A DNA stretch of 64,000 nucleotides from a virus, in the IMG/VR virus record IMGVR_UViG_3300022744_000022, positions 144,487 to 208,486 of that record; one strand, 5' to 3'. Position numbers and translations under genes: made by a program. Shown one piece after another: positions 1 through 64,000 of this stretch; the first letter of the stretch is position 1, and every line of letters begins with the position of its first letter. The notes beneath the pieces were generated by a model. That model had not been told where the DNA came from and ran no database searches. It was given only the letters and a program-made list of their open reading frames with translations.

Positions 1-1035
1 CTGATCACTCTTGAACGAGACGCCCTCGTCACGAACATGTTCCAGGTAACCGCGAACCGTCTTCGTGAGGCTCACCGTGGGAAAGGGCGTCACGGGTCCT
101 GTGGCCTTGGAATCGGGGAAACGGTGGCGGATGCTCTCCAGCACCCGGATCAAGCGTTGCGTATCGGTGACCTCCAGGATCGCGAGCTGACCCGCAAGAA
201 GCTCACGTTTTCCCGTGACCTAAAGTTCGCCGAGTTCGGTGGACGAGGACCTTCTGTAGATCACCCCTTCAGCGATCAGCGTCTTGAATTCTACCTAGAC
301 CTCTACGCGGACTTCGCCAAACGCTATCAAATCGTGGACCGGCAGTACCTTGAGCAGCAGCTCAAGCAAGAAGGCACCGTGATCTTCGAGGGGGCTCAGG
401 GCGTCCTATTGGATCAGGACTACGGATTCCACCCGTACACAACGTGGTCCGACACGACCTTCGGCAATGCCCACGACCTGCTCCAAGGGTTCGATGGGCC
501 GGTACGTAAGATTGGCGTGCTCCGGGGCTACATGACCCGGCACGGTGCGGGACCTTTCCCGACCGAGCTACCTGACGACGTTCGATTGGACTGCGACATC
601 CAAACGGACCTGCACAACAAGTGGGGTGAATTTCAACGGCACTTCAGGGTCGGGCATTTCGATGCCGTGTTGGCCCGTTACGCCTTGGAAGTCATTGGGG
701 GTGTGGACGAGTTGGCGATCACCAACCTCGATAAGCTCGGGGCAAAGCCGCAGATCTGCCCAAGCTACCGTGACGACTTCGGTCGCAAAGTTCACCGCAT
801 CGCGCCCAAGAAGCTCGATGACTTCATGTTGGAACAAGGTGCCCACCACTGGACGCGGATCTTACCCACCTTGAAGCCCAACTACGTGACGCTGCCTGAT
901 CGAGTCAGCATCGTAGACTGCATCGCCGAAGAACTTAGAACCTCTGTGACGCTGTGCTCAGTCGGACCCAAGACCCAGCATAAGTGGCCAACCCGTTACC
1001 TCCGAGACCTACAGGCGAGCCAATGGAACTCCTGA
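1..1035 (+). CDS. Adenylosuccinate synthetase family, PurZ-like branch (5' end outside window)
   Basis: The reading frame is open from base 1, so the N-terminal part, which should hold the P-loop, lies outside the window. Visible landmarks are GRHGSCGLGIGET (PurA GxIGTTGRGIGP region), VIFEGAQGVLLD, the segment GFHPYTTWSDTT, GPFPTEL, and a C-terminal SVGPK. Family enzymes join aspartate to IMP, or to dGMP in the phage PurZ branch, using a nucleoside triphosphate. The arginine-rich aspartate loop of bacterial PurA (TTGRRRR) is replaced by a GEFQRHFRVGHFD-like segment, which as I recall it is typical of the PurZ-like branch. PurZ makes the precursor of 2-aminoadenine DNA. An ordinary or secondary-metabolism PurA paralogue remains possible. 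The stop overlaps the next start by 13 bases. Confidence 0.85.
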   Translation: MITLERDALVTNMFQVTANRLREAHRGKGRHGSCGLGIGETVADALQHPDQALRIGDLQDRELTRKKLTFSRDLKFAEFGGRGPSVDHPFSDQRLEFYLDLYADFAKRYQIVDRQYLEQQLKQEGTVIFEGAQGVLLDQDYGFHPYTTWSDTTFGNAHDLLQGFDGPVRKIGVLRGYMTRHGAGPFPTELPDDVRLDCDIQTDLHNKWGEFQRHFRVGHFDAVLARYALEVIGGVDELAITNLDKLGAKPQICPSYRDDFGRKVHRIAPKKLDDFMLEQGAHHWTRILPTLKPNYVTLPDRVSIVDCIAEELRTSVTLCSVGPKTQHKWPTRYLRDLQASQWNS

Positions 1036-2219
1036 CCATCGCCACCAACATCAAGGCTGCCAAGTGCCCTGAGGACATCTTCGGTGGCCCTCCGGATGGC
1101 AGCACCGTTACGCCGGTCTACCGCCAGCTCATCCTCGTGATCCACCCTGATCACTTCGATGGAAAGCCCACAGAGCTGGCCACTGCCACGGAAGCATTCC
1201 GGCTCCTGGCTCAGCTCCGGGGTGAGGCCGAACGCAAGATCAAGGCGGGCAAGTACGGCCAGAAGAAGGTCAAGGCACCGCCACCCAAAGAGCCCTTCCG
1301 CCCCTCAGTGGTTGAGGCCAACGGCAAGCGCTACATCTTGACGGATCAGGTTGCCTCGGGGGACCTGTGCGACATCTTCCTGTGTACGATCTCCAACGGA
1401 TCTGCCGACCACAAAGCCATTTTTAAGATCGTCAAGAACGGGGCTGACAACGATCTCGTTGAAAACGAGATCAAGGTACTTGCGAAGCTCCACGCGCCTG
1501 GGGTCAAGTTCGACGAACGCTTTTTCCCGAAAACGAACGACTCGTTCGTCATCCGGGGACCCGGGTTTCAACGTCAAGTCAACGTCCTGTCGTGGTTTCC
1601 AGAGCACCGAGGACTTGACGAGGTGCTGAGAGTCTTCCCGGACGGCATCGACTACCGTGACATGGTGTGGATGTTCAAACGCATCCTGCACGGCGTAGGG
1701 TTCGCCCACGAGAACCAGATCGTACACGGGGCCCTGATCCCGCCTCACATCCTGATCCACCCGGTGGACCACGGGGCCAAAATCATCGATTGGTCGTATG
1801 CGGTGGACATTACGCCTAAAGTCAAGGCGGTCAAACCCAAGACTCACCGCAGCCTTTACGACCTCTTGGACGCGGACGACATCCTTACTCCAGACCCGCA
1901 CGTCAAGGCAATCAGCGCCGACTACAAGTTGTATTACCCGCCGGAGATCCTTAAGAAAGAGATCCCGACGCCCGCCAGCGACATTTACATGGCAGCCAAG
2001 TGTGCGGTAGCCTTGGTGGGTGGTGACTTGAAAACGAACGCAATGCCCAACGAGATCCCTGGAACTGTCCGGGCCTTCTTTGAGCGTTGCCTTCATGCGG
2101 TTCCGGCCAAGCGTCCGCAGAACATGTGGGACGCCCATGAGGAGCTGGACCGAATCTTGAAAGCAGCCGTGGGCAAACGAACTTACCGACCCTTCCCCAT
2201 GCCTGAGGTACGCCCGTGA
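1023..2219 (+). CDS. J-domain plus protein-kinase-like fold protein
   Basis: 398 residues from the ATG inside the end of the PurA-like gene. The N-terminus looks like a J-domain, with HPD at residues 41-43, which in DnaJ proteins contacts Hsp70. The rest resembles a protein kinase C-lobe: IVHGALIPPHIL replaces the HRDLKxxN catalytic loop and IIDWS replaces DFG. The catalytic-loop Asp is absent, so it may be a pseudokinase or an atypical kinase. I recall the same J-domain/kinase-like architecture from other large phages. The start/stop overlaps imply translational coupling with both neighbours. Substrate unknown. Confidence 0.7.
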   Translation: MELLTIATNIKAAKCPEDIFGGPPDGSTVTPVYRQLILVIHPDHFDGKPTELATATEAFRLLAQLRGEAERKIKAGKYGQKKVKAPPPKEPFRPSVVEANGKRYILTDQVASGDLCDIFLCTISNGSADHKAIFKIVKNGADNDLVENEIKVLAKLHAPGVKFDERFFPKTNDSFVIRGPGFQRQVNVLSWFPEHRGLDEVLRVFPDGIDYRDMVWMFKRILHGVGFAHENQIVHGALIPPHILIHPVDHGAKIIDWSYAVDITPKVKAVKPKTHRSLYDLLDADDILTPDPHVKAISADYKLYYPPEILKKEIPTPASDIYMAAKCAVALVGGDLKTNAMPNEIPGTVRAFFERCLHAVPAKRPQNMWDAHEELDRILKAAVGKRTYRPFPMPEVRP

Positions 2220-3418
2220 TGATCCGTTATGAAGACCGCCTCGCACAGCTCCGAGAGCTGCCCGTACGGATCTACTGTGCGGCAGCCGGGGCAGGAGCTG
2301 GGATTCAACAGATCCTCTGGAACCCCGTCGGAGCATCGGCCTATCTGGCTGGGGCTGCCTTCCCGTACTCCAAGGAGTTGTCCACAGACTTCTTGGGTTT
2401 CCAGCCCCCGAGCTTTGTGTGCCTTGATGAAGCCATCGACCTCGCGATCTCGTCCTATCTCAAGGCCGACAACGGGGATCCGACCAAGCAGCCCATCGGC
2501 CTAGGTTTGACCGCTGCGGTCGCCACGGCAGTGCAGCACCGTGGGGATCACCGAGTTCACGCGGTCGTGATCACGAGGGATCGTGTGCTTGCCTCGGAGA
2601 TGACGCTCCCCAAAGAGGGTCCGCACGTTCGTAACCGAGACGGCAGCATCGCGGACACGCTCGGGATCGAATTGATTTTGGCGGCAGCCAACCTGATCCC
2701 CGAGCCCGTCCGAGAGGCATACTTGGAAGCCACCGACGGACAGTGCCTCAAAGACATCACGCAGAGGGCCCGCCAGCACTTCCTGAGCCGACCGCTGTTT
2801 ACCCGGTACGGTCAACGCCTTGAGGCACCTGCGGGGAACCTGACGCTGTTCCCGGGCAACTTCGACCCGCCTCACGAGGGGCACTTCGCCAACGCGGGCG
2901 AAGAAGTGACGTTCCAGATCACCGCGAGCCCGCCGCACAAGCCGGGTTTGAGCCTCACGGACATGTTGGGCCGCGTTCGCCACTTCCGGCACAAGCGGGA
3001 CGTGCTGTTCATGGAAGGCGGGGCACTCTACCTGGAGAAGGCCCGGAGGTTCCCTGGTTCGACTATCATCCTGGGGAGCGATGCCCTCGAACGGATGCTT
3101 GATCCCAAGTGGGGCGTGGAAGTGCTGCCGTTGCTGACCGAGTTCCGCGAGCTGGGGACCAGGTTCAGGGTTGCGACACGTGAGGGGGACGAGTTCGCAC
3201 GGCTCCCGATCCCAGGGACCTTCCGAGACATGTTCACTGAGCTGCCCAAAACCCCGTACGCGGGCTTGAGTTCGACGCAGATCAGAGAGGGCGTATTGGC
3301 CCCCACCTCTCACGCGCCCCCCGGCACGGGCCAAGTGTGTGGTGCCGCTAATGATTGCACCCGGTTCAAAGGACACACAGGGCAGCACGCCAATCTCTAC
3401 AACCAGCGTGTTTGGTAA
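2216..3418 (+). CDS. CinA-like domain fused to nicotinate/NMN adenylyltransferase
   Basis: 400 residues. Residues about 15-160 resemble the CinA/PncC (NMN deamidase) fold, with IYCAAAGAGAGIQQIL in place of the usual SCTGG nucleotide loop, so the catalytic Ser may be lost. Residues about 205-360 are a nucleotidylyltransferase: LTLFPGNFDPPHEGH carries the HxGH motif at 220-223 and SSTQIREG is the C-terminal ISSTxxR motif. The second domain should transfer AMP to NMN or NaMN to make NAD or its deamido form. The start is GTG 2216 or ATG 2219, overlapping the kinase-like gene stop. It neighbours a NADAR gene, which suggests a NAD(+) theme. Fold assignment good; deamidase activity doubtful. Confidence 0.8.
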   Translation: MMIRYEDRLAQLRELPVRIYCAAAGAGAGIQQILWNPVGASAYLAGAAFPYSKELSTDFLGFQPPSFVCLDEAIDLAISSYLKADNGDPTKQPIGLGLTAAVATAVQHRGDHRVHAVVITRDRVLASEMTLPKEGPHVRNRDGSIADTLGIELILAAANLIPEPVREAYLEATDGQCLKDITQRARQHFLSRPLFTRYGQRLEAPAGNLTLFPGNFDPPHEGHFANAGEEVTFQITASPPHKPGLSLTDMLGRVRHFRHKRDVLFMEGGALYLEKARRFPGSTIILGSDALERMLDPKWGVEVLPLLTEFRELGTRFRVATREGDEFARLPIPGTFRDMFTELPKTPYAGLSSTQIREGVLAPTSHAPPGTGQVCGAANDCTRFKGHTGQHANLYNQRVW

Positions 3419-4045
3419 TCACAAGTCGTCTTCGTCCTCTAGAGCAGCCCACAAGCCGCCGCCGCTGCCCCGGAGTTGGTTCTGCATCACACGTTGAAGT
3501 GGTGTGACGGCTTTGAACATGGCCTCCCGTCCAGAGTCATCGGGGACGGTCAGCGTAAAGAGCATCACGGAGTGCGTTTCATCGAGTAGCGTCAGAAGCC
3601 GGGTGCCTTCTTTGGGGCCAGGATCGAAGATGAAGTGGAGCCGCCAAACCCCACCGCCCGCACCCTGCTGGTTCTGGAACCCAGTCACCACGTGGTAGGG
3701 CTCGTCCGAGAGGGGCTCTGCTTGATACTGCGTCCCAATGGCTCGCAACCGAACGGCGAGATCCGACGAGTTTGCCAGCCCGAGGTTCCGCTCTCTAGTT
3801 TCTTGTATCACCTGCTCGGGGGTCTTCTTCACGGGGACGTGCAGGATCGTCTCCATGTATTCGTGGACACCCTGCGTCACTTTCGCTTTTGGGGTGGCCG
3901 TGTAGCTGATCGTCCGATTCCGTGGGTGCTCTTGGTGTAGTAACCCATTAGCCTTGCCCTGGACCCCCATGGTCCGGATCACGATCACCGTCGGACATTC
4001 CTCAGGGTTCAACCGAATCGGCCTACGTGTGACATCGATGAGCAC
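3419..4045 (-). CDS. Conserved-looking protein of unknown function
   Basis: 208 residues, GTG start; its stop abuts the NadD fusion gene stop (convergent). No family recognised. The middle has a mixed alpha/beta pattern, with VWRLHFIF and LLTLLDE strand-like segments. The C-terminus GGGLWAALEDEDDL is a loose version of the LW-acidic tail seen in several proteins here. A GGTGTAGTA box lies 6 bases before the start. Confidence 0.7.
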   Translation of the reverse strand: MLIDVTRRPIRLNPEECPTVIVIRTMGVQGKANGLLHQEHPRNRTISYTATPKAKVTQGVHEYMETILHVPVKKTPEQVIQETRERNLGLANSSDLAVRLRAIGTQYQAEPLSDEPYHVVTGFQNQQGAGGGVWRLHFIFDPGPKEGTRLLTLLDETHSVMLFTLTVPDDSGREAMFKAVTPLQRVMQNQLRGSGGGLWAALEDEDDL

Positions 4046-4051
4046 CCCCTG

Positions 4052-4061
4052 TACTACACCG
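4052..4061 (-). promoter_or_regulatory. GGTGTAGTA box upstream of the 4045 minus gene
   Basis: On the minus strand a CGGTGTAGTA box is followed by CAGGGG and the GTG start. No CTAG/TTGA partner sits 15-17 bases upstream. The divergent plus gene starts at 4070, so the box lies in a 24-base intergenic space. Confidence 0.5.
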
Positions 4062-4069
4062 AACGGACT

Positions 4070-4624
4070 ATGAAAGACCTCCGGACAACCGAATTTGTGC
4101 GCGCCTGGGGCGTCAAGGATGTGCCCACGGCGTCAGTCTCCCACGGGGCTGTACGTCCAGGCAGTTACCCGGCGTTCGCCTTGCTGGGCTGGGTGGAGCA
4201 GCGGAAAGCGGGCTGGCCCGTCGTGGGGCTCCGCCTGACCTTGCTCCAGAACGAGCTAGACGAGCCTGCTGGCGGGCTCACGATGGGCCTACCGCTCACG
4301 CCAAAGAGCGAGCGGCACGTCTGCTGCTTCTTGCAGGACCTAGGCTGGGATGGCCGCGTGTGGCCGTACAAGGACCATGGGTGGCCCGAGGGTACGCCCG
4401 ATGAGGACGGCTTGCTACTCCTACTCAAGGCATCCAAGCTCGGGGCCACCCTGACGTTCCCCTCGGACCCCGAGAAGGGTACCCCGACAGTCAGGATCCC
4501 AGTGCTGCAACGAACCGGGACCTTCTCGGTGGCACCCTTCGGCGAAGAAATCGTGCCCCGGTACCTCGATGCTCTCAGGACCCTTGCGGCAAACCCCACA
4601 CCATTCAAATCGGATTGGGCATGA
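4070..4624 (+). CDS. Protein of unknown function upstream of NADAR
   Basis: 184 residues, ATG start, divergent from the 3419-4045 gene. Contains a segment RHVCCFLQDLGWDGRVWPYKD and two LG-rich beta segments; no domain recognised. It overlaps the NADAR start by four bases (ATGA), so the two are probably co-translated. Confidence 0.75.
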   Translation: MKDLRTTEFVRAWGVKDVPTASVSHGAVRPGSYPAFALLGWVEQRKAGWPVVGLRLTLLQNELDEPAGGLTMGLPLTPKSERHVCCFLQDLGWDGRVWPYKDHGWPEGTPDEDGLLLLLKASKLGATLTFPSDPEKGTPTVRIPVLQRTGTFSVAPFGEEIVPRYLDALRTLAANPTPFKSDWA

Positions 4625-5127
4625 CCATCAGCTTCTATGGGGAGACCAACGAGCGGTACAGTTGGCTCTCGAACTTCCACGTGGCGATCTTCACACTCCA
4701 AGGGCACCAATGGGCTTCGACGGAACACTTCTACCAAGCCATGAAGTCTGAGGACCCCGAGGTTCAGCTCCAGATCAGGAGCGCCGCGACCCCGGGACAG
4801 GCTAAGCGGTTGGGTTCCAAGTGTGAACGGCGTGCTGATTGGGAAGAACCCGTAGGTACCCCTGCGTTGCACGACATTTTTCGAGATGACCGGGGGATCG
4901 TGGTGGAACTCGTGAAGGACCACTTCATGTACCAAGCGCTCACCGCGAAGTTCACGCAACGTCCCGAGCTACGTGAGGCGTTGATCTTGACGGGCACTGA
5001 GGAGCTGCAAGAAGCCTCACCCAAGGACTACTACTGGGGCGTGGGAGCCGACGGTTCGGGGCAGAACAAGCTCGGTCGAATGCTCCAGCTCGTGCGGGCT
5101 CAACTACCGAACCGCTGGTCACCGTAG
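4621..5127 (+). CDS. NADAR (YbiA-like) family protein
   Basis: 168 residues from the ATG that overlaps the previous stop. Family signatures in order: FYGETNERYSWLSNF, an EHFYQA helix near residue 40, TPGQAKRLG, an RRADWE segment, LILTGTEELQEASP, and YWGVGADGSGQNKLG near the C-terminus. NADAR enzymes cleave N-glycosidic bonds of riboflavin intermediates or of ADP-ribosylated nucleobases. In phages they are thought to reverse DNA or RNA ADP-ribosylation defences or act in NAD metabolism. Placement just after the NAD adenylyltransferase fusion supports that theme. Which substrate it uses cannot be told from sequence. Confidence 0.9.
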   Translation: MTISFYGETNERYSWLSNFHVAIFTLQGHQWASTEHFYQAMKSEDPEVQLQIRSAATPGQAKRLGSKCERRADWEEPVGTPALHDIFRDDRGIVVELVKDHFMYQALTAKFTQRPELREALILTGTEELQEASPKDYYWGVGADGSGQNKLGRMLQLVRAQLPNRWSP

Positions 5128-5394
5128 GCGTTGAGCCGTGAAACCGTTCAGGTAGACTTTCGCCTGAGCCCCGCCAAGTGTCCCGATTTGAATGTACGCC
5201 TTGCAGCAAGGGACCGCGACGATCTCTGCTTCGCGCAAAATCCCGCGAGACGCCACATCGATCAAAACCTCTACGGGTTGAGTGAACCCCGAGGGCCATC
5301 GGATGTAGAGGCGATCCCCGGCCTTGAGTGTTACCCCATCGAGGCTGTCATGGTACCCATCGTCCTGTTGGACAGTCACGACCTTGCTCGCCAA
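5119..5394 (-). CDS. Small protein of unknown function
   Basis: 91 residues with a TTG start directly after the upstream gene's TAG (a GTG lies a few codons in). Beta-rich, with LKAGDRLYIRWPSGF and VEVLIDVASRG. No family recognised. It converges with NADAR, overlapping by nine bases. It reads more like a protein than the opposite-strand frame. Confidence 0.65.
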   Translation of the reverse strand: MASKVVTVQQDDGYHDSLDGVTLKAGDRLYIRWPSGFTQPVEVLIDVASRGILREAEIVAVPCCKAYIQIGTLGGAQAKVYLNGFTAQRLR

Positions 5395-5396
5395 AA

Positions 5397-5768
5397 CTAG
5401 CCCTCGTCATCATCTCGCCGCCGGTCTTTGACACGGGGCATTGGCGTAGTGCTACGGGGTCTGGGTTGTGGGGTTGGGATCCGTTGCGTGGGCTGGGACG
5501 GGGTGCGAGGCCGAACAACAGGCATCGGCCCGGCCGGTGTCGGGGTTCTGACTGCCTGCATACCACGTGGGGGTGTCAACGAGCGTACTGGGGGTTCGGT
5601 GGGGCGATCATGCTCGTGTTCACCCCCACGCTTGAACGCCTCCAGCAAACCCCGGGTGACGACGGACTCGACCTCAACCGACAGATGCTCCTGCGTGGTG
5701 CGCGCCTCTTGAGCCACCGCGTTGAGCACGATCTCGATCAGGTCTGCGATGTGACTGTGGGCAGTCAT
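5397..5768 (-). CDS. Pro/Arg-rich tailed small protein
   Basis: 123 residues from ATG 5768. The first ~55 residues are helical (IADLIEIVLNAVAQEA); the remainder is a Pro/Thr/Arg-rich, probably disordered tail ending in RRRDDDEG. Followed directly by the 91-residue gene. The tail could bind nucleic acid, but that is inference. Confidence 0.7.
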   Translation of the reverse strand: MTAHSHIADLIEIVLNAVAQEARTTQEHLSVEVESVVTRGLLEAFKRGGEHEHDRPTEPPVRSLTPPRGMQAVRTPTPAGPMPVVRPRTPSQPTQRIPTPQPRPRSTTPMPRVKDRRRDDDEG

Positions 5769-5858
5769 AGCCGGTCTTTCCCGGCGGTCAGGCACGGACT
5801 TGAGTCGTCGGTATGGCCGCTCGACTTACCAGACGCGACCGTGCCAGGGGCGTGCTGG

Positions 5859-7043
5859 TTACGCTTTGCCTCCGAACCGTGCTTTGGCTTGTTCTTCAAC
5901 TTGCGACTCCAACTCACGGGGATTCAGGGCTAACTCAGGGTTTTGCAGAAGCAGCGACCGGGCCATGGGTACAAGCGCTCCGCGATCTTGCCCCTTAAGC
6001 TGATACACCTCAAACAGACGCACCTGATCGATCTCCGGCTTCTTTAGCATCTCAAGAAAACGCTTCTCGAAGGCGGGATCATCTGCGTGGGACAACAGAA
6101 CTTCCCTGAGTCGCGCAAGCCCGTCCTGCGACAAGAATGACACAGGCGTGCGAACGGTCCACCCCAGATCCAGCAGGTCCAGTAGTAGGTGGATTTCTTG
6201 TTCGGGCAGCCCACGGCTGAGCGCTGTGGCGAACCCGGGTTCTTCCGCGAGCATTTCCTTGAGCACTTCTCCGAGCCCCAAGTCATGTAGCAGCTCTACT
6301 GAGCGGCGAGGCTGTGGCGACTCCAAGATGTCCTCGACAAGGATTTTGCGAACCGCATCCCAAGGCATCTGTTTAAGCTTGTGCGCGTTCTGCTGAATGC
6401 TCGTCCGCACATCGGGCGAGATTTTGAACCCGTACTTCGCCACGAACTTGACAGCACGAAGCATCCGGGTCGGGTCATCCGAGAACGTCTTGTCGGGGTC
6501 CACCGGCGTGGTGAGCAGGCGATCCTCAAGGTGCTGTCGGCCGTTGCCGAGAAGGTCCAGCACTTCGGCACGATCAGGTCCGTGCTCCAGGTCTAGAAGC
6601 CGCCAGAGTAGCGTGTTGAACGTGAACTCGCGACGCTGCAAGTCTTCTTGGATGGTCGCAGGTTCGACCATGTGCGGCTTGTAACCTTTGCCCGAGGGAT
6701 CGCCGTAGCTCTCTTTGCGAGCGTTGGCGATCTCCAGGACTTCACCCTTGAGATCATGCCCGTCAAGGACCCACGAGTCCGCGACGGTGAGGATCGCCAC
6801 CCCATATTGGTTAGTCGTCAAATTCGTGCGGGTCGGAATGATCCGTTGGAGCTGCTCCGCGAACCACGCAGAGTCCTTCCTACCCCCGAGAGCTACGGAA
6901 TCGACCACTACGTCCACGTCTTTAGGCGCAAGGCCCATCAAGTGGTTTCGTACTGCGCCACCGACGATGTAGACGTGTTCTCCAACGCCAAGGCGCTTGG
7001 TGGCCAAGGACAAGAAACGTAGGAGTGCCGTTATTTTTGTCAT
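5859..7043 (-). CDS. CCA-adding enzyme / poly(A) polymerase family nucleotidyltransferase
   Basis: 394 residues, ATG start. The N-terminal class II nucleotidyltransferase core shows IVGGAVRNHLMG (GG at 28-29) and DVDVVV (metal-binding Asp pair 42-44). Next come the RRxFTFN-like RREFTFN motif, a neck segment DPTRMLRAVKFVAKYGF, and a helical body with SPQPRRSVELL. Such enzymes add CCA, CC or A to tRNA 3' ends. No HD domain follows the body here, while a solitary CCA-type HD domain is encoded at 37146. A role in tRNA 3'-end repair during infection fits the RNA ligase, RtcB and PTH2 genes elsewhere in the window. Confidence 0.88.
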   Translation of the reverse strand: MTKITALLRFLSLATKRLGVGEHVYIVGGAVRNHLMGLAPKDVDVVVDSVALGGRKDSAWFAEQLQRIIPTRTNLTTNQYGVAILTVADSWVLDGHDLKGEVLEIANARKESYGDPSGKGYKPHMVEPATIQEDLQRREFTFNTLLWRLLDLEHGPDRAEVLDLLGNGRQHLEDRLLTTPVDPDKTFSDDPTRMLRAVKFVAKYGFKISPDVRTSIQQNAHKLKQMPWDAVRKILVEDILESPQPRRSVELLHDLGLGEVLKEMLAEEPGFATALSRGLPEQEIHLLLDLLDLGWTVRTPVSFLSQDGLARLREVLLSHADDPAFEKRFLEMLKKPEIDQVRLFEVYQLKGQDRGALVPMARSLLLQNPELALNPRELESQVEEQAKARFGGKA

Positions 7044-7071
7044 GCTAGCGCTTTACTGAAAAGGAAACGAC

Positions 7072-7269
7072 ATGCCCCCAAAGCCACCGCCGATACCGCT
7101 ACAAGCCGTTGCTTGGGAGTACAAGGCCTTGTCCTTGGATCCTAAGTACGTGGCAGACTACGAGCGTACCCTAAACAATCTGGGCGAACAAGGCTGGGAA
7201 CTGGTTTCAATGGTCCCTGATTCGGGGAAAGCCATCGCGACCCTGAAGCGTAGGAAGCGAGTTACTTGA
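7072..7269 (+). CDS. DUF4177-like small protein
   Basis: 65 residues, ATG preceded by an AAAAGGAAA ribosome-binding site. The pattern WEYKAL...LNNLGEQGWELVSM followed by a basic KRRKR tail is that of short DUF4177-type proteins. Function unknown. Divergent from the CCA-like gene; converges with the next gene by eight bases. Confidence 0.7.
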   Translation: MPPKPPPIPLQAVAWEYKALSLDPKYVADYERTLNNLGEQGWELVSMVPDSGKAIATLKRRKRVT

Positions 7270-7978
7270 CCTTTGCCTCAAGCTGCTGAAACGCTTTCCC
7301 GAGAGCCCCGTTGCCGCCCTTGTCCCCCATCGCGTAAGGGACATCCTTGACTTTGCAGGCGGCTGAGATCTTCCGAAAATCCTTGTGGGTCATGAGCCCT
7401 TCGAGGATGATCACCGCCCCGACTTTGCCGTTCTTGATTCGAGCCTCAATGGAGTCGATGATGCGAGGACTCCCCTTCTCGAAGACCACCCAATCCAGGT
7501 GGATCCCGTAGTTTGCGACGATAGACTCCAACTTGCCCGGGACCTTGAAGCCACCGACCATCATGATTCCCTTGGTTGGGAAAGCCTTTTGAAGTCTGGG
7601 GTAGGGGGAAGACTTGGGGACCACCACCGGCTTGGGGGCTTCCACCTTGGGAGCCGCCTCCGGTTTAGGGTTAGGCGGGGTGGGGTCCAGAATCCGGGGC
7701 TCGGTTCTTTCAACCCGTTCCGCTGCCTCCGTCTGATCCAACAGGCCCAAAGCCCGTGTCAGAGCTTGCTTGAACGCTTGCCGTTCAAAACTCAGGTCCA
7801 CGACGGGATCAGGCCCCAGGCCCAGGCGGACCGCCATCGGGGCCTCTACGACCTGCTGGCACTGCGCCAGGAATGCACCTTCGTAGTCCTGGAGCGTTCT
7901 GCGCAGCGCCTCCAGGACCTCCCGGGTTGGACGTGACGCCGTTTCAACTTTGCCTTGAATTACCGCCGAAATGCTCAT
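7262..7978 (-). CDS. DUF2325-like C-terminal domain protein
   Basis: 238 residues from ATG 7978, chosen because CAAGGAG lies 3 bases upstream and the longer frame has no such site. A helical N-terminal region is followed by a Pro/Lys/Ala linker (residues ~115-140). The C-terminal domain has MMVGGFKVPGKLESI, WVVFEKGS and AVIILEGLMTHKD, resembling DUF2325. That family has no firmly known role. Confidence 0.7.
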   Translation of the reverse strand: MSISAVIQGKVETASRPTREVLEALRRTLQDYEGAFLAQCQQVVEAPMAVRLGLGPDPVVDLSFERQAFKQALTRALGLLDQTEAAERVERTEPRILDPTPPNPKPEAAPKVEAPKPVVVPKSSPYPRLQKAFPTKGIMMVGGFKVPGKLESIVANYGIHLDWVVFEKGSPRIIDSIEARIKNGKVGAVIILEGLMTHKDFRKISAACKVKDVPYAMGDKGGNGALGKAFQQLEAKVK

Positions 7979-8249
7979 GTCTCCTTGTACTACACCGACA
8001 AGCCAAGGGCTAGGGGCAAACGGGCAAGAAACGATTCCCTGGACGCCACAGGACGATCCGGTGTAAAGCAGAAACAGGGAACCCATCGCTAGCTGTGGGT
8101 GAGGTGCGTACAGAGTGGCCCGGACCAGACAACGATTCACGAGCAAGGTGACGGTTAGGACAACGCTGCCGTTAGGTCGTAGTGAAACGCTCGGTTCGGT
8201 GCAGAACAAGCAAATCCGGCGTCCCGATGCCCCCGGGTACATCACGGGG
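7979..8249 (+). other. 271-base intergenic region with GTGTA boxes
   Basis: Longest gene-free stretch. A minus GGTGTAGTA box at 7988-7996 serves the DUF2325-like gene. A plus GGTGTAAAG box near 8060 could serve the 8250 gene. If GTG 8115 were the start of that gene, half of this gap would be coding, but that segment is Arg/Thr/Ser-rich and unlike the rest of the protein. No tRNA or strong hairpin seen. Confidence 0.5.
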
Positions 8250-8543
8250 ATGCTGGGTAAGTGGTTCCTCGTGTTGCATGAGGGGGAAACGACCCCCGCT
8301 ATCTACAACCCAGAGGAACTCAGGCTTGAGCCGCACGCCTACTGGCGGGTCACCCACACCCTGGCAGGACAGCCCTACTTCAAGGAATTCGGAACCTACC
8401 GCGAGGTCGAGAAGCATTTGAAAGCGCTGGGCAAGTTGGGCGGTGTAGCCCTTGGTATCGAAGGCCCTTTCTACTCCGCAAAGGAGTTGGAAGAGGGGCC
8501 TGTCCCCACCCGAAATCTTTTTGATCATTTGAACGACGCATGA
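8250..8543 (+). CDS. Small protein ending in the LFDHLND tail
   Basis: 97 residues from ATG 8250 (CACGGGG just upstream); a longer start at GTG 8115 is possible. Begins MLGKWFLVLHEGE. No domain recognised. The C-terminus NLFDHLNDA matches the shared (T/S)LWDxL tail. It overlaps the next gene by ATGA. Confidence 0.7.
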   Translation: MLGKWFLVLHEGETTPAIYNPEELRLEPHAYWRVTHTLAGQPYFKEFGTYREVEKHLKALGKLGGVALGIEGPFYSAKELEEGPVPTRNLFDHLNDA

Positions 8544-8923
8544 CCCAACCCTCAACGAATTGTGCCTTTCATTGTGGGCGTCCAGCCTATCGAGGAAAGC
8601 GCTTGTGCAAGACGCATCTGGAGCACCAGCGCCAAAAAATGGCGGAGTACCGCCTCAAGCGAAAGCAAGAGGGGCTTTGTTCGAGATGCGATAACCCGGC
8701 TCGCGTCATGCCCAACGGGACCGTCAGTACGTTGTGCGAGAGGTGCCGAACTCGTGTCCGTACGTTGGAGCAGCTTGAGCGTAACAAGGTAAGTCGCTTG
8801 GTACGGTCTATCCTCAAGGCCAAGGCTGAGGGCAAGACGCTCAAAGAAATCGGAGCCCGCAAGAAGCTCACCGTCGAGCAGATACGGCAACTGCTTGCAG
8901 ACGCAAAAGCTAAGACCGACTGA
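8540..8923 (+). CDS. Zinc-ribbon protein with C-terminal helix-turn-helix-like segment
   Basis: 127 residues. Cys pairs CAFHCGRPAYRGKRLC, CSRC and CERC form one or two zinc sites in the first 65 residues. The C-terminus, GKTLKEIGARKKLTVEQIRQLL, resembles a small helix-turn-helix. It precedes an HNH nuclease gene. Nucleic-acid binding is likely; specific role unknown. Confidence 0.75.
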   Translation: MTQPSTNCAFHCGRPAYRGKRLCKTHLEHQRQKMAEYRLKRKQEGLCSRCDNPARVMPNGTVSTLCERCRTRVRTLEQLERNKVSRLVRSILKAKAEGKTLKEIGARKKLTVEQIRQLLADAKAKTD

Positions 8924-8955
8924 TCCCGTACGCACGCCCGGTGTACTGGCCCGGG

Positions 8956-9351
8956 ATGCCGCACAACAAAGGGATGGATTGGGTACGGCTGCCGAAAAGG
9001 ATGTCGGTCTATTTTCGCGACTCCTTTGACTGCGTATGGTGCCGGGGTGTGTTCCCCTTGGACCATCTCGGGTATGGCTTGACCCTGGATCACGTGGACC
9101 CTACCCAAGGGCATGACGCGGCCAATCTCGTGACCTGCTGTGGGCCTTGCAACAGCGCCAAAAAAGATCTGTCGCCCGACGAGTGGTACAAACGTCTGGC
9201 TGAGCGGGGCTACAACACTCGACGCATCAAAGAACGGGTGGCTCGGCTAACACGCAAAACCCTGAACCTGCATGCCGGTGCTTGGCTCGCAAGTCTTCGC
9301 CGTCCGAACTACAAGAACTACGCCACCCCTAAGAAAAACCGTAAGCCATGA
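8956..9351 (+). CDS. HNH endonuclease
   Basis: 131 residues from ATG 8956, chosen because a GGTGTACTG box ends nine bases upstream (GTG 8941 is the alternative). The HNH core is DCVWCRGVFP, the catalytic LTLDHVDP, then NLVTCCGPCNSAKKD, with both zinc knuckles and the central DH present. Such free-standing HNH proteins in phages are often homing endonucleases. The stop overlaps the KH gene. Confidence 0.88.
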   Translation: MPHNKGMDWVRLPKRMSVYFRDSFDCVWCRGVFPLDHLGYGLTLDHVDPTQGHDAANLVTCCGPCNSAKKDLSPDEWYKRLAERGYNTRRIKERVARLTRKTLNLHAGAWLASLRRPNYKNYATPKKNRKP

Positions 9352-9731
9352 ACGATGATTACGTTGATGACGACCCTGAGGGGGTACTGGACGAGGCCGA
9401 CCTACTGCTTGAGGTAGTCCGATCTATCGTGCGTAACCCTCAGAAGGTTGAGGTCTCAGCCAAACGCGGCCCCACCACCACCGTGCTCACAATCACCGTG
9501 GATCCTTCGGATCGCGGTCATGTGATCGGCCGAGATCGCAAGACGATGGACGCGCTCATTCACCTTTTCTGTAAATCTGCTACTATTGAAGGCCGCCGAA
9601 CCCTCATCCATCTGGGCGGTGCCGACCTTCGACCCCGGCATCCGCAGCAGCGCGGCCCCCAACAGCGCTCTCAACGTGATGGCCGTCCAGACCAAACCAG
9701 GCCGCCCCAGCAGCCCAGACACCGACGATAG
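9348..9731 (+). CDS. KH-domain (KhpA-like) RNA-binding protein
   Basis: 127 residues. Residues ~20-90 are a type II KH fold: LLLEVVRSIVRNPQKVEV, a beta strand TVLTITV, and the VIGRDRKTMDAL loop (GxxG). The remaining 40 residues are a Gln/Arg/Pro-rich tail. KhpA-type proteins bind RNA; the basic tail may add affinity. Coupled to the HNH gene by overlap. Confidence 0.8.
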   Translation: MNDDYVDDDPEGVLDEADLLLEVVRSIVRNPQKVEVSAKRGPTTTVLTITVDPSDRGHVIGRDRKTMDALIHLFCKSATIEGRRTLIHLGGADLRPRHPQQRGPQQRSQRDGRPDQTRPPQQPRHRR

Positions 9732-9734
9732 AAC

Positions 9735-10712
9735 ATGCGACTCCTTTGGGCCACAGACATCCATCTGAACTTCTTGAAGGCCCCCGGAGCTGCTCAAACC
9801 TTCGGAGCGTATCTCGGGGTTGAGCAAGAGTTCGACGCTGTGGTGGTCACAGGGGACATCGCGGAAGCCCCTTCGGTCCGGGTGCTCCTGGAGAGCTTCG
9901 CTCGCGGGGTGGGTAAACCGATCTACTTCGTGCTGGGCAACCACGACTTCTACTTCGGCAGCATCGCGGGTGTCGAGAAAGAGCTGAGCGAGATTCTGTT
10001 GCCCAACCTCGTGTGGTTGGACCAGGCCCCCGATCCCATTCTGCTTGATCCTGACACGGCACTTGTTGGGCAGGGCGGGTGGTACGACGGCCTTTTGGGT
10101 GACGCTGAAAAGTCTAGGGTCTTGCTGTCGGACTTCGAGCTGATCCGAGACTTCAAGCCGCTGTTTCACGAGCAGACCTGGCTCTTTGAGTACGGGGGCC
10201 GTGCGGACCTGTTGGACAAGATCAGGACGCTGAGCAAGCAGCACGCCGGGGCAGCCAGAGCCAAGCTGCTTGAGGCCGTGAAGCTCCGCAAACACGTGAT
10301 CCTAGCCACCCACTACCCACCGTTCGCGGGGGCGTGCTGGCACGAGGGCAAAATCTCGGACCAACACTGGATGCCCTGGTTCACCTCGGGGGCCATGGGG
10401 GCGATGCTTGGGGAGGTGGCGGCAGAGCACCCGGACCATCGCTTCCTGGTTCTCTGCGGGCACACGCACAGCCCTGGGGTCTACGAGCACCTGCCCAACC
10501 TGCTTGTATTGACCGGCAAAGCGGTCTACGGGGCTCCCGATGTGGCTGGCCTACTGGAACTGCCCCTAGACCCCCTCTGGGCTAGACCTGAGCGTTGTGA
10601 TCGCTGCGACACCGCTGACTTCCGAAGCTCGGCAACGATCATGGAATGCAAGCTCTGCACCAGGGTCTGGGAGCGGGTCGGTGGGGCTTGGGTCCTTGAC
10701 CCCAAGTCATGA
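9735..10712 (+). CDS. Calcineurin-like metallophosphoesterase with C-terminal zinc ribbon
   Basis: 325 residues. The metal-binding motifs occur in order: TDIH at 7-10, TGDIA near 39, LGNHDFYFG near 68, ATHYPP near 195 and CGHTHSPG near 238. The C-terminal 50 residues add CDRCDT and CKLC, a zinc ribbon that is unusual for the family. Such enzymes hydrolyse phosphoesters of nucleotides, nucleic acids or proteins. Substrate unknown. Its start lies three bases after the KH gene, so one transcript is likely. Confidence 0.88.
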   Translation: MRLLWATDIHLNFLKAPGAAQTFGAYLGVEQEFDAVVVTGDIAEAPSVRVLLESFARGVGKPIYFVLGNHDFYFGSIAGVEKELSEILLPNLVWLDQAPDPILLDPDTALVGQGGWYDGLLGDAEKSRVLLSDFELIRDFKPLFHEQTWLFEYGGRADLLDKIRTLSKQHAGAARAKLLEAVKLRKHVILATHYPPFAGACWHEGKISDQHWMPWFTSGAMGAMLGEVAAEHPDHRFLVLCGHTHSPGVYEHLPNLLVLTGKAVYGAPDVAGLLELPLDPLWARPERCDRCDTADFRSSATIMECKLCTRVWERVGGAWVLDPKS

Positions 10713-10951
10713 GCTACCAGGCTCAGTACCGCTGCGTTCGCTGCCAGCAGCGGTTCGAGGTCACACAGGGCGTCTTCGGGTGCCCTCCGGGGCACCAAGC
10801 AGACCCTGATAGCCCGTGCGGGCGTAGCCAGCGCCAGTACCGTTGTGCGAGCTGCGCCAAAGCCCAGAGGTGCCCCCAATGCGAACACCTCTGGGTCGAG
10901 TGGCTCAACTACCAGACCCTCGTGGCAACGCATAAACTTCCTGTGCTGTAG
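10709..10951 (+). CDS. Double zinc-ribbon small protein
   Basis: 80 residues with CVRCQQ, CPPG, CASCAK and CPQCEHLW, suggesting two interleaved zinc ribbons. Start overlaps the phosphoesterase stop (ATGA). No specific family recognised. Confidence 0.75.
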   Translation: MSYQAQYRCVRCQQRFEVTQGVFGCPPGHQADPDSPCGRSQRQYRCASCAKAQRCPQCEHLWVEWLNYQTLVATHKLPVL

Positions 10952-10958
10952 CCAAGGT

Positions 10959-12677
10959 ATGCTCCCCGAACGAGTGCTTCGCAGGTACCTGCGAGCGAAA
11001 AGCACCAAGAAGCGCATGGTCGTCATGATGGGCCCACCCGCAGCGGGTAAAGGCTTCTTCTTGGGCGAGCCGCCGCCGAAGTTCGGCTGGAAACTCCCCA
11101 AGATGCTCGTGGACGACAAGGGCAACCCGCTCTTGACCGAGGACGACATCCCGGAACGTCCGCACTCAGAGGAATCCGACAACCACCTGCGAGCTATCCA
11201 GTTCGAGGAAGCAAAGAAGCACTTCGACACGCTCAAGGCGGCACACGAAGAAGGTCCGGAAGCCTTCAAGAAGGCGCTCTCCGACCACTGGTACGCGACC
11301 AAGGATGGGGATCGCGTAGACCTCAGCAAGACGGTCAACTACGACGATTTCCCTGAGACCTTGAAGGACTACCACGCCAAGACGAACAAGGATTTCTACG
11401 TCTCGATGCGGGGTTGGCACGACGACGCGAAAGAAAAGAACGAGGTTACGGGTAAGCCCAAGGAGCGCTTCAAGGACGAGGCGAGGCACCGCTTCGAGGA
11501 GACGCTGCACAAGAAGATCGAAGAAATCGAGGACATGTTGATCGTGGACTCGGCAGGCGAGGACATCGACGCCCAAGACTACAAGGGCCAGATCGCTGCC
11601 GCCAAAGAGGCTGGATACGAAGTTACGGTCATCTTCCTGCATCCTGAGCAAGCCGACACCGAGCTGTCCAACCTGGCTCGCGGTAAGGTGCAGGGCAAGC
11701 GCATGGTGGACCAGTCGGATATCTCGAACTGGTACGAGAAGAACGCTGAGGCTCTCAAGGACATCCAAGAAGCAGCCCCCGACAACTTCGTGCATTACCG
11801 GAAAGGGCCGCCTGACGCGGACCCCAAGAAGGCGGCTGAGTTGCGGGCCAAGGCTCGCGACATGATGAACAAGCTCTCGGGCCTAGAGGGCGAAGAAAAA
11901 GAGAAGGCCAAGCAGGAGATCAATCAAGTCTTGTACGGGGCTGCTTCGTACAAGCTGCACAAGCCTACGTCGTACGGCTCGGCTGTGAGCGGGCTTCCTG
12001 AGAAGCCCGAGGAAAGTAGCATCGCCGACGCCGTAGAGGCCATGAACACCGAGGCTGAGAAGCGATCAGGTTCAGGCCAGCCCAAGAAGGTCAAGCCTGA
12101 GGGTGAGCAGACTCCGGAGAAGCAGACTCCGGAGAAGCAGCCTCCGGAGAAGCCCGAGGGTAAAGCCAAACCGGAGGCCGGGTCGGAGAAAACCCGGATG
12201 AACTTCCTACGGGAGCTGGGGGATCAGAAGGTCAAGAACCCCAACCCGGAGTCGCGGGATCGCTTCCCTCAAATTAAGATCAGGTCGCTACCCTGGACAT
12301 ACCAGAAGCCCTACTACGAAAAGTGGCGGGGCAAACAGGCAGCGCAACGTGTGGCAAAACGCTACCTGGAGGCAACGATGGCTGGTAAGGGATGGCTCGC
12401 AGGTTGGATGCATGAGCTTGCGGACGAGCTTGGGAAGACCAAGGTCGAGGGCTACAAAGTTTCTGCTGAGGCCGGTAAAGGTCCGCTGGTCCTGGTGACC
12501 ATCAAGGGTGCTACCGAGGACTCAACGACTGCCCGCAAGGCCAAACAATCGATCGAGAAGGTGATGGAGCACTCCATCAAGAAGCACTCAGAGGGTGTCC
12601 CCGGGTTCAAGCACCGCGTCAAGAGCTTCAACAAAGGTGCGGATCTCATACTTGAGTGCGAGGTCTTGTTTCCTTGA
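10959..12677 (+). CDS. P-loop kinase (zeta-toxin-like) with KPE linker and RYL motifs
   Basis: 572 residues from ATG 10959. The N-terminus MLPERVLRRYLRA is followed by a Walker A, MMGPPAAGKGFF, then a helical insert, a strand-like MLIVDSAGED and a lid-like GKRMVDQSDISNWY. The fold resembles zeta-toxin or polynucleotide kinases. Residues ~385-415 are a Lys/Pro/Glu repeat encoded by a 15-base tandem repeat. A C-terminal domain starts with AQRVAKRYLEA, a second copy of the V-x-x-RYL motif. In large phages such architectures are sometimes virion proteins. Substrate unknown. A strong hairpin follows the stop. Confidence 0.65.
   Translation: MLPERVLRRYLRAKSTKKRMVVMMGPPAAGKGFFLGEPPPKFGWKLPKMLVDDKGNPLLTEDDIPERPHSEESDNHLRAIQFEEAKKHFDTLKAAHEEGPEAFKKALSDHWYATKDGDRVDLSKTVNYDDFPETLKDYHAKTNKDFYVSMRGWHDDAKEKNEVTGKPKERFKDEARHRFEETLHKKIEEIEDMLIVDSAGEDIDAQDYKGQIAAAKEAGYEVTVIFLHPEQADTELSNLARGKVQGKRMVDQSDISNWYEKNAEALKDIQEAAPDNFVHYRKGPPDADPKKAAELRAKARDMMNKLSGLEGEEKEKAKQEINQVLYGAASYKLHKPTSYGSAVSGLPEKPEESSIADAVEAMNTEAEKRSGSGQPKKVKPEGEQTPEKQTPEKQPPEKPEGKAKPEAGSEKTRMNFLRELGDQKVKNPNPESRDRFPQIKIRSLPWTYQKPYYEKWRGKQAAQRVAKRYLEATMAGKGWLAGWMHELADELGKTKVEGYKVSAEAGKGPLVLVTIKGATEDSTTARKAKQSIEKVMEHSIKKHSEGVPGFKHRVKSFNKGADLILECEVLFP
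12108..12152 (+). repeat. 15-base tandem repeat, three copies
   Basis: Three near-identical copies of CAGACTCCGGAGAAG (the third has CAGCC) encode a QTPEK repeat in the linker of the P-loop kinase gene. Confidence 0.9.
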
Positions 12678-12682
12678 AATGA

Positions 12683-12712
12683 ACAGGGGCCCTGGTTGCC
12701 CAAGGCCCCTGT
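12683..12712. terminator. Hairpin between convergent genes
   Basis: ACAGGGGCC pairs perfectly with GGCCCCTGT, with three further inner pairs. It lies 6 bases after the plus-strand kinase stop and 8 bases after the end of the minus-strand 55-residue gene. No U-tract on either side, but the position suits a bidirectional terminator. Confidence 0.65.
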
Positions 12713-12719
12713 CGCTCAC

Positions 12720-12887
12720 CTAGTTCTTGGAACGCTTACGTTCGAGCGCTACGAGGTAGCGTTCGTTGCGTTCAACGAGGCCCGGGAGCTTCTGGATTAC
12801 GGCCAGCACCACAGCAAGCTGGCCGTTCAAGGCGTGGTTGTGCTTGGCCCAAGTCTGAGCCAAACCGTTCGATTTTACCCCAGGCAT
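12720..12887 (-). CDS. 55-residue protein of unknown function
   Basis: A small frame starting MPGVKSNGLAQTWAKHN and ending LVALERKRSKN. It starts four bases after the stop of the 281-residue gene upstream and ends just before the shared hairpin. The composition (amphipathic helix, basic end) is protein-like, and the region has no better frame. No family recognised. Confidence 0.65.
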   Translation of the reverse strand: MPGVKSNGLAQTWAKHNHALNGQLAVVLAVIQKLPGLVERNERYLVALERKRSKN

Positions 12888-12890
12888 GGT

Positions 12891-13736
12891 TCACCCGGAA
12901 ACCGTGCAGCCGTGGGGCAAGGAAGGATCGAACATGACGCGCCGCTGGTTGATCTGCTTCCACGACCTCGGGTCCTTCGGGTCCATCAACTCCGAAATGA
13001 AGAGACGGACCGTGGTCCCCAGCGTGAGGTGGAAGGCACGGACGTAGTAGGTACGCCCGTCACCAACGTGATCGTAGCTCTCCACGACCACGCTATCGTT
13101 CTCGAACAACAAGTGATCAGGACCGAGCTTGTTGAGCGTGATGCTGCCAATAGCGCAGTTGAGGTTGGTCTTCTCGCCCGTAGCCTTGGCGGTACCCACA
13201 CTGGTGGGGATCAACATGACCGTAGGGTTAGCGACTGACCGACGAACGAAAAACGGCTTGTCCTTCGTCCACTTCGAGGCAACGTCTCGCACGTAAGCGT
13301 GCATCTCAGCACGAAGTGGGGACGGGGCGGCCGTAGGCTTTTCCGCCGCAGACGGAGGGGCCTCGTTGAGATCCAGGTCATCCAAGAACCCGAAGTCGAT
13401 CTCAGCCGCCGCTTGCTGCGTCACGTTGGGCTCAGCAGCCACCTGCGTAGTCTCTTGACGAGCAGCCGCTTGAAGCGAAAGCGCCTTGCTAAGCTGCTTG
13501 CACGCTGCGATCACTTCCGGTTTAGCGCCGGACAAGGTAAGCACCTGGTCCACCGTCTCTCGGAACTCGCTCATCCCAATCTGGGGCTTGTCGTAGTAGT
13601 GCAGGGAGTAGTCCCCGTGCATCCGGGTAATCTCCGCAGGCCAAGCATCGGGGCCCAACAGTTGAAAGTGCCGCAAATGGCTCGGCATCAGACTCTGGGC
13701 GTACTTGGACCGCGAACCCACAGGTTCTCTGGGCAT
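12891..13736 (-). CDS. Protein of unknown function with disordered linker
   Basis: 281 residues, ATG preceded by GAAGGAGAG. The N-terminal ~90 residues are helical; a Glu/Ala/Pro linker with FGFLDDLDLNEAP follows; then comes a beta-rich domain from ~145 (KPFFVRRSV, VMLIPTSVG, DHLLFENDSVVVESYDHVG, YYVRAFHLTLGT). No family recognised. First gene of a two-gene minus unit. Confidence 0.8.
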   Translation of the reverse strand: MPREPVGSRSKYAQSLMPSHLRHFQLLGPDAWPAEITRMHGDYSLHYYDKPQIGMSEFRETVDQVLTLSGAKPEVIAACKQLSKALSLQAAARQETTQVAAEPNVTQQAAAEIDFGFLDDLDLNEAPPSAAEKPTAAPSPLRAEMHAYVRDVASKWTKDKPFFVRRSVANPTVMLIPTSVGTAKATGEKTNLNCAIGSITLNKLGPDHLLFENDSVVVESYDHVGDGRTYYVRAFHLTLGTTVRLFISELMDPKDPRSWKQINQRRVMFDPSLPHGCTVSG

Positions 13737-13792
13737 TGTCAGCTCTCCTTCGCGCTAGAACGCGCTTTCGTTTTCAGTTCGCTTCGTTCGCA

Positions 13793-13816
13793 TTGGCGGG
13801 GGTTACCCCTCGCCAA
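13793..13816. repeat. Inverted repeat in the 13737-13901 gap
   Basis: TTGGCG...CGCCAA with four inner G-C/G-T pairs and a four-base loop. On the minus strand it would sit in the leader of the 281-residue gene or end the upstream 69-residue gene. A smaller CGCG/CGCG hairpin lies just before the ribosome-binding site. No U-tract. The 165-base gap holds no gene. Confidence 0.5.
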
Positions 13817-13901
13817 CAACCCCCCGTACACCAACGAAATGCGAATCTCGGACGAAAACGACCAAGCCCGTACGAATTCGGAAAGCCTTTGTACCAGCCC
13901 T

Positions 13902-14111
13902 TCAAGCCTTTAAGGTTGAAGGGAATCCGTTGACGCTGATCCGGAAAGCCGCAGTCAAGATGGCGGCTTGCACCGCCTGGGGAACCGCGATATCTAGGGC
14001 CCGCATGGCTTGGTCCAAGGCATCCCCGTAACGAAGTCCGGGGTCCTTTGAGACCAGATCAACCACCCGCTCCAGGACGGGCGCATAGCGCTGCATGTCA
14101 GCATCAGACAT
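13902..14111 (-). CDS. Small helical protein of unknown function
   Basis: 69 residues from ATG 14111 (upstream GTG possible), with an AAGGTGGAG site. Predicted helices cover most of it: RYAPVLERVVDLV, YGDALDQAMRAL, VQAAILTAAF. No family recognised. Confidence 0.65.
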   Translation of the reverse strand: MSDADMQRYAPVLERVVDLVSKDPGLRYGDALDQAMRALDIAVPQAVQAAILTAAFRISVNGFPSTLKA

Positions 14112-14143
14112 CGAGGTCTCCACCTTGAAAGGGTAGGGCTAGC

Positions 14144-14422
14144 ATGAAACTTACAGGACGTATCCCCGCACTCCAGACTTGCATAACCCAACAATGGACC
14201 GCTGGGCAACAGTTGGGTAGCAAGAGCTGGAAGACGCCTCGCAAATTGATGGGGTCCATCACATTCGATGCGAAGGCCGCCAAGGACTCGACTCAAGCCG
14301 TACGGGTCGTGGTTTTGAAACCTGACGGGACCATGCTGCGAGAAGAATTCCTCTATACCCTCCCTGAGGATGTCTACCCTCTCCCACTAAAGGGAACCAA
14401 TGGCATCGGCTCAATGGCGTGA
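14144..14422 (+). CDS. Small protein of unknown function
   Basis: 92 residues, divergent from the previous gene. Starts MKLTGRIPALQTC; beta-rich second half (VRVVVLKPDGTML). Overlaps the next gene by 23 bases. Confidence 0.65.
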   Translation: MKLTGRIPALQTCITQQWTAGQQLGSKSWKTPRKLMGSITFDAKAAKDSTQAVRVVVLKPDGTMLREEFLYTLPEDVYPLPLKGTNGIGSMA

Positions 14423-14708
14423 AGTCCTCAAGGATAAAGTGTACGCGCTCTATGTGTACGAGCATCATCGCGTAGCGATTGCGCAACTCCTGGATCAGAA
14501 TTGGGTCGTCACACTACCCGACGATCCCACAACCAAGCATTCGGCTAAAGATCAAGAGGACGCCTTCAAAATCGGGCGTCGGATCTCGGTCGCTTGGTTG
14601 CAGGGTGCCCTCAAACAGCTCGCCCCCGAGGTTGTCCCCCGACGCGACCTAACCCCAACCGAGGCCCAGGCCGAAATCAAGCGGCGGCAGAGGCGTTCAA
14701 AAAACTAG
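14400..14708 (+). CDS. Small protein with basic C-terminus
   Basis: 102 residues, ATG start inside the previous gene. Has VYALYVYEHHRVAIAQLL and a C-terminal helix ending KRRQRRSKN. No family recognised. Confidence 0.65.
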   Translation: MASAQWREVLKDKVYALYVYEHHRVAIAQLLDQNWVVTLPDDPTTKHSAKDQEDAFKIGRRISVAWLQGALKQLAPEVVPRRDLTPTEAQAEIKRRQRRSKN

Positions 14709-14745
14709 CGTTTCCGGCGATTTACCTGGGGCAGATCAGAGACTC

Positions 14746-14790
14746 TTGACGTTCTGCGGTCATCCGGTGTAATAGTGGACGGTGTAGTAG
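14746..14790 (+). promoter_or_regulatory. Two-part promoter plus second GTGTAGTAG box
   Basis: TTGACG at 14746, then 16 bases after TTGA a GGTGTAATA box at 14766, followed by a second GGTGTAGTAG at 14781. Upstream of the 14822 gene with a leader of about 35-45 bases. Confidence 0.75.
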
Positions 14791-14821
14791 TAACCGTTCA
14801 CCTAACTCGAAGGGACCGCCT

Positions 14822-15307
14822 GTGACCGTCAAAGCCACTCTTGCTACGAAGCTGAAAGACATCCGTGACCTCAAGTCCAAAGGGGCGGGCTTTGAGGTTC
14901 AGGCCATGTACGAGGTCCTCGCCCTGGAGAAAGCCTCGGTGTTGTGGCGTCGAGACGGTACCGAGACGTTCACCACCGTGCTCAAGGAAGAGGTCGGGGT
15001 CTGCACCCCGACACGGTTCAAGGCCTTCAAGAAGGCCGCCGAATACTTCACGCAGGACACCATCGAGAAGCTCGGTGTTCCGTGCGTGTGCCTGATCGCC
15101 ACGCAGAACCAAAGCGTCCGGCAACGGATGCTCAAGGACGCGCTCACGTACCGGAAGGATCACGGGTCTGAGCCCACCTACCAATACTTCTCGCGCTTCT
15201 TGCGCAAGCCTGGAAAGGCCGTGTCACGGACCCGGCTTCTCAAGTACGTCGAAGTGCTCAAGGCCGAGATCAAGAGCCTCGGTGGGCGCGTTCCGGTGAT
15301 GGAGTAA
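14822..15307 (+). CDS. Protein of unknown function, possibly DNA-associated
   Basis: 161 residues, GTG start, with a promoter directly upstream. Helical and basic: KLKDIRDLKSKGAGF, TRFKAFKKAAEYF, RQRMLKDALTYRK, FSRFLRKPGK. It precedes the lysine/alanine-rich protein gene and may share its transcript. No family recognised. Confidence 0.75.
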   Translation: MTVKATLATKLKDIRDLKSKGAGFEVQAMYEVLALEKASVLWRRDGTETFTTVLKEEVGVCTPTRFKAFKKAAEYFTQDTIEKLGVPCVCLIATQNQSVRQRMLKDALTYRKDHGSEPTYQYFSRFLRKPGKAVSRTRLLKYVEVLKAEIKSLGGRVPVME

Positions 15308-15345
15308 CCGACCCGATCTCGGGTCCCAGATGAAAGACAGATCAG

Positions 15346-15894
15346 ATGAAAAAGAGCAAGCTACGGTTCCTGTTGAGTCTGCACGAGAACATCAATCAAG
15401 GCTGCGAGATCCTCGCCGTCGATCGTGCCACCTTCATGCCGACTCTGGATCGCTTCTTCGAGACCGTCAGTCTCGGCATCGAGATGGGACTCAAGATGAA
15501 GGGCTCGAAGTCCTCACTGGCCGCCAAGAAGCCGGTGGCCGCCAAGGGGAAGGCCAAGAAGTCGGTGGCCGCCAAGGGGGAGGCCAAGGCCAAGAAGTCA
15601 GGGAAGGGCGGCAGCAGGAAGCACGACCCTCAACGAACCCTCAACGTGCTGACGGCCGTCAAGACCCACCTGGGGAAGACTTCCCCGATGCGTTTGAAGG
15701 ACATCATCGAGGCGGTCAAGCCGCTCTTGAAGGGGATCAAGGACCCGCAGCAAGCCGTCTGGAAGATGCTCACGGACTGCCCTGAGATCGAGAGCGTCCC
15801 CAAGCAGCGTGGCTTCTACCGTTTGAAGCCCTCGAAGAAGGTCTTGAACGGCAAAGCCAATGGCAAGGCGACGCACGCCGTTGCCTTGAACTAG
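15346..15894 (+). CDS. Lys/Ala-rich protein with winged-helix-like C-terminus
   Basis: 182 residues. The N-terminal ~50 residues are helical. Residues ~52-88 are Lys/Ala/Gly-rich (KKPVAAKGKAKKSVAAKG), like histone H1 tails, and partly encoded by a 30-base direct repeat. Residues ~90-165 resemble a HARE/winged-helix domain (TLNVLTAVKTHLGKTSPMRL, QRGFYRLKPSKK). DNA binding or compaction is the likely role, by inference. Confidence 0.7.
   Translation: MKKSKLRFLLSLHENINQGCEILAVDRATFMPTLDRFFETVSLGIEMGLKMKGSKSSLAAKKPVAAKGKAKKSVAAKGEAKAKKSGKGGSRKHDPQRTLNVLTAVKTHLGKTSPMRLKDIIEAVKPLLKGIKDPQQAVWKMLTDCPEIESVPKQRGFYRLKPSKKVLNGKANGKATHAVALN
15526..15585 (+). repeat. 30-base direct repeat, two copies
   Basis: Two near-identical 30-base units beginning AAGAAG and containing GGTGGCCGCCAAGGGG encode the basic AAKG repeats of the 182-residue protein. 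Confidence 0.85.
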
Positions 15895-16970
15895 GTTCGG
15901 GACGCGAGATAGCGGCTCACCACAGCGGCGGCAGTTTTCTTGTCCTTTGCTTCCGCTCCCATGGAGTTGAGGACTTCTTGGAAGTCCTCATCGGTGAGCT
16001 GCTCGATCTCTTTGGCCACCGCTGCCATCATGAACTTGGCCATTGCGTCCTCGGCAGAGTCGCCTTTTGCGTCCTTGTCCTCGGAAGCGATGTGCTGAAT
16101 CAGGTGGGCCACGCCATGTCCAACGTGCCCCAGCTCTTCTAGCATGTGCAGGTCCCCAAGGTGTTTAGACACCGACTTCATCGCCACATGCCTAGCCAGA
16201 TTTTTGGCGAACACCCCAGCGGCCATCAACGGGCCTGACGCAGCAAACGCAGCGGCAGCTCCGCCAATCGCCATGTGGGTGGCTACTTCCTTGAAGGCGG
16301 ATTTCTGCTTCTTGGTCATCTTGCCGCCCTGCATCACGGCCTTGACGCCCTCTGCGGCAGTTTTGAACTCGTGAACCTCGTGCTTGGCGGTAGTCACGAG
16401 GTTCGTGATCATCTTCTTGGGGGCGTTCACCAGGGCGTCTTTCGCTTCACCCAACGCCTTCTTGCGGAACTCATCGTCCCCGAAGAAGTGCTTGACCGCT
16501 TTCGGGGCTGCCTCCACGAACTTCGTGGCTGACTCAGAGAGGCCTTTGAACCGGGCCTTCCAAGCGTCGAACTTGCCCGCAGGCTTGGCGGTCTCCTTGG
16601 GGGCCTCGGGAGCCTTGGCTTTGGCGGGCGGGGCCTTGGGCTGAGGCTTGGCCTCTGGCTTGGACTCAGGCTTCTTCTTGGCCTTGTCCGGGATGGGCGG
16701 CGGGGTGCTCTTAGGAGCCTTAGGCGGAGTGCTCTTGGGGCCAGCCGGGGGCGGGGGCTTGGGGGGCGTCTTACCGCCCGCTGGCGGGGGTGCTTTGGGC
16801 TTCTTGACCCCGGGCTTCTCAGCCGGGCCGCCTTTGGCCTTGTTCTCGTTGACCGAGTGCTGGGTCCTGTCGGCGTCCGGGTGTTCCTTGAGGTACTCGT
16901 TCAAGGCCTTCTCGGAGGGGAACTCCTTGGCTTGACGGTACCTGGACGCGACTCGTGCTGCTAGACCCAT
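15891..16970 (-). CDS. Virion-protein-like Pro/Lys-rich protein with RYL motifs
   Basis: 359 residues. Starts MGLAARVASRYRQAKEFPSE, followed by an NEYLKEHPDADRTQHSV segment that I associate with proteins of other large phages. Residues ~45-125 are a Pro/Lys/Ala-rich linker. Residues ~125-290 are helical with an Ala/Gly-rich hydrophobic stretch (~230-250). It ends AAVVSRYLASRT. The V-x-x-RYL element at both ends is shared with the 10959 gene. Structural or injected protein is an inference. Converges with the previous gene by four bases. Confidence 0.65.
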   Translation of the reverse strand: MGLAARVASRYRQAKEFPSEKALNEYLKEHPDADRTQHSVNENKAKGGPAEKPGVKKPKAPPPAGGKTPPKPPPPAGPKSTPPKAPKSTPPPIPDKAKKKPESKPEAKPQPKAPPAKAKAPEAPKETAKPAGKFDAWKARFKGLSESATKFVEAAPKAVKHFFGDDEFRKKALGEAKDALVNAPKKMITNLVTTAKHEVHEFKTAAEGVKAVMQGGKMTKKQKSAFKEVATHMAIGGAAAAFAASGPLMAAGVFAKNLARHVAMKSVSKHLGDLHMLEELGHVGHGVAHLIQHIASEDKDAKGDSAEDAMAKFMMAAVAKEIEQLTDEDFQEVLNSMGAEAKDKKTAAAVVSRYLASRT

Positions 16971-17002
16971 GCAGACGCGAGATCATCGAAGGATCTTTTG
17001 GA

Positions 17003-17281
17003 TCAGTCCCGGATCACGCTCAGCGTCAAGTCCGCCGGGGCCTTGCAATGCACGGCCCGCTCCACCTTCCGGATCGCCACCACCGCCTCCCCTGACCACC
17101 CCCGAGGCAACACCTGCCCTCGACCGCACAGGTTGAAGCGAGTGTCCTGACGAGACGATGTGGCCCAAGAGCCTGGCGCGAGGTTCCCTAATTCGGATTC
17201 AGGGGGCCGTGGGACAGGGTACGCCACCATCATAAACAGCTCACCCGTAGGCAAAACAGGAAGTTCATCGCTTTCAGACAT
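17003..17281 (-). CDS. Small protein, last gene of a five-gene minus operon
   Basis: 92 residues from ATG 17281, with a GGTGTAATC box between it and the previous stop. Beta-rich, with ELFMMVAYPVPRPPE. No family recognised. Confidence 0.65.
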   Translation of the reverse strand: MSESDELPVLPTGELFMMVAYPVPRPPESELGNLAPGSWATSSRQDTRFNLCGRGQVLPRGWSGEAVVAIRKVERAVHCKAPADLTLSVIRD

Positions 17282-17301
17282 GATGGACCAGATTACACCA
17301 G

Positions 17302-17733
17302 TCACGCCGCAACGTGTCGCACACCCTCGGCAATAGCCCGCTCAATGTCTTCTTCGGTCAACTCCCACCCATCGTAGGGTAGCCGGGCCACCACTCTGGT
17401 CTTGAACTTCTGGAAGTAACGGATCGCTAGGTACTCATGAAGTTGGAGCCCCAGCCACTCATCTTCGGGCGGCAGCACACTGATCCCCAGAGCGGCCAGC
17501 ACGATCCGATGGTTCTCGGGATCGATCAGGTGCGAGACCAAGATGGCCAACGCGGTTTGTCCGGGACCCGATCCATGATACCCCCACTCGAAACCCGTCG
17601 GACTTTTGGTCAAGAGGTCGAGCCTGGGATTCAGAGCCCACCCACTGCCCGAGTTCAGATCCTCGACAGTAATCGAACAGACCTTCGTCTCGGGGTCACG
17701 GCGACCCGTGTACTTGAAGTAAGCTCTAGACAT
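17302..17733 (-). CDS. DUF6166-like protein
   Basis: 143 residues. The pattern YFKYTGRRD, then SPTGFEWGYHGSGPGQTALAIL and a C-terminal FKTRVVARLPYDGWELTEEDI matches the DUF6166 family as I know it. Function unknown. Overlaps the upstream gene by eight bases. Confidence 0.75.
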   Translation of the reverse strand: MSRAYFKYTGRRDPETKVCSITVEDLNSGSGWALNPRLDLLTKSPTGFEWGYHGSGPGQTALAILVSHLIDPENHRIVLAALGISVLPPEDEWLGLQLHEYLAIRYFQKFKTRVVARLPYDGWELTEEDIERAIAEGVRHVAA

Positions 17734-18133
17734 TCTTCAACGTCCCTTCGATCAACTTGAGGCACCGTTTGCAGGTAACCTCCGCTTCGTTGGAGGTCAA
17801 ATTCTTGTACGAGACGTGCGGCGTCTCGCAGATCTGTGCTGACCTGCCGTTGACCTTATGGGCCATGTGAATCTTGCGAGGAAGGATCGAGAGCAGTTCC
17901 TCTTGCGTCATAGGCTTCACGAGCCCGGCCCGCATGTAGAGCTTGAAGCCCTCTTTCGCAAAACGCTTCTCCAGGTCCAGGATGGCCTTTTCGATGACTT
18001 GCTCCAAGACACCCGCCTCCGAGATCTTGGCACTCGTTGCAAACGACAGCTCAACCGACATTGGGACATTCAGGTCTTGAATGTCCTCATCGGGTTGAAG
18101 CCGTTTCAGCAAGGGTCGGGGCCGATCAGGCAT
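17726..18133 (-). CDS. Protein of unknown function
   Basis: 135 residues. N-terminal MPDRPRPLLKRL, then helical segments; the last 40 residues contain C-x(20)-CKRC, possibly one zinc site. Overlaps neighbours on both sides within the operon. Confidence 0.7.
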   Translation of the reverse strand: MPDRPRPLLKRLQPDEDIQDLNVPMSVELSFATSAKISEAGVLEQVIEKAILDLEKRFAKEGFKLYMRAGLVKPMTQEELLSILPRKIHMAHKVNGRSAQICETPHVSYKNLTSNEAEVTCKRCLKLIEGTLKNV

Positions 18134-18368
18134 TCAGCAACTCACGCAGATGCGCTGCAAGAAAGCGCCCGGTGGGCTGGTTCTCCATGCTCGCCGCTGA
18201 CTGCTCGATGCGTTCCTTCAGCGCTACGAACGCTCGCAGTTCCTCGATCGCAGCCTTGAACGCATCCCCGTCAACCTCAAAGTAGGTTGGGCTCATGTCC
18301 TCGGTTGCCGACCCGTCTTGAAGCTCAGTGACTTGTTCAAGACGATCCAGAAGTTGTTGCGTGGTCAT
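18126..18368 (-). CDS. Small helical protein
   Basis: 80 residues, mostly helical (TTQQLLDRLEQVTEL, FKAAIEELRAFVALKERIEQ). Starts inside the previous stop. No family recognised. Confidence 0.65.
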   Translation of the reverse strand: MTTQQLLDRLEQVTELQDGSATEDMSPTYFEVDGDAFKAAIEELRAFVALKERIEQSAASMENQPTGRFLAAHLRELLNA

Positions 18369-18556
18369 GTGCGCGTTGCTCCCGTGAACTTGCGATCCAA
18401 GTAGTCCCCATCATCCTCGGGCTCGGGGGTCGGTTCCTCCGCCACCTTGGGCATCCGCTGCTTGAGCCAATCGGCGGCATCGTAGAGGCCGTTCTGGTTG
18501 GCCAACCCCAAAAGGGTCTGGAGTTGGTCGGTGACTGAACGTTGGTCGGGCATCAT
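18365..18556 (-). CDS. Small protein, first gene of the minus operon
   Basis: 63 residues; tandem ATG starts at 18556 and 18553, only a few bases after a full two-part promoter, so the mRNA leader must be very short. Acidic/Pro centre (EEPTPEPEDDGDYLD). No family recognised. Confidence 0.7.
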   Translation of the reverse strand: MMPDQRSVTDQLQTLLGLANQNGLYDAADWLKQRMPKVAEEPTPEPEDDGDYLDRKFTGATRT

Positions 18557-18561
18557 GCGGG

Positions 18562-18590
18562 TACTACACCGGGGCTTGGGAAAACTCTAG
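18562..18590 (-). promoter_or_regulatory. Two-part CTAG...GTGTAGTA promoter
   Basis: On the minus strand CTAGAGTTTT, with 16 bases between CTAG and GGTGTAGTA. The box ends six bases before ATG 18556. It drives the five-gene operon down to 17003. Confidence 0.85.
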
Positions 18591-18610
18591 AAACGGGTTA
18601 CGCTTCTCAG

Positions 18611-18895
18611 GTGAAAACCTTACGCGAACGCCTTCAAGACTGGCACGATTGCGATGTTGCCGAATATGAACTCGGCGTAACTCTTGGGCTTTGGCCAGAA
18701 TGGGGCGGCGGGCCTCCTGGGGAAGACCCTTGGCATGGGCACAAAGGCGTCTTTTGGACCGCCAACCCCCTGGGGACCATGCTTCACGAGACCTTGGTGA
18801 GCCTGACTACACTCGGGATGCTGGAATCGAGGGAAGACGGGTTGAGCTTCCGGTGGAACCCTGCTTGGGACTCGAATTCGTTGAAGGGTGCCTAG
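18611..18895 (+). CDS. Small protein of unknown function
   Basis: 94 residues from GTG 18611, the first start after the divergent promoter. MKTLRERLQDWHDCDVAEYE then a Trp/Gly-rich middle and a wHTH-like LVSLTTLGMLESREDGLSFRW end. Weakly resembles a small winged-helix protein. Confidence 0.65.
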   Translation: MKTLRERLQDWHDCDVAEYELGVTLGLWPEWGGGPPGEDPWHGHKGVFWTANPLGTMLHETLVSLTTLGMLESREDGLSFRWNPAWDSNSLKGA

Positions 18896-18920
18896 AGTTT
18901 CTCTGCTCTCCGGTGTAGTA
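18892..18920 (+). promoter_or_regulatory. Two-part CTAG...GTGTAGTA promoter
   Basis: CTAGAGTTT overlaps the stop of the previous gene; after 16 bases comes GGTGTAGTA, five bases before ATG 18926. Drives the 18926-22241 run. Confidence 0.88.
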
Positions 18921-18925
18921 CCAAC

Positions 18926-19210
18926 ATGTACCGCACCGTCGAAGAACTGGCAACAGACCTCGTGGACGACGACCGTACCTCTTTCACGTTCGCGGAAGCG
19001 GACGAGCTGGCGGAGACGCTTCAAGTCACGACCGCCAAGGTGATCCGTGACCTCAAGGCGTATGGGCTGACTTACGAAGGCCGTCCGAACGAGAAGTCGG
19101 TTCGCGGGTTCACCTCAAACCCGCATGACCGTTGGTACGGTCCGGGCTCAAGTCCCACGCATGGCGGCTCGGGCTGGGAACAGATCGCTGGTTTCGGAGG
19201 TCGGGAATGA
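18926..19210 (+). CDS. Small phage protein with C-terminal RWYGPGSSPTHGG motif
   Basis: 94 residues. A helical N-terminal half with a possible helix-turn-helix (AETLQVTTAKVIRDLKAYGL) precedes a Gly-rich C-terminus, HDRWYGPGSSPTHGGSGWEQ, that I recall in many phage small proteins. First gene after a strong promoter with practically no leader. Confidence 0.75.
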   Translation: MYRTVEELATDLVDDDRTSFTFAEADELAETLQVTTAKVIRDLKAYGLTYEGRPNEKSVRGFTSNPHDRWYGPGSSPTHGGSGWEQIAGFGGRE

Positions 19211-19536
19211 AACTCCGGATGTTCACTCGGGTTGGGGTCATCAGTGCGACCGGGAAGCGCCGAAGCCGCAATGTGAGCGCTCGCAAGTGCGTCTCGATCG
19301 AAGACCTCGTTCGATGCTTTGAGCACAACCTCCGGTTCGTGACGGACCCTACGATTCAATCCATCCGTATCGATGTTCGCCGTCCGAGCAGCAACCCCGA
19401 ACTGAAAGAGTTCGAGAACGACCCGGACGGGGACTTCTCCTGGCAGCACGACGCAAAGCTTTCGGCAGAAGTGGCCGGTGTGCTCAAGAACAAGTACCCC
19501 GAGCTGCCCGTGACCATCGGGTACATTTTCGTATGA
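19207..19536 (+). CDS. Protein of unknown function
   Basis: 109 residues from the ATG overlapping the previous stop. MKLRMFTRVGVISATGKR start and a GYIFV end. No family recognised. Coupled to the 523-residue gene. Confidence 0.7.
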   Translation: MKLRMFTRVGVISATGKRRSRNVSARKCVSIEDLVRCFEHNLRFVTDPTIQSIRIDVRRPSSNPELKEFENDPDGDFSWQHDAKLSAEVAGVLKNKYPELPVTIGYIFV

Positions 19537-21104
19537 AGCGCAAACCTAAAGAGACCAAGAAAGAGCGCAAGCAGCGCCTGGTCCAAGGGATCAAGGCGGC
19601 TCGCAACGCCCAGCCCGCAGCACCCCTGCACTTGGCCGATTCCGCCTACGTGGAAGCGATGCTGGACGGTTCCACTCGTCTGAATGTGGCTGCCGAAGTG
19701 GCGGCCGATCCCCGAGTCTCGATCTGGCTGCAACAGCTCGACAAGCGCATGGACCTGATCGCGAGTCGGGGCAGCGTTACCCGCAAGCAGTGTGACGTGA
19801 TCCTGAGCATCGTCCAAGAGTGGGAGAACGCCAACGCCACCAATCGGTTCAAGTCCAAGGCGGAGGCCTCTGTCTCGGTGGCCCGGATGCTCGATAGCGT
19901 GATCAAAGCGCTCCCGAAATCCAAAGTCCCGCTCACCCCTGAGCAGATACGACGCGAGGCCGAAGACATCGGAGAGCTGTCTGACGCGATCCTAGACACC
20001 AAGTCCAACTTCGTGAAGACCGCCGGTCGGGTTGTACTCCCCGAGGGTCAAGCTGCCGTTGAAACTTACCTCTACTGCATGCAGAAGCTCATGGAGGGGG
20101 CCAACGGCATCGTCAAGGACTTGGACGACAAGGGTAAGCGTGCAGGTATCGAGGCAGCCCGGCAGATTTGGGCTCAAGCTCGGGACGCGAGGGTGTTCGA
20201 GATCCCCGCTCAGATCTGGCAGAGCCAGCACCGCATTCACGAACAGCACTTCATGATGGCGATTGCCAAGCAACAGATCCCCCAAGAGGAAGCGCTGGAA
20301 TTCCTGCGTGTGAACGCACAGGTCCAACCCTTCCCGGAGAAGCTCCCGTTCGACTACTGCTACATCGGGCTCGGGGCTGGGGTCATGCTCGACTTGGCGC
20401 TGGCGAAGATGCGGATCTCCGGTTCGGACAAGAAAGAGAACGTGGTGGGGGTGTGCTTACTCGGGTACCTGATCTGCGGTCCGAACAAGCAAGTCTACGA
20501 GATGCTCCACGTCATCTTGGAGGACACCGACTTCTTTCTGCCGTTGGCCCAGCGCTACGATGGTTCATGGCCTTTCGGTGAGACTCTCGCGGCATGGCTC
20601 GTGGCTCAGATGGTGGACCTGATCAACGAGCACAACACCGTGGTAATCAACCACGAGCCCTCGCAGAAGATGAAGGCCGCTTACCGTAAGACCGGCAAAG
20701 GCGCTCCAGGCTTCCTCCCCCGGCCCTACTACACACTGCACCTGAAGCACTCGATCATTGACGAGTCCGAGCTTGAGCCCCGGAGCGAGAACGGTTTTGG
20801 CCGGACCCTGGCGTACCGCTACGACCGACGGGGGCATGAACGCTGCTACGTGGCACGCGGCCCTCTACCCATTGACGAGAAGACCGAGAAGAAGCTGCTC
20901 AAGTACGGGTACCGCTTCATCGTGGGCAAGCCTGACGCTGAGGATGCCGCTCGGCTGGCCTACCGCAACTTCCCACCCAAACGCTCGGACGAGTGGATGG
21001 CGGTCAAGGTTCGCTGGATCGAAGACGTAGTGGTGGGAGACGAGAAGCTACCGTACATCCCGGCGGTCAGAGTTCCCGAGAAGCCTCAGGTGCTAGCCCC
21101 ATGA
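19533..21104 (+). CDS. Large protein of unknown function
   Basis: 523 residues. A basic N-terminus (KRKPKETKKERKQRL) leads into a long helical region (to ~270). The second half has an alpha/beta part with YCYIGLGAGVMLD, VCLLGYLICG and ISEHN-like segments. The C-terminus carries RRGHERCYVARGPLPID and DEWMAVKVRWIEDVVVG. No family recognised. It sits in a six-gene coupled run with an oxygenase and a ParB-like gene. Confidence 0.8.
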   Translation: MKRKPKETKKERKQRLVQGIKAARNAQPAAPLHLADSAYVEAMLDGSTRLNVAAEVAADPRVSIWLQQLDKRMDLIASRGSVTRKQCDVILSIVQEWENANATNRFKSKAEASVSVARMLDSVIKALPKSKVPLTPEQIRREAEDIGELSDAILDTKSNFVKTAGRVVLPEGQAAVETYLYCMQKLMEGANGIVKDLDDKGKRAGIEAARQIWAQARDARVFEIPAQIWQSQHRIHEQHFMMAIAKQQIPQEEALEFLRVNAQVQPFPEKLPFDYCYIGLGAGVMLDLALAKMRISGSDKKENVVGVCLLGYLICGPNKQVYEMLHVILEDTDFFLPLAQRYDGSWPFGETLAAWLVAQMVDLINEHNTVVINHEPSQKMKAAYRKTGKGAPGFLPRPYYTLHLKHSIIDESELEPRSENGFGRTLAYRYDRRGHERCYVARGPLPIDEKTEKKLLKYGYRFIVGKPDAEDAARLAYRNFPPKRSDEWMAVKVRWIEDVVVGDEKLPYIPAVRVPEKPQVLAP

Positions 21105-21388
21105 TCTCTCATGCCCGCAAGCTTCATATCAACGGAGAGACCTACCACTGGACGGGCTCCAAAAACGGGATTGTGCTCGATCTCGGGGCACACGGTCGGT
21201 TCGAGGTCGGGCTCGAAGTGATCAATCCCGAGAATTACTGCTGGAGCGGCTGTTGCGATCCGGCCCCTCATCCGACACCTGGCCTCGCAAGTCACATCGC
21301 ACGCATTCAACTGGCAACGGATCTCGTGTTGGAACCTGGTGTCGAGATTGACCACGTGTGGAAAGTCACATCCGTGAGGAAGCTGTGA
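21101..21388 (+). CDS. Small protein of unknown function
   Basis: 95 residues from the ATG overlapping the previous stop. Contains an ENYCWSGCCDPAPH segment and otherwise beta-rich sequence. No family recognised. Overlaps the oxygenase gene by four bases. Confidence 0.7.
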   Translation: MISHARKLHINGETYHWTGSKNGIVLDLGAHGRFEVGLEVINPENYCWSGCCDPAPHPTPGLASHIARIQLATDLVLEPGVEIDHVWKVTSVRKL

Positions 21389-21837
21389 CGGTACGGATCC
21401 TCACGAACTTCCTGACTCAAGTGGACATTGAGCAGCTCTTGCTCTTTGCTGAACAAGGTAACTTCGAGCCCGGCCGTCAAGGCACTGGCTACGTCAAGGC
21501 GTGCATCCCGCCCCAACTCTTTCCCGAGCTACGCAAAGACTCGCTCAAGCAGCTCGGGGCAACCCTGGACGTTGGGCACGACTGCTATCTCGTACGGTAC
21601 GGGGTGAACACCTGGATCCCGTCTCACAAGGATGATGCCCCGCTTGCTCAAGAGCACCACCGCCTCAATGCCATGGTCACGATGCCCGAACGAGGTGGCC
21701 AGCTCATCGTGGAAGGCCAGTCCATCGAGCTTGCAGTCCGCGATGCCTACGTTTTCCGACCGGACCTTCAGGAGCACGAGGTGCAACGTGTCGAAGCCGG
21801 TGTACGGCTCATTTGGTCCGTTGGCGTTCTGGTCTAA
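21385..21837 (+). CDS. 2-oxoglutarate/Fe(II)-dependent oxygenase-like protein
   Basis: 150 residues from GTG 21385. The facial triad is visible as H81-x-D83 (PSHKDDAP) and H131 (DLQEHEVQ), with R141 as the likely 2-oxoglutarate contact. Strands such as RLNAMVTMPERGGQLIV and DAYVFRP fit the jelly roll of prolyl-hydroxylase-type or AlkB-like enzymes. Such phage enzymes can modify nucleic acid bases or proteins. Substrate unknown; it lies beside a ParB-like gene. Confidence 0.8.
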   Translation: MTVRILTNFLTQVDIEQLLLFAEQGNFEPGRQGTGYVKACIPPQLFPELRKDSLKQLGATLDVGHDCYLVRYGVNTWIPSHKDDAPLAQEHHRLNAMVTMPERGGQLIVEGQSIELAVRDAYVFRPDLQEHEVQRVEAGVRLIWSVGVLV

Positions 21838-21851
21838 CCCCTGAGCCCTTC

Positions 21852-22241
21852 ATGAAACCCAACCAACTCTTGGTTCACCGTCTCTGGTCCCTCTGGAACC
21901 CCGTGGCAGCCCTGGGCTTACGCCCCAAGGACGTAGGGCGCTTTGGCCAAGTAGAGCCTCTGACGACCTTCCGAGAAGACCGCCGGGGCATCAAGTACCA
22001 TCAGGGCCGGATCCACTACTTCGTGCAGTGTCTCCGAGACGGCATCGAGTTGGATCCGATTTCCATCGACAACGATTGTGGGCACAACCTGATCCTGCCT
22101 ATCCCCGTTGTGCTCGACGGCAACCACAGATTCATCGCGCACATCCTCCTGGGGATCCCCCGGATCCCCGCCCATTACGGAGGTCGAGTGGACCTTCTGC
22201 GCTACCTGGAGGGGAAGCGGATGACGCCCCCGAAAGACTAG
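21852..22241 (+). CDS. ParB/sulfiredoxin-fold protein
   Basis: 129 residues from ATG 21852. The core GIELDPISIDND, then PIPVVLDGNHRFIAHILLGI, matches the ParB-like nuclease fold (P-x-x-V-x-DGNHR). Phage members act in DNA binding or base modification. Converges with the next gene by four bases. Confidence 0.8.
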   Translation: MKPNQLLVHRLWSLWNPVAALGLRPKDVGRFGQVEPLTTFREDRRGIKYHQGRIHYFVQCLRDGIELDPISIDNDCGHNLILPIPVVLDGNHRFIAHILLGIPRIPAHYGGRVDLLRYLEGKRMTPPKD

Positions 22242-22471
22242 CCAGCGTGGCAGTCGTAAGCGCCCGAGAATGTGGCGAGAATTCGTTCCGTGAATGTGGT
22301 GGGACGCCCTTCGGGGCACTGTGCCAAGGGGATGGGCAGGCTTTTCACTTGCTCGGCATCGAGCCCAACAGAGCTACCGCATGCCTCACAACGATACATT
22401 GACCAGCGGTAACCCTCGGTCTGAATCTGCGAATCTAGCTTGAACAGGTGTACTCGTTTGGCCACAGACAA
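22238..22471 (-). CDS. Small zinc-knuckle protein
   Basis: 77 residues from a TTG, or from the GTG two codons later; a GGTGTAGTC box ends right before. CEACG, C51 and C74 could ligate a metal. No family recognised. Confidence 0.65.
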   Translation of the reverse strand: MSVAKRVHLFKLDSQIQTEGYRWSMYRCEACGSSVGLDAEQVKSLPIPLAQCPEGRPTTFTERILATFSGAYDCHAG

Positions 22472-22506
22472 GACTACACCAAAAGCGCTTGGATCTGGTG
22501 CTGCCG

Positions 22507-22603
22507 TGCGCTACAGAGCACAGAAGGTGGGTTTGAGGCGGGATAGCGCCCCACGGTCGAGACTCCCCAGTCCTTGGCCCGGCCGCTATTCCGCCTCAAA
22601 CCC
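22507..22603. ncRNA. Candidate structured RNA: long inverted repeat in intergenic region
   Basis: GGGTTTGAGGCGG-G-ATAGCG pairs with CGCTAT-T-CCGCCTCAAACCC, about 19 of 20 pairs, enclosing ~34 bases. A GTGC/GCAC hairpin precedes it. No frame of note crosses it and it ends before the 22614 promoter, so it is not simply the next gene's leader. Function unknown; a terminator or stand-alone RNA is possible. Confidence 0.5.
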
Positions 22604-22613
22604 ATCTAGACGC

Positions 22614-22641
22614 TTGACGCCTCGTTCTGGACCGTGTTAGG
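22614..22641 (+). promoter_or_regulatory. TTGACG...GTGTTAG promoter
   Basis: TTGA, 16 bases, then GTGTTAG. The leader of about 50 bases holds a CCGTGTT/AACACGG stem that overlaps the box, and ends in CTAAGGA before ATG 22697. Confidence 0.65.
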
Positions 22642-22696
22642 CAGGGAACACGGATCGCGCCCTACGGGCCCCGTCCGCACAACCTAAGGACACCAG

Positions 22697-23248
22697 ATGG
22701 GCCACCCCGCAGGTAGCTTCTGTTCCCTTTGTCTCAAATCTGAGTCAGAGGTCCCCCGCTTGATTGTGAGCGGCACGATGGCAGCGGTTTGCACCGAGTG
22801 CATTCAGCTCTGCAACGAGATTTTGGAGGGGGACGACGAGCCTTTCACAGAGGAACCCCCGCCCCGCTACGTGGGTGGCGAGAGACCCCCTGTGCTCCCC
22901 GATACGCTCTCGATCGAGCTGTTCTACCACGCCACCGAGGTGATGCTGAACACGTTGGTGCTCTCGGGAGAACCCCAGCCCTATAGTACGGTGGCCCCCA
23001 TCGTGGGCTACCACCACCGGGACCGGAACTTCTATCGCATGCTCGGGCGGTCCCTACGTGAGGACCACGCCGCTGGACGCCCCCTCAGGGCCTCCATGGT
23101 CATCAACAAGGCTCTGGGGATGCCTGGGCAGGCCTACTTCATGGTCTGCCGTGAGCTGGGCCTGGAAGTCCCCAAGGGCGGTGAAGCGGCCTTCTGGACT
23201 GCCCAGCTCGACCGCCTCGCCCTAGAGTTTTCCGAAGTCCAAGTGTAG
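22697..23248 (+). CDS. ClpX-type zinc-finger protein
   Basis: 183 residues. The N-terminus has the ClpX zinc-binding pattern: C9-x2-C12, then C32-x2-C35 in AVCTECIQLCNEIL. The rest (LPDTLSIELFYHATEV, MVINKALGMPGQAYF, CRELGL, FWTAQLDRL) is a separate helical domain with no ATPase. It might bind the same partners as ClpX, or interfere with them; this is inference. Confidence 0.8.
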   Translation: MGHPAGSFCSLCLKSESEVPRLIVSGTMAAVCTECIQLCNEILEGDDEPFTEEPPPRYVGGERPPVLPDTLSIELFYHATEVMLNTLVLSGEPQPYSTVAPIVGYHHRDRNFYRMLGRSLREDHAAGRPLRASMVINKALGMPGQAYFMVCRELGLEVPKGGEAAFWTAQLDRLALEFSEVQV

Positions 23249-23250
23249 TA
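23222..23250 (+). promoter_or_regulatory. Two-part CTAG...GTGTAGTA promoter
   Basis: CTAGAGTTTT inside the end of the previous gene; 16 bases after CTAG comes AGTGTAGTA, six bases before ATG 23257. Confidence 0.85.
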
Positions 23251-23256
23251 CCCTCC

Positions 23257-23475
23257 ATGAAAGCCCTCTTGAACACGGTCTTTGCAGACGCCGCCAAGTG
23301 CCTGCACCCCAAGGCTCAGACCAAGAAGTACGTGGGCTCCACCGAGACCTACCACTACTGTCCGGACTGCATGACGACCTGGGGCGGCGAAGAGGGCCCC
23401 CGGAAGGTTGCGTTGATCGCGGCGGCGGCCCGGTACGAAGAAAGCCTTCCGATCTGGGAGTCGAGTCTGCTCTAG
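23257..23475 (+). CDS. Small zinc-knuckle protein
   Basis: 72 residues. CLHP and CPDCM with a His (ETYHYCPDC) suggest one zinc site. Starts six bases after a promoter box. No family recognised. Confidence 0.7.
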   Translation: MKALLNTVFADAAKCLHPKAQTKKYVGSTETYHYCPDCMTTWGGEEGPRKVALIAAAARYEESLPIWESSLL

Positions 23476-23511
23476 GTGCGGATTTAGGGCGGCGGCGGTG
23501 TAGCCTAAAGG

Positions 23512-23913
23512 ATGAGCACAGGCGTCAAACAAGTGATCGTGGTCCGTAAAGACCTCAACATGCGCAAGGGTAAAATTGCTGCCCAGGTTGCGCACGCGGC
23601 CATGATGTTCCTGATCAAGCCCGCCGAGGTCTACTGGGCTACAGACACTGTGGCTTCGTTCAAGACCCTGGTGACCCCACACCAACACGCTTGGCTCACC
23701 GGGTCCTTCACGAAGGTCGTGCCTTACTGCAACTCCGAGGCCGAGTTACGCGACCTAATCCAGAAAGCCCGAGATGCAGGAGTTGTGGTTCACGAGTGTA
23801 CAGACAACGGTCTCACCGAGTTCCACGGGGTCAAGACGCTCACCTGTGCCGCTTTTGGTCCCGATCTACCGGCAGTTCTCGACCCGATCACCGGCCACCT
23901 GTCCTTGTTGTGA
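23512..23913 (+). CDS. Peptidyl-tRNA hydrolase, PTH2 type
   Basis: 133 residues. The PTH2 signature is clear: QVIVVRKDLNMRKGKIAAQVAHAA at the start, SEAELRDLIQKARDAG in the middle, CTDNGLTEFHG and CAAFGPD near the end. PTH2 is the archaeal/eukaryotic-type enzyme that frees tRNA from peptidyl-tRNA. Its phage presence beside RNA-repair genes suggests tRNA recycling. A GGTGTAGCC box and TAAAGG lie just upstream. Confidence 0.93.
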   Translation: MSTGVKQVIVVRKDLNMRKGKIAAQVAHAAMMFLIKPAEVYWATDTVASFKTLVTPHQHAWLTGSFTKVVPYCNSEAELRDLIQKARDAGVVVHECTDNGLTEFHGVKTLTCAAFGPDLPAVLDPITGHLSLL

Positions 23914-23923
23914 TCAGAAACCC

Positions 23924-23952
23924 CTAGAGTTCTACCCTTCCCATGTGTAGTA
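23924..23952 (+). promoter_or_regulatory. Two-part CTAG...GTGTAGTA promoter
   Basis: CTAGAGTTC, 16 bases after CTAG, TGTGTAGTA. A GGGAGAGG ribosome-binding site follows, with the RNA-ligase ATG 18 bases after the box. Confidence 0.88.
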
Positions 23953-23970
23953 CCGGGAGAGGTTACGGCC

Positions 23971-24618
23971 ATGTCTCCCAAGTACCCCCGCACCTTTCAT
24001 CTCCCGTACAGCCCTGGCGGCACGTCGGATGACCGTCGCCTGACGGACACCCGGTCGCTGATCGGTCGTCCGTTGGTCATCACTGAGAAAATGGACGGAT
24101 CCAACGTGTCGATGGAGCGCCAAGGGTGCTTCGCTCGAAGCCACGCTTCGGCTCCGAACCACCCGAGCTTCGATGCCTTCAAGGCGTCCCATGCAGCGGT
24201 CAAACACCTGATCCCGGAAGGGGTCCAGGTGTTCGGTGAGTGGCTGTACGCCCTGCACAGCATCGGCTACCAGGCTCTCCCGAGCTACTTCCAGGTGTTC
24301 GGAGTGCGGGCCAACGGGCTGTGGGCCTCGTGGGCGGAAGTCGAGCTGTGGGCTCAAGAGCTGGGCACCGTGACGGCCCCGCTGCTAGTCGGTCCCCGCT
24401 GCTTCGAGAACCAGAACGACCTTCAGGACTGCGTAGAGCAGTTGGTCCGCAAGCCCTCGGCCTGCGGGGGCGAGCGGGAAGGCTGTGTGGTTCGCCTGGC
24501 TGGCGAGTTCGCGGATCAGGACTTCGGTACCTCGGTAGCGAAGTGGGTCCGAAAAGATCACGTCAACACGGACGACCACTGGAGCACCCAAGAGATCGTC
24601 AAGAACCGCTTGGGGTAA
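23971..24618 (+). CDS. RNA ligase (Rnl2/DRB0094-like)
   Basis: 215 residues. Nucleotidyltransferase motifs in order: I, EKMDGSN with the AMP-accepting Lys40; III, VFGEWLYALHSI; IV, EGCVVR; V, KWVRKDHV. The size fits a minimal ligase core without an added domain. It should seal 3'-OH/5'-phosphate RNA ends, complementing RtcB, which seals 2',3'-cyclic phosphate ends. It has its own promoter and is followed by a hairpin. Confidence 0.92.
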   Translation: MSPKYPRTFHLPYSPGGTSDDRRLTDTRSLIGRPLVITEKMDGSNVSMERQGCFARSHASAPNHPSFDAFKASHAAVKHLIPEGVQVFGEWLYALHSIGYQALPSYFQVFGVRANGLWASWAEVELWAQELGTVTAPLLVGPRCFENQNDLQDCVEQLVRKPSACGGEREGCVVRLAGEFADQDFGTSVAKWVRKDHVNTDDHWSTQEIVKNRLG

Positions 24619-24628
24619 AAACAACGAA

Positions 24629-24668
24629 ACACCGGAGAGGGGGCTAGAGTTTAGCCTCTCTCCGGTGT
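24629..24668 (+). terminator. Hairpin that contains the next promoter
   Basis: ACACCGGAGAG pairs with CTCTCCGGTGT; the inner GGCT/AGCC pairs as well. The loop holds AGAGTTT of the CTAG element and the 3' arm holds GGTGT of the box, so a likely terminator for the RNA ligase overlaps the promoter of the next gene. Confidence 0.7.
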
Positions 24669-24672
24669 AGTA
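24644..24672 (+). promoter_or_regulatory. Two-part CTAG...GTGTAGTA promoter
   Basis: CTAGAGTTT, 16 bases after CTAG, GGTGTAGTA, then GTAATC and ATG 24679. No ribosome-binding site fits between the box and the start. Confidence 0.9.
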
Positions 24673-24678
24673 GTAATC

Positions 24679-25077
24679 ATGGGCCTGCCGCAACACCGCG
24701 TCGTTCACATTCTGCACCAAGGGCTTGCGCTCTGCGGCGCTGGACTGCCCAACAGTTGGCCCACAGCTCACCGCTGGGTGTCGATTGCGGACTACCCGAA
24801 CGAGATCGGCAAGAACAGCTTCTGTCACGAGTGTGAGGCGGTCATGACCATCCCGATCAAACAGCAAGAAGACCCTGAGCCCCCTTTCGAGGAGTGCTGC
24901 TTCTGCTTCAAATCCACACGGTTCTGGACCGTGCTGCCGGACCGCAAGGGCGGGGAGCAGGTAGCGTGCTGCCAACCGTGTTCCAAGCTCCACATCCCGT
25001 CGCAGGTGCCCTCAAAGCCCGACTGGTGTGCGGAAGCGCGTAAGAGGCGTCCCAGACTCTACCCGGGGCAACCATGA
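24679..25077 (+). CDS. Zinc-ribbon protein of unknown function
   Basis: 132 residues with CHEC, CCFCFKS and CCQPC clusters, enough for two zinc sites in the last two thirds. An N-terminal HRVVHILHQGLALCG segment precedes them. Appears leaderless or nearly so. Coupled to the next gene (ATGA). Confidence 0.75.
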   Translation: MGLPQHRVVHILHQGLALCGAGLPNSWPTAHRWVSIADYPNEIGKNSFCHECEAVMTIPIKQQEDPEPPFEECCFCFKSTRFWTVLPDRKGGEQVACCQPCSKLHIPSQVPSKPDWCAEARKRRPRLYPGQP

Positions 25078-25367
25078 CCCGCCGTTCCGCAGTCATGCAG
25101 ATCAGCTCGCAAGAGGTCTTCTGGGTCCCTGAGTCCAAGTGTGTGGACCTACCGGGGAAGCCGCTCAGGGTGTGGACCCTGGCGTCCCACTCGGACCCCA
25201 ACACGAAGCCGAAGTTACCCATCACCCCACAGCACGGGTTCAACGCCTTCCTCGAAGACGAGAGGCATGACTGGACCTACCACATGCTCGGGGGAGAGCC
25301 TTGGCTCAGGTACAACAGCCGAGTGCGAGATCACTCGGTCTGGATCCTCTGCGAGTTCAAGCCGTGA
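25074..25367 (+). CDS. Small protein of unknown function
   Basis: 97 residues; beta-rich and Trp-rich (EVFWVPES, VWTLASHSD, WTYHMLGGEPWLRY). No family recognised. Overlaps both neighbours by four bases. Confidence 0.7.
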   Translation: MTRRSAVMQISSQEVFWVPESKCVDLPGKPLRVWTLASHSDPNTKPKLPITPQHGFNAFLEDERHDWTYHMLGGEPWLRYNSRVRDHSVWILCEFKP

Positions 25368-25789
25368 CCCCACAAGCCATCGATCAGGAACTCCGCCACC
25401 TTCGCTTGAAGTTCGAGCGCGAGCCCTCGGAGTTTCTCAAAGGACGCATCGCCCTCATGGAGCGGGTCCAAGAGGCGTGCCGAGCAGTCCAACCCGCTTC
25501 GATTCTAGAGGGGAGTTTGGCTGAGTGCCGTGATTGCAAAGGTTATGTGCCTGGCTTCATGGTCTTTGATTGGGTGTGGTTGGAGGGGTGGCCCTCGTAC
25601 CCAGCCGAAAAGAACGCTTTGGAGGAACGCTTTGGGAGTGGGGATCTCAGGGCAATTCTAGAGTTGTGTGTGCCTTGCCTAGAGGCTCGTTTGAAGCGCC
25701 CCCTCAGGACAGAGGATGTCTTGGCGATCCCTTTCAACGCTTGGCTTCTTACTCGACTTTATATCGCGAAATTGGGGCAAAATGATTGA
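25364..25789 (+). CDS. Protein of unknown function with two Cys pairs
   Basis: 141 residues from GTG 25364 (overlap with previous stop). N-terminal helices (IDQELRHLRLKFEREP), then CRDCKGY and CVPCLEAR, a likely zinc site. No family recognised. Confidence 0.7.
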   Translation: MTPQAIDQELRHLRLKFEREPSEFLKGRIALMERVQEACRAVQPASILEGSLAECRDCKGYVPGFMVFDWVWLEGWPSYPAEKNALEERFGSGDLRAILELCVPCLEARLKRPLRTEDVLAIPFNAWLLTRLYIAKLGQND

Positions 25790-26102
25790 CCCTCACCTGT
25801 TCACGGTCGAGAGCTTGCTCAAAGCGTTGCTTGACGACGCATACGGCAACCGCGACATGTGGCGGCAGTTGGCAGAGATCATTCCGAACTACTTCCCGCC
25901 AAGCCCAAGACCTGAGGTCGAGGTTCAGCAAGTCCTACCTGAGTTGCAACCTAAATGCGTGGTGCGGGTAGGATCGTCGTTCTTGCGTTACTCAAAAGGG
26001 CCCCGCCAGGGTTTCTTTTGGGACCTATACGGGGACGACTTCCAGACTCCTGAACTGGCATTGCTTGCCCTTCTACAAGCGCCCGTTCCACCTATGCCTT
26101 AG
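25782..26102 (+). CDS. Small protein of unknown function
   Basis: 106 residues from ATG 25782, overlapping the previous stop. MIDPHLFTVESLLKALLDDAYGN start; beta-rich second half ending in PVPPMP. No family recognised. Confidence 0.7.
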   Translation: MIDPHLFTVESLLKALLDDAYGNRDMWRQLAEIIPNYFPPSPRPEVEVQQVLPELQPKCVVRVGSSFLRYSKGPRQGFFWDLYGDDFQTPELALLALLQAPVPPMP

Positions 26103-26133
26103 AGATTCGTGAGGCGCGAGCCAGAGCCCTACG

Positions 26134-26493
26134 ATGAGCTACTCGTACACAGAACCACCCCCGTGTAACGAGTGCGGGATCTGTTGCACCACCAACCTGG
26201 AGTTTGGGCGAGGGGGCTACGTCCAGCTCACCGAAGCAGACTACGCACGGTTGCCTGAGAAGTATCGGCTCAAGGTCGTTCTTGAATCCGACCTCAATGT
26301 GGACCGGCTAGGGATCAAAGGAACGCCTGAGACGGGGTACCGTTGCACGGCCCTCAAAGGGATCCCTAATCACAAGACTTCGTGCGACATTTACGAACAG
26401 CGCCCTACGGTTTGCCGGACCTTCGAGCGAGGATCACCGGATTGCCGTAAAGAACGTGCCAACTGGCTCTTCAACGATCGGAATCGTCCATGA
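26134..26493 (+). CDS. YkgJ-type cysteine cluster protein
   Basis: 119 residues. CNECGICC near residue 11, then CDIYEQRPTVCRTFERGSPDC, is the YkgJ/UPF0153 pattern of proteins thought to bind zinc or an iron-sulfur cluster. Function not established. Overlaps the next gene by four bases. Confidence 0.85.
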   Translation: MSYSYTEPPPCNECGICCTTNLEFGRGGYVQLTEADYARLPEKYRLKVVLESDLNVDRLGIKGTPETGYRCTALKGIPNHKTSCDIYEQRPTVCRTFERGSPDCRKERANWLFNDRNRP

Positions 26494-26981
26494 CCACTGA
26501 CACCAAACCTCGGATCAACACCATCCACAATCTCGGGCCCATCGACCCCGTGGAGCCCGGACACACGTACGAGTTCCTGTTTGGCATGAGCACACGAGCC
26601 GGTCACGTACACGAGCGGGGCTCGCTCCTGCACGTCGAAGACCGCACCACCCGAACCCCGCATGGGGAGATCAGTGAATCCGGAAGCAACTGGGTGTGCC
26701 GAACCCAGCACGGCACGTCCGTGTGGGCTACTCTTGAGCAGTGCCTGTCCCGGGGCATGCTCAAACGCCTGAGGGACTACACGGTTTACTTCTGGAACGG
26801 GGAGCTGGGGGCAGACCCCAAGGACCGTCGGGGACGCCCTCTCGTACACAACACCGTCATGGGCTTCACAGCCGACGACCTCGAAAATCTGACGGGCCAC
26901 TACGACGTGATGATCACGACGAGCACTTGCCCGCCCGTCCTATACCTCAACAAGGTCGGTGGGAAATTCGGCCAGCGCTAG
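26490..26981 (+). CDS. Protein of unknown function
   Basis: 163 residues with GHTYEFLFGM, VYFWNGELGADPK, HNTVMGFTADDLENL and MITTSTCPPVLYL. Looks conserved but no family is named. Converges with the next minus gene by four bases. Confidence 0.75.
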   Translation: MTTDTKPRINTIHNLGPIDPVEPGHTYEFLFGMSTRAGHVHERGSLLHVEDRTTRTPHGEISESGSNWVCRTQHGTSVWATLEQCLSRGMLKRLRDYTVYFWNGELGADPKDRRGRPLVHNTVMGFTADDLENLTGHYDVMITTSTCPPVLYLNKVGGKFGQR

Positions 26982-27460
26982 TCGTCTGCCAGATGATCCC
27001 AAAGGGTCACTGGCTTAGCAGCGGTCTCCGGCGTAGGGGTGTCTCGCCTGTAGAGACGACGCTGATACAGGGGTTGCAGATCAGGCTCAACCCGTTCCCC
27101 AAACCGGGTGAGCGCTTCGATCATCCCACGTGAGATCCTGGCATCCGAACGTATACGGATCCTGACCCTGGAGGGGTGGACTTCCACACCGTGAAATCCG
27201 ATCTCGGCGGCGAGCGCTTGGATCGTTTGAACGAGGTGCCGATCCAGATCCCGTTCACCGGCCACGTGATCCTCGACCTCAAGCCACCCTTCACGATCTC
27301 GGGAGCGTGCAGGGTTCACGATGAGCCGACGCAGGTAGCTTAGCGCCAAGACCGTGGAACGCCCTGTACGGCGGTAGTCCTCGGTCCCATCATGGAGCCA
27401 GTCCAAGGCTTCCAGAGCCCTGCGTTGAGGCGGCGTGAGCGAGAAGACGGGTGGGGGCAC
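26978..27460 (-). CDS. Protein of unknown function with LWDHLADD tail
   Basis: 160 residues, GTG start six bases after a GGTGTACTC box. Arg-rich helical N-terminus; a beta segment FHGVEVHPSRVRIRIRSD in the middle. Ends VTLWDHLADD, the clearest example of the shared C-terminal tail. Confidence 0.75.
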   Translation of the reverse strand: MPPPVFSLTPPQRRALEALDWLHDGTEDYRRTGRSTVLALSYLRRLIVNPARSRDREGWLEVEDHVAGERDLDRHLVQTIQALAAEIGFHGVEVHPSRVRIRIRSDARISRGMIEALTRFGERVEPDLQPLYQRRLYRRDTPTPETAAKPVTLWDHLADD

Positions 27461-27479
27461 TCTGTAGAGTACACCGGGT

Positions 27480-27713
27480 TCAGTCGAGCAGCCGGTGGGC
27501 GCTCAGCACCGATCCATCCGGCTTGAAGACAACGAGCACGGGGGTCCCATTCTCAATCGCCCGTTTGGAGTGCCCGTTTGCGTACACGACCAACGGGAAA
27601 CGAACCGAGGTATCGTCGTCCAGCCGCACCTGTATCGAGAGCGACCTCGGGTAGACGTTGAGGATCACGCCTCGCTGGGTCTTGACCTCAGGGGTTTTCG
27701 GCTTCTTTGCCAC
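27480..27713 (-). CDS. Small beta-rich protein
   Basis: 77 residues; MAKKPKTPEVKTQRG then alternating strands (LSIQVRLDDDTSVRFPLVVY, VLVVFKPDGSVLS). Possibly a small beta-barrel. No family recognised. Confidence 0.65.
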   Translation of the reverse strand: MAKKPKTPEVKTQRGVILNVYPRSLSIQVRLDDDTSVRFPLVVYANGHSKRAIENGTPVLVVFKPDGSVLSAHRLLD

Positions 27714-27753
27714 CCCTACGCCTGTGCCTTATGAAGTGTGTCCACCAAAGGGC

Positions 27754-27939
27754 CTACACCACCAAAAGCCAGTAGGCGATCCCTGCGAAGACCGCGACGG
27801 TGATTCCAAACAACGCCCCCACAACCAGCCGATCCCCAAGCTGCAAGCTACGCCCCACAGGACAGACGCAGTAGCGGTACCGATCATCATCTGGTCCCAC
27901 AGGAAGCGAGCCCGAATCTTGGCACCAGCGGCATGTCAT
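27754..27939 (-). CDS. Small zinc-knuckle membrane protein
   Basis: 61 residues: CRWCQDSG and CVCPVG form a zinc knuckle, followed by one transmembrane helix (VVGALFGITVAVFAGIAYWL) at the C-terminus. Starts inside the previous stop. Confidence 0.65.
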   Translation of the reverse strand: MTCRWCQDSGSLPVGPDDDRYRYCVCPVGRSLQLGDRLVVGALFGITVAVFAGIAYWLLVV

Positions 27940-28274
27940 GTGTGCCTGGTCTTGATATCCGTAGCCACAACCTGCACGAACCGCTGGTACGCCTCAGGGT
28001 CCTTTTCTTTGAAGAGTTCCAGGGCGCGATAGAGATTCATGTACGCGGGGTTGAACACGGGGACCCCCTGCACCTCAACCAAGATAGCGGCCATCACCGT
28101 GTGGTTCCCGAGGATGCGAATGTCTGTCGCATCCTCAAGAACTTGACGACTTGTCCACACTCTTGTGTCCCCAGGGAGGGCTTCAACCCGAGTGGCGGGG
28201 TACCGCTCTGCGATAGCTTCCTCGGCCTGTACTTGCTCTCTGGAGTGTTGGAGCCCCTCTTGGATCGTGGTCAT
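27936..28274 (-). CDS. Protein of unknown function
   Basis: 112 residues from ATG 28274 overlapping the previous stop. Helical, with ILGNHTVMAAILVEVQGVPVF in the middle. No family recognised. Confidence 0.7.
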   Translation of the reverse strand: MTTIQEGLQHSREQVQAEEAIAERYPATRVEALPGDTRVWTSRQVLEDATDIRILGNHTVMAAILVEVQGVPVFNPAYMNLYRALELFKEKDPEAYQRFVQVVATDIKTRHT

Positions 28275-28627
28275 GACGCAACCGCCCACTTGAGGTTGCT
28301 GAATCGAACCTCGATAGACGAGGTAAGGTGATGCCGCAACACCTTATCCTCACTGACCTGGAGTTCCCGGTTGGACATCTTCGATAGGTACTCGAAGATG
28401 TTACCGTCCTGATCAAGAAGCTTGAGCACCGTTCCAGGGTCGGGATCCGCAGGCAAGTCCACCGTGATCTCATCGTGCGTCATCATCACGATACGGGGCT
28501 CTTGGAGCGAGAACCCGAGCGGTGCAACAGGGGCCTTTGCGGAAATCTTGCGACGGGGCGCTTGGCCCACAACAAGGCCAACAGCCACTGCGCCCAAGGC
28601 GGTCAAGAATCGTCTTCGCGTGGTCAT
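28271..28627 (-). CDS. Protein with twin-arginine (Tat) signal
   Basis: 118 residues. The N-terminus TTRRRFLTALGAVAVGLVVG is a typical Tat signal (RR-x-FL plus hydrophobic core). The mature part is beta-rich (IVMMTHDEITVDLPADPD, LLDQDGNIFEYLS). It would be exported folded to the periplasm or held by the signal anchor. Function unknown. Confidence 0.75.
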   Translation of the reverse strand: MTTRRRFLTALGAVAVGLVVGQAPRRKISAKAPVAPLGFSLQEPRIVMMTHDEITVDLPADPDPGTVLKLLDQDGNIFEYLSKMSNRELQVSEDKVLRHHLTSSIEVRFSNLKWAVAS

Positions 28628-29151
28628 AGGGTGTCCCTTTTCATGTCAGGCCCACGCGGGGTTTCGACTGCTTTCAACCACGGGGTAATGCACTGCCCCT
28701 CAGCAAGATCTTCTGTGTCTGGGGGGACCCAACAAGCCCAAAAGCTGTCTAGGGTAGCGGCACCGCCCACCCCCTCGGTGATGCAGCTCGTCTCCCACTC
28801 TTTACCGCAGCAGGCATACGCGAAGAGCGTTGTTCTTTGTTCCGCAGCTAGAATGCGAAGGGGGCGACACGGTTTTTGACAACTAGGGCAAAATCGACAG
28901 TATTGGTTCCAAGCACGACGTACATACAGGTAAGCACGTCGTAGGATCCCCCAGTTGTCCTCCATCCGTCCGATCGTTTGATTGCACCGGCCACAAAGCA
29001 AACCCCGCACCTGCCCCGTTTGATGATCGTGATCTACAGCGAGCGAACGGTTTTCAACCCGTTCTGGTTTCAAACAGATCCAACAGCGATCACCGCTGAT
29101 CTCAACCATTTGAGCACGATCATCCTTGGACACTTTAGCCTGTACCCTCAC
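28624..29151 (-). CDS. Endonuclease VII-like HNH nuclease
   Basis: 175 residues, GTG start. CWICLKPE, then VDHDHQTGQVRGLLCGRCNQTIG, is the recombination endonuclease VII family core. A second zinc ribbon (CPSCQKPC, CC) follows. T4 endonuclease VII resolves branched DNA; other members are homing-type nickases. Confidence 0.88.
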   Translation of the reverse strand: MRVQAKVSKDDRAQMVEISGDRCWICLKPERVENRSLAVDHDHQTGQVRGLLCGRCNQTIGRMEDNWGILRRAYLYVRRAWNQYCRFCPSCQKPCRPLRILAAEQRTTLFAYACCGKEWETSCITEGVGGAATLDSFWACWVPPDTEDLAEGQCITPWLKAVETPRGPDMKRDTL

Positions 29152-29957
29152 AGCGACACCTCGTGAAAGCCGTTGGGGAAGATCCGCTTAGGCTTGGATC
29201 CCTGACGAACCCAGAAGTCGCCGTTCGGTTGCTGTCCGTTGGGACGTAGCGCACTCAACCTCGGAACGATCAAGGGCAAGATAGTCGGGGGCAACGGTTG
29301 ACGCTGGCTCGGGGCTTGGTTCATCGGGCCCACAAGGTTCGACTCGAACTCGCCCGCTGGGTCGCCCCAGATCAACGTGTGGTCTACTCGAACATCACCG
29401 GGGACAGGCGGCCGACCATCATGGGCATCGACCGTCGGGAAGAACAACCACTTCGGGAACCGGGGCCGGTACCACCAAAGCAAGGGTTCAGCCTTGATCG
29501 TGCCCGACCAGCAGCACACCGCGATGGGCCACCCCGGGTAAAGCTTCTGGTACTCCGTGAAGAAGCCGGGGGCCACCGTCGGGCGCTTGTGCTCCGCCAC
29601 GTACCCGAGGGCCTGCGGGATCGCTTCAGCGTCGGTCGCGAGCACCACTGTGTACGAACCTGAATCGAAGATCTGGACCCCAGCCCCAATGAGCGGGCCA
29701 CCCTTGGTCATCGACCGGGACCGCATCCGGCACATCATGTCCATGTCTTCGAGAAGCCAAGGGGTCGCCCGAGTGTCCACGAGGTTGTGGGGCCCCATGG
29801 CCTCAAGAGTCGGGATCGGGAGGATCATCGCGTTGGGTCCGCGAGAGTTGGCCCGGTTCTGGTACCCGAGCACATGGGCCTCAGCCCCCTCGTGCTGGAC
29901 AGAGGCCGTGTAGATGATGGTGCCGGAGAGGGTGGCTTGGCCGAGCGTGACGCACAT
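29148..29957 (-). CDS. Protein of unknown function, first gene of minus operon
   Basis: 269 residues. Has ANSRGPNAMILPIP, SGSYTVVLATDAEAIPQAL, YQKLYPGWPIAVCCWSG and LLWWYRPRFPKWLFFPTVD. Looks like a conserved enzyme-sized protein but no family is recognised. A GGTGTAGAT box lies upstream of the ATG. Heads a run of six coupled genes down to 27480. Confidence 0.75.
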   Translation of the reverse strand: MCVTLGQATLSGTIIYTASVQHEGAEAHVLGYQNRANSRGPNAMILPIPTLEAMGPHNLVDTRATPWLLEDMDMMCRMRSRSMTKGGPLIGAGVQIFDSGSYTVVLATDAEAIPQALGYVAEHKRPTVAPGFFTEYQKLYPGWPIAVCCWSGTIKAEPLLWWYRPRFPKWLFFPTVDAHDGRPPVPGDVRVDHTLIWGDPAGEFESNLVGPMNQAPSQRQPLPPTILPLIVPRLSALRPNGQQPNGDFWVRQGSKPKRIFPNGFHEVSL

Positions 29958-30169
29958 GGCTCTTATCTACACCGGCTGGCTCTGTTGAAAAAGGCTCTTG
30001 ACGCCCCACTAGGTCTTCTGTCAGTCTCCTGCCTGTAGTGGGCTCAGTGGCTGCTGGCCCGGTACGCAACGAAAAGTGGTCTCCGTTCGGCCTCCCGAAC
30101 TGGATCTGACCGCTCGCCCTGTCGTGCGTCCTGAAACTGCCGGTGAACCCGGCTTGCCAGTAGCCAAAA
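29958..30169 (+). other. 212-base region upstream of rtcB with small hairpins
   Basis: Contains a minus GGTGTAGAT box for the divergent gene and, nearer rtcB, two small hairpins (GTTCGG/CCGAAC near 30085 and GCCGG/CCGGC near 30148). No gene, tRNA or clear plus promoter of the two-part type was seen. Confidence 0.4.
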
Positions 30170-31588
30170 ATGTCCAAGACCCTTGGGGCCCTGCGTGCCC
30201 TGTTGCGTGAGGGGTTGTCCGTCGAACAAGACGGCAACCTCGTGTGTGTTCGGCCTCTAAACCACCCTGACGGCCTCCCGGCGGAAGTGCTGCTTCCCCG
30301 GGATCACCCGCTCGAACCGAAGGCTCTCAAACAGCTCTCGGATTTCGCACAGGTGCGTCACCCGGCAGGCGGGGAGGTCCTGCAAGCGTTCGCCACCCCG
30401 GACTTCCACCCGGGATCCGTGGTGCCGATCGGGTGCGTCTTGGCCACCAGCCAAGACATCGTGATCCCCGATGCCATTGGGACCGATATCAACTGCGGAA
30501 TGCGTATGCATATTGCGGACTTGACGGTCGATCAGCTCATGGCCAAAAAGCCCGAGTGGCTCAAGGCCATGAAGGGCGACCTGTTGATGAGCACTCGGGA
30601 CCTTCCGATGTCGGTGGCTCAGATCAGGGCGATGTTCCGCACAGGACCGTTTGGGTGGCTCGAAGAAGTCGGGAAGCGGCCCTTGGGTATGCTGGGGCGC
30701 TCGGACCTCAGGCAGCTCCAGGGGGAGCTAGACCAGAGCTTCGGGCTCGGGAGCCTCGATGGGGATGACCGTTACGCCCCACAGGAAATGATGCCGGAGG
30801 ACCGGGACACCATCCGGGACTGCTTCATCGGCACCATTGGGGGCGGCAACCACTTCGTGGAACTCCAGGTTGTCGAGGAGATCTTGGACAAGGGTTGGGC
30901 GTTCCGGTGGGGGATCAGGAAGAACCAGATCGCCGTGATGGCCCACTCAGGGTCCCGTCGAGTTGGCATCATCGTGGGGCAGTCCTGGATGCAGCATGCC
31001 CGGGAGCGGTGGCCCCAAGGAGTCCCGCACCCTGAGAACGACATCTTCGCCCTGCACGGCAAGGATGCCTTGGCCTACGTGACCGCGATGAACACGGCAG
31101 CCAATTACGCGGCGGTGAACCGGCTCTTGCTTGTGGAGATGGTCCGGGACCGGCTCCGCCAGAGCTTCCCCGGGCTTGAGCTACCGCTGGTGTTCGACGC
31201 CCCGCACAACATCGTGACCCAAGAGAACGGGTTCATGATCCACCGGAAGGGCGCTACGCCTGCCCACCTGAATCAGCCGGTCCTGATCCCGGGCTCCATG
31301 GGACAACCGAGCTTCTTGATGGTCGGGCACGGCAACCAACGCTTTCTACAGTCAGCCTCGCACGGGGCGGGTCGGAAACTGTCCAGGCGAGACATGCACC
31401 GGCTCGACAAGCAAGGCCTGGACCTTGGGCTCGATGCCGTGGAGTGCATCACGCTCAAGAATGAGCGGCTCGTGCAAGAAGCGCCCGCTGCCTACAAGGA
31501 CATCGGTCCCGTGGTGCAGGTGCAGGCTGAGGCGGGGATTGCTTCGCCGGTAGCGAGGATGCGGCCGTTGCTGACGTTCAAGGGGTAA
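30170..31588 (+). CDS. rtcB: RtcB 3'-phosphate RNA ligase
   Basis: 472 residues, full length. Signatures in order: PDFHPG near 77, GTDINCGMR near 104, IGGGNHFVEL near 222, MAHSGSRR, FDAPHN, HRKGATPA, PGSMGQPSF and the SASHGAGR guanylylation region. RtcB joins 2',3'-cyclic phosphate or 3'-phosphate ends to 5'-OH using GTP and Mn. This is the end chemistry left by tRNA-cleaving ribonucleases, so tRNA repair is the likely role. No archease gene is seen nearby. Confidence 0.95.
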   Translation: MSKTLGALRALLREGLSVEQDGNLVCVRPLNHPDGLPAEVLLPRDHPLEPKALKQLSDFAQVRHPAGGEVLQAFATPDFHPGSVVPIGCVLATSQDIVIPDAIGTDINCGMRMHIADLTVDQLMAKKPEWLKAMKGDLLMSTRDLPMSVAQIRAMFRTGPFGWLEEVGKRPLGMLGRSDLRQLQGELDQSFGLGSLDGDDRYAPQEMMPEDRDTIRDCFIGTIGGGNHFVELQVVEEILDKGWAFRWGIRKNQIAVMAHSGSRRVGIIVGQSWMQHARERWPQGVPHPENDIFALHGKDALAYVTAMNTAANYAAVNRLLLVEMVRDRLRQSFPGLELPLVFDAPHNIVTQENGFMIHRKGATPAHLNQPVLIPGSMGQPSFLMVGHGNQRFLQSASHGAGRKLSRRDMHRLDKQGLDLGLDAVECITLKNERLVQEAPAAYKDIGPVVQVQAEAGIASPVARMRPLLTFKG

Positions 31589-31592
31589 GCAC

Positions 31593-31814
31593 ATGAACTG
31601 CATTGTTAAATGGACTGGCTGGGTCATGAACGAAGAAAAACGGTGGCTTCGTGTTGAGTACCGCCACACGCAAGTGAGCGTACGCTTGGTGTCGCAACAG
31701 GAGGCCACCGTCTTTCCCATGCGCCGCGATGCTACGGCATTCTGCAAAAAGCACATACGCAAAGGGCGGTTCGGCGGTGATCTCAAGGGGCTAGAGTTTC
31801 TCCCGGCCGGGTGA
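31593..31814 (+). CDS. Small basic protein
   Basis: 73 residues, four bases after rtcB. MNCIVKWTGWVMNEEKRWLRV start; basic C-terminal half. The end of the gene carries CTAGAGTTT (31791), which is followed after 16 bases only by a weak GTGATCG box. Confidence 0.65.
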   Translation: MNCIVKWTGWVMNEEKRWLRVEYRHTQVSVRLVSQQEATVFPMRRDATAFCKKHIRKGRFGGDLKGLEFLPAG

Positions 31815-31855
31815 TCGGGATTGCTTCTATCGGGAACCCTCAGTGGAGGTCCCCG

Positions 31856-32041
31856 ATGGTGAACCTGTTCAACTTCAACCCCGCTCAACCCGCGACCCCG
31901 CCATCTGCGCCCCAACCCGCAGCCCCTGGGGACACGCCCCCACTCATGGCTCAGGACGAGAACGGGAAGTGGAAGTTCCACCGTAACCCTGTGAGCGCTT
32001 TGTTCTGGGATCGCCTCCCCGCCTCTTTGAAACACGAGTGA
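31856..32041 (+). CDS. Small Pro-rich protein with LFWDRL end
   Basis: 61 residues from ATG 31856, with GTGGAGG upstream. NLFNFNPAQPA start, Pro/Ala linker, then DENGKWKF and ALFWDRLPASLKHE, a loose form of the shared C-terminal tail. Confidence 0.65.
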   Translation: MVNLFNFNPAQPATPPSAPQPAAPGDTPPLMAQDENGKWKFHRNPVSALFWDRLPASLKHE

Positions 32042-32084
32042 ATCTCGCCAGACAGCAGCAGCGCCTTACGCCGGAGAAAGCCTC

Positions 32085-34019
32085 ATGGGACTTAAAAAGT
32101 ACGTTGTTGAGAACCTGATCAGCAACACCACGGAATTTCACCTCTACATCCATGAGGCACACGCTAACGCGAGTGACAGCAACTCAGGTCTAGATCCTAA
32201 CTTCCCGTTAGCCTCCTGGGCGGCGGCAGAAGCCAAGACCCCGCTCGACACCAAAGCCCATTTGTTCTGGCACATGGGCCCCCACTCGGGAAGCGGCTAC
32301 ACCCTGACCCCGTGCCGACAGCGCATCCTACGCAACTGCAACTGGTACATCCTGGGTGACGGCGGCGGAAACGATGCACTGGCCCGTAACGTCTTGACCA
32401 GCGGCTCCGTAGCCAGTTCGGCAGACAATGCAATCTTCATCCCCGTCAGTGTTCCGGCGGCCCACGCTTGGAAGGGTAAGTCGCTGCGTTGGACCTCAGG
32501 CGCTAACTCGGGGGCCGGGTTCGATCAAGAACTGCGAACCATCACATCACAGACGGGTGGCATCATTTTGGCCAACCCGGTCGCGAATACGATCCAACCG
32601 GGCGACACCTTCGAGGTCTTCATCGGGACCACGAACCTGTTGCTGCTCGATAGTAGCGCAAACCCGCCGAGCGCCGACCTAGAACCTATATTCAACGCAA
32701 CAGGGCTCATCCCGTCTCAAGCTCCCCGAGATATCAGTGCCCCGCCAACCCCCAACTACGTTTCGCAAGACAACTCTACGGGACGTATCGTTCTAGTGAA
32801 CGTCAATTTGCTGGGCACCCTGGCGCTACCCAGCTCGCACTTCTTGGTCATCCGCGAGAGCGCTCTTGTCATGTACGGCGTCACCAACATGACAGGGCTT
32901 GGGGACGATACTGGAGGTTCGTACCAAGGCTTCTATCAAGGGGCGGACATCTTGATGGGGTACGATACGGTGCTCACTTACGTCGGAGCAACATTCTCCG
33001 CCAAAAACGGACCCTTTACAGGTTTGGCCTCAACGGACTCACAGTGGGTGGGCTGGGGACGTGGCCACGGTCACGGAAATCAAGCGGTCAGCCAAGATAC
33101 CCCTTTCCTACTGTGTCTCGGTGGAAACCACCGGGGCTTCGTATCCTCACCTTCCTTTGTCATCACCAACGGTAGATTGGGTCTCTATGGGAACTCGATC
33201 GTTGAGCCCGGAAGCATCATGGGCTTTGGGGTATCCGGTTTGGGTGGGGTGCTTGAACTCGGCCTGTTTGCCGGAGGGATTTGGGACTACACAACGATCA
33301 CTGGCGACGGCCCCTTGGCGTTGGACCTCAGCTCTGCTGTTAACGCAGGGTTTGATTTGGTGAGCAACTTATCTGGTTCCCCTGCGTTGGAGCTGGGAAG
33401 TGGGAGCCACGTCCTTTGGTTGGGAGGCGACATCACTTGTACCCCCGCCACGGCCAACACCGAAGTAGTGCGCCTCTTAGAGGGGTCGAGCTTCACCACT
33501 AGCGCCAATCTTAGCATCACCGACGGTAATGGAGCGCAAGACGTGATGACCATCGGGGGTATCACCAGGTTGACTCAAATCCCGGGCATAAATTATGCCG
33601 ATGCAGGGTGCAGGTGGACCACAGAAGTGGGTACACCTGCTGGGGGTACAATCGCGGACTACTCAGACTCCCGTACCGTCCAGACCACGGACGCCACGGT
33701 CACCACTATCCTGACCTACACAACCCGTTCAGATCTCAGCGTGATCTCAATTCACGCAACCGTCTGGGGCATCGCAACTGGAACAGGGGACGCCGCCAAG
33801 TACGTGATCGAAGCCACGTTCTACCGCGATGGGTCCAGTGTGGTAACCCAGAAAAACGTGGCCTTCCTCTCGACCTACGAATCGCAAGCCGCTTGGAACG
33901 CGAGTTTCACCATCTCGGGGCAAGACATTTGGATGCAAGTGCAAGGCGACGTTGGAACAGTCGTTGACTGGCGCTGCAAAGCCACCATCGATGAGAGCGT
34001 CGGCACGGGTGGTGCCTAA
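32085..34019 (+). CDS. Tail spike or fibre-like beta-rich protein
   Basis: 644 residues, ATG preceded by GGAGAAAG. Low charge, rich in Gly/Ser/Thr/Asn with many short strands; the middle (~350-490) reads like a parallel beta-helix. The C-terminal ~110 residues (TTDATVTTILTYTTRSD, VISIHATVWGIATG) resemble a domain often found at the ends of phage structural proteins. A receptor-binding or virion-surface role is inferred. Confidence 0.7.
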   Translation: MGLKKYVVENLISNTTEFHLYIHEAHANASDSNSGLDPNFPLASWAAAEAKTPLDTKAHLFWHMGPHSGSGYTLTPCRQRILRNCNWYILGDGGGNDALARNVLTSGSVASSADNAIFIPVSVPAAHAWKGKSLRWTSGANSGAGFDQELRTITSQTGGIILANPVANTIQPGDTFEVFIGTTNLLLLDSSANPPSADLEPIFNATGLIPSQAPRDISAPPTPNYVSQDNSTGRIVLVNVNLLGTLALPSSHFLVIRESALVMYGVTNMTGLGDDTGGSYQGFYQGADILMGYDTVLTYVGATFSAKNGPFTGLASTDSQWVGWGRGHGHGNQAVSQDTPFLLCLGGNHRGFVSSPSFVITNGRLGLYGNSIVEPGSIMGFGVSGLGGVLELGLFAGGIWDYTTITGDGPLALDLSSAVNAGFDLVSNLSGSPALELGSGSHVLWLGGDITCTPATANTEVVRLLEGSSFTTSANLSITDGNGAQDVMTIGGITRLTQIPGINYADAGCRWTTEVGTPAGGTIADYSDSRTVQTTDATVTTILTYTTRSDLSVISIHATVWGIATGTGDAAKYVIEATFYRDGSSVVTQKNVAFLSTYESQAAWNASFTISGQDIWMQVQGDVGTVVDWRCKATIDESVGTGGA

Positions 34020-34348
34020 TGCAGTAGGCGCTGGACCTCGGTGAAACGCACCGTACCCTCGTGGGTACGGTGCAGGTCCAGGATCACTTTCACGTTGGGC
34101 CGTTCGTAGATAGAAGCGAGGAACGTGGCCTCGTCTTGGATCTGCTTGATCGTCTCCCACGTAATGTTCCCCGCCTCCAGCACTTCCCTGAGCTTCTCAG
34201 CGGATGAAAAGCACGGGAGGTACAGGTCAGGGCTACCCGGCAGCTTGAGAAAAACGGGCTCTGTCCCGGCCCAAGGAAAGACAGCGCCCGTAAGTGTGAT
34301 AACACTGGGCTCTCTACCTGTGGGCTGTGGGCCATCGCCTTCGTTCAC
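34016..34348 (-). CDS. Protein of unknown function
   Basis: 110 residues from GTG 34348, chosen for the GAGAAGG site upstream (TTG 34381 would add 11 residues). Contains VFLKLPGSPDLYLPCFSSAE and a helix REVLEAG. Its last codons overlap a long hairpin. Converges with the spike gene. Confidence 0.65.
   Translation of the reverse strand: MNEGDGPQPTGREPSVITLTGAVFPWAGTEPVFLKLPGSPDLYLPCFSSAEKLREVLEAGNITWETIKQIQDEATFLASIYERPNVKVILDLHRTHEGTVRFTEVQRLLH
34032..34080. terminator. Long hairpin at convergent gene ends
   Basis: GCACCGTACCC and GGGTACGGTGC form a perfect 11-pair stem with loop TCGT. An outer TGGACCT/AGGTCCA stem adds seven pairs. It lies 13 bases after the spike stop, inside the C-terminal codons of the minus gene. 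No U-tract. Confidence 0.65.
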
Positions 34349-34363
34349 ACTTGCCGCCTTCTC

Positions 34364-34549
34364 GTGATAGCCGTGGATCAAAAAGTTCGCGATCGTAAGA
34401 CGCTATATCGTAAAGCCCGCTCATGGGCGCGTCACCATAAAAGCGCTGCAAGCTTCGAGGATTTCATCCGCAGCCGCTGGCCCACAGTAATCGAACGGCT
34501 TGGCGAGGTTGAGTTCCAGCACCTGATCGCCTACGTGTGGAAGCTCTAA
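34364..34549 (+). CDS. Small basic helical protein
   Basis: 61 residues from GTG 34364 (GTG 34373 possible). Arg/Lys-rich (KVRDRKTLYRKARSWARHH) then RSRWPTVIERLGEVEFQHL. Overlaps the next minus gene end by four bases. Confidence 0.6.
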   Translation: MIAVDQKVRDRKTLYRKARSWARHHKSAASFEDFIRSRWPTVIERLGEVEFQHLIAYVWKL

Positions 34550-34941
34550 CGTTTGGGGAGCGCTGCAACAAGAACCCGAAGGGCCTCACGGGCCCGCTTC
34601 CCGGGCTTGAGCCCCAGCTCGGTATCCTCGAAGTCTTCGATGAACTCCCCGCAAGGACGATCTGGGAAGAACCCGATCGCCACATAGGACTCGGGATCCG
34701 CGTAGAACTGAACCGCGTGGATCAGGAGCCCTTGTTGATCCGCCACGATCGTGTGGACCAACGCTGCATCGAGCGCCCTGATTTCGCTCAACAGGCCTTT
34801 GCACAAGGTTCTGAGCCCGCTGGTCCGAACCCCTGCGGTCCTCAGCCCTAAAGCGTCCTGGAGGGCCTTGTACCGTTGATCACGCAACGCCTGAAGCACC
34901 TGAACGTGCTTCGATTGCGGACCGGCAGTCGTGTCCCCCAT
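34546..34941 (-). CDS. Protein of unknown function
   Basis: 131 residues from ATG 34941. Helical N-terminal half (VQVLQALRDQRYKALQDAL), then beta segments LLIHAVQFYADPESYVAIGF and an acidic EFIEDFEDTE loop. No family recognised. Confidence 0.7.
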   Translation of the reverse strand: MGDTTAGPQSKHVQVLQALRDQRYKALQDALGLRTAGVRTSGLRTLCKGLLSEIRALDAALVHTIVADQQGLLIHAVQFYADPESYVAIGFFPDRPCGEFIEDFEDTELGLKPGKRAREALRVLVAALPKR

Positions 34942-34954
34942 GGCGGTACCTCGC

Positions 34955-35245
34955 TTATGCTTTTGGAATGAAGCTTTCCACGTCAAGCATTTGGATGTCT
35001 TCCACTGAGGCCAAACCGAGCTGAACCAGTGAGCCTTCGATGAACCCAAGCCAACGTGCGGCTCGCTCCAAACGACCTTGCTCCAGCACGCTTCGCGTTT
35101 CAGCGATCATCCACCGCAGGTGGCTCGCTTCTCCCAAGATAGGGATCACGGCATCGGGCTTCCGAGAAACAGTGGCGCTAGGGAACGTCGCGATTAACCG
35201 CGAGTCGTAGTGGTCCAGAAGGCGGCGGATGTGAGGGGCGTTCAT
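34955..35245 (-). CDS. Phage RWLGF-family small helical protein
   Basis: 96 residues. HLRWMIAETRSVLEQ then AARWLGFIEGSLVQLGLASVEDI. The gene at 57788 has the same pattern and is a paralogue. I recall similar small proteins in other phages; function unknown. Confidence 0.75.
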   Translation of the reverse strand: MNAPHIRRLLDHYDSRLIATFPSATVSRKPDAVIPILGEASHLRWMIAETRSVLEQGRLERAARWLGFIEGSLVQLGLASVEDIQMLDVESFIPKA

Positions 35246-35442
35246 GGTTTGCCCTTACACCGTCGCAGCCACTGATCGACCCAGAGTGTCCACCGTGTCA
35301 GGCGCGAGAGATCCCCGTGGGCTTGCAGCCACTTGGCATTCTCGACGTGGTACACCCACACCCAGGGCAACCAGATCGTGAAGAAAAAAGCCACGACGCC
35401 CAGGCAACCAAGCAGGATAAGGGCACCGCCGAACGCTTCCAT
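35242..35442 (-). CDS. Small membrane protein
   Basis: 66 residues from ATG 35442, four bases after the previous stop. One or two transmembrane segments (ALILLGCLGVVAFFFTIWLP), then a basic tail. Confidence 0.65.
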   Translation of the reverse strand: MEAFGGALILLGCLGVVAFFFTIWLPWVWVYHVENAKWLQAHGDLSRLTRWTLWVDQWLRRCKGKP

Positions 35443-35446
35443 CAAC

Positions 35447-35632
35447 TTAGCTCTGTCCACCGGCGGCCCTCCAGGCATCCCGAGCCATCGCGACGAAGCC
35501 TTCGGCAGTGATGTCCGCTTCGGTTTCAGCGAACCGGACGATACCGCGAAGCGCTTCAAGGACTGCCTCAGCAGGCGGGCATTCCGAATTGAGCAACGCG
35601 GCCTCGACCTCTTGGTACACGGGATGCGCCAT
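35447..35632 (-). CDS. Small helical protein
   Basis: 61 residues from ATG 35632 (GTG 35641 possible). A GGTGTAGTG box followed by CAGGGG lies directly upstream, as for the 4045 gene. Helical; no family recognised. Confidence 0.65.
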   Translation of the reverse strand: MAHPVYQEVEAALLNSECPPAEAVLEALRGIVRFAETEADITAEGFVAMARDAWRAAGGQS

Positions 35633-35656
35633 CCCCTGCACTACACCAACCCGTAA

Positions 35657-36190
35657 TCAGTCCCCGCTGGATCCGCCACTGCCCCCGTCGTAACCCCCAC
35701 CGCCGCTATCGTGAGACGAATAGGACGACGAATCGTGGGAGTGGCTTGGGGTGTCGTGGTGATAGGACGGTTCATGATGATGCACCGCCGGAGTATGCGG
35801 CGCAGGCTCGTAATGGTGGTGCGTCGCGACAGGGTGCTGCCGCACAGGTTCAGGGTCGTTAGAGAAGGCACTGAGGGGCACCAAATCCACCGCATCGGGC
35901 AGCGAATAGGGCAACGGATCCTCGACTGGTTGTGCCAGAGGCCGCGCCGACGAGTACAAGGGCTTTGAGGGTCTCGCCCTCTGTACACTCAAAGCTAGCG
36001 TAAGAGCTTGCGGAGTCCCCGAAGGCCGAACTGCGAAAGAGCTGCCCTGATCTTCGTCCTGATCCTCGTCCCCCTCCGCAGGATCTTCCGTGAAGGGTTG
36101 CTCAAGGTTGCGTCGGCGAGTCCGCTGATACAGCGCAAACCCGCCAAAGATTACGGTCACTAGAGTTACGAGTAGAACGACGTTTTCCAT
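35657..36190 (-). CDS. Membrane-anchored His/Ser/Gly-rich protein
   Basis: 177 residues from ATG 36190. An N-terminal transmembrane helix (VVLLVTLVTVIFGGFALY) precedes an acidic region and a His-rich tail with repeated HHH and a final GGGGYDGGSGGSSGD. The tail may bind metal or be disordered. Confidence 0.7.
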   Translation of the reverse strand: MENVVLLVTLVTVIFGGFALYQRTRRRNLEQPFTEDPAEGDEDQDEDQGSSFAVRPSGTPQALTLALSVQRARPSKPLYSSARPLAQPVEDPLPYSLPDAVDLVPLSAFSNDPEPVRQHPVATHHHYEPAPHTPAVHHHEPSYHHDTPSHSHDSSSYSSHDSGGGGYDGGSGGSSGD

Positions 36191-36198
36191 CAAGCCCC

Positions 36199-36384
36199 TC
36201 AATCAAGATCAATGTCGATATCTGAGACTGCATCCGCGACGGCTTCGATTACAGCCACCGCACCATCCGCCACAACGTCCGCCCCCAGGTCAGCGGCCAC
36301 GGAATTCTTGGACGAACGCCTGGTACTGGCGATCAAGATCCAGGTCACTACGCCAATGCCGAGAAGCCACCACACCCACGCCAT
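36199..36384 (-). CDS. Small single-pass membrane protein
   Basis: 61 residues with an N-terminal transmembrane helix (WVWWLLGIGVVTWILI), a basic stop-transfer STRRSSK and an acidic IDIDLD end. GAGG upstream of the ATG. Directly precedes the His-rich membrane protein gene. Confidence 0.65.
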   Translation of the reverse strand: MAWVWWLLGIGVVTWILIASTRRSSKNSVAADLGADVVADGAVAVIEAVADAVSDIDIDLD

Positions 36385-36393
36385 AGCCTAACC

Positions 36394-37083
36394 TCAACGT
36401 TGCAAGAACGGTTGCAGTGCTGCGAGGCGCTGGAACATCTCAGCCTCACGTTTCTCAATCCCATGGTAGTGCTCACGCCACTTCTTGGACAGAGCCTCAT
36501 ACAGCTCTTGGTCACGAGCATCGCCAGCCTTCCGCATCTCGGCGGACATCAAGTTGTCAGCCTCGTGCTCAGCTTTCCGCTCTACCGTCCAGTAGCGATA
36601 GAGCGCTTGAGCTTCATCGTAACGAGCCTTGTCCTCTGCGTACCAGGGCTCCGCCTTATCCTCATCGGTGAAACCCCTGAGTGCCGGATCCTTGGGCTTT
36701 TCCTGCTCGATGTAGAGCATGAGCGCTTTCCAGGATGCGAGCCACATGACAGCGGAAGGGAGCAAGTGATCGTACTCGTACGGCCACAGGTTATCCACAC
36801 CCCTCAGGTCCACCAAATGGTCCCGGTAGATCCAACGCGACTTGAACCGACGAAACCGATGCCCCGCGAAGCTGGCTTGAAGGGAGAGCCACTTCCCGAC
36901 TCGCTCAGACAGGAAGTAACGGACCGGGTACTCTCGCTTCACCCGTTCATCCCAGTCTTCCCACGTCGGACCTTCTTGGAACGGCGTCAGTCTGCGACAC
37001 CCGAGGGCGTCACAATCGGACATCCCGAGCGCTTGAGGGCCCGGGACTTCGAGCAGCTTGCGAATCTTGAGGCGAAGACTCAT
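36394..37083 (-). CDS. Protein of unknown function
   Basis: 229 residues from ATG 37083, after a GGTGTACAAAGG stretch. MSLRLKIRKLLEVPG start; charged helices with many Trp and Tyr; C-terminal coiled-coil-like part (EMRKAGDARDQELYEALSKK). No family recognised. Confidence 0.7.
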   Translation of the reverse strand: MSLRLKIRKLLEVPGPQALGMSDCDALGCRRLTPFQEGPTWEDWDERVKREYPVRYFLSERVGKWLSLQASFAGHRFRRFKSRWIYRDHLVDLRGVDNLWPYEYDHLLPSAVMWLASWKALMLYIEQEKPKDPALRGFTDEDKAEPWYAEDKARYDEAQALYRYWTVERKAEHEADNLMSAEMRKAGDARDQELYEALSKKWREHYHGIEKREAEMFQRLAALQPFLQR

Positions 37084-37105
37084 TGGCCCCTTTGTACACC
37101 GAAAG

Positions 37106-37134
37106 CTAGAAGTTTTCTGCCAGTTGGTGTAATG
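37106..37134 (+). promoter_or_regulatory. Two-part CTAG...GTGTAATG promoter
   Basis: CTAGAAGTTTT, 16 bases after CTAG, GGTGTAATG; ATG 37146 follows 11 bases later. A minus GGTGTACA box lies back to back at about 37093. Confidence 0.8.
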
Positions 37135-37145
37135 TTTATTCAGCC

Positions 37146-37922
37146 ATGACTTTGACTCGCCACGACTGGGACATGCTCTTGATTGCTCAAGATGCCGACG
37201 TGCGTCTTGAGGCGATTCAGCAAGAGGGCCTTCTCCAGGCCACATTCCCGGCATTACAGACTCTTGTGGGCTTTGGGGGCCAGGATTCCGGGCATAAAGA
37301 CCTCTGGGCACACACCAAGCAAGTGGTGATCCAAACGGTCCCTCAGGTGTTGTGTCGGTGGGCAGCCCTGTTTCACGATGTAGGGAAGCCACAGTCGTTC
37401 ACTCGCGTGGACGGTAAGATCGCCTTCCACCATCACGAGGAAACGTCGGCTCGCATTTTCAAGCGGGTTGCACGTGAAACCGCGCTATTTCAGCCCGGAG
37501 AGCTTGACGAGATCACGTTCGTGATCCGGCATTTGGGGCATGTAGAGGCCTACGAGTCTGATTGGACCGATTCGGCGATCCGGCGGCTCACCCGCGAACT
37601 CGGTACCCACCTTGATTCTGTGTTTGCGGTGGCAAGGGCGGACTGCACAACTGCCCGACCTGAGAAGCGGCAACGGCAGCTCAAGCGAGTTCACGAGCTT
37701 CGGACGCGCATCGACACTCTTGCGGCCTTGGACGCAGTGCCACCGGCGCTCCCCACGGGGCTTGGGGACGTGCTGATGCAGCGGTTGGGCATGCAGCCCG
37801 GCCCCGAGTTTGGAGCCGTCATGCGGGGGCTCAAGGCCCGTGTCGAGGCTGGGGAACTGCCCCGCAACGCGGACTTTGAAGTTTACCTCGCGACCTTGGA
37901 CAAGCAACGTGGCGGACTCTAG
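37146..37922 (+). CDS. Solitary HD domain of CCA-adding-enzyme type
   Basis: 258 residues. The sequence tracks the part of bacterial CCA-adding enzymes that follows the body domain: an LWAHTKQVV helix, RWAALFHDVGKPQSF with the HD pair, a HHHEETSA helix, SDWTDSAIRRLTRELG and VARADCTT. No nucleotidyltransferase core is fused to it; the core-containing protein is at 5859-7043. It may act with that protein as a split enzyme, or alone as a phosphohydrolase. Confidence 0.82.
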   Translation: MTLTRHDWDMLLIAQDADVRLEAIQQEGLLQATFPALQTLVGFGGQDSGHKDLWAHTKQVVIQTVPQVLCRWAALFHDVGKPQSFTRVDGKIAFHHHEETSARIFKRVARETALFQPGELDEITFVIRHLGHVEAYESDWTDSAIRRLTRELGTHLDSVFAVARADCTTARPEKRQRQLKRVHELRTRIDTLAALDAVPPALPTGLGDVLMQRLGMQPGPEFGAVMRGLKARVEAGELPRNADFEVYLATLDKQRGGL

Positions 37923-38247
37923 GCACTGGCGTCGTATTGGACGCAACCTGATCTTCCGCGTGATCCTTGATCGACGGGACTTCGCGTGGGAGTCCCGCAT
38001 GACTGTCCGGGGCTGGCTCCGCACGTGGGCGGCCCCGGACATCACGCTCTTGGGCTGGCCCGGGAAACGGTTCTGGCACGCCCACCTACGGTACCGGCTT
38101 CTCTACGGTGATGCAGATTGGCAGCACCACCGAGAGTACGCTCAGAAGCGTCACGCCGAGTGGGTTCAGAAGGCCAAGCCTCTGGAGCTACGGCGCAACG
38201 GCCTGGGATCGCTCTACGTGCATGCCCCTCAAGACGACGCCCGCTAA
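37909..38247 (+). CDS. Protein of unknown function
   Basis: 112 residues from GTG 37909, overlapping the HD gene by 14 bases. Arg/Trp-rich (RHWRRIGRNLIFRVILDRRD, WPGKRFWHAHLRYRLLYGD). No family recognised. Converges with the next gene. Confidence 0.65.
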   Translation: MADSRHWRRIGRNLIFRVILDRRDFAWESRMTVRGWLRTWAAPDITLLGWPGKRFWHAHLRYRLLYGDADWQHHREYAQKRHAEWVQKAKPLELRRNGLGSLYVHAPQDDAR

Positions 38248-38432
38248 CCGTTCGTGAAGCGCTTCCAGAGTGTCTGGGGCTGTACGCCGACCGCTTCGGC
38301 GTCGTTTGGTCCTGGGGTTGGGATCAAACGCCCGTGCTCGATGGCGAGGTAGACCACCTTACCGCTGGGATCCAGGGTGCAGAGGCGATCTTCCTCATCG
38401 ACGTACAGGTTCAACACTCGTAGCTCGGGCAT
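38244..38432 (-). CDS. Small protein with DRLCTLD core and TLWKRF tail
   Basis: 62 residues. [21 protein letters not shown] resembles a stretch of the 47777-48115 protein (FLDELGRLCLMDSRG), so the two may be paralogues. It ends TLWKRFTNG. A GGTGTAGCG box, inside the previous gene, lies seven bases before the ATG. Confidence 0.7.
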   Translation of the reverse strand: MPELRVLNLYVDEEDRLCTLDPSGKVVYLAIEHGRLIPTPGPNDAEAVGVQPQTLWKRFTNG

Positions 38433-39036
38433 GCTCTTGCGCTACACCATCGGCCATGGCCTGCGCTTGGAAGAAAGCCCGCTTCTTAGCACAAGAGGTG
38501 CCTTCCAAGGGACATGTAGGTCCCGTTCGCTTAGCCCAATTACAATTTGCGCACAAAGTCTGAAAGCCTGGGGGAAATTTCTGCGCCACCAACCAAGAAA
38601 AAATCTGCGTGACTTTCTTACGGTGCTCTCTACCCCCACCGGCTACATGATCAATTTGCAGTAACCTCTCTTCTGGCTCTCCACAACAAGCACAAGCCTT
38701 CCCGTAATGTGCAAAGCATGCTAAACGGTCACGTTCGTAACGAGCTGTGGCCCAACGTCGAGCAGCAAATCGGTGATCCGCGTAATACCTGTTGTTGTAG
38801 TCAAAACACCTAGGGCATTTCCGATACCCCTCTTTGACTGGACGCCCGCACTCGCAAATCCCGCGATCCCGTAGTTTCTTCTTGCGGTTAGCCCGGTATT
38901 CATTCTGGACCAGATTACAAGGGTCACAATGATTCTTGGATACGCCCGGCTGAAATGGCTGGCGGCACTTCATACAGAGCCCCGCCTCTTTGAAGCGTTT
39001 TCTACGTGCCTTCTCTGCTTCAGATGCGGCTGACAT
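38395..39036 (-). CDS. HNH endonuclease with N-terminal zinc ribbons
   Basis: 213 residues. Three Cys-pair clusters (CMKC, CDPC, CECG/CPRC) precede an HNH core: [29 protein letters not shown]. The central DH and zinc knuckles are intact. The C-terminal 13 codons overlap the next gene. Likely a homing-type nuclease. Confidence 0.85.
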
Positions 39037-39577
39037 TCTCCTGAAGCATCTTTATAAATAGTTCCCCCTGTTCCTGTGCATCGGACAGGGCGACATGGGT
39101 ATGGGGGTTCTTGGAAAACCAACGCTTGGGCATGTTCCGCTTAGTAGCCTTTCGGAAGTCGCTCTTGAGCATGCACATGGCGAACGTCTTGATGTCTAGG
39201 CCGGAGAACGAGAAGGGGCTCTCGCCCGCGAACCTGATCAAGTACCAGTACACGAACATGAAGTCGTACGTGGCGGGGTACCCGACGAACACAGGCTTGC
39301 CAGGAAGGCCCTTGAGCCACTCTAGGTAGCCCTTCATGGCATCCACGGGGGTCACAAGGCCTTGACGGCACGCTGCCCAAGCCTCGGGCTGCCCCGCCCA
39401 CCATTCGGCGGTTTTGGGGTCTGCGGAGGCCCCTGGTAGCGTTTCTAGATTCCGCGTGAAGGTGTCGAGCAACGTGCCCTCTGACGAGAAGGCAGCGGAT
39501 CCGAAGCTCAGCATCGAGTTGGGGCCGGGGATTGGGCCGTCGGATTTAATGTCTGTGGAGACGTAGATTTCTTGCAT
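39020..39577 (-). CDS. DEDDh exonuclease-like protein with altered first motif
   Basis: 185 residues. [21 protein letters not shown] matches Exo I of a phage 3'-5' exonuclease family, but the usual DxE reads D9-I-K11 (codon AAA instead of GAA). Exo II is [15 protein letters not shown] and Exo III is [11 protein letters not shown]. Loss of the metal-binding Glu may abolish catalysis. A GGTGTAGCG box precedes the start. Confidence 0.82.
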
Positions 39578-39585
39578 CCTGGCCG

Positions 39586-39604
39586 CTACACCAAGCCGGT
39601 GTAC
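39586..39604. promoter_or_regulatory. Back-to-back GGTGTA boxes between divergent genes
   Basis: A minus GGTGTAG box and a plus GGTGTAC box abut (CTACACC-AAG-CCGGTGTAC). They serve the exonuclease gene and the 39614 gene, about ten bases from each start. Confidence 0.55.
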
Positions 39605-39613
39605 TCTGCCCGG

Positions 39614-40036
39614 GTGCTCATCAACCTACTCGGCCCGATCATCCTTGCACCGTACGCGGATCGGGATGAACTCAGCTTCTTGACCAAGGACACGCGCCCT
39701 AAGGGCCTCGTGACTGTGATCCACGACGGCCTTGTGTACAAACAGCAAGGGGGCGAGCGGCAGGTCTTGGTTGAGGCGTACTGGCAAGTCCAAGAAGGTG
39801 TGATCCGAACCGCAATCCCGCTCAACCAAGCCTGTGGGCATAAGTTCTACTGTGGACACGTCTGGACCTCAGAACACGGCGAGTTCAACGTCAACAACCG
39901 CATCGTCTCAGTGTGCCTCAATGACGACATCTTGATCGTTACCCCTACGGGCGGGCAACCGCTGATGCTTGACCTTGGGCTAAAGATGGAAATCACGCAG
40001 GAAAAGCGAACCCTCTGGGATCTCTTGGCTGACTAG
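39614..40036 (+). CDS. Protein of unknown function with LWDLLAD tail
   Basis: 140 residues from GTG 39614, just after a GGTGTAC box. Beta-rich ([37 protein letters not shown]). Ends [11 protein letters not shown], the shared C-terminal tail. Confidence 0.75.
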
Positions 40037-40058
40037 GACGCCTGGTGTATAGAGCGCC

Positions 40059-40439
40059 ATGCCAGATATCAATCCAGGGATCCGCCTTACCGTCGGGATG
40101 TTGAACGCAGCCGGACACAAAACCACTGACTCGGGGGATGGCGAAACCCGCGACTTCACGTGCGATCGTGAAAAACCCTACGTGGTCGTGGTTTCGACCC
40201 CCGAGCGCCTCGTTCAAGAAGCTCAAGAGATCGTCCAACTCTTGAAGGCCAACGGGATCTTGGTTTCGCCCATCGGGGACGACGAAGCCGGTGGCGTACA
40301 AATCCAAGCTACCTACGACCCCAGCATGGGGCAGGAACACGGCGCAGCACTGATCGATCTTTCCGGGATTCACGACCGGATGCTGCCGCCGGTCATCATT
40401 TTCATGGGGCCCTGCGTGCCCTTTTGCACAGGCAGTTGA
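40059..40439 (+). CDS. Protein of unknown function
   Basis: 126 residues. A GGTGTATAG box is seven bases upstream. VGMLNAAGHKTTDSGDGE and PYVVVVSTPERLVQEAQEIVQLLK suggest an alpha/beta domain of the kind found in other phage small proteins. Function unknown. Confidence 0.7.
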   Translation: MPDINPGIRLTVGMLNAAGHKTTDSGDGETRDFTCDREKPYVVVVSTPERLVQEAQEIVQLLKANGILVSPIGDDEAGGVQIQATYDPSMGQEHGAALIDLSGIHDRMLPPVIIFMGPCVPFCTGS

Positions 40440-40465
40440 AAACAAGCCTTGCGCCCTTCTCGGTC

Positions 40466-40503
40466 GGTGTAGTAGAACCGGGTGTCCTTGAATCGGTGTA
40501 GTA
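40466..40503 (+). promoter_or_regulatory. Tandem GGTGTAGTA boxes before the ABC operon
   Basis: Two identical GGTGTAGTA boxes, 20 bases apart. Neither has CTAG/TTGA at exactly 16 bases; TTGC lies 13 bases before the first. Start of the operon at 40538. Confidence 0.6.
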
Positions 40504-40537
40504 AGGGGACCCGGACTACCCGGCGAGAAAGAGTCGA

Positions 40538-41221
40538 ATGACGAACGCATTCTGGAAGGGTCTGGCCAAGGTCGGACTTGTTGAGATCAACGAAGACGCC
40601 CCCGCCGCCTCTCAAGGCGAGACGGCTGCACAGCATACGGCGGTCACGGCTCGCCCTGCGGCCACACCGGCGGCACCTCCTGTCGGCGACCCTGGGCTCG
40701 TGGCAACCCTAGACGAGTCATCCAGGGCACAGCTCGTGGCTTCGATGGAGGCATCGGGGGCACAGCTCGTAGAAGACCTGATGGACATGCTCGGGACGCT
40801 CCGGGAGAACATCACCGATGAAGCGGCGCTCTACAAGGCGGCGCTCAAGATCCTGATCAAGCAGGGCAACACAGTCCTGGCGATTCGTCAGGACTTCGAC
40901 AAGTGCATCGGGGCCCTCGAAACCACAAACCGCGAGTTTGCGGCTCAACTCAAGAGCCAACTTGACAAGCGGGTGGGTGGTAAGCTCAAGACCGCTCAAG
41001 ACTGCAAGGCTCAGATAGCTGCCAAGCAGCAACAGATCGAAGCACTTCAGAACGAAGTGGCCAACCTTGCGGCCCAAGCTCACGAAGCTGAGGGCAGTGT
41101 GGCCGATGAACAGGCCAAGCTCGATCTCGCTCAACAGCGGTTCACACACAACTACACAGCGATTCGCGGAGAAATTGAAGCCAACTGCGCGAAGGTCGCC
41201 CAGTACGGGGAGAAGCTATGA
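40538..41221 (+). CDS. Cytosolic coiled-coil protein, PspA-like in layout
   Basis: 227 residues. Pro/Ala linker at ~25-55, then helices and a long coiled coil (AQIAAKQQQIEALQNEV, AHEAEGSVADEQAKLDL). No membrane segment. It resembles PspA/IM30-type proteins in shape only. First gene of the ABC/OmpA operon; overlaps the next gene (ATGA). Confidence 0.7.
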   Translation: MTNAFWKGLAKVGLVEINEDAPAASQGETAAQHTAVTARPAATPAAPPVGDPGLVATLDESSRAQLVASMEASGAQLVEDLMDMLGTLRENITDEAALYKAALKILIKQGNTVLAIRQDFDKCIGALETTNREFAAQLKSQLDKRVGGKLKTAQDCKAQIAAKQQQIEALQNEVANLAAQAHEAEGSVADEQAKLDLAQQRFTHNYTAIRGEIEANCAKVAQYGEKL

Positions 41222-42282
41222 ACGAGATCACGACCAGTCAGCCAAAGAAGTGGTACGAGAAGCCGGAGAACGTCCTGGTCTACGGCGTGCTTGGGGGCGT
41301 GGCTGTCTACAGCATCAAGCACATCGAGTCGATCGTTGCCTCGATCGTCCACATCATCGAGATGGGGGTCTGGGGGCTCGCGTTGCTGCTGGTGGGTTCC
41401 GTGCTGGGCTTCATGCTCGTCAACGGCGACTTCCACCGTGCCGCATGGCTGCTGTACGAAAACGCCATGCGTAAGGTTACGGGCCTGATCGTTGAGCTGG
41501 ACCCTATTGGGTCCATGAAGTCCTTCCTCAAGAGCTTAGGCAAGTACCAACAACAGCTCAAGACGAGTTTGCAAGCCATGCGTGGGCAGGCTGAGAAGCT
41601 CACGGACAAGCTCTCTCGTTCGGATCAGGCACAAGAGCACAGCCTCAAGCTGATGTCGCAGGCTCAGTCCCGTTCAACCGAAAAGGGCATGGCCCTTGAG
41701 ATGCGCAAGCAAGGTCGGAAAGCCTCTCGCGCCGAAGATCTCTCGATCACGTACCAAGGCCTACTCAACAAGGTCCGCATGATGATCGCGGTCATGGAGA
41801 AGGTCGAGGAAGCCACGGACTTCATGGTCGTGGACATCGCGGAAACCATCGAGACGGAATCCGAAAAGCGGGAGACCATCAACGAAGCTTGGAAGGCTAT
41901 GAACGCCGCCAAGCGTATCCTTGCCAAGAACAAGCAGCGTGAGATCTACGACATGGCGTTGGAAGCGACGCAGCGTGACTACGCCTTCAAGGTCGGCGAG
42001 ATCAAACAGTTCATGCGGGACACCGAGAGCTTCATCAACACGATGGATCTCGAAAACGGTGTGGCAGACGCCGATGCCCTCAAGATGCTTGAGCGTTGGG
42101 AGCAACGTTCCCTTGCTCTGCTCGAAGGCGGCTCGGGTAAGACCAAGTACCGTGTGGCCCCCGTCACAGCGGGCAGCTCACGCATGCTCGTGTCCAGCAC
42201 CGGCGCTCAAGTGATCGATGCCGAGATAGTTGAAGGCGACCGGCCTTCGTTCGCCACTCTCTTCGACAAGCTCGACAAGTAG
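41218..42282 (+). CDS. Membrane-anchored coiled-coil protein
   Basis: 354 residues. Two hydrophobic segments at ~18-33 and ~49-68 are followed by a long cytosolic helical region (EKLTDKLSRSDQAQEHSLKL, MALEMRKQGRKASRAEDL) and a short C-terminal part ending TLFDKLDK. It may tether the first coiled-coil protein to the membrane. Partner function is inferred only from the operon. Confidence 0.75.
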   Translation: MNEITTSQPKKWYEKPENVLVYGVLGGVAVYSIKHIESIVASIVHIIEMGVWGLALLLVGSVLGFMLVNGDFHRAAWLLYENAMRKVTGLIVELDPIGSMKSFLKSLGKYQQQLKTSLQAMRGQAEKLTDKLSRSDQAQEHSLKLMSQAQSRSTEKGMALEMRKQGRKASRAEDLSITYQGLLNKVRMMIAVMEKVEEATDFMVVDIAETIETESEKRETINEAWKAMNAAKRILAKNKQREIYDMALEATQRDYAFKVGEIKQFMRDTESFINTMDLENGVADADALKMLERWEQRSLALLEGGSGKTKYRVAPVTAGSSRMLVSSTGAQVIDAEIVEGDRPSFATLFDKLDK

Positions 42283-42306
42283 ACCTCAGGAAAGAAGGCT
42301 ATTGTT

Positions 42307-44142
42307 ATGAAAGACGTTACGTTCAAGAAAGGCCCACTTTTTACCCTACTCGGTATCCTGGGGGCAGGTTTCGGGCTCTACTACGCCTACAACCACGGCT
42401 ACCTCGGGCCCTCCAGTGCTGGTCCCGCTTCGATCCCTCAGGTGGCGGCCCTTCCGGATGCCCCCGAAGCGGTGATCCCGCAGGTGGCGGTCCCGATTGC
42501 TCCACTACCGTCGGCCACCCCGGCGGCCGTTCCTGGACCTAGCGTCCGGTTCCTCGGGATGGCGTGGAACTCGCAGATGGGTCTGGCGTTCGCCAATGGC
42601 GGCCCCAAGACCACCGTGGGCAGTCTCATGGAGCAGCACAAGGTCAACCTGACCTTCACCCGTGAGGATGACTGCGGCAAGATGCAGACGCAGCTCATTG
42701 CGTTCGCCAAGTCCCTCAAGGACGGGGATCCCAACCCTACGGACGGCGCTCACTTCGTCGCTGTGATGGGCGATGGTTCCGCAGCCTTCATTGCAGGCAT
42801 GTGGGACGAGTTGAAGAAGCTCGGTCCCGAGTACCTGCCCGAAGTGATCGGCTCCGCTGGTTACTCGCGTGGCGAAGACAAGCTCATGGGGCCCGCCGCA
42901 TGGAAGCAAACCCCCAAGCTCATGCGGGGCAGCCTGATCGCTGGCTACCTGCGGGATGGTGACTGGAACATCGCCCTCAAGTTCGGTGCGGACAACGGGG
43001 TCAAGAACAACCCGGATGAACGGACCTGGGACCCGGATGCCATGAACTGGTACTCCACCAGCGACTTTATCGCGGCGGGTGACGCCTACATCAACGGCGT
43101 TTGCGAAGATCGTCCTGTAGTCCGTGACGGCAAGCGTACGGGCGAGACCAAGCACATTTGCGTCAACGGTGTCGTGACGTGGACCCCGGGTGACGTGAAC
43201 ATCGCGACTCAAAAGGGTGGCCTCGTCTCGATCGTCTCGACGGCTGACGGTCGTTTTGGCCCAGGGTCAATCGGTTACCGTTCGCAGATGCCCAACACCA
43301 TCATCGGTATCAAGAAGTGGAACCAGGCCAATCGTAAGACGGTCGAGAACTTCCTGGCCGCCATGTACGAAGGCGGAGATCAGGTGAAGGCCAGCCCGGC
43401 GGCTTTGACCCGGGGTGCTCAGGCCTCAGCGGTCATCTACCACGACAAGGATGCAGCGTACTGGGAGAAGTATTTCAAGGGCGTCGTGGAGAACGACAAG
43501 ACGGGTGTGCCGGTCGAGCTTGGCGGTTCCTCTGTCAACAACCTGCAAGACGCGGGCCGCCTCTACGGTCTTACCCAAGGTGCTCCGAATCTCTTTGCCG
43601 CCACCTACACGGTGTTCGGTGACCTCGTGAAGCAACAGTACCCGAAGCTTGTCCCGAGCTACCCGCCGGTCCAGGACGTGCTCAACGCGAGCTACACCCA
43701 AAACCTACTGCAAGCGCAACAGGCGTCGGGCGTGGCCGTGGTAGCAGCGGACAAGCCGGTGTTCGAGGCCAAGACCGAAGTCACGCAAGTCGTCTCAAAG
43801 CGTGAGTGGCCCATCAACTTCGAGACGGGCAAGGCCACCTTTACCCCTGAGACACTGACGCAACTAAACGAGCTGTACAACGGCCTCTTGGTTGCGGAGG
43901 AATTGGGGATCGTGATTGAGGGCCACACGGACTCCACGGGTGACCCCATCAAGAACCAGACCCTCAGTCAGATGCGTGCCGATGCGGTTCGTGACTGGCT
44001 CATGCAGCAAGGTGCATCGAGCTTCCCTCGTGACCGCTTCATCAAGGTCAAGGGGCTCGGGGACACCAAGCCGGTGGCCACCAACGATACCGACACAGGG
44101 CGGGCCAAGAACCGTCGTGTGGTCGTCATCTTGGGCACCTGA
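42307..44142 (+). CDS. Substrate-binding protein fused to OmpA domain
   Basis: 611 residues, with AGGAAAG upstream. An N-terminal anchor helix (~10-27) has no clear cleavage site; a Pro/Ala-rich spacer follows (~40-75). Residues ~78-440 are a NitT/TauT/PstS-type binding-protein fold (LGMAWNSQMGLAFANGG, GVVTWTPGDVNIAT, QMPNTIIGIKKWNQAN). The C-terminal ~120 residues are OmpA-type: INFETGKATF, IEGHTDSTGD, GLGDTKPVATNDTDTGR. The design would hold the binding protein between inner membrane and peptidoglycan. Confidence 0.88.
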   Translation: MKDVTFKKGPLFTLLGILGAGFGLYYAYNHGYLGPSSAGPASIPQVAALPDAPEAVIPQVAVPIAPLPSATPAAVPGPSVRFLGMAWNSQMGLAFANGGPKTTVGSLMEQHKVNLTFTREDDCGKMQTQLIAFAKSLKDGDPNPTDGAHFVAVMGDGSAAFIAGMWDELKKLGPEYLPEVIGSAGYSRGEDKLMGPAAWKQTPKLMRGSLIAGYLRDGDWNIALKFGADNGVKNNPDERTWDPDAMNWYSTSDFIAAGDAYINGVCEDRPVVRDGKRTGETKHICVNGVVTWTPGDVNIATQKGGLVSIVSTADGRFGPGSIGYRSQMPNTIIGIKKWNQANRKTVENFLAAMYEGGDQVKASPAALTRGAQASAVIYHDKDAAYWEKYFKGVVENDKTGVPVELGGSSVNNLQDAGRLYGLTQGAPNLFAATYTVFGDLVKQQYPKLVPSYPPVQDVLNASYTQNLLQAQQASGVAVVAADKPVFEAKTEVTQVVSKREWPINFETGKATFTPETLTQLNELYNGLLVAEELGIVIEGHTDSTGDPIKNQTLSQMRADAVRDWLMQQGASSFPRDRFIKVKGLGDTKPVATNDTDTGRAKNRRVVVILGT

Positions 44143-44151
44143 AATAGCCCC

Positions 44152-44931
44152 ATGACCAACGCCTTTCGACCCAACCGAAGCCTCACCGGACAAGCCTGGA
44201 CCATCCTCTTGGGTGTGGAGGCCGCTGCGTTCCTGCTTATCTGGACCTTCGGGGACGCCTACTCGATCCCGGGGCCCTACGAGGTGCTGCAAGCTCTCGG
44301 AAGGGCTATCCGGGACGACGGGCTGCTCTACGAGCTAGGGGTCAGCTTCCGGATCAACGTGGAGGCCTTGGCGATCTCCACGTTGATCTCGGTAGGGCTC
44401 GCATGGCTCTCTGTCCTGGCTGCCGTACGCCCCATCGTGGCCGTGCTGTCTAGGGCCAGGTTTCTCAGTCTCGCGGGATTCGTGACCGTGTTCACGTTTG
44501 CCTTTGGGGGCGGCCATGCCCTCAAGGTGTCGCTCCTGACCTTCGGTATCTCGGTCTTCTTTCTCACGTCGATGGCCTCGGTGATCGCTTCGATCCCCCG
44601 AGCCGACTGGGATCAGGCCCGGTCCCTGAGAATGTCGGACTGGCGGAGTGTCTGGGAGATCGCTGTGCTCGGGAAGGCCGACGAAACGTTCGAGATGTTC
44701 CGCCAGAACGCTGCGATCGGCTGGGTGATGCTCACCATGGTCGAGGGTTTGGTCCGCTCTGAGGGCGGCGTGGGTGGCATCCTGCTCAACTCCACCCGCT
44801 ACCGAAACTTCGCCGCCGTGTTCGCAGTGCAAATTGCCGTGGCTCTCTTGGGTGCCGGACAAGACCGCCTGATCGCGTACCTCAAGCACAAGGTGTGCCC
44901 TTACAGTGCCCTCACGTTGGAGCGTAACTAA
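44152..44931 (+). CDS. ABC transporter permease, NitT/TauT type
   Basis: 259 residues with five to six transmembrane segments and a BPD_transp_1-like core. The coupling loop is RADWDQARSLRMSDWRSVWEI, and AAIGWVMLTMVEGLV follows. It should form the membrane channel for the adjacent ATPase and binding protein. Starts nine bases after the binding-protein gene. Confidence 0.87.
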   Translation: MTNAFRPNRSLTGQAWTILLGVEAAAFLLIWTFGDAYSIPGPYEVLQALGRAIRDDGLLYELGVSFRINVEALAISTLISVGLAWLSVLAAVRPIVAVLSRARFLSLAGFVTVFTFAFGGGHALKVSLLTFGISVFFLTSMASVIASIPRADWDQARSLRMSDWRSVWEIAVLGKADETFEMFRQNAAIGWVMLTMVEGLVRSEGGVGGILLNSTRYRNFAAVFAVQIAVALLGAGQDRLIAYLKHKVCPYSALTLERN

Positions 44932-44933
44932 TC

Positions 44934-45878
44934 ATGGGTTTCAACGATCTTGCCAACCAAGCTCTAGAGGGCGCTTCCGTACGAGCCCCCGAGACCCGGC
45001 ACTCTAAAGTGGGGCAATACTCTCTCGGGGAAGTGCTGGTACGAGTCACGGACGTGACGCTCAGCTTCCAGAACAAAGACAACCCGGATGAGCCTCCGAA
45101 AGTTGTGCTCAAGCCTACGAGCATCGAGGTTCGGAACATCAGCCGTCCGAGTCTTGAGCAGGGACAGGTTGTGGGGCTGCTCGGGCCCTCGGGCATCGGC
45201 AAGTCGCAATTCAGCCGCATCCTCGCGGGGCTCCAGAAGCCTACGAGTGGCCAAGTGCTGGTCAGTGACTTCGAGGCGGACAAGACAGGGGCTCAGCTTC
45301 GCCCTGTCGAAGCCGGGCACGTCGGGATGGTCGCTCAGGACTACCCGTTGTTTCGGTGGCGTACTGTGCTCGGGAACCTGATCGTCGCGTTGGAGCACAC
45401 CACGCTGTCCAAGAAGGACAAGATCGAGAGGGCTCAAGAGTACCTCAGGCTGTTTGACGTTCAAGAGCTGGCCCCCAAGTACCCGGCTCAGCTCTCGGGT
45501 GGGCAACGTCAACGGATCGCGATCATCCGGCAACTCTTGTGTGCCGAGCACTTCATCGTGATGGACGAGCCCTTCACGGGTCTAGACCCGATCTCGAAGG
45601 ACATCGTGTGCGAAGTGATCAACAAGGTCGCGACACTGCACGAGCACAACACCATCTTCGTGGTGGCTCACGACATCACCGCGTTGTGCCAAATTTCCGA
45701 TCAGCTCTGGCTCTTTGGCCGGGACCGTGACGAAGAAGGCAAGGTGATCCCCGGTGCTACGGTCAAGACCAAGTTCGACCTCATCGAGCGAGGGCTAGCG
45801 TGGCAGCCCGGCATCTACGAGACGCAGCCTTTCACGGATTTCGTGCGTGAGGTTCGTTCGGAATTCAGGCACCTCTAG
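44934..45878 (+). CDS. ABC transporter ATPase
   Basis: 314 residues. Walker A GPSGIGKS (84-91), Q-loop in MVAQDYPLF, signature LSGGQRQR (187-194), Walker B FIVMDEP (207-213) and the switch His in VVAHDITAL are all intact, so it should hydrolyse ATP. The N-terminal ~30 residues extend beyond the usual domain. Two bases separate it from the permease gene. Confidence 0.93.
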   Translation: MGFNDLANQALEGASVRAPETRHSKVGQYSLGEVLVRVTDVTLSFQNKDNPDEPPKVVLKPTSIEVRNISRPSLEQGQVVGLLGPSGIGKSQFSRILAGLQKPTSGQVLVSDFEADKTGAQLRPVEAGHVGMVAQDYPLFRWRTVLGNLIVALEHTTLSKKDKIERAQEYLRLFDVQELAPKYPAQLSGGQRQRIAIIRQLLCAEHFIVMDEPFTGLDPISKDIVCEVINKVATLHEHNTIFVVAHDITALCQISDQLWLFGRDRDEEGKVIPGATVKTKFDLIERGLAWQPGIYETQPFTDFVREVRSEFRHL

Positions 45879-45887
45879 GAGTAAATT

Positions 45888-46898
45888 ATGCACACCTTCA
45901 CCGTTGGCACCGAGAAGATGGCCGAGTGGTTCCTTCAGTCGCTCACGGAGGGGCACCGCTACGGTCCTCAACCCTTCGTTAAAGCGCTGGAGGGGTCGAG
46001 TATCTTGAGTGAGCCGACGGGACCGCTCTTGGGCACGACGGCTCGCAATGCCTTCTACTGGGGGCTGACGACGGCGTTCAGCCAACACGTGCCGCTTCGG
46101 ATCTCTCCCGACGCGGTGTGGCTGACGATCTTGAACGGGCTTACGCAGCACATCGACGAGAACCCCGAGGGGCTCCGGCACCACTTCGTGGAGCATGCGG
46201 GTAAGGAAACCTTGCAGGTTTCGGTCGAAGGCTCGCGGTGGGCCGAGCAAGGCGTGCAGCTCATGTCGGCGGCGTTGAAAGAGCGCCTTGGCAAGCGTCA
46301 CGACCTGATCGTGTCGTCGTTTTCGACAACGGCGGACGTGGATCGTGTTGCCTCGGAGATCATGCTCATGGGGGCGATGAAGCACTACTTCGAGTATCGT
46401 ATGATGCTCTGCTGCGGCTTGACCAACGTGACGATCTTGGGCGAGCCCGCCGACTGGGAGAACATCAAAGTTCGGCTCGGGGCAATGAGCGAGTTCGATC
46501 TCAAGTGGTGGACCGATCACTTGATCCCGATCGTGGACCAATTCAAGTCCGCCTGTGAGGGCAACCCAGACGTGGACTTTTGGAAGCGTCTGTACGTTCG
46601 CGAAGGCTACGGCTCGGGCGGCCAGCATGGTTTCACGGGGTGGCTGACGGCGTTCTACCCGTACTTGCAGGCTGCTCGCGGGGCCCGCGAGCGCAACCCG
46701 AAGGTCAACTGGGCTGCGGCTGGCCGTGTGGATGCGGACGACCTTCCTTCAGGGCTGGCGTTTGCTCCAGTGACCGTCGTATACCCAGACGGCTCGGAGC
46801 ACCCTCACAAGTTCTACGGGGGCGTCGTGGGCTGTACGTTCGAGGAAGGGGCCATTCGGCCGATCTCAGGCTGGTCAGCGCAAGAGCAACCAGCGTAG
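45888..46898 (+). CDS. DUF4419 protein
   Basis: 336 residues; AGGAG seven bases before the ATG. FVKALEGSSILSEPTGPLLG, AFSQHVPLRISPDAVWLTIL, LCCGLTNVTILGEPADWENI and GWLTAFYPYL are the DUF4419 landmarks. Family function is unknown. As the last gene of the ABC/OmpA operon it may work with the transporter, but it could be an independent passenger. Confidence 0.88.
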   Translation: MHTFTVGTEKMAEWFLQSLTEGHRYGPQPFVKALEGSSILSEPTGPLLGTTARNAFYWGLTTAFSQHVPLRISPDAVWLTILNGLTQHIDENPEGLRHHFVEHAGKETLQVSVEGSRWAEQGVQLMSAALKERLGKRHDLIVSSFSTTADVDRVASEIMLMGAMKHYFEYRMMLCCGLTNVTILGEPADWENIKVRLGAMSEFDLKWWTDHLIPIVDQFKSACEGNPDVDFWKRLYVREGYGSGGQHGFTGWLTAFYPYLQAARGARERNPKVNWAAAGRVDADDLPSGLAFAPVTVVYPDGSEHPHKFYGGVVGCTFEEGAIRPISGWSAQEQPA

Positions 46899-46899
46899 A

Positions 46900-47199
46900 T
46901 CACCCCAGGATCTCTTTCACTCGCTCGTCCAGGGTCTCTTTACCGTGGACGATTTCGATGATGTGCAGCGAGCCCCGCCAACGATTCAGGCCGTCGTCCT
47001 TCGGATCCTTGACGCCCAGGCCCGTCAGATCGTCGTCAAGCCCGCGTTGGACCTTGGCTTCGGCTTCAACGCGCCCCATCTCGTCACGGCAGACTTCGAG
47101 CGCTTCCTCTTCGGTCATCCCGTAGTGCGTGAAATCGTCCACGACGGTGGAGAATCTGGCCAACAGACCGTTGGGTTGTTTCACGATCCGGGATGGCAT
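46900..47199 (-). CDS. Small protein of unknown function
   Basis: 99 residues. VDDFTHYGMTEEEALEVCRDE and RWRGSLHIIEIVHGKETL. No family recognised. Overlaps the upstream gene by 19 bases; its stop lies two bases from the DUF4419 stop (convergent). Confidence 0.7.
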   Translation of the reverse strand: MPSRIVKQPNGLLARFSTVVDDFTHYGMTEEEALEVCRDEMGRVEAEAKVQRGLDDDLTGLGVKDPKDDGLNRWRGSLHIIEIVHGKETLDERVKEILG

Positions 47200-47441
47200 G
47201 TCTCTTTCGCTTTCCAGCCCTCTTTACGGGCCTTCTCTAACAAGTCGAGGGTGTCGTCGGGCCTGGAAACCGAGACCCGAGTGTGTGGGATCCCGGCGGA
47301 CTCCAGGTCATCCAATTCGATGCGATGGACCTCGCCGTCCTCTTGGTCGCCCATCTCGAAGTAGCCTTCAAGCGGTCGCCAAGTCCAGAGCCAACCGCAG
47401 CGTTCCTTACCGTCCTTGGTTCGGATCACCAGGTCATGCAT
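47181..47441 (-). CDS. Small protein of unknown function
   Basis: 86 residues: CGWLWTWRPLEGYFEMGDQ then ELDDLESAGIPHTRVSVS. I recall similar short proteins in other phages. Coupled to both neighbours by overlap. Confidence 0.7.
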   Translation of the reverse strand: MHDLVIRTKDGKERCGWLWTWRPLEGYFEMGDQEDGEVHRIELDDLESAGIPHTRVSVSRPDDTLDLLEKARKEGWKAKETCHPGS

Positions 47442-47823
47442 TGGGCTTTTTCTGGTCCGCCTTGAACCCGCGAGTTTTGGCCCGGGTGATCCGCTTGATC
47501 CGCTTCTCGACCAGCTCTTGGATCACTTCCTCGCGAGCCTTTGTACAAGCCTGTACCAAGAGCGTGTCTTCGTAGAGCCGCAGCTTTCGCAACGCTTCCT
47601 CAGGCGTGTAGTCGGGGTAGACCTTCGTGGGCTCGTCCGTGTCGTGAAGCCAAACGCGACCCTCACGTGGGTTGCACATGACCACGAACATACCGCCAGA
47701 GCTGAGGCTCAGAATGCCGCGAGCCTTCGTGACGGAGTGCCCCGTCTCTGGGTAGCTCGCGTACTGCCCCAGCCGATCAATCCGCCGAGCCGTGTCCTGA
47801 ATCTTTTGCAGTAGAGTTGCCAC
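47434..47823 (-). CDS. Basic protein of unknown function
   Basis: 129 residues, GTG start after a GGTGTAACA box (TTGA 14 bases further up). Beta-rich middle (GGMFVVMCNPREGRVWL) and a basic C-terminal helix (KRIKRITRAKTRGFKADQKK). No family recognised. Confidence 0.7.
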   Translation of the reverse strand: MATLLQKIQDTARRIDRLGQYASYPETGHSVTKARGILSLSSGGMFVVMCNPREGRVWLHDTDEPTKVYPDYTPEEALRKLRLYEDTLLVQACTKAREEVIQELVEKRIKRITRAKTRGFKADQKKPNA

Positions 47824-48115
47824 GCCCTACTGTTACACCGGGCTCATCTTCTTTCAAGTGATCCCAGAGCGTCCTGAGGCTACGAGCAGGGGGCTCCAGC
47901 AATTTGGACGGTTCGACCGGGGATTCTAACTTGTACTCAGGGGGCGAGATCAGTGCCCCCTGTACAGGCGGGGTGGTGGTCGCGACCAAGTACGTGATGG
48001 TACCCCGGGAGTCCATCAAGCAGAGGCGGCCCAGCTCATCTAGGAACATGGAAGCGTACCCCCTAGGCGGGGTCTGAACGCTACTCGTTGAGGCACGTCG
48101 GAAGCGTAGCGCCAT
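47777..48115 (-). CDS. Protein with GRLCLMD core and internal LWDHLKED motif
   Basis: 112 residues. FLDELGRLCLMDSRGTITYL matches the 38244 protein. TLWDHLKEDEP stands 31 residues before the stop; the extra tail is encoded by the promoter and start of the next gene, overlapping it by 47 bases. A GGTGTAGGC box precedes the ATG. Confidence 0.7.
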   Translation of the reverse strand: MALRFRRASTSSVQTPPRGYASMFLDELGRLCLMDSRGTITYLVATTTPPVQGALISPPEYKLESPVEPSKLLEPPARSLRTLWDHLKEDEPGVTVGRGNSTAKDSGHGSAD

Positions 48116-48134
48116 ACCCGAGGCCTACACCGCA

Positions 48135-48437
48135 CTAGCGGTGTCGAGCAACGGTTTGACTCAACTCATGAACCGCCCGAGCTTGTTCATTTGTCCGGGC
48201 CACGAGTTGAGTCAGCACTGCGTTTTGGGCCTCAGCCGCCCGAGCCTGGCGCTCTTGAGCCAGGGCTTGACGCTGGCTCCAGTAGACGAGCTTCCACTGA
48301 GCGTCTGAGGAGCTTTTCGCGGAGCCCGCGATCTTGTAAAGGGCCTCCGCCACGTTGGAGAAATTGTAGTAGCCCGCCTGTACCGGGACCGCGATCGTGA
48401 GCACAACCCCGAGGGCAAAACCGAATAGTACGCGCAT
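48135..48437 (-). CDS. Exported coiled-coil protein
   Basis: 100 residues. A signal peptide (MRVLFGFALGVVLTIAVPVQA) likely cut near residue 21, then a helical periplasmic part with a coiled coil (RQALAQERQARAAEAQNAVL). Could be a lysis accessory or envelope protein; no family recognised. Confidence 0.7.
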   Translation of the reverse strand: MRVLFGFALGVVLTIAVPVQAGYYNFSNVAEALYKIAGSAKSSSDAQWKLVYWSQRQALAQERQARAAEAQNAVLTQLVARTNEQARAVHELSQTVARHR

Positions 48438-48444
48438 GGGGTAC

Positions 48445-48474
48445 TATTACACCGAATCAGGACACGGCGTCTAG
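48445..48474 (-). promoter_or_regulatory. Two-part CTAG...GTGTAATA promoter
   Basis: CTAG overlaps the stop of the 48471 gene; 17 bases later GGTGTAATA. ATG 48437 follows seven bases after the box. Confidence 0.8.
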
Positions 48475-48875
48475 TTCACCCCCGAAGGGGTCTTACCCGC
48501 CTTCGGCACCGTGGGGTCCAACCGACACCCGTGTCCCGTGTGATCGGCAGCTTCCTGCTCATGGGCTTCTCGATGGGAAGCCATGGCGAGCAAGCGTAGC
48601 GCGATGGCCTGTAGGCGGCCCCCCATCTCGAACAAGACCGCCGCTGGTACCTCGGGATGCACCAACCAGTCCTCCATGAGCGTGTCGTCACCCAAGGTCA
48701 CGAGCACCGAACACACGGGGTCATCGGAAACGACGGCTTCCAGAGCAGCGGTCAACGCCCCGGCGATCCCCGTGGCGGCTTCACGCAAGGGTTCTGTCTT
48801 GATCGCTTTCACGATCCCCTTGAGCTGTTGTGCCAACTCTTGTTCAAATGTCTCGTCTTCGGCGGCCATCGTCAC
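48471..48875 (-). CDS. Protein of unknown function
   Basis: 134 residues (GTG 48875 or ATG 48869). Helical (ELAQQLKGIVKAIKTEPL, GIAGALTAALEAVVSD) with a C-terminal HTGHGCRLDPTVPK tail. No family recognised. Confidence 0.7.
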   Translation of the reverse strand: MTMAAEDETFEQELAQQLKGIVKAIKTEPLREAATGIAGALTAALEAVVSDDPVCSVLVTLGDDTLMEDWLVHPEVPAAVLFEMGGRLQAIALRLLAMASHREAHEQEAADHTGHGCRLDPTVPKAGKTPSGVN

Positions 48876-49159
48876 CCCACCAATTGGATCGAAAGCAAGG
48901 CATTCTCTGCAATGTCCTGCCAGAACTCCACCGCGATCTGCTCATGAGCGAAATGCCGCTCCTCGAACGTGACCTCACGGACTTGGTTGTTCGGTCCGTG
49001 GCCCCAGATCGTCACGGTCACCACCACAACGAACAGATCGAAAGACAGTTGTCCAGGTCTCGCGACTTTCTTCTGCGTGACCCGAACGTCACACCCAAGC
49101 CCAGGAGCCGCTTTCTTGATAGCGGTAGTGAGACGCATTGCACGAACCGACCAGTCCAT
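48872..49159 (-). CDS. Small protein of unknown function
   Basis: 95 residues. Strand-rich centre (LSFDLFVVVVTVTIWGHG). No family recognised. Overlaps the previous gene by four bases. Confidence 0.65.
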   Translation of the reverse strand: MDWSVRAMRLTTAIKKAAPGLGCDVRVTQKKVARPGQLSFDLFVVVVTVTIWGHGPNNQVREVTFEERHFAHEQIAVEFWQDIAENALLSIQLVG

Positions 49160-49162
49160 AGA

Positions 49163-49342
49163 TTAGCGAGCATCCAGCCTTTCAGTGAACTTGTCGATAC
49201 GTGCCCGCACCGCACGATCCTCACCATCGGGCAAAAACCCGTGGATGTGCAAGAAGGCCCGAGCTTCCCGCGCCCTCTTGGCAACGCTGACTTCTCGGAC
49301 CCGCTTTTCTTTGGCAAGGATCTGCTTGGGAGAAGCCGCCAT
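49163..49342 (-). CDS. Small basic helical protein
   Basis: 59 residues from ATG 49342, which overlaps the HU stop. Arg/Lys-rich helices (ILAKEKRVREVSVAKRAREA). No family recognised; may be co-expressed with HU. Confidence 0.65.
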   Translation of the reverse strand: MAASPKQILAKEKRVREVSVAKRAREARAFLHIHGFLPDGEDRAVRARIDKFTERLDAR

Positions 49343-49635
49343 CAGGCGCAAGCGTCCTTGATGGCCTTGGCAGGCGATGCCTTGACCTTCGTGGACTCCG
49401 GCTTGGCGGCGATCGTCACCGCTTGCTTGGTGAAGGGGTTGATGCCCTGGCGCTCTGCCTGAGCAGCCTTCTTGACCGCCTTGAGCTTAACGATGCCCGG
49501 GATGGCAGCTTCGCCTGCGGTCTTGAGGCCCTCGGTCACGACCTCCGCCATCGAATCGAGCACCCCCGTAAGGTCGTGCTTGGTGAGGGTGGGGTTCTTG
49601 GCTTGCAGTGCTGCGAGAAATTCAGTCTTAGTCAT
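49342..49635 (-). CDS. HU-family DNA-binding protein
   Basis: 97 residues from ATG 49635. TKTEFLAALQAKNPTLTKHD helix, GIVKLKAVKKAAQAERQGINPFT (the HU arm R-x-G-x-NP-x-T), and the AAKPESTKVKASPAKAIKDA C-terminus are typical of HU/IHF. It should bend or compact DNA as a dimer. A GGTGTAACC box is about 45 bases before the ATG. Confidence 0.92.
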   Translation of the reverse strand: MTKTEFLAALQAKNPTLTKHDLTGVLDSMAEVVTEGLKTAGEAAIPGIVKLKAVKKAAQAERQGINPFTKQAVTIAAKPESTKVKASPAKAIKDACA

Positions 49636-49690
49636 TGGTTCCCTTTTCGTGACCGTCCTGGCGACGGCGTAGTCCTGGTTACACCAAAAA

Positions 49691-50161
49691 TCAGCGCTTT
49701 GGTCCGCCGCCAAACAAGCGAGCAAAAAACTCTGCGCCCTCTGCTCGCTTGGCATCTCCCCGCCCGGCTAGCATCTTGACCCGCTCTTTACGCGCCATCT
49801 TTTGAGCCATACAAGCGAGGCAGGTCCCCCCGTGAAGCAGCTTGGTTCCGCAGGCCTTACACACAGGGGCCCACCATGAAGCGTAACGGAACCACAGGCC
49901 GCCGACCCGATACTGGATAGCCCACCACCATTCGGAATTACGAACCCGGTACCAGGTGAACATCAGCACCCGGAACCGCCAGTGCATGAACCGAGGGTAC
50001 CGCCGGTACAGCTCTACCCCGAACTCACGTTGACGTTCCCGCATCCGCCAATGCTGGTACCATAGGAATTGCAGGAATGCCCTGGTCCGGCTGAACTGCC
50101 AGCGGGCAACCAACACGGACCCGGCGAAGATCCCGAACACTACCCAAGCAATAGTCCTCAT
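49691..50161 (-). CDS. Membrane protein with zinc ribbon
   Basis: 156 residues. One N-terminal transmembrane helix (AWVVFGIFAGSVLVA), an Arg/Trp/Tyr-rich middle, then CKACG and CLAC zinc pairs and a basic end (ARLFGGGPKR). No family recognised. Confidence 0.7.
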   Translation of the reverse strand: MRTIAWVVFGIFAGSVLVARWQFSRTRAFLQFLWYQHWRMRERQREFGVELYRRYPRFMHWRFRVLMFTWYRVRNSEWWWAIQYRVGGLWFRYASWWAPVCKACGTKLLHGGTCLACMAQKMARKERVKMLAGRGDAKRAEGAEFFARLFGGGPKR

Positions 50162-50337
50162 ACCCGGGCGTTCCAGATTTCGGCCGCCAACGATCCGTCC
50201 TGATCCCCCATCACGATCTTGGTCCGTGATTCACACCCGCTACACTCAACCCTCGCATACGGACGCAGGCGATCCAGAGACACAACGATCTTGCCGGGTG
50301 CCCCACAAAACGGACAAGGCTTAAGATGCTGACTCAC
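50158..50337 (-). CDS. Lar-like zinc-ribbon small protein
   Basis: 59 residues from GTG 50337 overlapping the previous stop. LKPCPFCGAPGK and ECSGCESR with a final EIWNARV matches the small Lar (restriction alleviation) type ribbon. Function in anti-restriction is possible but not shown. Confidence 0.75.
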   Translation of the reverse strand: MSQHLKPCPFCGAPGKIVVSLDRLRPYARVECSGCESRTKIVMGDQDGSLAAEIWNARV

Positions 50338-50993
50338 CTTCCAGACAACCACTCGTGGAAGCGATCCTCAACTCGCTTCTTGGCCACTGCCATCGTGTGC
50401 TGCCCCGGGATGTGCTCCTGTCTTGAGCCCACCTGAGACCCAAAGGTAGCGTCATAGAGGCCGCCCCCACCATCATCCGCCACCCGCACGATCGAAACGG
50501 TGCCGATCACGACCGGGCCCACCCAACACTCTTCCGACATCGGGCTGCGGGACACCCAAGAGAACAGGGAGCCGCTCTTGTAGGGAGGGTTCGTAGGCGG
50601 GTTGGTTAGCACCTTGGCGAGCACTGGGGACTTGGCCGAGAGTTTGGCGACGATCAATTCCTCGATCGCGTGTACGACCTGATCCGCTGCATCGTCAGTA
50701 GTGTCTTCGGACCCGAAAACCAAATCCCGTAACCGCATGGCCAAGAGATCGTGGGCGTGAGACTCGGGTGGCCCCGACATCGCCTGCATCGACCTCAAGA
50801 CCCCCTGGACCCGGGTCAGCCGGGCGCTCTGCCGCAGCTTCCGGAACTTCCTCAGCGCTTCTTCGGCAGCGGTACCGTAGTCAGGCCCCCGGTACTTCTC
50901 GCACGAAAGGGAATCCGTGACCACGTGGGCCGAACTAGACCCCACTTCCCGAGCTTGACGCCGGATCAACTCATCGACGGTCCAGTTCACCAT
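50334..50993 (-). CDS. Protein of unknown function
   Basis: 219 residues. Helical N-terminal half (TAAEEALRKFRKLRQSARL); C-terminal half with CWVGPVVIGTVSIVRVADD. No family recognised. Starts six bases after a promoter box, with no ribosome-binding site between. Confidence 0.7.
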   Translation of the reverse strand: MVNWTVDELIRRQAREVGSSSAHVVTDSLSCEKYRGPDYGTAAEEALRKFRKLRQSARLTRVQGVLRSMQAMSGPPESHAHDLLAMRLRDLVFGSEDTTDDAADQVVHAIEELIVAKLSAKSPVLAKVLTNPPTNPPYKSGSLFSWVSRSPMSEECWVGPVVIGTVSIVRVADDGGGGLYDATFGSQVGSRQEHIPGQHTMAVAKKRVEDRFHEWLSGR

Positions 50994-50999
50994 GGCTTC

Positions 51000-51028
51000 T
51001 ACTACACCGAAAACCGGGATCGATTCAA
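51000..51028 (-). promoter_or_regulatory. Two-part TTGA...GTGTAGTA promoter
   Basis: TTGA, 16 bases, GGTGTAGTA, then GAAGCC and ATG 50993. The TTGA overlaps the stop region of the upstream gene. Confidence 0.83.
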
Positions 51029-51525
51029 GAGTCGTTCAATTTGTCCCACAGGGAAGTGGGCGGCGGTTCTTCCCGGGGCTCATCGAACATCGCCTCATCG
51101 CTCAACTGGACCAGCACCGGGGCGTTCCGCAGGGGGCACCAATCGGGAGTTCCGCTCTGAGGTACCGGCCGTTCCGCCAACCTGGTGCATCTCTGGATAG
51201 AGCAGAACGGGCAGCTCTGGCACCCGTCCACCGACTGGGATCCGACTTGCAGGGTCCTCAGGGACGGTTCTTCGGTGTCCCAGCACGCCATGCAGGCCGA
51301 ACGCATCCGCCCATCCGCAGAGATACTCGCGGAGAACCGTTCTCCACAGGACACGCAAGCGTGTGTCCACACGGGGGTGTCGTCTTCCTCAGGTGCCGCC
51401 ATGGGTTGAACGTAGTCTTCAAGGTGAAGCGGTTCCATCGCGTACACACGGCAGTCCGAGCACTCGCCCCTTCTCAGACGCAGCTCATCTTCGACTTCAA
51501 CACCGCAGCCGGTACAAGTGGGCAC
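51025..51525 (-). CDS. Multi-zinc-ribbon protein with LWDKLNDS tail
   Basis: 166 residues, GTG start after a GGTGTAGGC box. Cys pairs CTGC/CSDC, CVSC/CMAC and CPFC form three zinc sites in the first 120 residues. A Glu/Pro linker leads to SLWDKLNDS at the C-terminus, the shared tail. Confidence 0.75.
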   Translation of the reverse strand: MPTCTGCGVEVEDELRLRRGECSDCRVYAMEPLHLEDYVQPMAAPEEDDTPVWTHACVSCGERFSASISADGRMRSACMACWDTEEPSLRTLQVGSQSVDGCQSCPFCSIQRCTRLAERPVPQSGTPDWCPLRNAPVLVQLSDEAMFDEPREEPPPTSLWDKLNDS

Positions 51526-51628
51526 CCGGAAGCCTACACCACCCGAAGGTAGCTAATCTTGATACCCCTGTGAATCCACCTATGCCCGCAGCTCTACAGA
51601 AGGCCCTTTCGCCTCCCGTGGAGCGTTC

Positions 51629-54600
51629 ATGGCAACCAGATACACCCAAGTTGGACCCACCCCCTCTCCGGCGGCAGGCGGTGCCTCAGAGCTGGCGACC
51701 ACCACGAACCCGGTCGTAATCTCAGGTGCCTCTGCCCCCTCGGTGGGGCAAGTGCTCACTGCCACGAGCGCTACGGCGGCTAACTGGCAGAGCCCTGGGG
51801 GTGGAAGCCTGACGGGTCAGACCCAAGGGGCCACGCAGTACAACGTTGCGCTGGGTGTCGCGGCCCTCACGGCGTTGACATCCGGCAACTTCAACACCGC
51901 GATCGGCAGCAGTGCGCTCGATGTCCTCACCTCAGGGTCGGACAACGTGGCGGTGGGTTACAACGCTCTTGGGGCTAACGTTACGGGTGGCGAGAACGTT
52001 GCGATCGGTAACTCGGCGCTATTGGGTTTCAACCAAACGCCCGGAGTCGGACAGAACGTAGCGGTGGGGCATCAGGCGCTCTCCGCTAGCATGAGTGGCT
52101 CTAGCAACACGGCGATCGGTTACCGGGCTCTCCAAGTCAGCACTGCGTCTAACTTGACCGCCGTAGGTGCTGGTGCTCTCGACGCCAATACTTCGGGCAC
52201 TGGAAACACTGCTGTTGGATCCGACGCCCTTGGTGCCAACTCCACAACGAGCAGGAATACTGCGGTCGGAGCGAGTGCCCTCGCAGCCACCAACGGCGAC
52301 GACAATACCGCAGTTGGGTACAACGCGCTCACTGCGAACAACTCAGGTTCCAACAAGAACACAGCAGTGGGCTCTACCGCCCTCGATGCCAACACCTCAG
52401 GGACGAATAACACTGCTGTTGGATACAACGCGCTAGGGGCCAACACCTCAAACGGAAATAATACCGCCGTCGGTTCTGACGCTCTCGCAGTGTCTGGGGG
52501 TACGGCAAACACCGCGATCGGTAGACAGGCACTCCTGTCCCTCACGATCGGTGGCCACAATACAGCTCTAGGCGCAGGAGCCGGTGCTGGGCTTACGACG
52601 ACCGACCACAACGTGGCAATTGGTTCCAACACCAGCAACGCGGTTGGAGGCGGAGATACCGTAGCGGTCGGTTATCAAGCGTTGATTTTGAATACAGCTT
52701 CAGGAAGCGTAGCCATTGGCTCACAAGCCCTCGACGCTAACACCTCAGGACTTCGTAATACTGCGGTCGGCACCGAAGCCCTCGGTGCCAACACCACTTC
52801 CGCAAACAGTACAGCGGTCGGCTACAACGCTCTCCTGCTCAGCACGGGGAGTCAGAACACTGCTGTCGGCTCTCAAGCTTTAGATGCTAACACTTCGGGA
52901 CTCAGTAATACCGCCGTAGGTTTTGACGCTCTAGGACTCAACTCGTCAGGCGGTGCCAACACCGCCGTCGGGAACGAAGCCCTACGATCGGTCACCACTG
53001 CAAATGATGGGACAGCGGTTGGTTGGCGGGCTCTTTACCTAACTACAGGCTCAGACAATACAGCCGTAGGATACAACGCCGGATCTCAACTCTCTACGGG
53101 CACCAACAACACGGCGCTAGGGTCCGGTACTTTTGCTACCTCCGTAGCCAGCTCGGGATCGTTCAATACGGCGATTGGTTCGTTAGCGATGGCGGCCCAC
53201 ACCACGGGTAGCAGCAACACGAGCGTTGGTGTTCAGGCCCTCAATACCACAACCGGATCCCAAAACGTAGCCGTCGGGCGTTCCGCTTTGGCCGTACCTC
53301 TTACGGCTAACGATAACGTGGCGGTGGGCTACCAGGCTCTCACTGTCAATACTGCCGCAGGTAGCGTAGCTGTGGGTGCTCGCGCTCTCGATGCCAACAC
53401 CACAGGTACAGGGAACACCGCCGTTGGAACCGATGCTCTTGGAGCAAACACAACGGCTGCGGATTCCACGGCGGTTGGTTACAACGCTCTCTTGGTCAGC
53501 ACGGGGGCAGGTAATACTGCGGTCGGTTCCGCTGCCCTCGATGCCAACACCACCGGCACAGACAACGTAGCGCTGGGCCGCAATGCAGGCGGAGCAGTCA
53601 CCACAGGTGCCAACAACACGCTCATCGGCACGGGCACGGGTAGCACCCTCACCACAGGCTCCGACAACCTCGTTATCGGTCGTAACCAAGACGTTCCGAC
53701 CGCCGGGACCTCGAACTACCTCAACATCGGTGGAGCCATCACCGGCGAGACTTCAACCGGCAATGGTCAGATCCAGTTCCGCCTCACCACCACCGCTGGA
53801 ATCACCGCCTCGACCACGCAGACACAAGGCAACGGGGCGCTCACTTCTAGAGTGAACCAAGTCTCAGTGGTCGCCAACGCTAATGACGTGGTGACCCTCC
53901 CGGCTGCGGCTGCGGGCCTAGAAGTGTTGGTCACGAACAATGGAGCGAATACGCTTCAAGTGTTCCCGGCTTCTGGCGATAACCTTGGAGCAGGCGTCAA
54001 CACTTCAACTACGCTTGCGGCTGGCGATACAGTTCGTTTTACAGCGTACGACGCTACCACCTGGACCCCTCAGACTGAGGGTGGTGGGGGTAACTTTGTA
54101 CCTACTGACACAGGCAGCGCAGGTACCGCAGGTGAGAATGCGGCCCAGCTCGCTTGGACAAGCCAAGATGGTGGAAGTAACACCGGGGGTGCAGCGGGCA
54201 ATGGCGGTACTCTACTCCGTCAAGGGGGCAACGGCGGCCTTGGTGATACGGGCGGTGGTGCTGGTGGTGACGCGGTTACCTATGGCGGCAATGGTGGCAA
54301 TTCCAGCACGTCAGGTAACGGTGGTAACGGCGGCGATGCAGACCTCATTGCAGGTACAGGTGGTGTTGCCCTAGGTGGCGCTGGTAATGGCGGTGACGGT
54401 GGTCGCGCGTACATCAGCCCTGGTAATGGTGGTAACAGCACATCGGGTAATGGCGGCAACGGTGGCTTCACCCAAATCTACTCCGGTAGTGGCGGTTCCG
54501 GACCTACCGGGGACGGTGACGCGGGCTACATCCAGATCATCGGTGGCAACGGTGGCACCTACCAAGGTGGCGGTGGTGGCGGTGCTCGCATCTCCATCAA

Positions 54601-55384
54601 GGCAGGTGACAACTCCGACCCTGCACTCAACCCTTTCGCCAATCAACTCACCTCGGGCAACCTGTTCCTGATCTCAGGTAACGGTGCCCCCAATGCCGCA
54701 GGCGCTGGCGGTGCTGCGGGTTTCTACGCCGTACAGGGCGGCACTGGCGGTAACGGAACCTCCGGCAACAACGGTGGCGCTGGCGGCCTGGGCATCGTGG
54801 GCGGAGGCCAAGGCGGCACCTCGGACTCTGCCACTGGAGGCGCTGGCGGCATGTCAGCAATCAGTGGCGGTCTTGGTGGAACCAGTGGAGGCACCGGAGG
54901 TACGGGCGGCGATGTTGCCTTGGAAGGCGGCAATGGTGGATCTGGTGCAAACGCTGGTCGCGTCCTCATCGGCACCAACCAACCTCTCCTTGCTGCGTTC
55001 GGTTCTAGAACGCGAACCATCGAGATGGGCAACACGACGCACTACCCGCCGATCACACAGGTGGGCTCTGTGCGTCAGCCCAAGGCAACCTTAACGCCTG
55101 GCGCAAACATCGACGTAAATCTCGCGCAAGTTACCAACGCAGAAGTTACGCTCGATCAAAACAGCACGCTCGACTTCAGCAATCTGGCAAACGGCGTTCG
55201 CGGGTCCATCGTCGTGAAGCAAGACGGCACGGGTGGCTGGACCCTCTCGAATGGCACAAACATGAAGACGCCAGGCGGGACCGCTCCAGCGATCAGCACG
55301 GCTGCTAGTAGTGTCAGTGTGCTCGACTACTACTGCGATGGCACAGACGTGTTCGTGACGCTTCGTGGGGCAAACTTCTCGTAG
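51629..55384 (+). CDS. Giant repeat fibre: YadA-like head repeats plus Gly-rich region
   Basis: 1251 residues, low charge. Residues ~75-690 are about 30 imperfect NTAVG-x-x-AL repeats like the left-handed beta-roll of YadA-type trimeric adhesins. Residues ~835-1110 are Gly/Asn-rich (GGNGG repeats). The last ~130 residues form a beta-rich domain (ATLTPGANIDVNLAQ, NSTLDFSNLANGVRGSIVV). Likely a trimeric virion fibre or surface adhesin. GTGGAG lies upstream of the ATG. Base composition follows the repeats. Confidence 0.85.
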   Translation: MATRYTQVGPTPSPAAGGASELATTTNPVVISGASAPSVGQVLTATSATAANWQSPGGGSLTGQTQGATQYNVALGVAALTALTSGNFNTAIGSSALDVLTSGSDNVAVGYNALGANVTGGENVAIGNSALLGFNQTPGVGQNVAVGHQALSASMSGSSNTAIGYRALQVSTASNLTAVGAGALDANTSGTGNTAVGSDALGANSTTSRNTAVGASALAATNGDDNTAVGYNALTANNSGSNKNTAVGSTALDANTSGTNNTAVGYNALGANTSNGNNTAVGSDALAVSGGTANTAIGRQALLSLTIGGHNTALGAGAGAGLTTTDHNVAIGSNTSNAVGGGDTVAVGYQALILNTASGSVAIGSQALDANTSGLRNTAVGTEALGANTTSANSTAVGYNALLLSTGSQNTAVGSQALDANTSGLSNTAVGFDALGLNSSGGANTAVGNEALRSVTTANDGTAVGWRALYLTTGSDNTAVGYNAGSQLSTGTNNTALGSGTFATSVASSGSFNTAIGSLAMAAHTTGSSNTSVGVQALNTTTGSQNVAVGRSALAVPLTANDNVAVGYQALTVNTAAGSVAVGARALDANTTGTGNTAVGTDALGANTTAADSTAVGYNALLVSTGAGNTAVGSAALDANTTGTDNVALGRNAGGAVTTGANNTLIGTGTGSTLTTGSDNLVIGRNQDVPTAGTSNYLNIGGAITGETSTGNGQIQFRLTTTAGITASTTQTQGNGALTSRVNQVSVVANANDVVTLPAAAAGLEVLVTNNGANTLQVFPASGDNLGAGVNTSTTLAAGDTVRFTAYDATTWTPQTEGGGGNFVPTDTGSAGTAGENAAQLAWTSQDGGSNTGGAAGNGGTLLRQGGNGGLGDTGGGAGGDAVTYGGNGGNSSTSGNGGNGGDADLIAGTGGVALGGAGNGGDGGRAYISPGNGGNSTSGNGGNGGFTQIYSGSGGSGPTGDGDAGYIQIIGGNGGTYQGGGGGGARISIKAGDNSDPALNPFANQLTSGNLFLISGNGAPNAAGAGGAAGFYAVQGGTGGNGTSGNNGGAGGLGIVGGGQGGTSDSATGGAGGMSAISGGLGGTSGGTGGTGGDVALEGGNGGSGANAGRVLIGTNQPLLAAFGSRTRTIEMGNTTHYPPITQVGSVRQPKATLTPGANIDVNLAQVTNAEVTLDQNSTLDFSNLANGVRGSIVVKQDGTGGWTLSNGTNMKTPGGTAPAISTAASSVSVLDYYCDGTDVFVTLRGANFS
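51850..53700 (+). repeat. Degenerate NTAVG coding repeats
   Basis: About 30 imperfect units, period roughly 42-69 bases, encoding N-T-A-V-G-x-x-A-L. Some units recur as blocks (e.g. ALDANTSG), pointing to internal duplication. Confidence 0.85.
54130..54960 (+). repeat. Gly/Asn-rich coding repeats
   Basis: Runs of GGTGGCAAT-like triplets encode GGNGG and GGSGG strings, similar in composition to mycobacterial PGRS but within the fibre gene. Confidence 0.85.
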
Positions 55385-55386
55385 CC

Positions 55387-55629
55387 CTACCCTCTAGGTC
55401 GGGCCAAGAAACCGTGATAGCCACGTCCCTTGGCCTTTTTGATCGAACACACCCTGCACTTCTCGGGCGTCTGGTGGACCCAACGTGACAACGGGATCTC
55501 CACGGTTCGCCCGCACCCACAAAGAAGCCTTACCATCCGTTGCCGGTAAGGCCTCTCGTCACGCATGACCATGACCGAGAACTCTTCCACGAGAGTCAAG
55601 GTCCCTGAGCTTTGCCGTATCTCAGTCAC
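55387..55629 (-). CDS. Zinc-knuckle small protein
   Basis: 80 residues: LLCGCGRTVEIPLSRW and CRVCSIKKAKG suggest a zinc ribbon, typical of small HNH-like or host-modulating proteins. Converges with the fibre gene. Confidence 0.7.
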   Translation of the reverse strand: MTEIRQSSGTLTLVEEFSVMVMRDERPYRQRMVRLLCGCGRTVEIPLSRWVHQTPEKCRVCSIKKAKGRGYHGFLARPRG

Positions 55630-55961
55630 TAGACCAACCCGTACCCTTTGGCCCAGTTACGGACCGCAACATCCGAGACGCCGAACTGAGCCCCGAGCTG
55701 AACCCACGTTACCCGCCCAACCAGCGGGGCCAGTTCCTCACGTGGGGGCTTGACGCCCTTCTTGGTCAACCTAGGGAGCTTCAAGGCCGCAAGTTTCGCT
55801 TTTCGTGCCTGGTTGTACTCTCTGGCACACACGCGACAGGTCCTCGCCAGGTACCTCCCGTACGGCGTATGGTGCTTGTATCGCCGCTCGTTCTGCTTCG
55901 TGAGCGGGTGTCCCTTGCTGCACACCCGCTTCTGCGGGGCCACCAGTTTGTAGTCAGTCAC
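55629..55961 (-). CDS. Zinc-ribbon protein with C-terminal HTH
   Basis: 110 residues from GTG 55961, overlapping the stop of the upstream 54-residue gene. CSKGHPLTKQNERRY and CRVCAREYNQARKAK form a zinc ribbon; the C-terminus TWVQLGAQFGVSDVAVRNWA is a helix-turn-helix. Resembles HNH-associated DNA-binding modules. Confidence 0.7.
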   Translation of the reverse strand: MTDYKLVAPQKRVCSKGHPLTKQNERRYKHHTPYGRYLARTCRVCAREYNQARKAKLAALKLPRLTKKGVKPPREELAPLVGRVTWVQLGAQFGVSDVAVRNWAKGYGLV

Positions 55962-56118
55962 GGTGTCGCACCTGACACAGAAGCGGCTCAGAGTGGTAGC
56001 CCCCACACATCTCACAGAAGTCAGGTTGCTTCCGAGCCCACTCCAACCACTCGGGAGTGTAGGGCGGATCCGGCTCAACATCCTCGGTGGGATCAGGATT
56101 CGAGGGTAACTCAGGCAT
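55954..56118 (-). CDS. 54-residue acidic protein
   Basis: Frame starting MPELPSNPDPTEDVEP and ending LLCQVRHRD, with CEMCGGYH as a zinc knuckle. Start overlaps the previous stop (TGATG), stop overlaps the next start. Pro/Asp/Glu-rich N-terminus. No family recognised. Confidence 0.7.
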   Translation of the reverse strand: MPELPSNPDPTEDVEPDPPYTPEWLEWARKQPDFCEMCGGYHSEPLLCQVRHRD

Positions 56119-56510
56119 CAATCATCCCCGCCCAACAAGCCCCAAAGTAAATCAGGGGTCTTGGGGTAGTGCAAGAACGGTTCCGGTAGCAAATCACCGT
56201 GACGGTTCTTAAGGTACCCCATCATGACACCTTGACCCATCACGAAGCCCGTGGTGATCAAGTCGGCCATCTTCGCCGCATCATCGGGAACGTCCCGAAC
56301 ATGAAAATGTCCAGCGTTGCGTTGAGCACTCCTGAGCACCGAACCACTGGCCCGGATCTCCAGCAGCACCACGATCTTTTCCTCAAGGGCCCGATGCTTG
56401 GCCGCCCACGCATCCCCTTTCATGACCACGAGGTTTGCAGGGAACAGCTCTAGGGGCCGTTGCCCCAGGTGGACCCAAAGATCCCCTGGTTTTAGCTCGA
56501 AATGGAACAC
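56118..56510 (-). CDS. Protein of unknown function with LLWGLLGGDD tail
   Basis: 130 residues from GTG 56510, six bases after a GGTGTAGAC box. FELKPGDLWVHLGQRP, a basic helix and MADLITTGFVMGQGVMMGY. Ends DLLWGLLGGDD, a variant of the shared tail. Confidence 0.75.
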   Translation of the reverse strand: MFHFELKPGDLWVHLGQRPLELFPANLVVMKGDAWAAKHRALEEKIVVLLEIRASGSVLRSAQRNAGHFHVRDVPDDAAKMADLITTGFVMGQGVMMGYLKNRHGDLLPEPFLHYPKTPDLLWGLLGGDD

Positions 56511-56518
56511 GCCACAGT

Positions 56519-56656
56519 CTACACCGAAACAGCATCGGTGTGCAGCAGCCCCGTGAGACGCTGCACTTCTTGCCGTAAAGCATCTCGGTCTGCACGGCAC
56601 AGGTCAGCGCAGCCTTTGGCGCAAACCTTTCCGGTCGTCGGGCAACTATTGCTCAT
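56519..56656 (-). CDS. 45-residue Cys-rich protein
   Basis: Frame starting MSNSCPTTGKVCAKGC, with CADLC and a C-terminal helix (ADRDALRQEVQRLTGLL). It overlaps the stop of the upstream gene by 11 bases; its own stop lies in the next GGTGTAG box. No family recognised. Confidence 0.65.
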   Translation of the reverse strand: MSNSCPTTGKVCAKGCADLCRADRDALRQEVQRLTGLLHTDAVSV

Positions 56657-57779
56657 AGGTGACTTGGAATAGGGTCGGGTTGATCACCGAGACGTAGCTG
56701 CTCACGTCGCAGTGATCATCGGACTGGAAGGCGTACGCGAGGCCGTCTTGGCAATTCGCGTGGATCTCTTTCGAGTAGTGGTTGGTGATCGGGTCCTGGT
56801 AAAAACCAGCCTTGTCCTTGCACCACTGGCAGTCCGAGGAATTGGCGAGCGTCTGGACCGTGAGCATAACCGAGCGGTTGAACGCGGCACAGAGCGTACC
56901 CATGAGCTGGTTCGCGTAGTTCTCTTGCAGCGACCCCGGTGCCCCGCGTCCCGAAAAGCAGAAGCGGAAGTTGTTCTCGAACAGGTCCTGGGTCGAAGGG
57001 ACGCTCAAGACGATCGGCTCCAGGGGCAGATCGCTCGTCTTGAACACGAACAGGCCCTCTTGAACTCGCCCCACCCACTGCACGAAGGTGTTGGAACCTG
57101 GGGGCGGATCGCCCACGAAGGTCAAGTCAGCGCTCTCGAAACGATCCCAAACCTGATCGCAGTACATCTTGAGGTACTGGGCATCGATCAAAGGCTTGGG
57201 GATCACCCCCTGCTTGAACGCCGTGATCGCGGTTCCCGGAGCGAGCACTCGTTCAGGGAGTATGAGTCCACGGAAGTCCGGGTTGGCCTGCATGGCCTCC
57301 AGGAACTTGCTGTAGCCGCCTGAGAGCCACCCACGCTGGTAGTCCACGGGTTGCCGGGTTGAGGGTTCCTGGCCCGCACAACGGAACGACAGGGGCATGC
57401 CAGCGCTCTGGACGTTCGACAGGTTCAGGTTGAACAGGCCGTCTTGGCCCACCGGGACGTACGTAACCTCGAAAAAGTCCCACCGGGTCCCGTAGTTGAG
57501 ATCCTGAGGATCCTGCGGCCTCGGGGGGATCGCGTTGCCCGCCTGATCCACCGTGAGCCACAGGGGCTTATCCGAGAGATACAGACGGGCTGCCGACAAC
57601 ATGGGAAAGGGCAGGGACCCCGTGACGGGGAACGACAAGGCCTCAGTGGGCTTCTCCGACGGTACCGACGGCACCGCATTACCCTGTGCGTCACAATGGC
57701 GGGGCTTGCCGCTCACGGGATCCAGGCCGTAGTAGGTGAACCACAGGCCTTGGGCGTTCAGGAATTCGAGTTGGAGCAT
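56646..57779 (-). CDS. GH64 / thaumatin-like fold protein
   Basis: 377 residues from ATG 57779, after a GGTGTAAAGAGGG stretch. WDFFEVTYVPVG (Glu104) followed by LFNLNLSNVQSAGMPLSF matches the beta-1,3-glucanase family 64 centre, and HYSKEIHANCQDGLAYAFQSDD matches its C-terminal end. The usual V-D pair near 123 reads V-Q, so a catalytic Asp may be lost. The fold suggests binding or cleavage of a beta-glucan-like polymer; virion or lysis role unknown. Confidence 0.72.
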   Translation of the reverse strand: MLQLEFLNAQGLWFTYYGLDPVSGKPRHCDAQGNAVPSVPSEKPTEALSFPVTGSLPFPMLSAARLYLSDKPLWLTVDQAGNAIPPRPQDPQDLNYGTRWDFFEVTYVPVGQDGLFNLNLSNVQSAGMPLSFRCAGQEPSTRQPVDYQRGWLSGGYSKFLEAMQANPDFRGLILPERVLAPGTAITAFKQGVIPKPLIDAQYLKMYCDQVWDRFESADLTFVGDPPPGSNTFVQWVGRVQEGLFVFKTSDLPLEPIVLSVPSTQDLFENNFRFCFSGRGAPGSLQENYANQLMGTLCAAFNRSVMLTVQTLANSSDCQWCKDKAGFYQDPITNHYSKEIHANCQDGLAYAFQSDDHCDVSSYVSVINPTLFQVTYEQ

Positions 57780-57787
57780 GGCCCTCT

Positions 57788-58051
57788 TTACACCGTAGGT
57801 GCGTTGTCCCGACGCATCGCATCGATCCCCCGCAGGCCCATCACCCACAGAGCACCTTGAACGAAGCCGAGCCAACGCATCGCCTTGTCGAGATCCTGAG
57901 TCAAGAAGACCTCGATCTCACCGCACATCCAGAGCAAGTGCCGGGCTCGCTCAAGCGGCTCCAGGGCTTCGATGTTGCGGACCGGCCCCAAGTCCGGGTA
58001 AGCGGTCCGGAGCGTCTCTCGGGCCGCCTCGATGGCTCGTAGGGCCTGCAT
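57788..58051 (-). CDS. Phage RWLGF-family small helical protein
   Basis: 87 residues from ATG 58051 (TGATG overlap). HLLWMCGEIEVFLTQ then AMRWLGFVQGALWVMGLRGI parallels the 34955 gene. Function unknown. Confidence 0.78.
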   Translation of the reverse strand: MQALRAIEAARETLRTAYPDLGPVRNIEALEPLERARHLLWMCGEIEVFLTQDLDKAMRWLGFVQGALWVMGLRGIDAMRRDNAPTV

Positions 58052-58368
58052 CACGGCCACCTGATCGTGCAGCCCTTTAGGATGCCGCAGCACAAGGTAC
58101 CTTCGACGGTCACCCGGGTCAGCGGCTTGCCGGGTTCCACGACCTCGGGACGCTTCGCTCGAAAAGACTCGACCCAAACGTCCCCGGTCCCGCACTCAAA
58201 GAAGTCGTAGCCCTTCCTCGACACGTCTTGAAGCCCCTCGGAATGCATGGCCCCTTGAAGCCTAACCTCGGAAGGACTACACCCCCCGTACTTGGCCACC
58301 GTGACGTACAGAAAGATGTAGGCCAGGGGCCAGATCAAGGACCAACCCGAGGATGAAGATCTCGTCAT
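58051..58368 (-). CDS. Small membrane-anchored phage protein
   Basis: 105 residues from ATG 58368. N-terminal transmembrane helix (LIWPLAYIFLYVTVAKYG); then EGLQDVSRKGYDFFECG and a C-terminal VEGTLCCGILKGCTIRW. The end resembles a phage family I recall (VCSGLLFKGATIRF). GGTGTACTA lies just before the ATG. Confidence 0.72.
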   Translation of the reverse strand: MTRSSSSGWSLIWPLAYIFLYVTVAKYGGCSPSEVRLQGAMHSEGLQDVSRKGYDFFECGTGDVWVESFRAKRPEVVEPGKPLTRVTVEGTLCCGILKGCTIRWP

Positions 58369-58387
58369 GGTGCTTAGTACACCGCCG

Positions 58388-60568
58388 CTACTCGACCACC
58401 ACCAAATCACGGGGCTGCATCATCCGGATACACTTCCCGTTTGGCATCTCTTCCCCAGCATCGGTGAGCTGTGAAATCGTCAGCCCACCGCCCGCACAGC
58501 TCGTGACCTCCCAGAGAGAGCCTTCCTCGTACTCAGCGCCACCTTGCGTCGTGACCTTACGGCGGAGCTTCACCTGCTTCCCCACAAGCTGTTGACGCTC
58601 CTTTCGGCGACGATACGCCATCTGCCCCTCGTACGAGGGATTCTGTTTGGACGGTGGGGGCGGCTCCAGGACCGTGCGGTTACCCGCGTGGTATTCCTCA
58701 GCCTCCAAGAGCAAGGGAGCCCACTCCAGGTACTCAGCCCTGGTCCTTGGGTCCGCGAAGAACTGCCGGAAGTCTCCCGGCTTGTAGTCGTCTACGTTGA
58801 GAACCTGATCCACACTGCACGAGAACCGGACCCGAATCTGCTTCCCATAGGTTTCTTGGGTCTCGCCCTCACGGTACCAGGCATACCCGACCCGGCCCTT
58901 AGAGCGCTGGAATTCCGTAACCTGGGCCAAGTACCCGGGCCCAGGATCGTTGTAGTGCTTCTTACGGCTACGGCGCTCCCCATCTTCGTCTTCACCCCCG
59001 AGCTTCCAAGCAAGCCGCTGTCCGACCGTCACTGAGCCCACCTTGAGGCTCTGGTTGAGCCGCTGGCGGTACTGCTCGAAGTCCGGCTTCTCTCCGCCCA
59101 CAAGAGCCCTGGTGGCGTCGTAGACAAGCTCCAAGGCTTGCTCGGACTCGGACCAGATCTTCCACGGCGGGTGAGGGTGCAGCACCACAGAGCGGTCCAA
59201 GAGCCCTTGGATGATCACGGCAATCCGGTTGGACTGCTGGATCTCCGCCGAGATCTTCTTCTGCATGTCGTCGTAGTAGATGTTGTCGGGCTCGTAGGGC
59301 TGGTGCTCGTCAACGGGATCCCGATCAGAGAAACTGAACAGGTAAGGTTCGTGCTCCCGGAACTCGCGGCCTGCCTCTTTGGCCGCCTTCTTGGCCTCAC
59401 GCCACTGCTTGACCGCTAGCTTGTGGGCCGCTTCCTTGACCTTGTGCTGCTGTTTCGCGGCCTCGTAGTCCTCCAAGAGCCCCTGGTACTGTGCGTCCGT
59501 GATGATGCGATCTACGCGACCTGCAAACATCTTGGCCCACAGCTTAGTGCCCAAGGTCAGCTTGTTGTGGTCAGTGTCCGGAAACAGGTGCGGACCGAAC
59601 TCCAACTCGGTGTTCATCCGGTAAAGCCGCTCGCCGTTCCGGATGTACAGGAACGTCAGCTCATCGGTCGCCATTTTGTTGAGCAGCTCTAGGAAGCCAA
59701 TGAGGGACTCGGGGACCGCTCGCCGCTTGGGGTCACGTCGAACTCTGAAAGCCACGATACAACGCGGGAAGGGTAGGATCCGATTCAGGTTCTCCGGTTG
59801 AGCAAGCCACCGATCGAACTCCCCGATGTCTTTGAACTCCATACCGCCCACACGGTACTGGGCCAAGCATTCCTCGTCCATGTAGCAGCGGCGCTGCATG
59901 AGCCGGACCTTCTCGGTCATCCCGGCGGGCTCGCCATCCGTGATCTGCTCGATCGTTTCGGTTAGACCCGCGTACAGCTCAATCGAGAAAATGCGGTTGT
60001 TGATCCGCCCGATCACGTCCTTCATCTGGCCCGTCTGGGCCCGCATGGGAAGGATCTCAGCTTTCATCCAGCGAGCCATCGCCTCGTTGGACTTCTCAAT
60101 CCGCTTGAACAACGCGGGAAGGTCTTCTGACTTGGCCTTTACCAAGTCCGCTTTGTAAGCCTTCACGTCTTGGTTGGGATCCAAGCGTGCAAGAGCGTGG
60201 GTCTCCTGTTGCCCTTGGCTCAAGTACGCGGGTGCTGCCCCTACGCCAAGCCTGGCCGTGATAGCCGAGATTTCCGCCATCAAGGCTCGCACCTCACCTT
60301 GGTGCTTCGTGACCTCGCCCTCGATCACTTGCTTGGCATTGGATTCGAGCCGACACCGCTCCGAGAAACTGTCCAGGTGGATCCGTTCCGAGCCCTCGTA
60401 GAGGTTCTGGATCTCCGCGTAGTTGGACCCCAGGTGCATCAAACACCCGAGCCACTCGCTACCGTCATCGTCCTTGACCCAGTACCACTGGCCAAGCTCA
60501 AGCGAGTCTTGCTCGTGAGGCTCGACCGTTGCGGTCACCACCGTGGGGTTTCGGACAATAGAGGTCAT
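58388..60568 (-). CDS. Large protein of unknown function
   Basis: 726 residues, the largest unassigned protein here. N-terminal SH3-like stretch (GQWYWVKDDDGSEWLGCL), long helical region (~60-180), a conserved-looking core (MQRRCYMDEECLAQYRVGGM, RILPFPRCIVAFRVRRD), a charged coiled coil (AAKQQHKVKEAAHKLAVKQW) and a C-terminal domain. The strong charge and aromatic clusters suggest a nucleic-acid enzyme, but no motif is decisive. Confidence 0.8.
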   Translation of the reverse strand: MTSIVRNPTVVTATVEPHEQDSLELGQWYWVKDDDGSEWLGCLMHLGSNYAEIQNLYEGSERIHLDSFSERCRLESNAKQVIEGEVTKHQGEVRALMAEISAITARLGVGAAPAYLSQGQQETHALARLDPNQDVKAYKADLVKAKSEDLPALFKRIEKSNEAMARWMKAEILPMRAQTGQMKDVIGRINNRIFSIELYAGLTETIEQITDGEPAGMTEKVRLMQRRCYMDEECLAQYRVGGMEFKDIGEFDRWLAQPENLNRILPFPRCIVAFRVRRDPKRRAVPESLIGFLELLNKMATDELTFLYIRNGERLYRMNTELEFGPHLFPDTDHNKLTLGTKLWAKMFAGRVDRIITDAQYQGLLEDYEAAKQQHKVKEAAHKLAVKQWREAKKAAKEAGREFREHEPYLFSFSDRDPVDEHQPYEPDNIYYDDMQKKISAEIQQSNRIAVIIQGLLDRSVVLHPHPPWKIWSESEQALELVYDATRALVGGEKPDFEQYRQRLNQSLKVGSVTVGQRLAWKLGGEDEDGERRSRKKHYNDPGPGYLAQVTEFQRSKGRVGYAWYREGETQETYGKQIRVRFSCSVDQVLNVDDYKPGDFRQFFADPRTRAEYLEWAPLLLEAEEYHAGNRTVLEPPPPSKQNPSYEGQMAYRRRKERQQLVGKQVKLRRKVTTQGGAEYEEGSLWEVTSCAGGGLTISQLTDAGEEMPNGKCIRMMQPRDLVVVE

Positions 60569-60690
60569 GGCAAATTCTTATCTAGCCACCGCCCTACCCA
60601 CGGGCGGAACTTGAACAGGATCAGGTAGGAGCCGCCGACAAGCCCGAAGAAGTGGACGGCCACCATGAGCACGCCAAATGCGTCTTCCAT
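60565..60690 (-). CDS. 41-residue membrane protein
   Basis: Frame starting MEDAFGVLMVAVHFFGL and ending GRWLDKNLP, with one transmembrane helix. It begins right after the stop of the 237-residue gene and overlaps the start of the 726-residue gene (ATGA). Confidence 0.7.
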   Translation of the reverse strand: MEDAFGVLMVAVHFFGLVGGSYLILFKFRPWVGRWLDKNLP

Positions 60691-61404
60691 TCAACCCCTC
60701 ACCAGGTCACGGATCTCGGGAGTCAACCCGTCCACCCTGATCCCCTCAGCCTCCAGGTAGTCCAAGAAGCCTTGGCGGCTATCCTGCGGGCCCAGGTGAA
60801 CGTCGTACCCGAAGCCGTGCCCGTTGGTAGCGTAGAAGCAATGCAGGCCATCGGGGGCCCTCACCACCGCCCAGGGATCGGAGATGTCCCAACCCATGTG
60901 CCAGATCTTGCCTTGAGCGATCACTTCTGACCCGGGCATCGAAGCCAGCAAGTCATCCGTGGTCTTAAGCCGCTCGGGCTTACCCACGAGCTTGTGCTCC
61001 GAGAGTTGAACCGGGATCCCCAGTTCATCGGTCAGCTCTTGGCACGCCGCTTCCAACGCAGCCGGGTCGAAAGGGAACTTGATTCCCTCCAAGAGCTTGT
61101 GCGCGTAGGCGTCACTGCCGCCCAGGTAGCCTTGATACCACGTCCACCGACCCGAGATTTTCGTGAACGTGCGGTCGCCCACATAATGAGCACACACGTA
61201 GACCGAGGGTTCCCACGTCGAAGTGGCGGATCCAGCGTTCAAGCTGCCCAACACCTTGACCTGGAACGCCTTGAGCCGTTCGTCGCAGATCTTCTGGACT
61301 TGACGGCCCAGGCGCTCGATCAACTTCTGGTTGGCCTCAGCTCGGGCCATCAGCTCACGCTGATCCTTGACCAAAGCCTCCAAATTGTCTCTGACGTTGG
61401 TCAC
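60691..61404 (-). CDS. Protein of unknown function
   Basis: 237 residues from GTG 61404. N-terminal coiled coil (NLEALVKDQRELMARAEANQ), then an alpha/beta part (WEPSVYVCAHYVGDRTF, WTWYQGYLGGSDAYAHKLL) and C-terminal HMGWDISDPWAVVRAPDG. No family recognised. Confidence 0.75.
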   Translation of the reverse strand: MTNVRDNLEALVKDQRELMARAEANQKLIERLGRQVQKICDERLKAFQVKVLGSLNAGSATSTWEPSVYVCAHYVGDRTFTKISGRWTWYQGYLGGSDAYAHKLLEGIKFPFDPAALEAACQELTDELGIPVQLSEHKLVGKPERLKTTDDLLASMPGSEVIAQGKIWHMGWDISDPWAVVRAPDGLHCFYATNGHGFGYDVHLGPQDSRQGFLDYLEAEGIRVDGLTPEIRDLVRG

Positions 61405-61592
61405 GGTCCGTAGCCTTCCGCCTGATCCGCACACTCATCGCACTGGTACCCCAGCGCCTTGTCCTTGGGCGTCAGCCGATTGGGCTGCTTGCAGGTAGGG
61501 CAGGGGAGGTTCCGAGGGTTGCTCTTGGAAGCCGCCCGTAGGGCCGACTTACCCCCTGGATCCGCGAAGTCCATGTCGTTGTCGTCGTCCAT
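61401..61592 (-). CDS. Small zinc-ribbon protein
   Basis: 63 residues: LPCPTCKQPNRL and YQCDECADQ form one zinc ribbon. Starts five bases after a promoter box. Likely nucleic-acid or protein binding. Confidence 0.75.
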   Translation of the reverse strand: MDDDNDMDFADPGGKSALRAASKSNPRNLPCPTCKQPNRLTPKDKALGYQCDECADQAEGYGP

Positions 61593-61597
61593 ACCGC

Positions 61598-61626
61598 TAA
61601 CACACCTGGGATCTGGAGAACTCTAG
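61598..61626 (-). promoter_or_regulatory. Two-part CTAG...GTGTGTTA promoter
   Basis: CTAGAGTTC, 16 bases after CTAG, GGTGTGTTA, then GCGGT and ATG 61592. CTAG overlaps the stop of the upstream gene. Confidence 0.8.
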
Positions 61627-61832
61627 TCTTTCCACACCGACGGAGAAATTCGCGGTCCACGTTGCGCTCTCTTACCCTTGGGGGACCCCACGATTGCATT
61701 CAGCACGGCCCGTATCGACCTGATCTCTTGCGCTGTCAACTCACCACAACGAAGCCGAAGCGCATCAGCCGAGAGCCCGTGCCACTCCCGGAGACGTTTC
61801 AAAGTAGCGGCGTCATCAGGCTTCTGGGGCAT
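61623..61832 (-). CDS. Small protein, last gene of its unit
   Basis: 69 residues from ATG 61832. Helix-turn-helix-like first half (AATLKRLREWHGLSADALRLRCG) and a basic Gly/Pro/Lys end. Overlaps the previous gene by 17 bases. Confidence 0.65.
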   Translation of the reverse strand: MPQKPDDAATLKRLREWHGLSADALRLRCGELTAQEIRSIRAVLNAIVGSPKGKRAQRGPRISPSVWKD

Positions 61833-62355
61833 CGACCTCGACCTCGATCTCGGATGTGGATTCCGTAGCGGACAGGACACCCGGTTGGGCACCCTTCAAC
61901 TCTTGAATCTGGTGTGCCAGCTTGGCAGCACGCTCGACCAACTGTTGTTGGTCTGCTTCCAACGCGGCCACCAACGCCTCAGGGGACGTGCGGAGCTGCT
62001 TGGCCCGCAACACCGCCTTCGCCCCTGACTCGCACTTCTCGACCTGGAGAAAGTCATCAGTCTTCGCTGTTACCACCCCGTACCAGCGATCCCGCTTCTT
62101 GTTGCCGAAGCTGGTCGTGTAGTCGGCCGCAAACTCCACGGCGTCGAACAAACCCACCTGCTCCACCACGTATAGGCACTCGCCCTTGCCGCGATTCATG
62201 AACCGCCGCGACAACCCTCCGGGGGACGTGGGGTCGATATCGATCACAGCGAGCCAGTTAGACCCACGGTAATGCGACTCGTACACAGGGGCGTTCAAGA
62301 GTGCCCCGTTCGCGAGCGTACACTTCAAGACAACGGGTTGAGCTGGTTCAGTCAT
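61816..62355 (-). CDS. Protein of unknown function with coiled coil
   Basis: 179 residues from ATG 62355. Beta-rich start (PVYESHYRGSNWLAVIDID), a RDRWYGVVTAK strand pair, then a coiled coil (VAALEADQQQLVERAAKL) and acidic end. No family recognised. Confidence 0.72.
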   Translation of the reverse strand: MTEPAQPVVLKCTLANGALLNAPVYESHYRGSNWLAVIDIDPTSPGGLSRRFMNRGKGECLYVVEQVGLFDAVEFAADYTTSFGNKKRDRWYGVVTAKTDDFLQVEKCESGAKAVLRAKQLRTSPEALVAALEADQQQLVERAAKLAHQIQELKGAQPGVLSATESTSEIEVEVDAPEA

Positions 62356-62366
62356 GGTAGGGTCAC

Positions 62367-62394
62367 TATTACACCGGACGGCCAACAGGGTCAA
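62367..62394 (-). promoter_or_regulatory. TTGACC...GTGTAATA promoter
   Basis: TTGA, 15 bases, GGTGTAATA. ATG 62355 follows 11 bases after the box. It lies in the last codons of the upstream gene. Confidence 0.7.
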
Positions 62395-62632
62395 CGGCCC
62401 CGGGTGGGGGCGGTGGCGTCCCCGTCTGACGCACCGAGCCTTTGCGGACCCGATGAAGCAAGCAGTATCGAGTCTTGCCCGAGCGCCGAAACAAGGCCTT
62501 GCAGTCCGGATCCCCGCACTCGATCATCACAACCTTGGGCTTGCGGCACTCAAGACAGAGCTTACGGACCCCGTGCCCGGTCCAATCCCCACAGCCCTCG
62601 CACTTGCCTGACTTGAGATCGTGCGGCCTCAT
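62369..62632 (-). CDS. Zinc-ribbon protein
   Basis: 87 residues. CEGCGDWTG, CLEC, CGDPDC and CLLH give two zinc sites; a Pro-rich end follows (TPPPPPGAVDP). Overlaps the previous gene by four bases. Confidence 0.72.
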   Translation of the reverse strand: MRPHDLKSGKCEGCGDWTGHGVRKLCLECRKPKVVMIECGDPDCKALFRRSGKTRYCLLHRVRKGSVRQTGTPPPPPGAVDPVGRPV

Positions 62633-62985
62633 TTGCGAGGTATGTTCGGCCTCGGGTTCATGAGATCAGGAAGCTTCACCTCTTCCCCCTGCTTGAACGA
62701 GTCGGACCGCTCGCACTCCCGAAAGCACCACTTGTTCATCTGAGCGCCGTCCTGATCGGTGAGCGGCACCGCACTCGGCTTCATGTGCCCGCCCTCAGAG
62801 AGCCCTACGGTCTCACCTGGCCCCGGCGCTGTACCCAGCTTGTCGTCAGCCAGATACACGTAATCGTCGAGATCCTCCGACAACATTGTCTTGGGCCGCC
62901 CGTTGTGCCCCCACGCTTTGTCGCAACGCCCGTCACAGGCCATCGTGAGCTGCTGGCCGTACCCCAGGATCTGTTTGGTTGGCAT
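62629..62985 (-). CDS. Protein of unknown function with Cys residues
   Basis: 118 residues. ACDGRCDKAWGHNGRPK near the start and WCFRECERS near the end; middle is acidic (EDLDDYVYLADDK). No family recognised. Confidence 0.7.
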   Translation of the reverse strand: MPTKQILGYGQQLTMACDGRCDKAWGHNGRPKTMLSEDLDDYVYLADDKLGTAPGPGETVGLSEGGHMKPSAVPLTDQDGAQMNKWCFRECERSDSFKQGEEVKLPDLMNPRPNIPRK

Positions 62986-62992
62986 CGAGACA

Positions 62993-63022
62993 GGTTACAC
63001 CGGCCCCGAGGACTTTGCCTAG
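62993..63022 (-). promoter_or_regulatory. CTAG...GTGTAACC promoter
   Basis: CTAGGC, 17 bases after CTAG, GGTGTAACC; ATG 62985 follows seven bases later. Confidence 0.7.
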
Positions 63023-63041
63023 CCCGTCGTCACTTGGGGGT

Positions 63042-63284
63042 TCATGGAGCGGGTTCGTCCAACCGCCGACCCAGGTTCCGTTCCTTGGCCTCGACGTACC
63101 GTGACCTGTTGTGCATGATCATGCGGGTCAAGATGCGTTCAGCGATCCCCGCATCGCCAGCCGCGATGCGGGCGGTCACTTCACGTTCGAGCGTCTCGAA
63201 CTCCGCCGTCGTGAGGATGTGTGGATCGTAGGCGCGAAACCGGATGACAGCTTCGAGCTTCTCGGGTTTCTTGTCGTCGGTCAT
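63042..63284 (-). CDS. Small protein of unknown function
   Basis: 80 residues from ATG 63284 (AGAAGAAGAG upstream). VIRFRAYDPHILTTAEFETLE and RILTRMIMHNRSRYVEAKER. No family recognised. Confidence 0.68.
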   Translation of the reverse strand: MTDDKKPEKLEAVIRFRAYDPHILTTAEFETLEREVTARIAAGDAGIAERILTRMIMHNRSRYVEAKERNLGRRLDEPAP

Positions 63285-63332
63285 GGCTCTTCTTCTTTTG
63301 GGAGAGGGTAGCGGACCCGCCACGCTGTCGGG

Positions 63333-63361
63333 TACTACACTTGAGGCCCAGGGAACTCTAG
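63333..63361 (-). promoter_or_regulatory. Two-part CTAG...GTGTAGTA promoter
   Basis: CTAGAGTTC overlaps the stop of the upstream gene; 16 bases after CTAG comes AGTGTAGTA. The leader to ATG 63284 is about 45 bases and contains a purine-rich ribosome-binding site. Confidence 0.85.
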
Positions 63362-63570
63362 ACTTCCGGGTGGCACTCAGGATCGTGCTCGCAAGTCAGG
63401 CAGTTGCCGCCCACCCCGTCGTCTCGATAGAGCCTACAGACGGGCTGGATCACCCCATGCTTCCAATGCATGGGGTTGCACCGGCACTTGCCAGGTCGGA
63501 CAGCGGGCTCAAAAGCGTGAGGGTGCTCCGACTCCAGGATTCCACAGTGTTTGCAGGGGAGGTCAGGCAC
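63358..63570 (-). CDS. Cys/His-rich small protein
   Basis: 70 residues, GTG start overlapping the previous stop. CKHCGILESEHPH, CRCNPMHWKHG, CRLYRD and CLTCEHDPECH suggest two zinc sites. No family recognised. Confidence 0.72.
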   Translation of the reverse strand: MPDLPCKHCGILESEHPHAFEPAVRPGKCRCNPMHWKHGVIQPVCRLYRDDGVGGNCLTCEHDPECHPEV

Positions 63571-63838
63571 GGTTCTTCTCCTTGCGAAGCAACCTGATCG
63601 CCTCCCAGACCCACGCCAAGTTGCCCGTGACCAACACGATGCCAGCAGTGAAGCTCACCCACTGCCCCAGGCTCGGGTAGTACCAGAGGTTCCAAAGACC
63701 CCAAAGCGAATAGAACCCGTAGACGGGCCAGTAGACGCCCCGGATGGCCCGGTCCCTGCGGAGCTGCACGTAGTTCTTCCAGGCCGCTACAGCGCCGCCA
63801 GCCTCGAACAAACCGTTGATCAGGTCAGGTATCTGCAC
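63563..63838 (-). CDS. Small membrane protein
   Basis: 91 residues, GTG start seven bases after a GGTGTAGCG box. Two transmembrane segments (YWPVYGFYSLWGLWNLWYY; VSFTAGIVLVTGNLAWVWEA). The WKNY...GVYWPV pattern recalls small membrane proteins of other phages. Confidence 0.72.
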   Translation of the reverse strand: MQIPDLINGLFEAGGAVAAWKNYVQLRRDRAIRGVYWPVYGFYSLWGLWNLWYYPSLGQWVSFTAGIVLVTGNLAWVWEAIRLLRKEKNRA

Positions 63839-63857
63839 CCGCAGTCGCTACACCAAC

Positions 63858-64000
63858 TCACGGCATGCACCACAAACTGTGCGAGATTGCCCCCATCCCG
63901 CAACGGGAGCACGAGGCCTCGCTCGAATACTCTGTCTCGTACCCCGGCCCGTCCCACGAGTGCTCGCACGGACCACCCTTGGCACACTCGCATTTGCACT
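63858..64000 (-). CDS. Cys-rich protein, start outside window
   Basis: At least 46 residues, open to the window edge. CKCECAKGGPCEHSWDG, then ASCSRCGMGAISHSLW; pairs of Cys and a His suggest a zinc ribbon. The pattern recalls short phage proteins ending in S-x-C-S-x-C-G-M. Confidence 0.7.
   Translation of the reverse strand, partial: CKCECAKGGPCEHSWDGPGYETEYSSEASCSRCGMGAISHSLWCMP

Follow-up and report, generated by a model that had tools for sequence, protein, structure and literature searches.

We find that huge phages carry a conserved five-gene cassette, g1-g2-g3-g4-g5, in which an ABC importer with a binding protein predicted to be tethered to both the inner membrane and peptidoglycan is encoded together with two coiled-coil proteins, one of them probably a diverged relative of PspA. 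The anatomy of the cassette is well supported, and we infer what the transporter may bind and how the phage may benefit. The cassette was analysed in a 64-kb stretch of DNA (the window), the final 64 kb of a 208,486-bp IMG/VR virus record, where six + strand ORFs fill positions 40538-46898 with successive gaps of -4, 24, 9, 2 and 9 bases, confirming the six consecutive genes with gaps of 24 bases or less described in an earlier note on this DNA. The features are as follows.

40464-40474 and 40493-40503, + strand: tandem promoter-like motif TCGGTGTAGTA (from sequence, copy count and copies before ORF starts)
40538-41221, + strand: g1, 227 aa, coiled coil, homologue of the bacterial operon protein b1
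41218-42282, + strand: g2, 354 aa, probable membrane-anchored PspA/ESCRT-III-like protein (AF2 model, Foldseek, hhalign)
42307-44142, + strand: g3, 611 aa, membrane anchor, substrate-binding domain and OmpA domain (Pfam; NitT/TauT type via relatives)
44152-44931, + strand: g4, 259 aa, ABC importer permease of BPD_transp_1 type (Pfam, relatives)
44934-45878, + strand: g5, 314 aa, ABC ATPase with intact motifs (Pfam ABC_tran, 8e-27)
45888-46898, + strand: g6, 336 aa, DUF4419 (PF14388, 1e-72)

The tandem promoter boxes proposed in front of the operon stand in part: two exact copies of TCGGTGTAGTA begin at 40464 and 40493, 74 and 45 bases upstream of the g1 start, but no sigma-70-like site was found upstream of the operon, and a sigma-70 promoter was rejected for that reason. 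With up to one mismatch, the window holds 11 matches to this motif where 0.47 would be expected. Several of them lie 16-18 or 43-74 bases upstream of ORF starts, and on these sequence grounds the motif probably acts as a promoter element of the phage.

At the DNA level, a search of phage records gave no match. Profile searches with g3 and g4 recovered 63 IMG/VR loci, counting contigs matched by both, many of them contigs of 200-530 kb. Gene order was analysed with iterated profiles in complete, non-duplicate viral loci; g1-g2-g3-g4-g5 are collinear on a single strand in 48 of the 48 complete viral loci that the initial profiles yielded, and the order is therefore far beyond chance. Neighbouring genes may overlap or be separated by inserts exceeding 1 kb, with the order still kept. 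Judged by dN/dS between close pairs (0.01-0.27 across the set), all five genes are under purifying selection. The full set had been thought unusual in a phage-like context; it instead recurs across many huge-phage lineages. Comparison of loci also removes g6 from the system, since DUF4419 neighbours the cassette in the window and is absent from all other loci compared, so that of the proposed six-gene order only the five-gene part recurs in phages, with related operons in bacteria.

Several carriers are named phages. All five genes are present in the 462-kb phage LR756500 and the 735-kb phage LR756501/LR756503, and they are collinear in the Prevotella Lak megaphages Lak-A1 and Lak-B4 (TAG = Gln). 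With g3 of the 735-kb phage as query, 15 Lak megaphage records were matched at ~40% identity, as was gp249 of the culturable Bacillus phage G (28% identity over 98% of the query). Phage G has a rearranged set spanning gp243-gp250, comprising a permease (gp243), an ATPase (gp245), a b1-like protein (gp246) and, beside it, a PspA relative with a hydrophobic/TM segment at its N-terminus (gp247), followed by two binding protein-OmpA fusions with NMT1 domains (gp249 and gp250). MT835556 similarly encodes a permease, a b1-like protein, PspA and an SBP-OmpA fusion; its PspA, next to the b1-like gene, scores above the PF04012 cut-off and has a hydrophobic N-terminal segment. Other phages resemble these carriers in that their large genomes include a gene of the PspA family: the Jug phages, where a pspA-like gene is reported beside terD in a paper that mentions no transporter (PMC12363816), and Acinetobacter phage vB_AbaM_ME3, known here from a fold-search match alone. 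A 479-kb contig, L048, was rejected as a phage-type carrier and grouped with the bacterial type because it combines a bacterial-type operon with a weak terminase match.

That the window might be a bacterial fragment wrongly classed as viral is disfavoured, and we consider it highly improbable. No terminase was found in the window's record (G000), as such contamination would allow. Against this, the record encodes a virion structural/tail-spike protein, RtcB, an RNA ligase, a tRNA nucleotidyltransferase and a kinase, with matches to phage families. PF03237 terminases score above cut-off in 12 of the 30 cassette-carrying contigs tested, and one huge-phage terminase (46-49% identity) is common to four relatives bearing the five-gene operon, G002, G003, G013 and G018, the first, third and fourth of which are placed on the window's branch of the transporter tree. 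The five-gene unit is, moreover, present in complete, circular Lak genomes, and the rearranged form in an isolated phage. The phage context assumed in the earlier note is thus upheld.

The transporter genes agree with the ABC importer that had been predicted, including its doubly tethered binding protein. In g3 a membrane anchor is N-terminal and a peptidoglycan-binding OmpA domain (PF00691, 7e-19) C-terminal; Asp542 and Arg557 of the latter, which we take to be the peptidoglycan contacts, are invariant across 79 phage and bacterial proteins. In the same 79 proteins the binding domain has ~30 positions with at least 95% conservation, among them 6 Asp, 1 Glu, 3 Trp and 3 Asn with no Arg or Lys, and because of this conservation without basic residues the ligand is probably a single conserved solute and not an anion. 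Pfam is silent on an NMT1-type domain in the window's g3; the homologues from phage G, Lak and the 735-kb phage do carry a recognisable NMT1/NMT1_2 domain, and among relatives of the g3-type protein there was a match to a nitrate/sulfonate binding protein. For the binding domain in the window's lineage, PDB sequences gave no informative match, and no plasmid carriers were found. The permease match of g4 is weak and below cut-off (BPD_transp_1, 5e-4), while its homologues from phage G and from the 735-kb phage exceed the cut-off. Intact ATPase motifs, also claimed earlier, are present in g5 (Walker A, LSGGQ, Walker B and H-loop) and, by simple patterns, in 48 of 52 ATPases. The cassette resembles NitT/TauT (NMT1-type) importers in its permease, its ATPase and, where this is recognisable (phage G, Lak and the 735-kb phage), the type of binding domain, but differs in that the binding protein is anchored and fused to OmpA, that it has dedicated coiled-coil partners and that the window's g3 binding domain has diverged from the type.

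The membrane coiled-coil partners predicted for the transporter were borne out. The AlphaFold model of g2 places membrane helices at 18-92, followed by a confident long hairpin (96-151/158-232) and two further helices. In a Foldseek search of the PDB with this model VIPP1 ranks first (E 7.5e-3, with no E-value below 0.001), and 15 of the top 50 matches are Vipp1, PspA or ESCRT-III chains. Profile comparison by hhalign of 53 g2 proteins with a PspA set gave 96% (E 4.7e-9, 229 columns), the similarity spanning the full length of PspA; this significant value was reached only after the two TM-bearing phage PspA relatives were added, bacterial PspA alone giving 19%. Block-shuffled g2 alignments (40 controls) gave at most 3.5% against PspA, and a single phage clade of g2 (clade 2) stayed below significance. 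Pfam found no PspA match and no specific domain in the window's g1 or g2, and the g2 profile had no informative match among PDB sequences. The description 'PspA-like' thus holds for g2 through deeper profile and fold comparison, but not by a Pfam match in either protein. Taken together, profile and model suggest that g2 is probably a diverged, membrane-anchored member of the PspA superfamily, similar to PspA/IM30/VIPP1 in its predicted helical-hairpin layout and profile, and different in its N-terminal membrane helices and ~100 additional residues. The predicted architecture of g1 is a disordered N-terminal part, a small helical domain and a 112-residue helix, and the top Foldseek matches of its model are not enriched in Vipp1, PspA or ESCRT-III.

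Binding-protein/OmpA fusions with ABC genes had been noted to occur in bacteria, and the operon type has indeed been described there. Ravi et al. 2024 (PMC11237479) describe bacterial operons in which homologues of PspA and TM-bearing homologues of Snf7 are encoded with an AAA+ protein, an ABC ATPase, a permease and a PBPB-OmpA protein, and propose for them a membrane-remodelling role tied to solute transport. We found g3 homologues in 7 of 297 Acidobacteriota genomes and in 19 of 201 genomes from the phylum of an Abditibacterium MAG. The bacterial g3 neighbourhoods that were read also contain g4 and g5, with 48-57% identity for g3; after these genes there usually come a coiled-coil protein, b8, and b1, the homologue of g1; some operons add PspA and a two-part AAA+, the AAA+ not being seen in many. 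Small three-sequence profiles gave no match between g1 or g2 and the bacterial partners. Deeper sequence sets resolved what these had missed: by profile comparison g1 is homologous to b1 (hhalign 96%, E 1e-9), and for g2 and b8 (53 versus 17 sequences) there was no detectable homology.

Compared with the operon of Ravi et al., the phage cassette shares the ABC ATPase, permease, PBPB-OmpA protein and a PspA-family partner within a single operon, but lacks an AAA+ gene and a soluble PspA; its PspA-like g2 is larger and TM-anchored, its order is g1-g2-g3-g4-g5 and its carriers are huge phages. In the phages generic AAA+ domain matches alone were found in place of the operon-specific AAA+, and the sole AAA+ of the window's record is generic and away from the cassette. 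The passages of Ravi et al. considered here do not report phage carriers of the operon, and the terms ABC transporter, OmpA and PspA are absent from the main text of the huge-phage paper and from that of the Lak taxonomy paper; as far as we could find in the open-licence literature, such a set has been described in bacteria only. In a g3+g4+g5 tree, built without the 735-kb phage, Lak and phage G and rooted on five distant operons from Acidobacteriota, the remaining 16 operons of bacterial type group in a single clade nested in phage diversity, with an uncertain root and long branches, so the tree does not fix the direction of transfer.

On balance we lean towards the view that these phages import an envelope-homeostasis machine, a peptidoglycan-fixed NitT/TauT-type importer organised by a PspA-like scaffold. 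In such a machine g3 would present a specific, probably non-anionic solute to a g4 homodimer driven by g5 and would tie the transporter complex to peptidoglycan, while g2, with g1 as adaptor, would polymerise or scaffold next to the transporter, on the cytoplasmic side, and stabilise the membrane. Import and membrane integrity would thereby be coupled. A huge phage, with its large genome and presumably long infection, may express the cassette from its own promoter-like elements and so maintain a tight, well-supplied host envelope up to the moment of lysis.

A simpler account, in which the cassette consists of auxiliary metabolic genes importing one scarce solute and the part of g1 and g2 is limited to clustering or stabilising the transporter, would fit the NitT/TauT-type importer family as well as the conservation of binding-domain residues and of ATPase motifs. 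We regard it as possible but rather doubtful, because, to our knowledge, a PspA-type partner is not required by ordinary members of this importer family, whereas in the operon g1 and g2 are retained just as consistently as the genes of the transporter itself. The peptidoglycan tether and membrane scaffold within one operon, with a binding domain that in the window's lineage has diverged past Pfam recognition, could also suggest ATP-driven envelope signalling or mechanics without transport, the ABC unit linking the PspA-like scaffold to peptidoglycan via g3 in an FtsEX-like manner; the importer-type permease (BPD_transp_1 above cut-off for the homologues from the 735-kb phage and from phage G) and the strongly conserved binding domain argue instead for a ligand and make this unlikely. 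Least probable of the functional alternatives is superinfection exclusion or counter-defence, with the cassette sealing the envelope or blocking PspA-linked host responses, against other phages or host defence. Its location in phages would suit such a role, but PADLOC matched ZorB only through the OmpA/MotB domain that it shares, and otherwise only generic ABC domains, with no specific defence family, and we think it very unlikely because bacteria have the set in their chromosomes, which points to housekeeping. The bacterial counterpart and the conserved binding-domain residues lead us to favour uptake and envelope homeostasis over superinfection exclusion.

The coupled envelope machine would give some of the largest phages known, among them the cultured phage G, in which its role is testable, a defined and conserved cellular apparatus, and may connect phage gigantism with envelope maintenance. 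It would also offer a minimal, genetically separable model for cooperation between a PspA-family scaffold and a transporter, a link that Ravi et al. only propose, and for bacteria. More tentatively, the largest phages may carry an ancient membrane machine that resembles ESCRT-III and is coupled to a transporter anchored to the wall, with bacterial versions nesting within phage diversity in the transporter tree, and this machine may keep the host membrane intact or build infection-specific membrane structures.

The motif YCGGTGTAGTA occurs 11 times in the window when up to 1 mismatch is allowed, against 0.47 copies expected, and open reading frames begin 16-18 or 43-74 bases after several of these copies, with both strands represented. 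YCGGTGTAGTA is likely to be a phage-specific promoter element. The copies, and other genes of the window, are as follows.

3932, 4052, 7988, 14779, 18562, 18910, 24662, 40464, 40493, 48445 and 51000: TCGGTGTAGTA, at most 1 mismatch
37-1035 and 984-2219: two overlapping genes, the first for an adenylosuccinate synthetase-like protein (PF00709, 4e-42), the second protein-kinase-like
10845-12677: 610-residue protein whose kinase domain resembles Zeta_toxin (PF06414, 7.6e-8)
56646-57875, minus strand: glycoside hydrolase family 64 match (4e-46), a beta-1,3-glucanase-type gene carried here by a phage genome

Outside the window, about 66 kb before it in the same record, lies a gene for a 514-residue AAA+ ATPase (G000:C1:77443-78987, equivalent to L092:444-1988), which might take the place of the AAA+ protein that the window operon lacks. 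Directly downstream of one bacterial operon is an R2K-type ATP-grasp gene (L006:14410-15237). An operon of bacterial type, g3-g4-g5-b8-b1, is also found in the 478,840 bp IMG/VR contig G011 (L048/L091), where the terminase match is weak; either the contig is bacterial and wrongly classed as viral, or it belongs to a huge phage that acquired the operon in a separate event. In Bacillus phage G (L130), gp249 and gp250 are consecutive binding-protein-OmpA fusions, which suggests two ligands or a heteromeric receptor.
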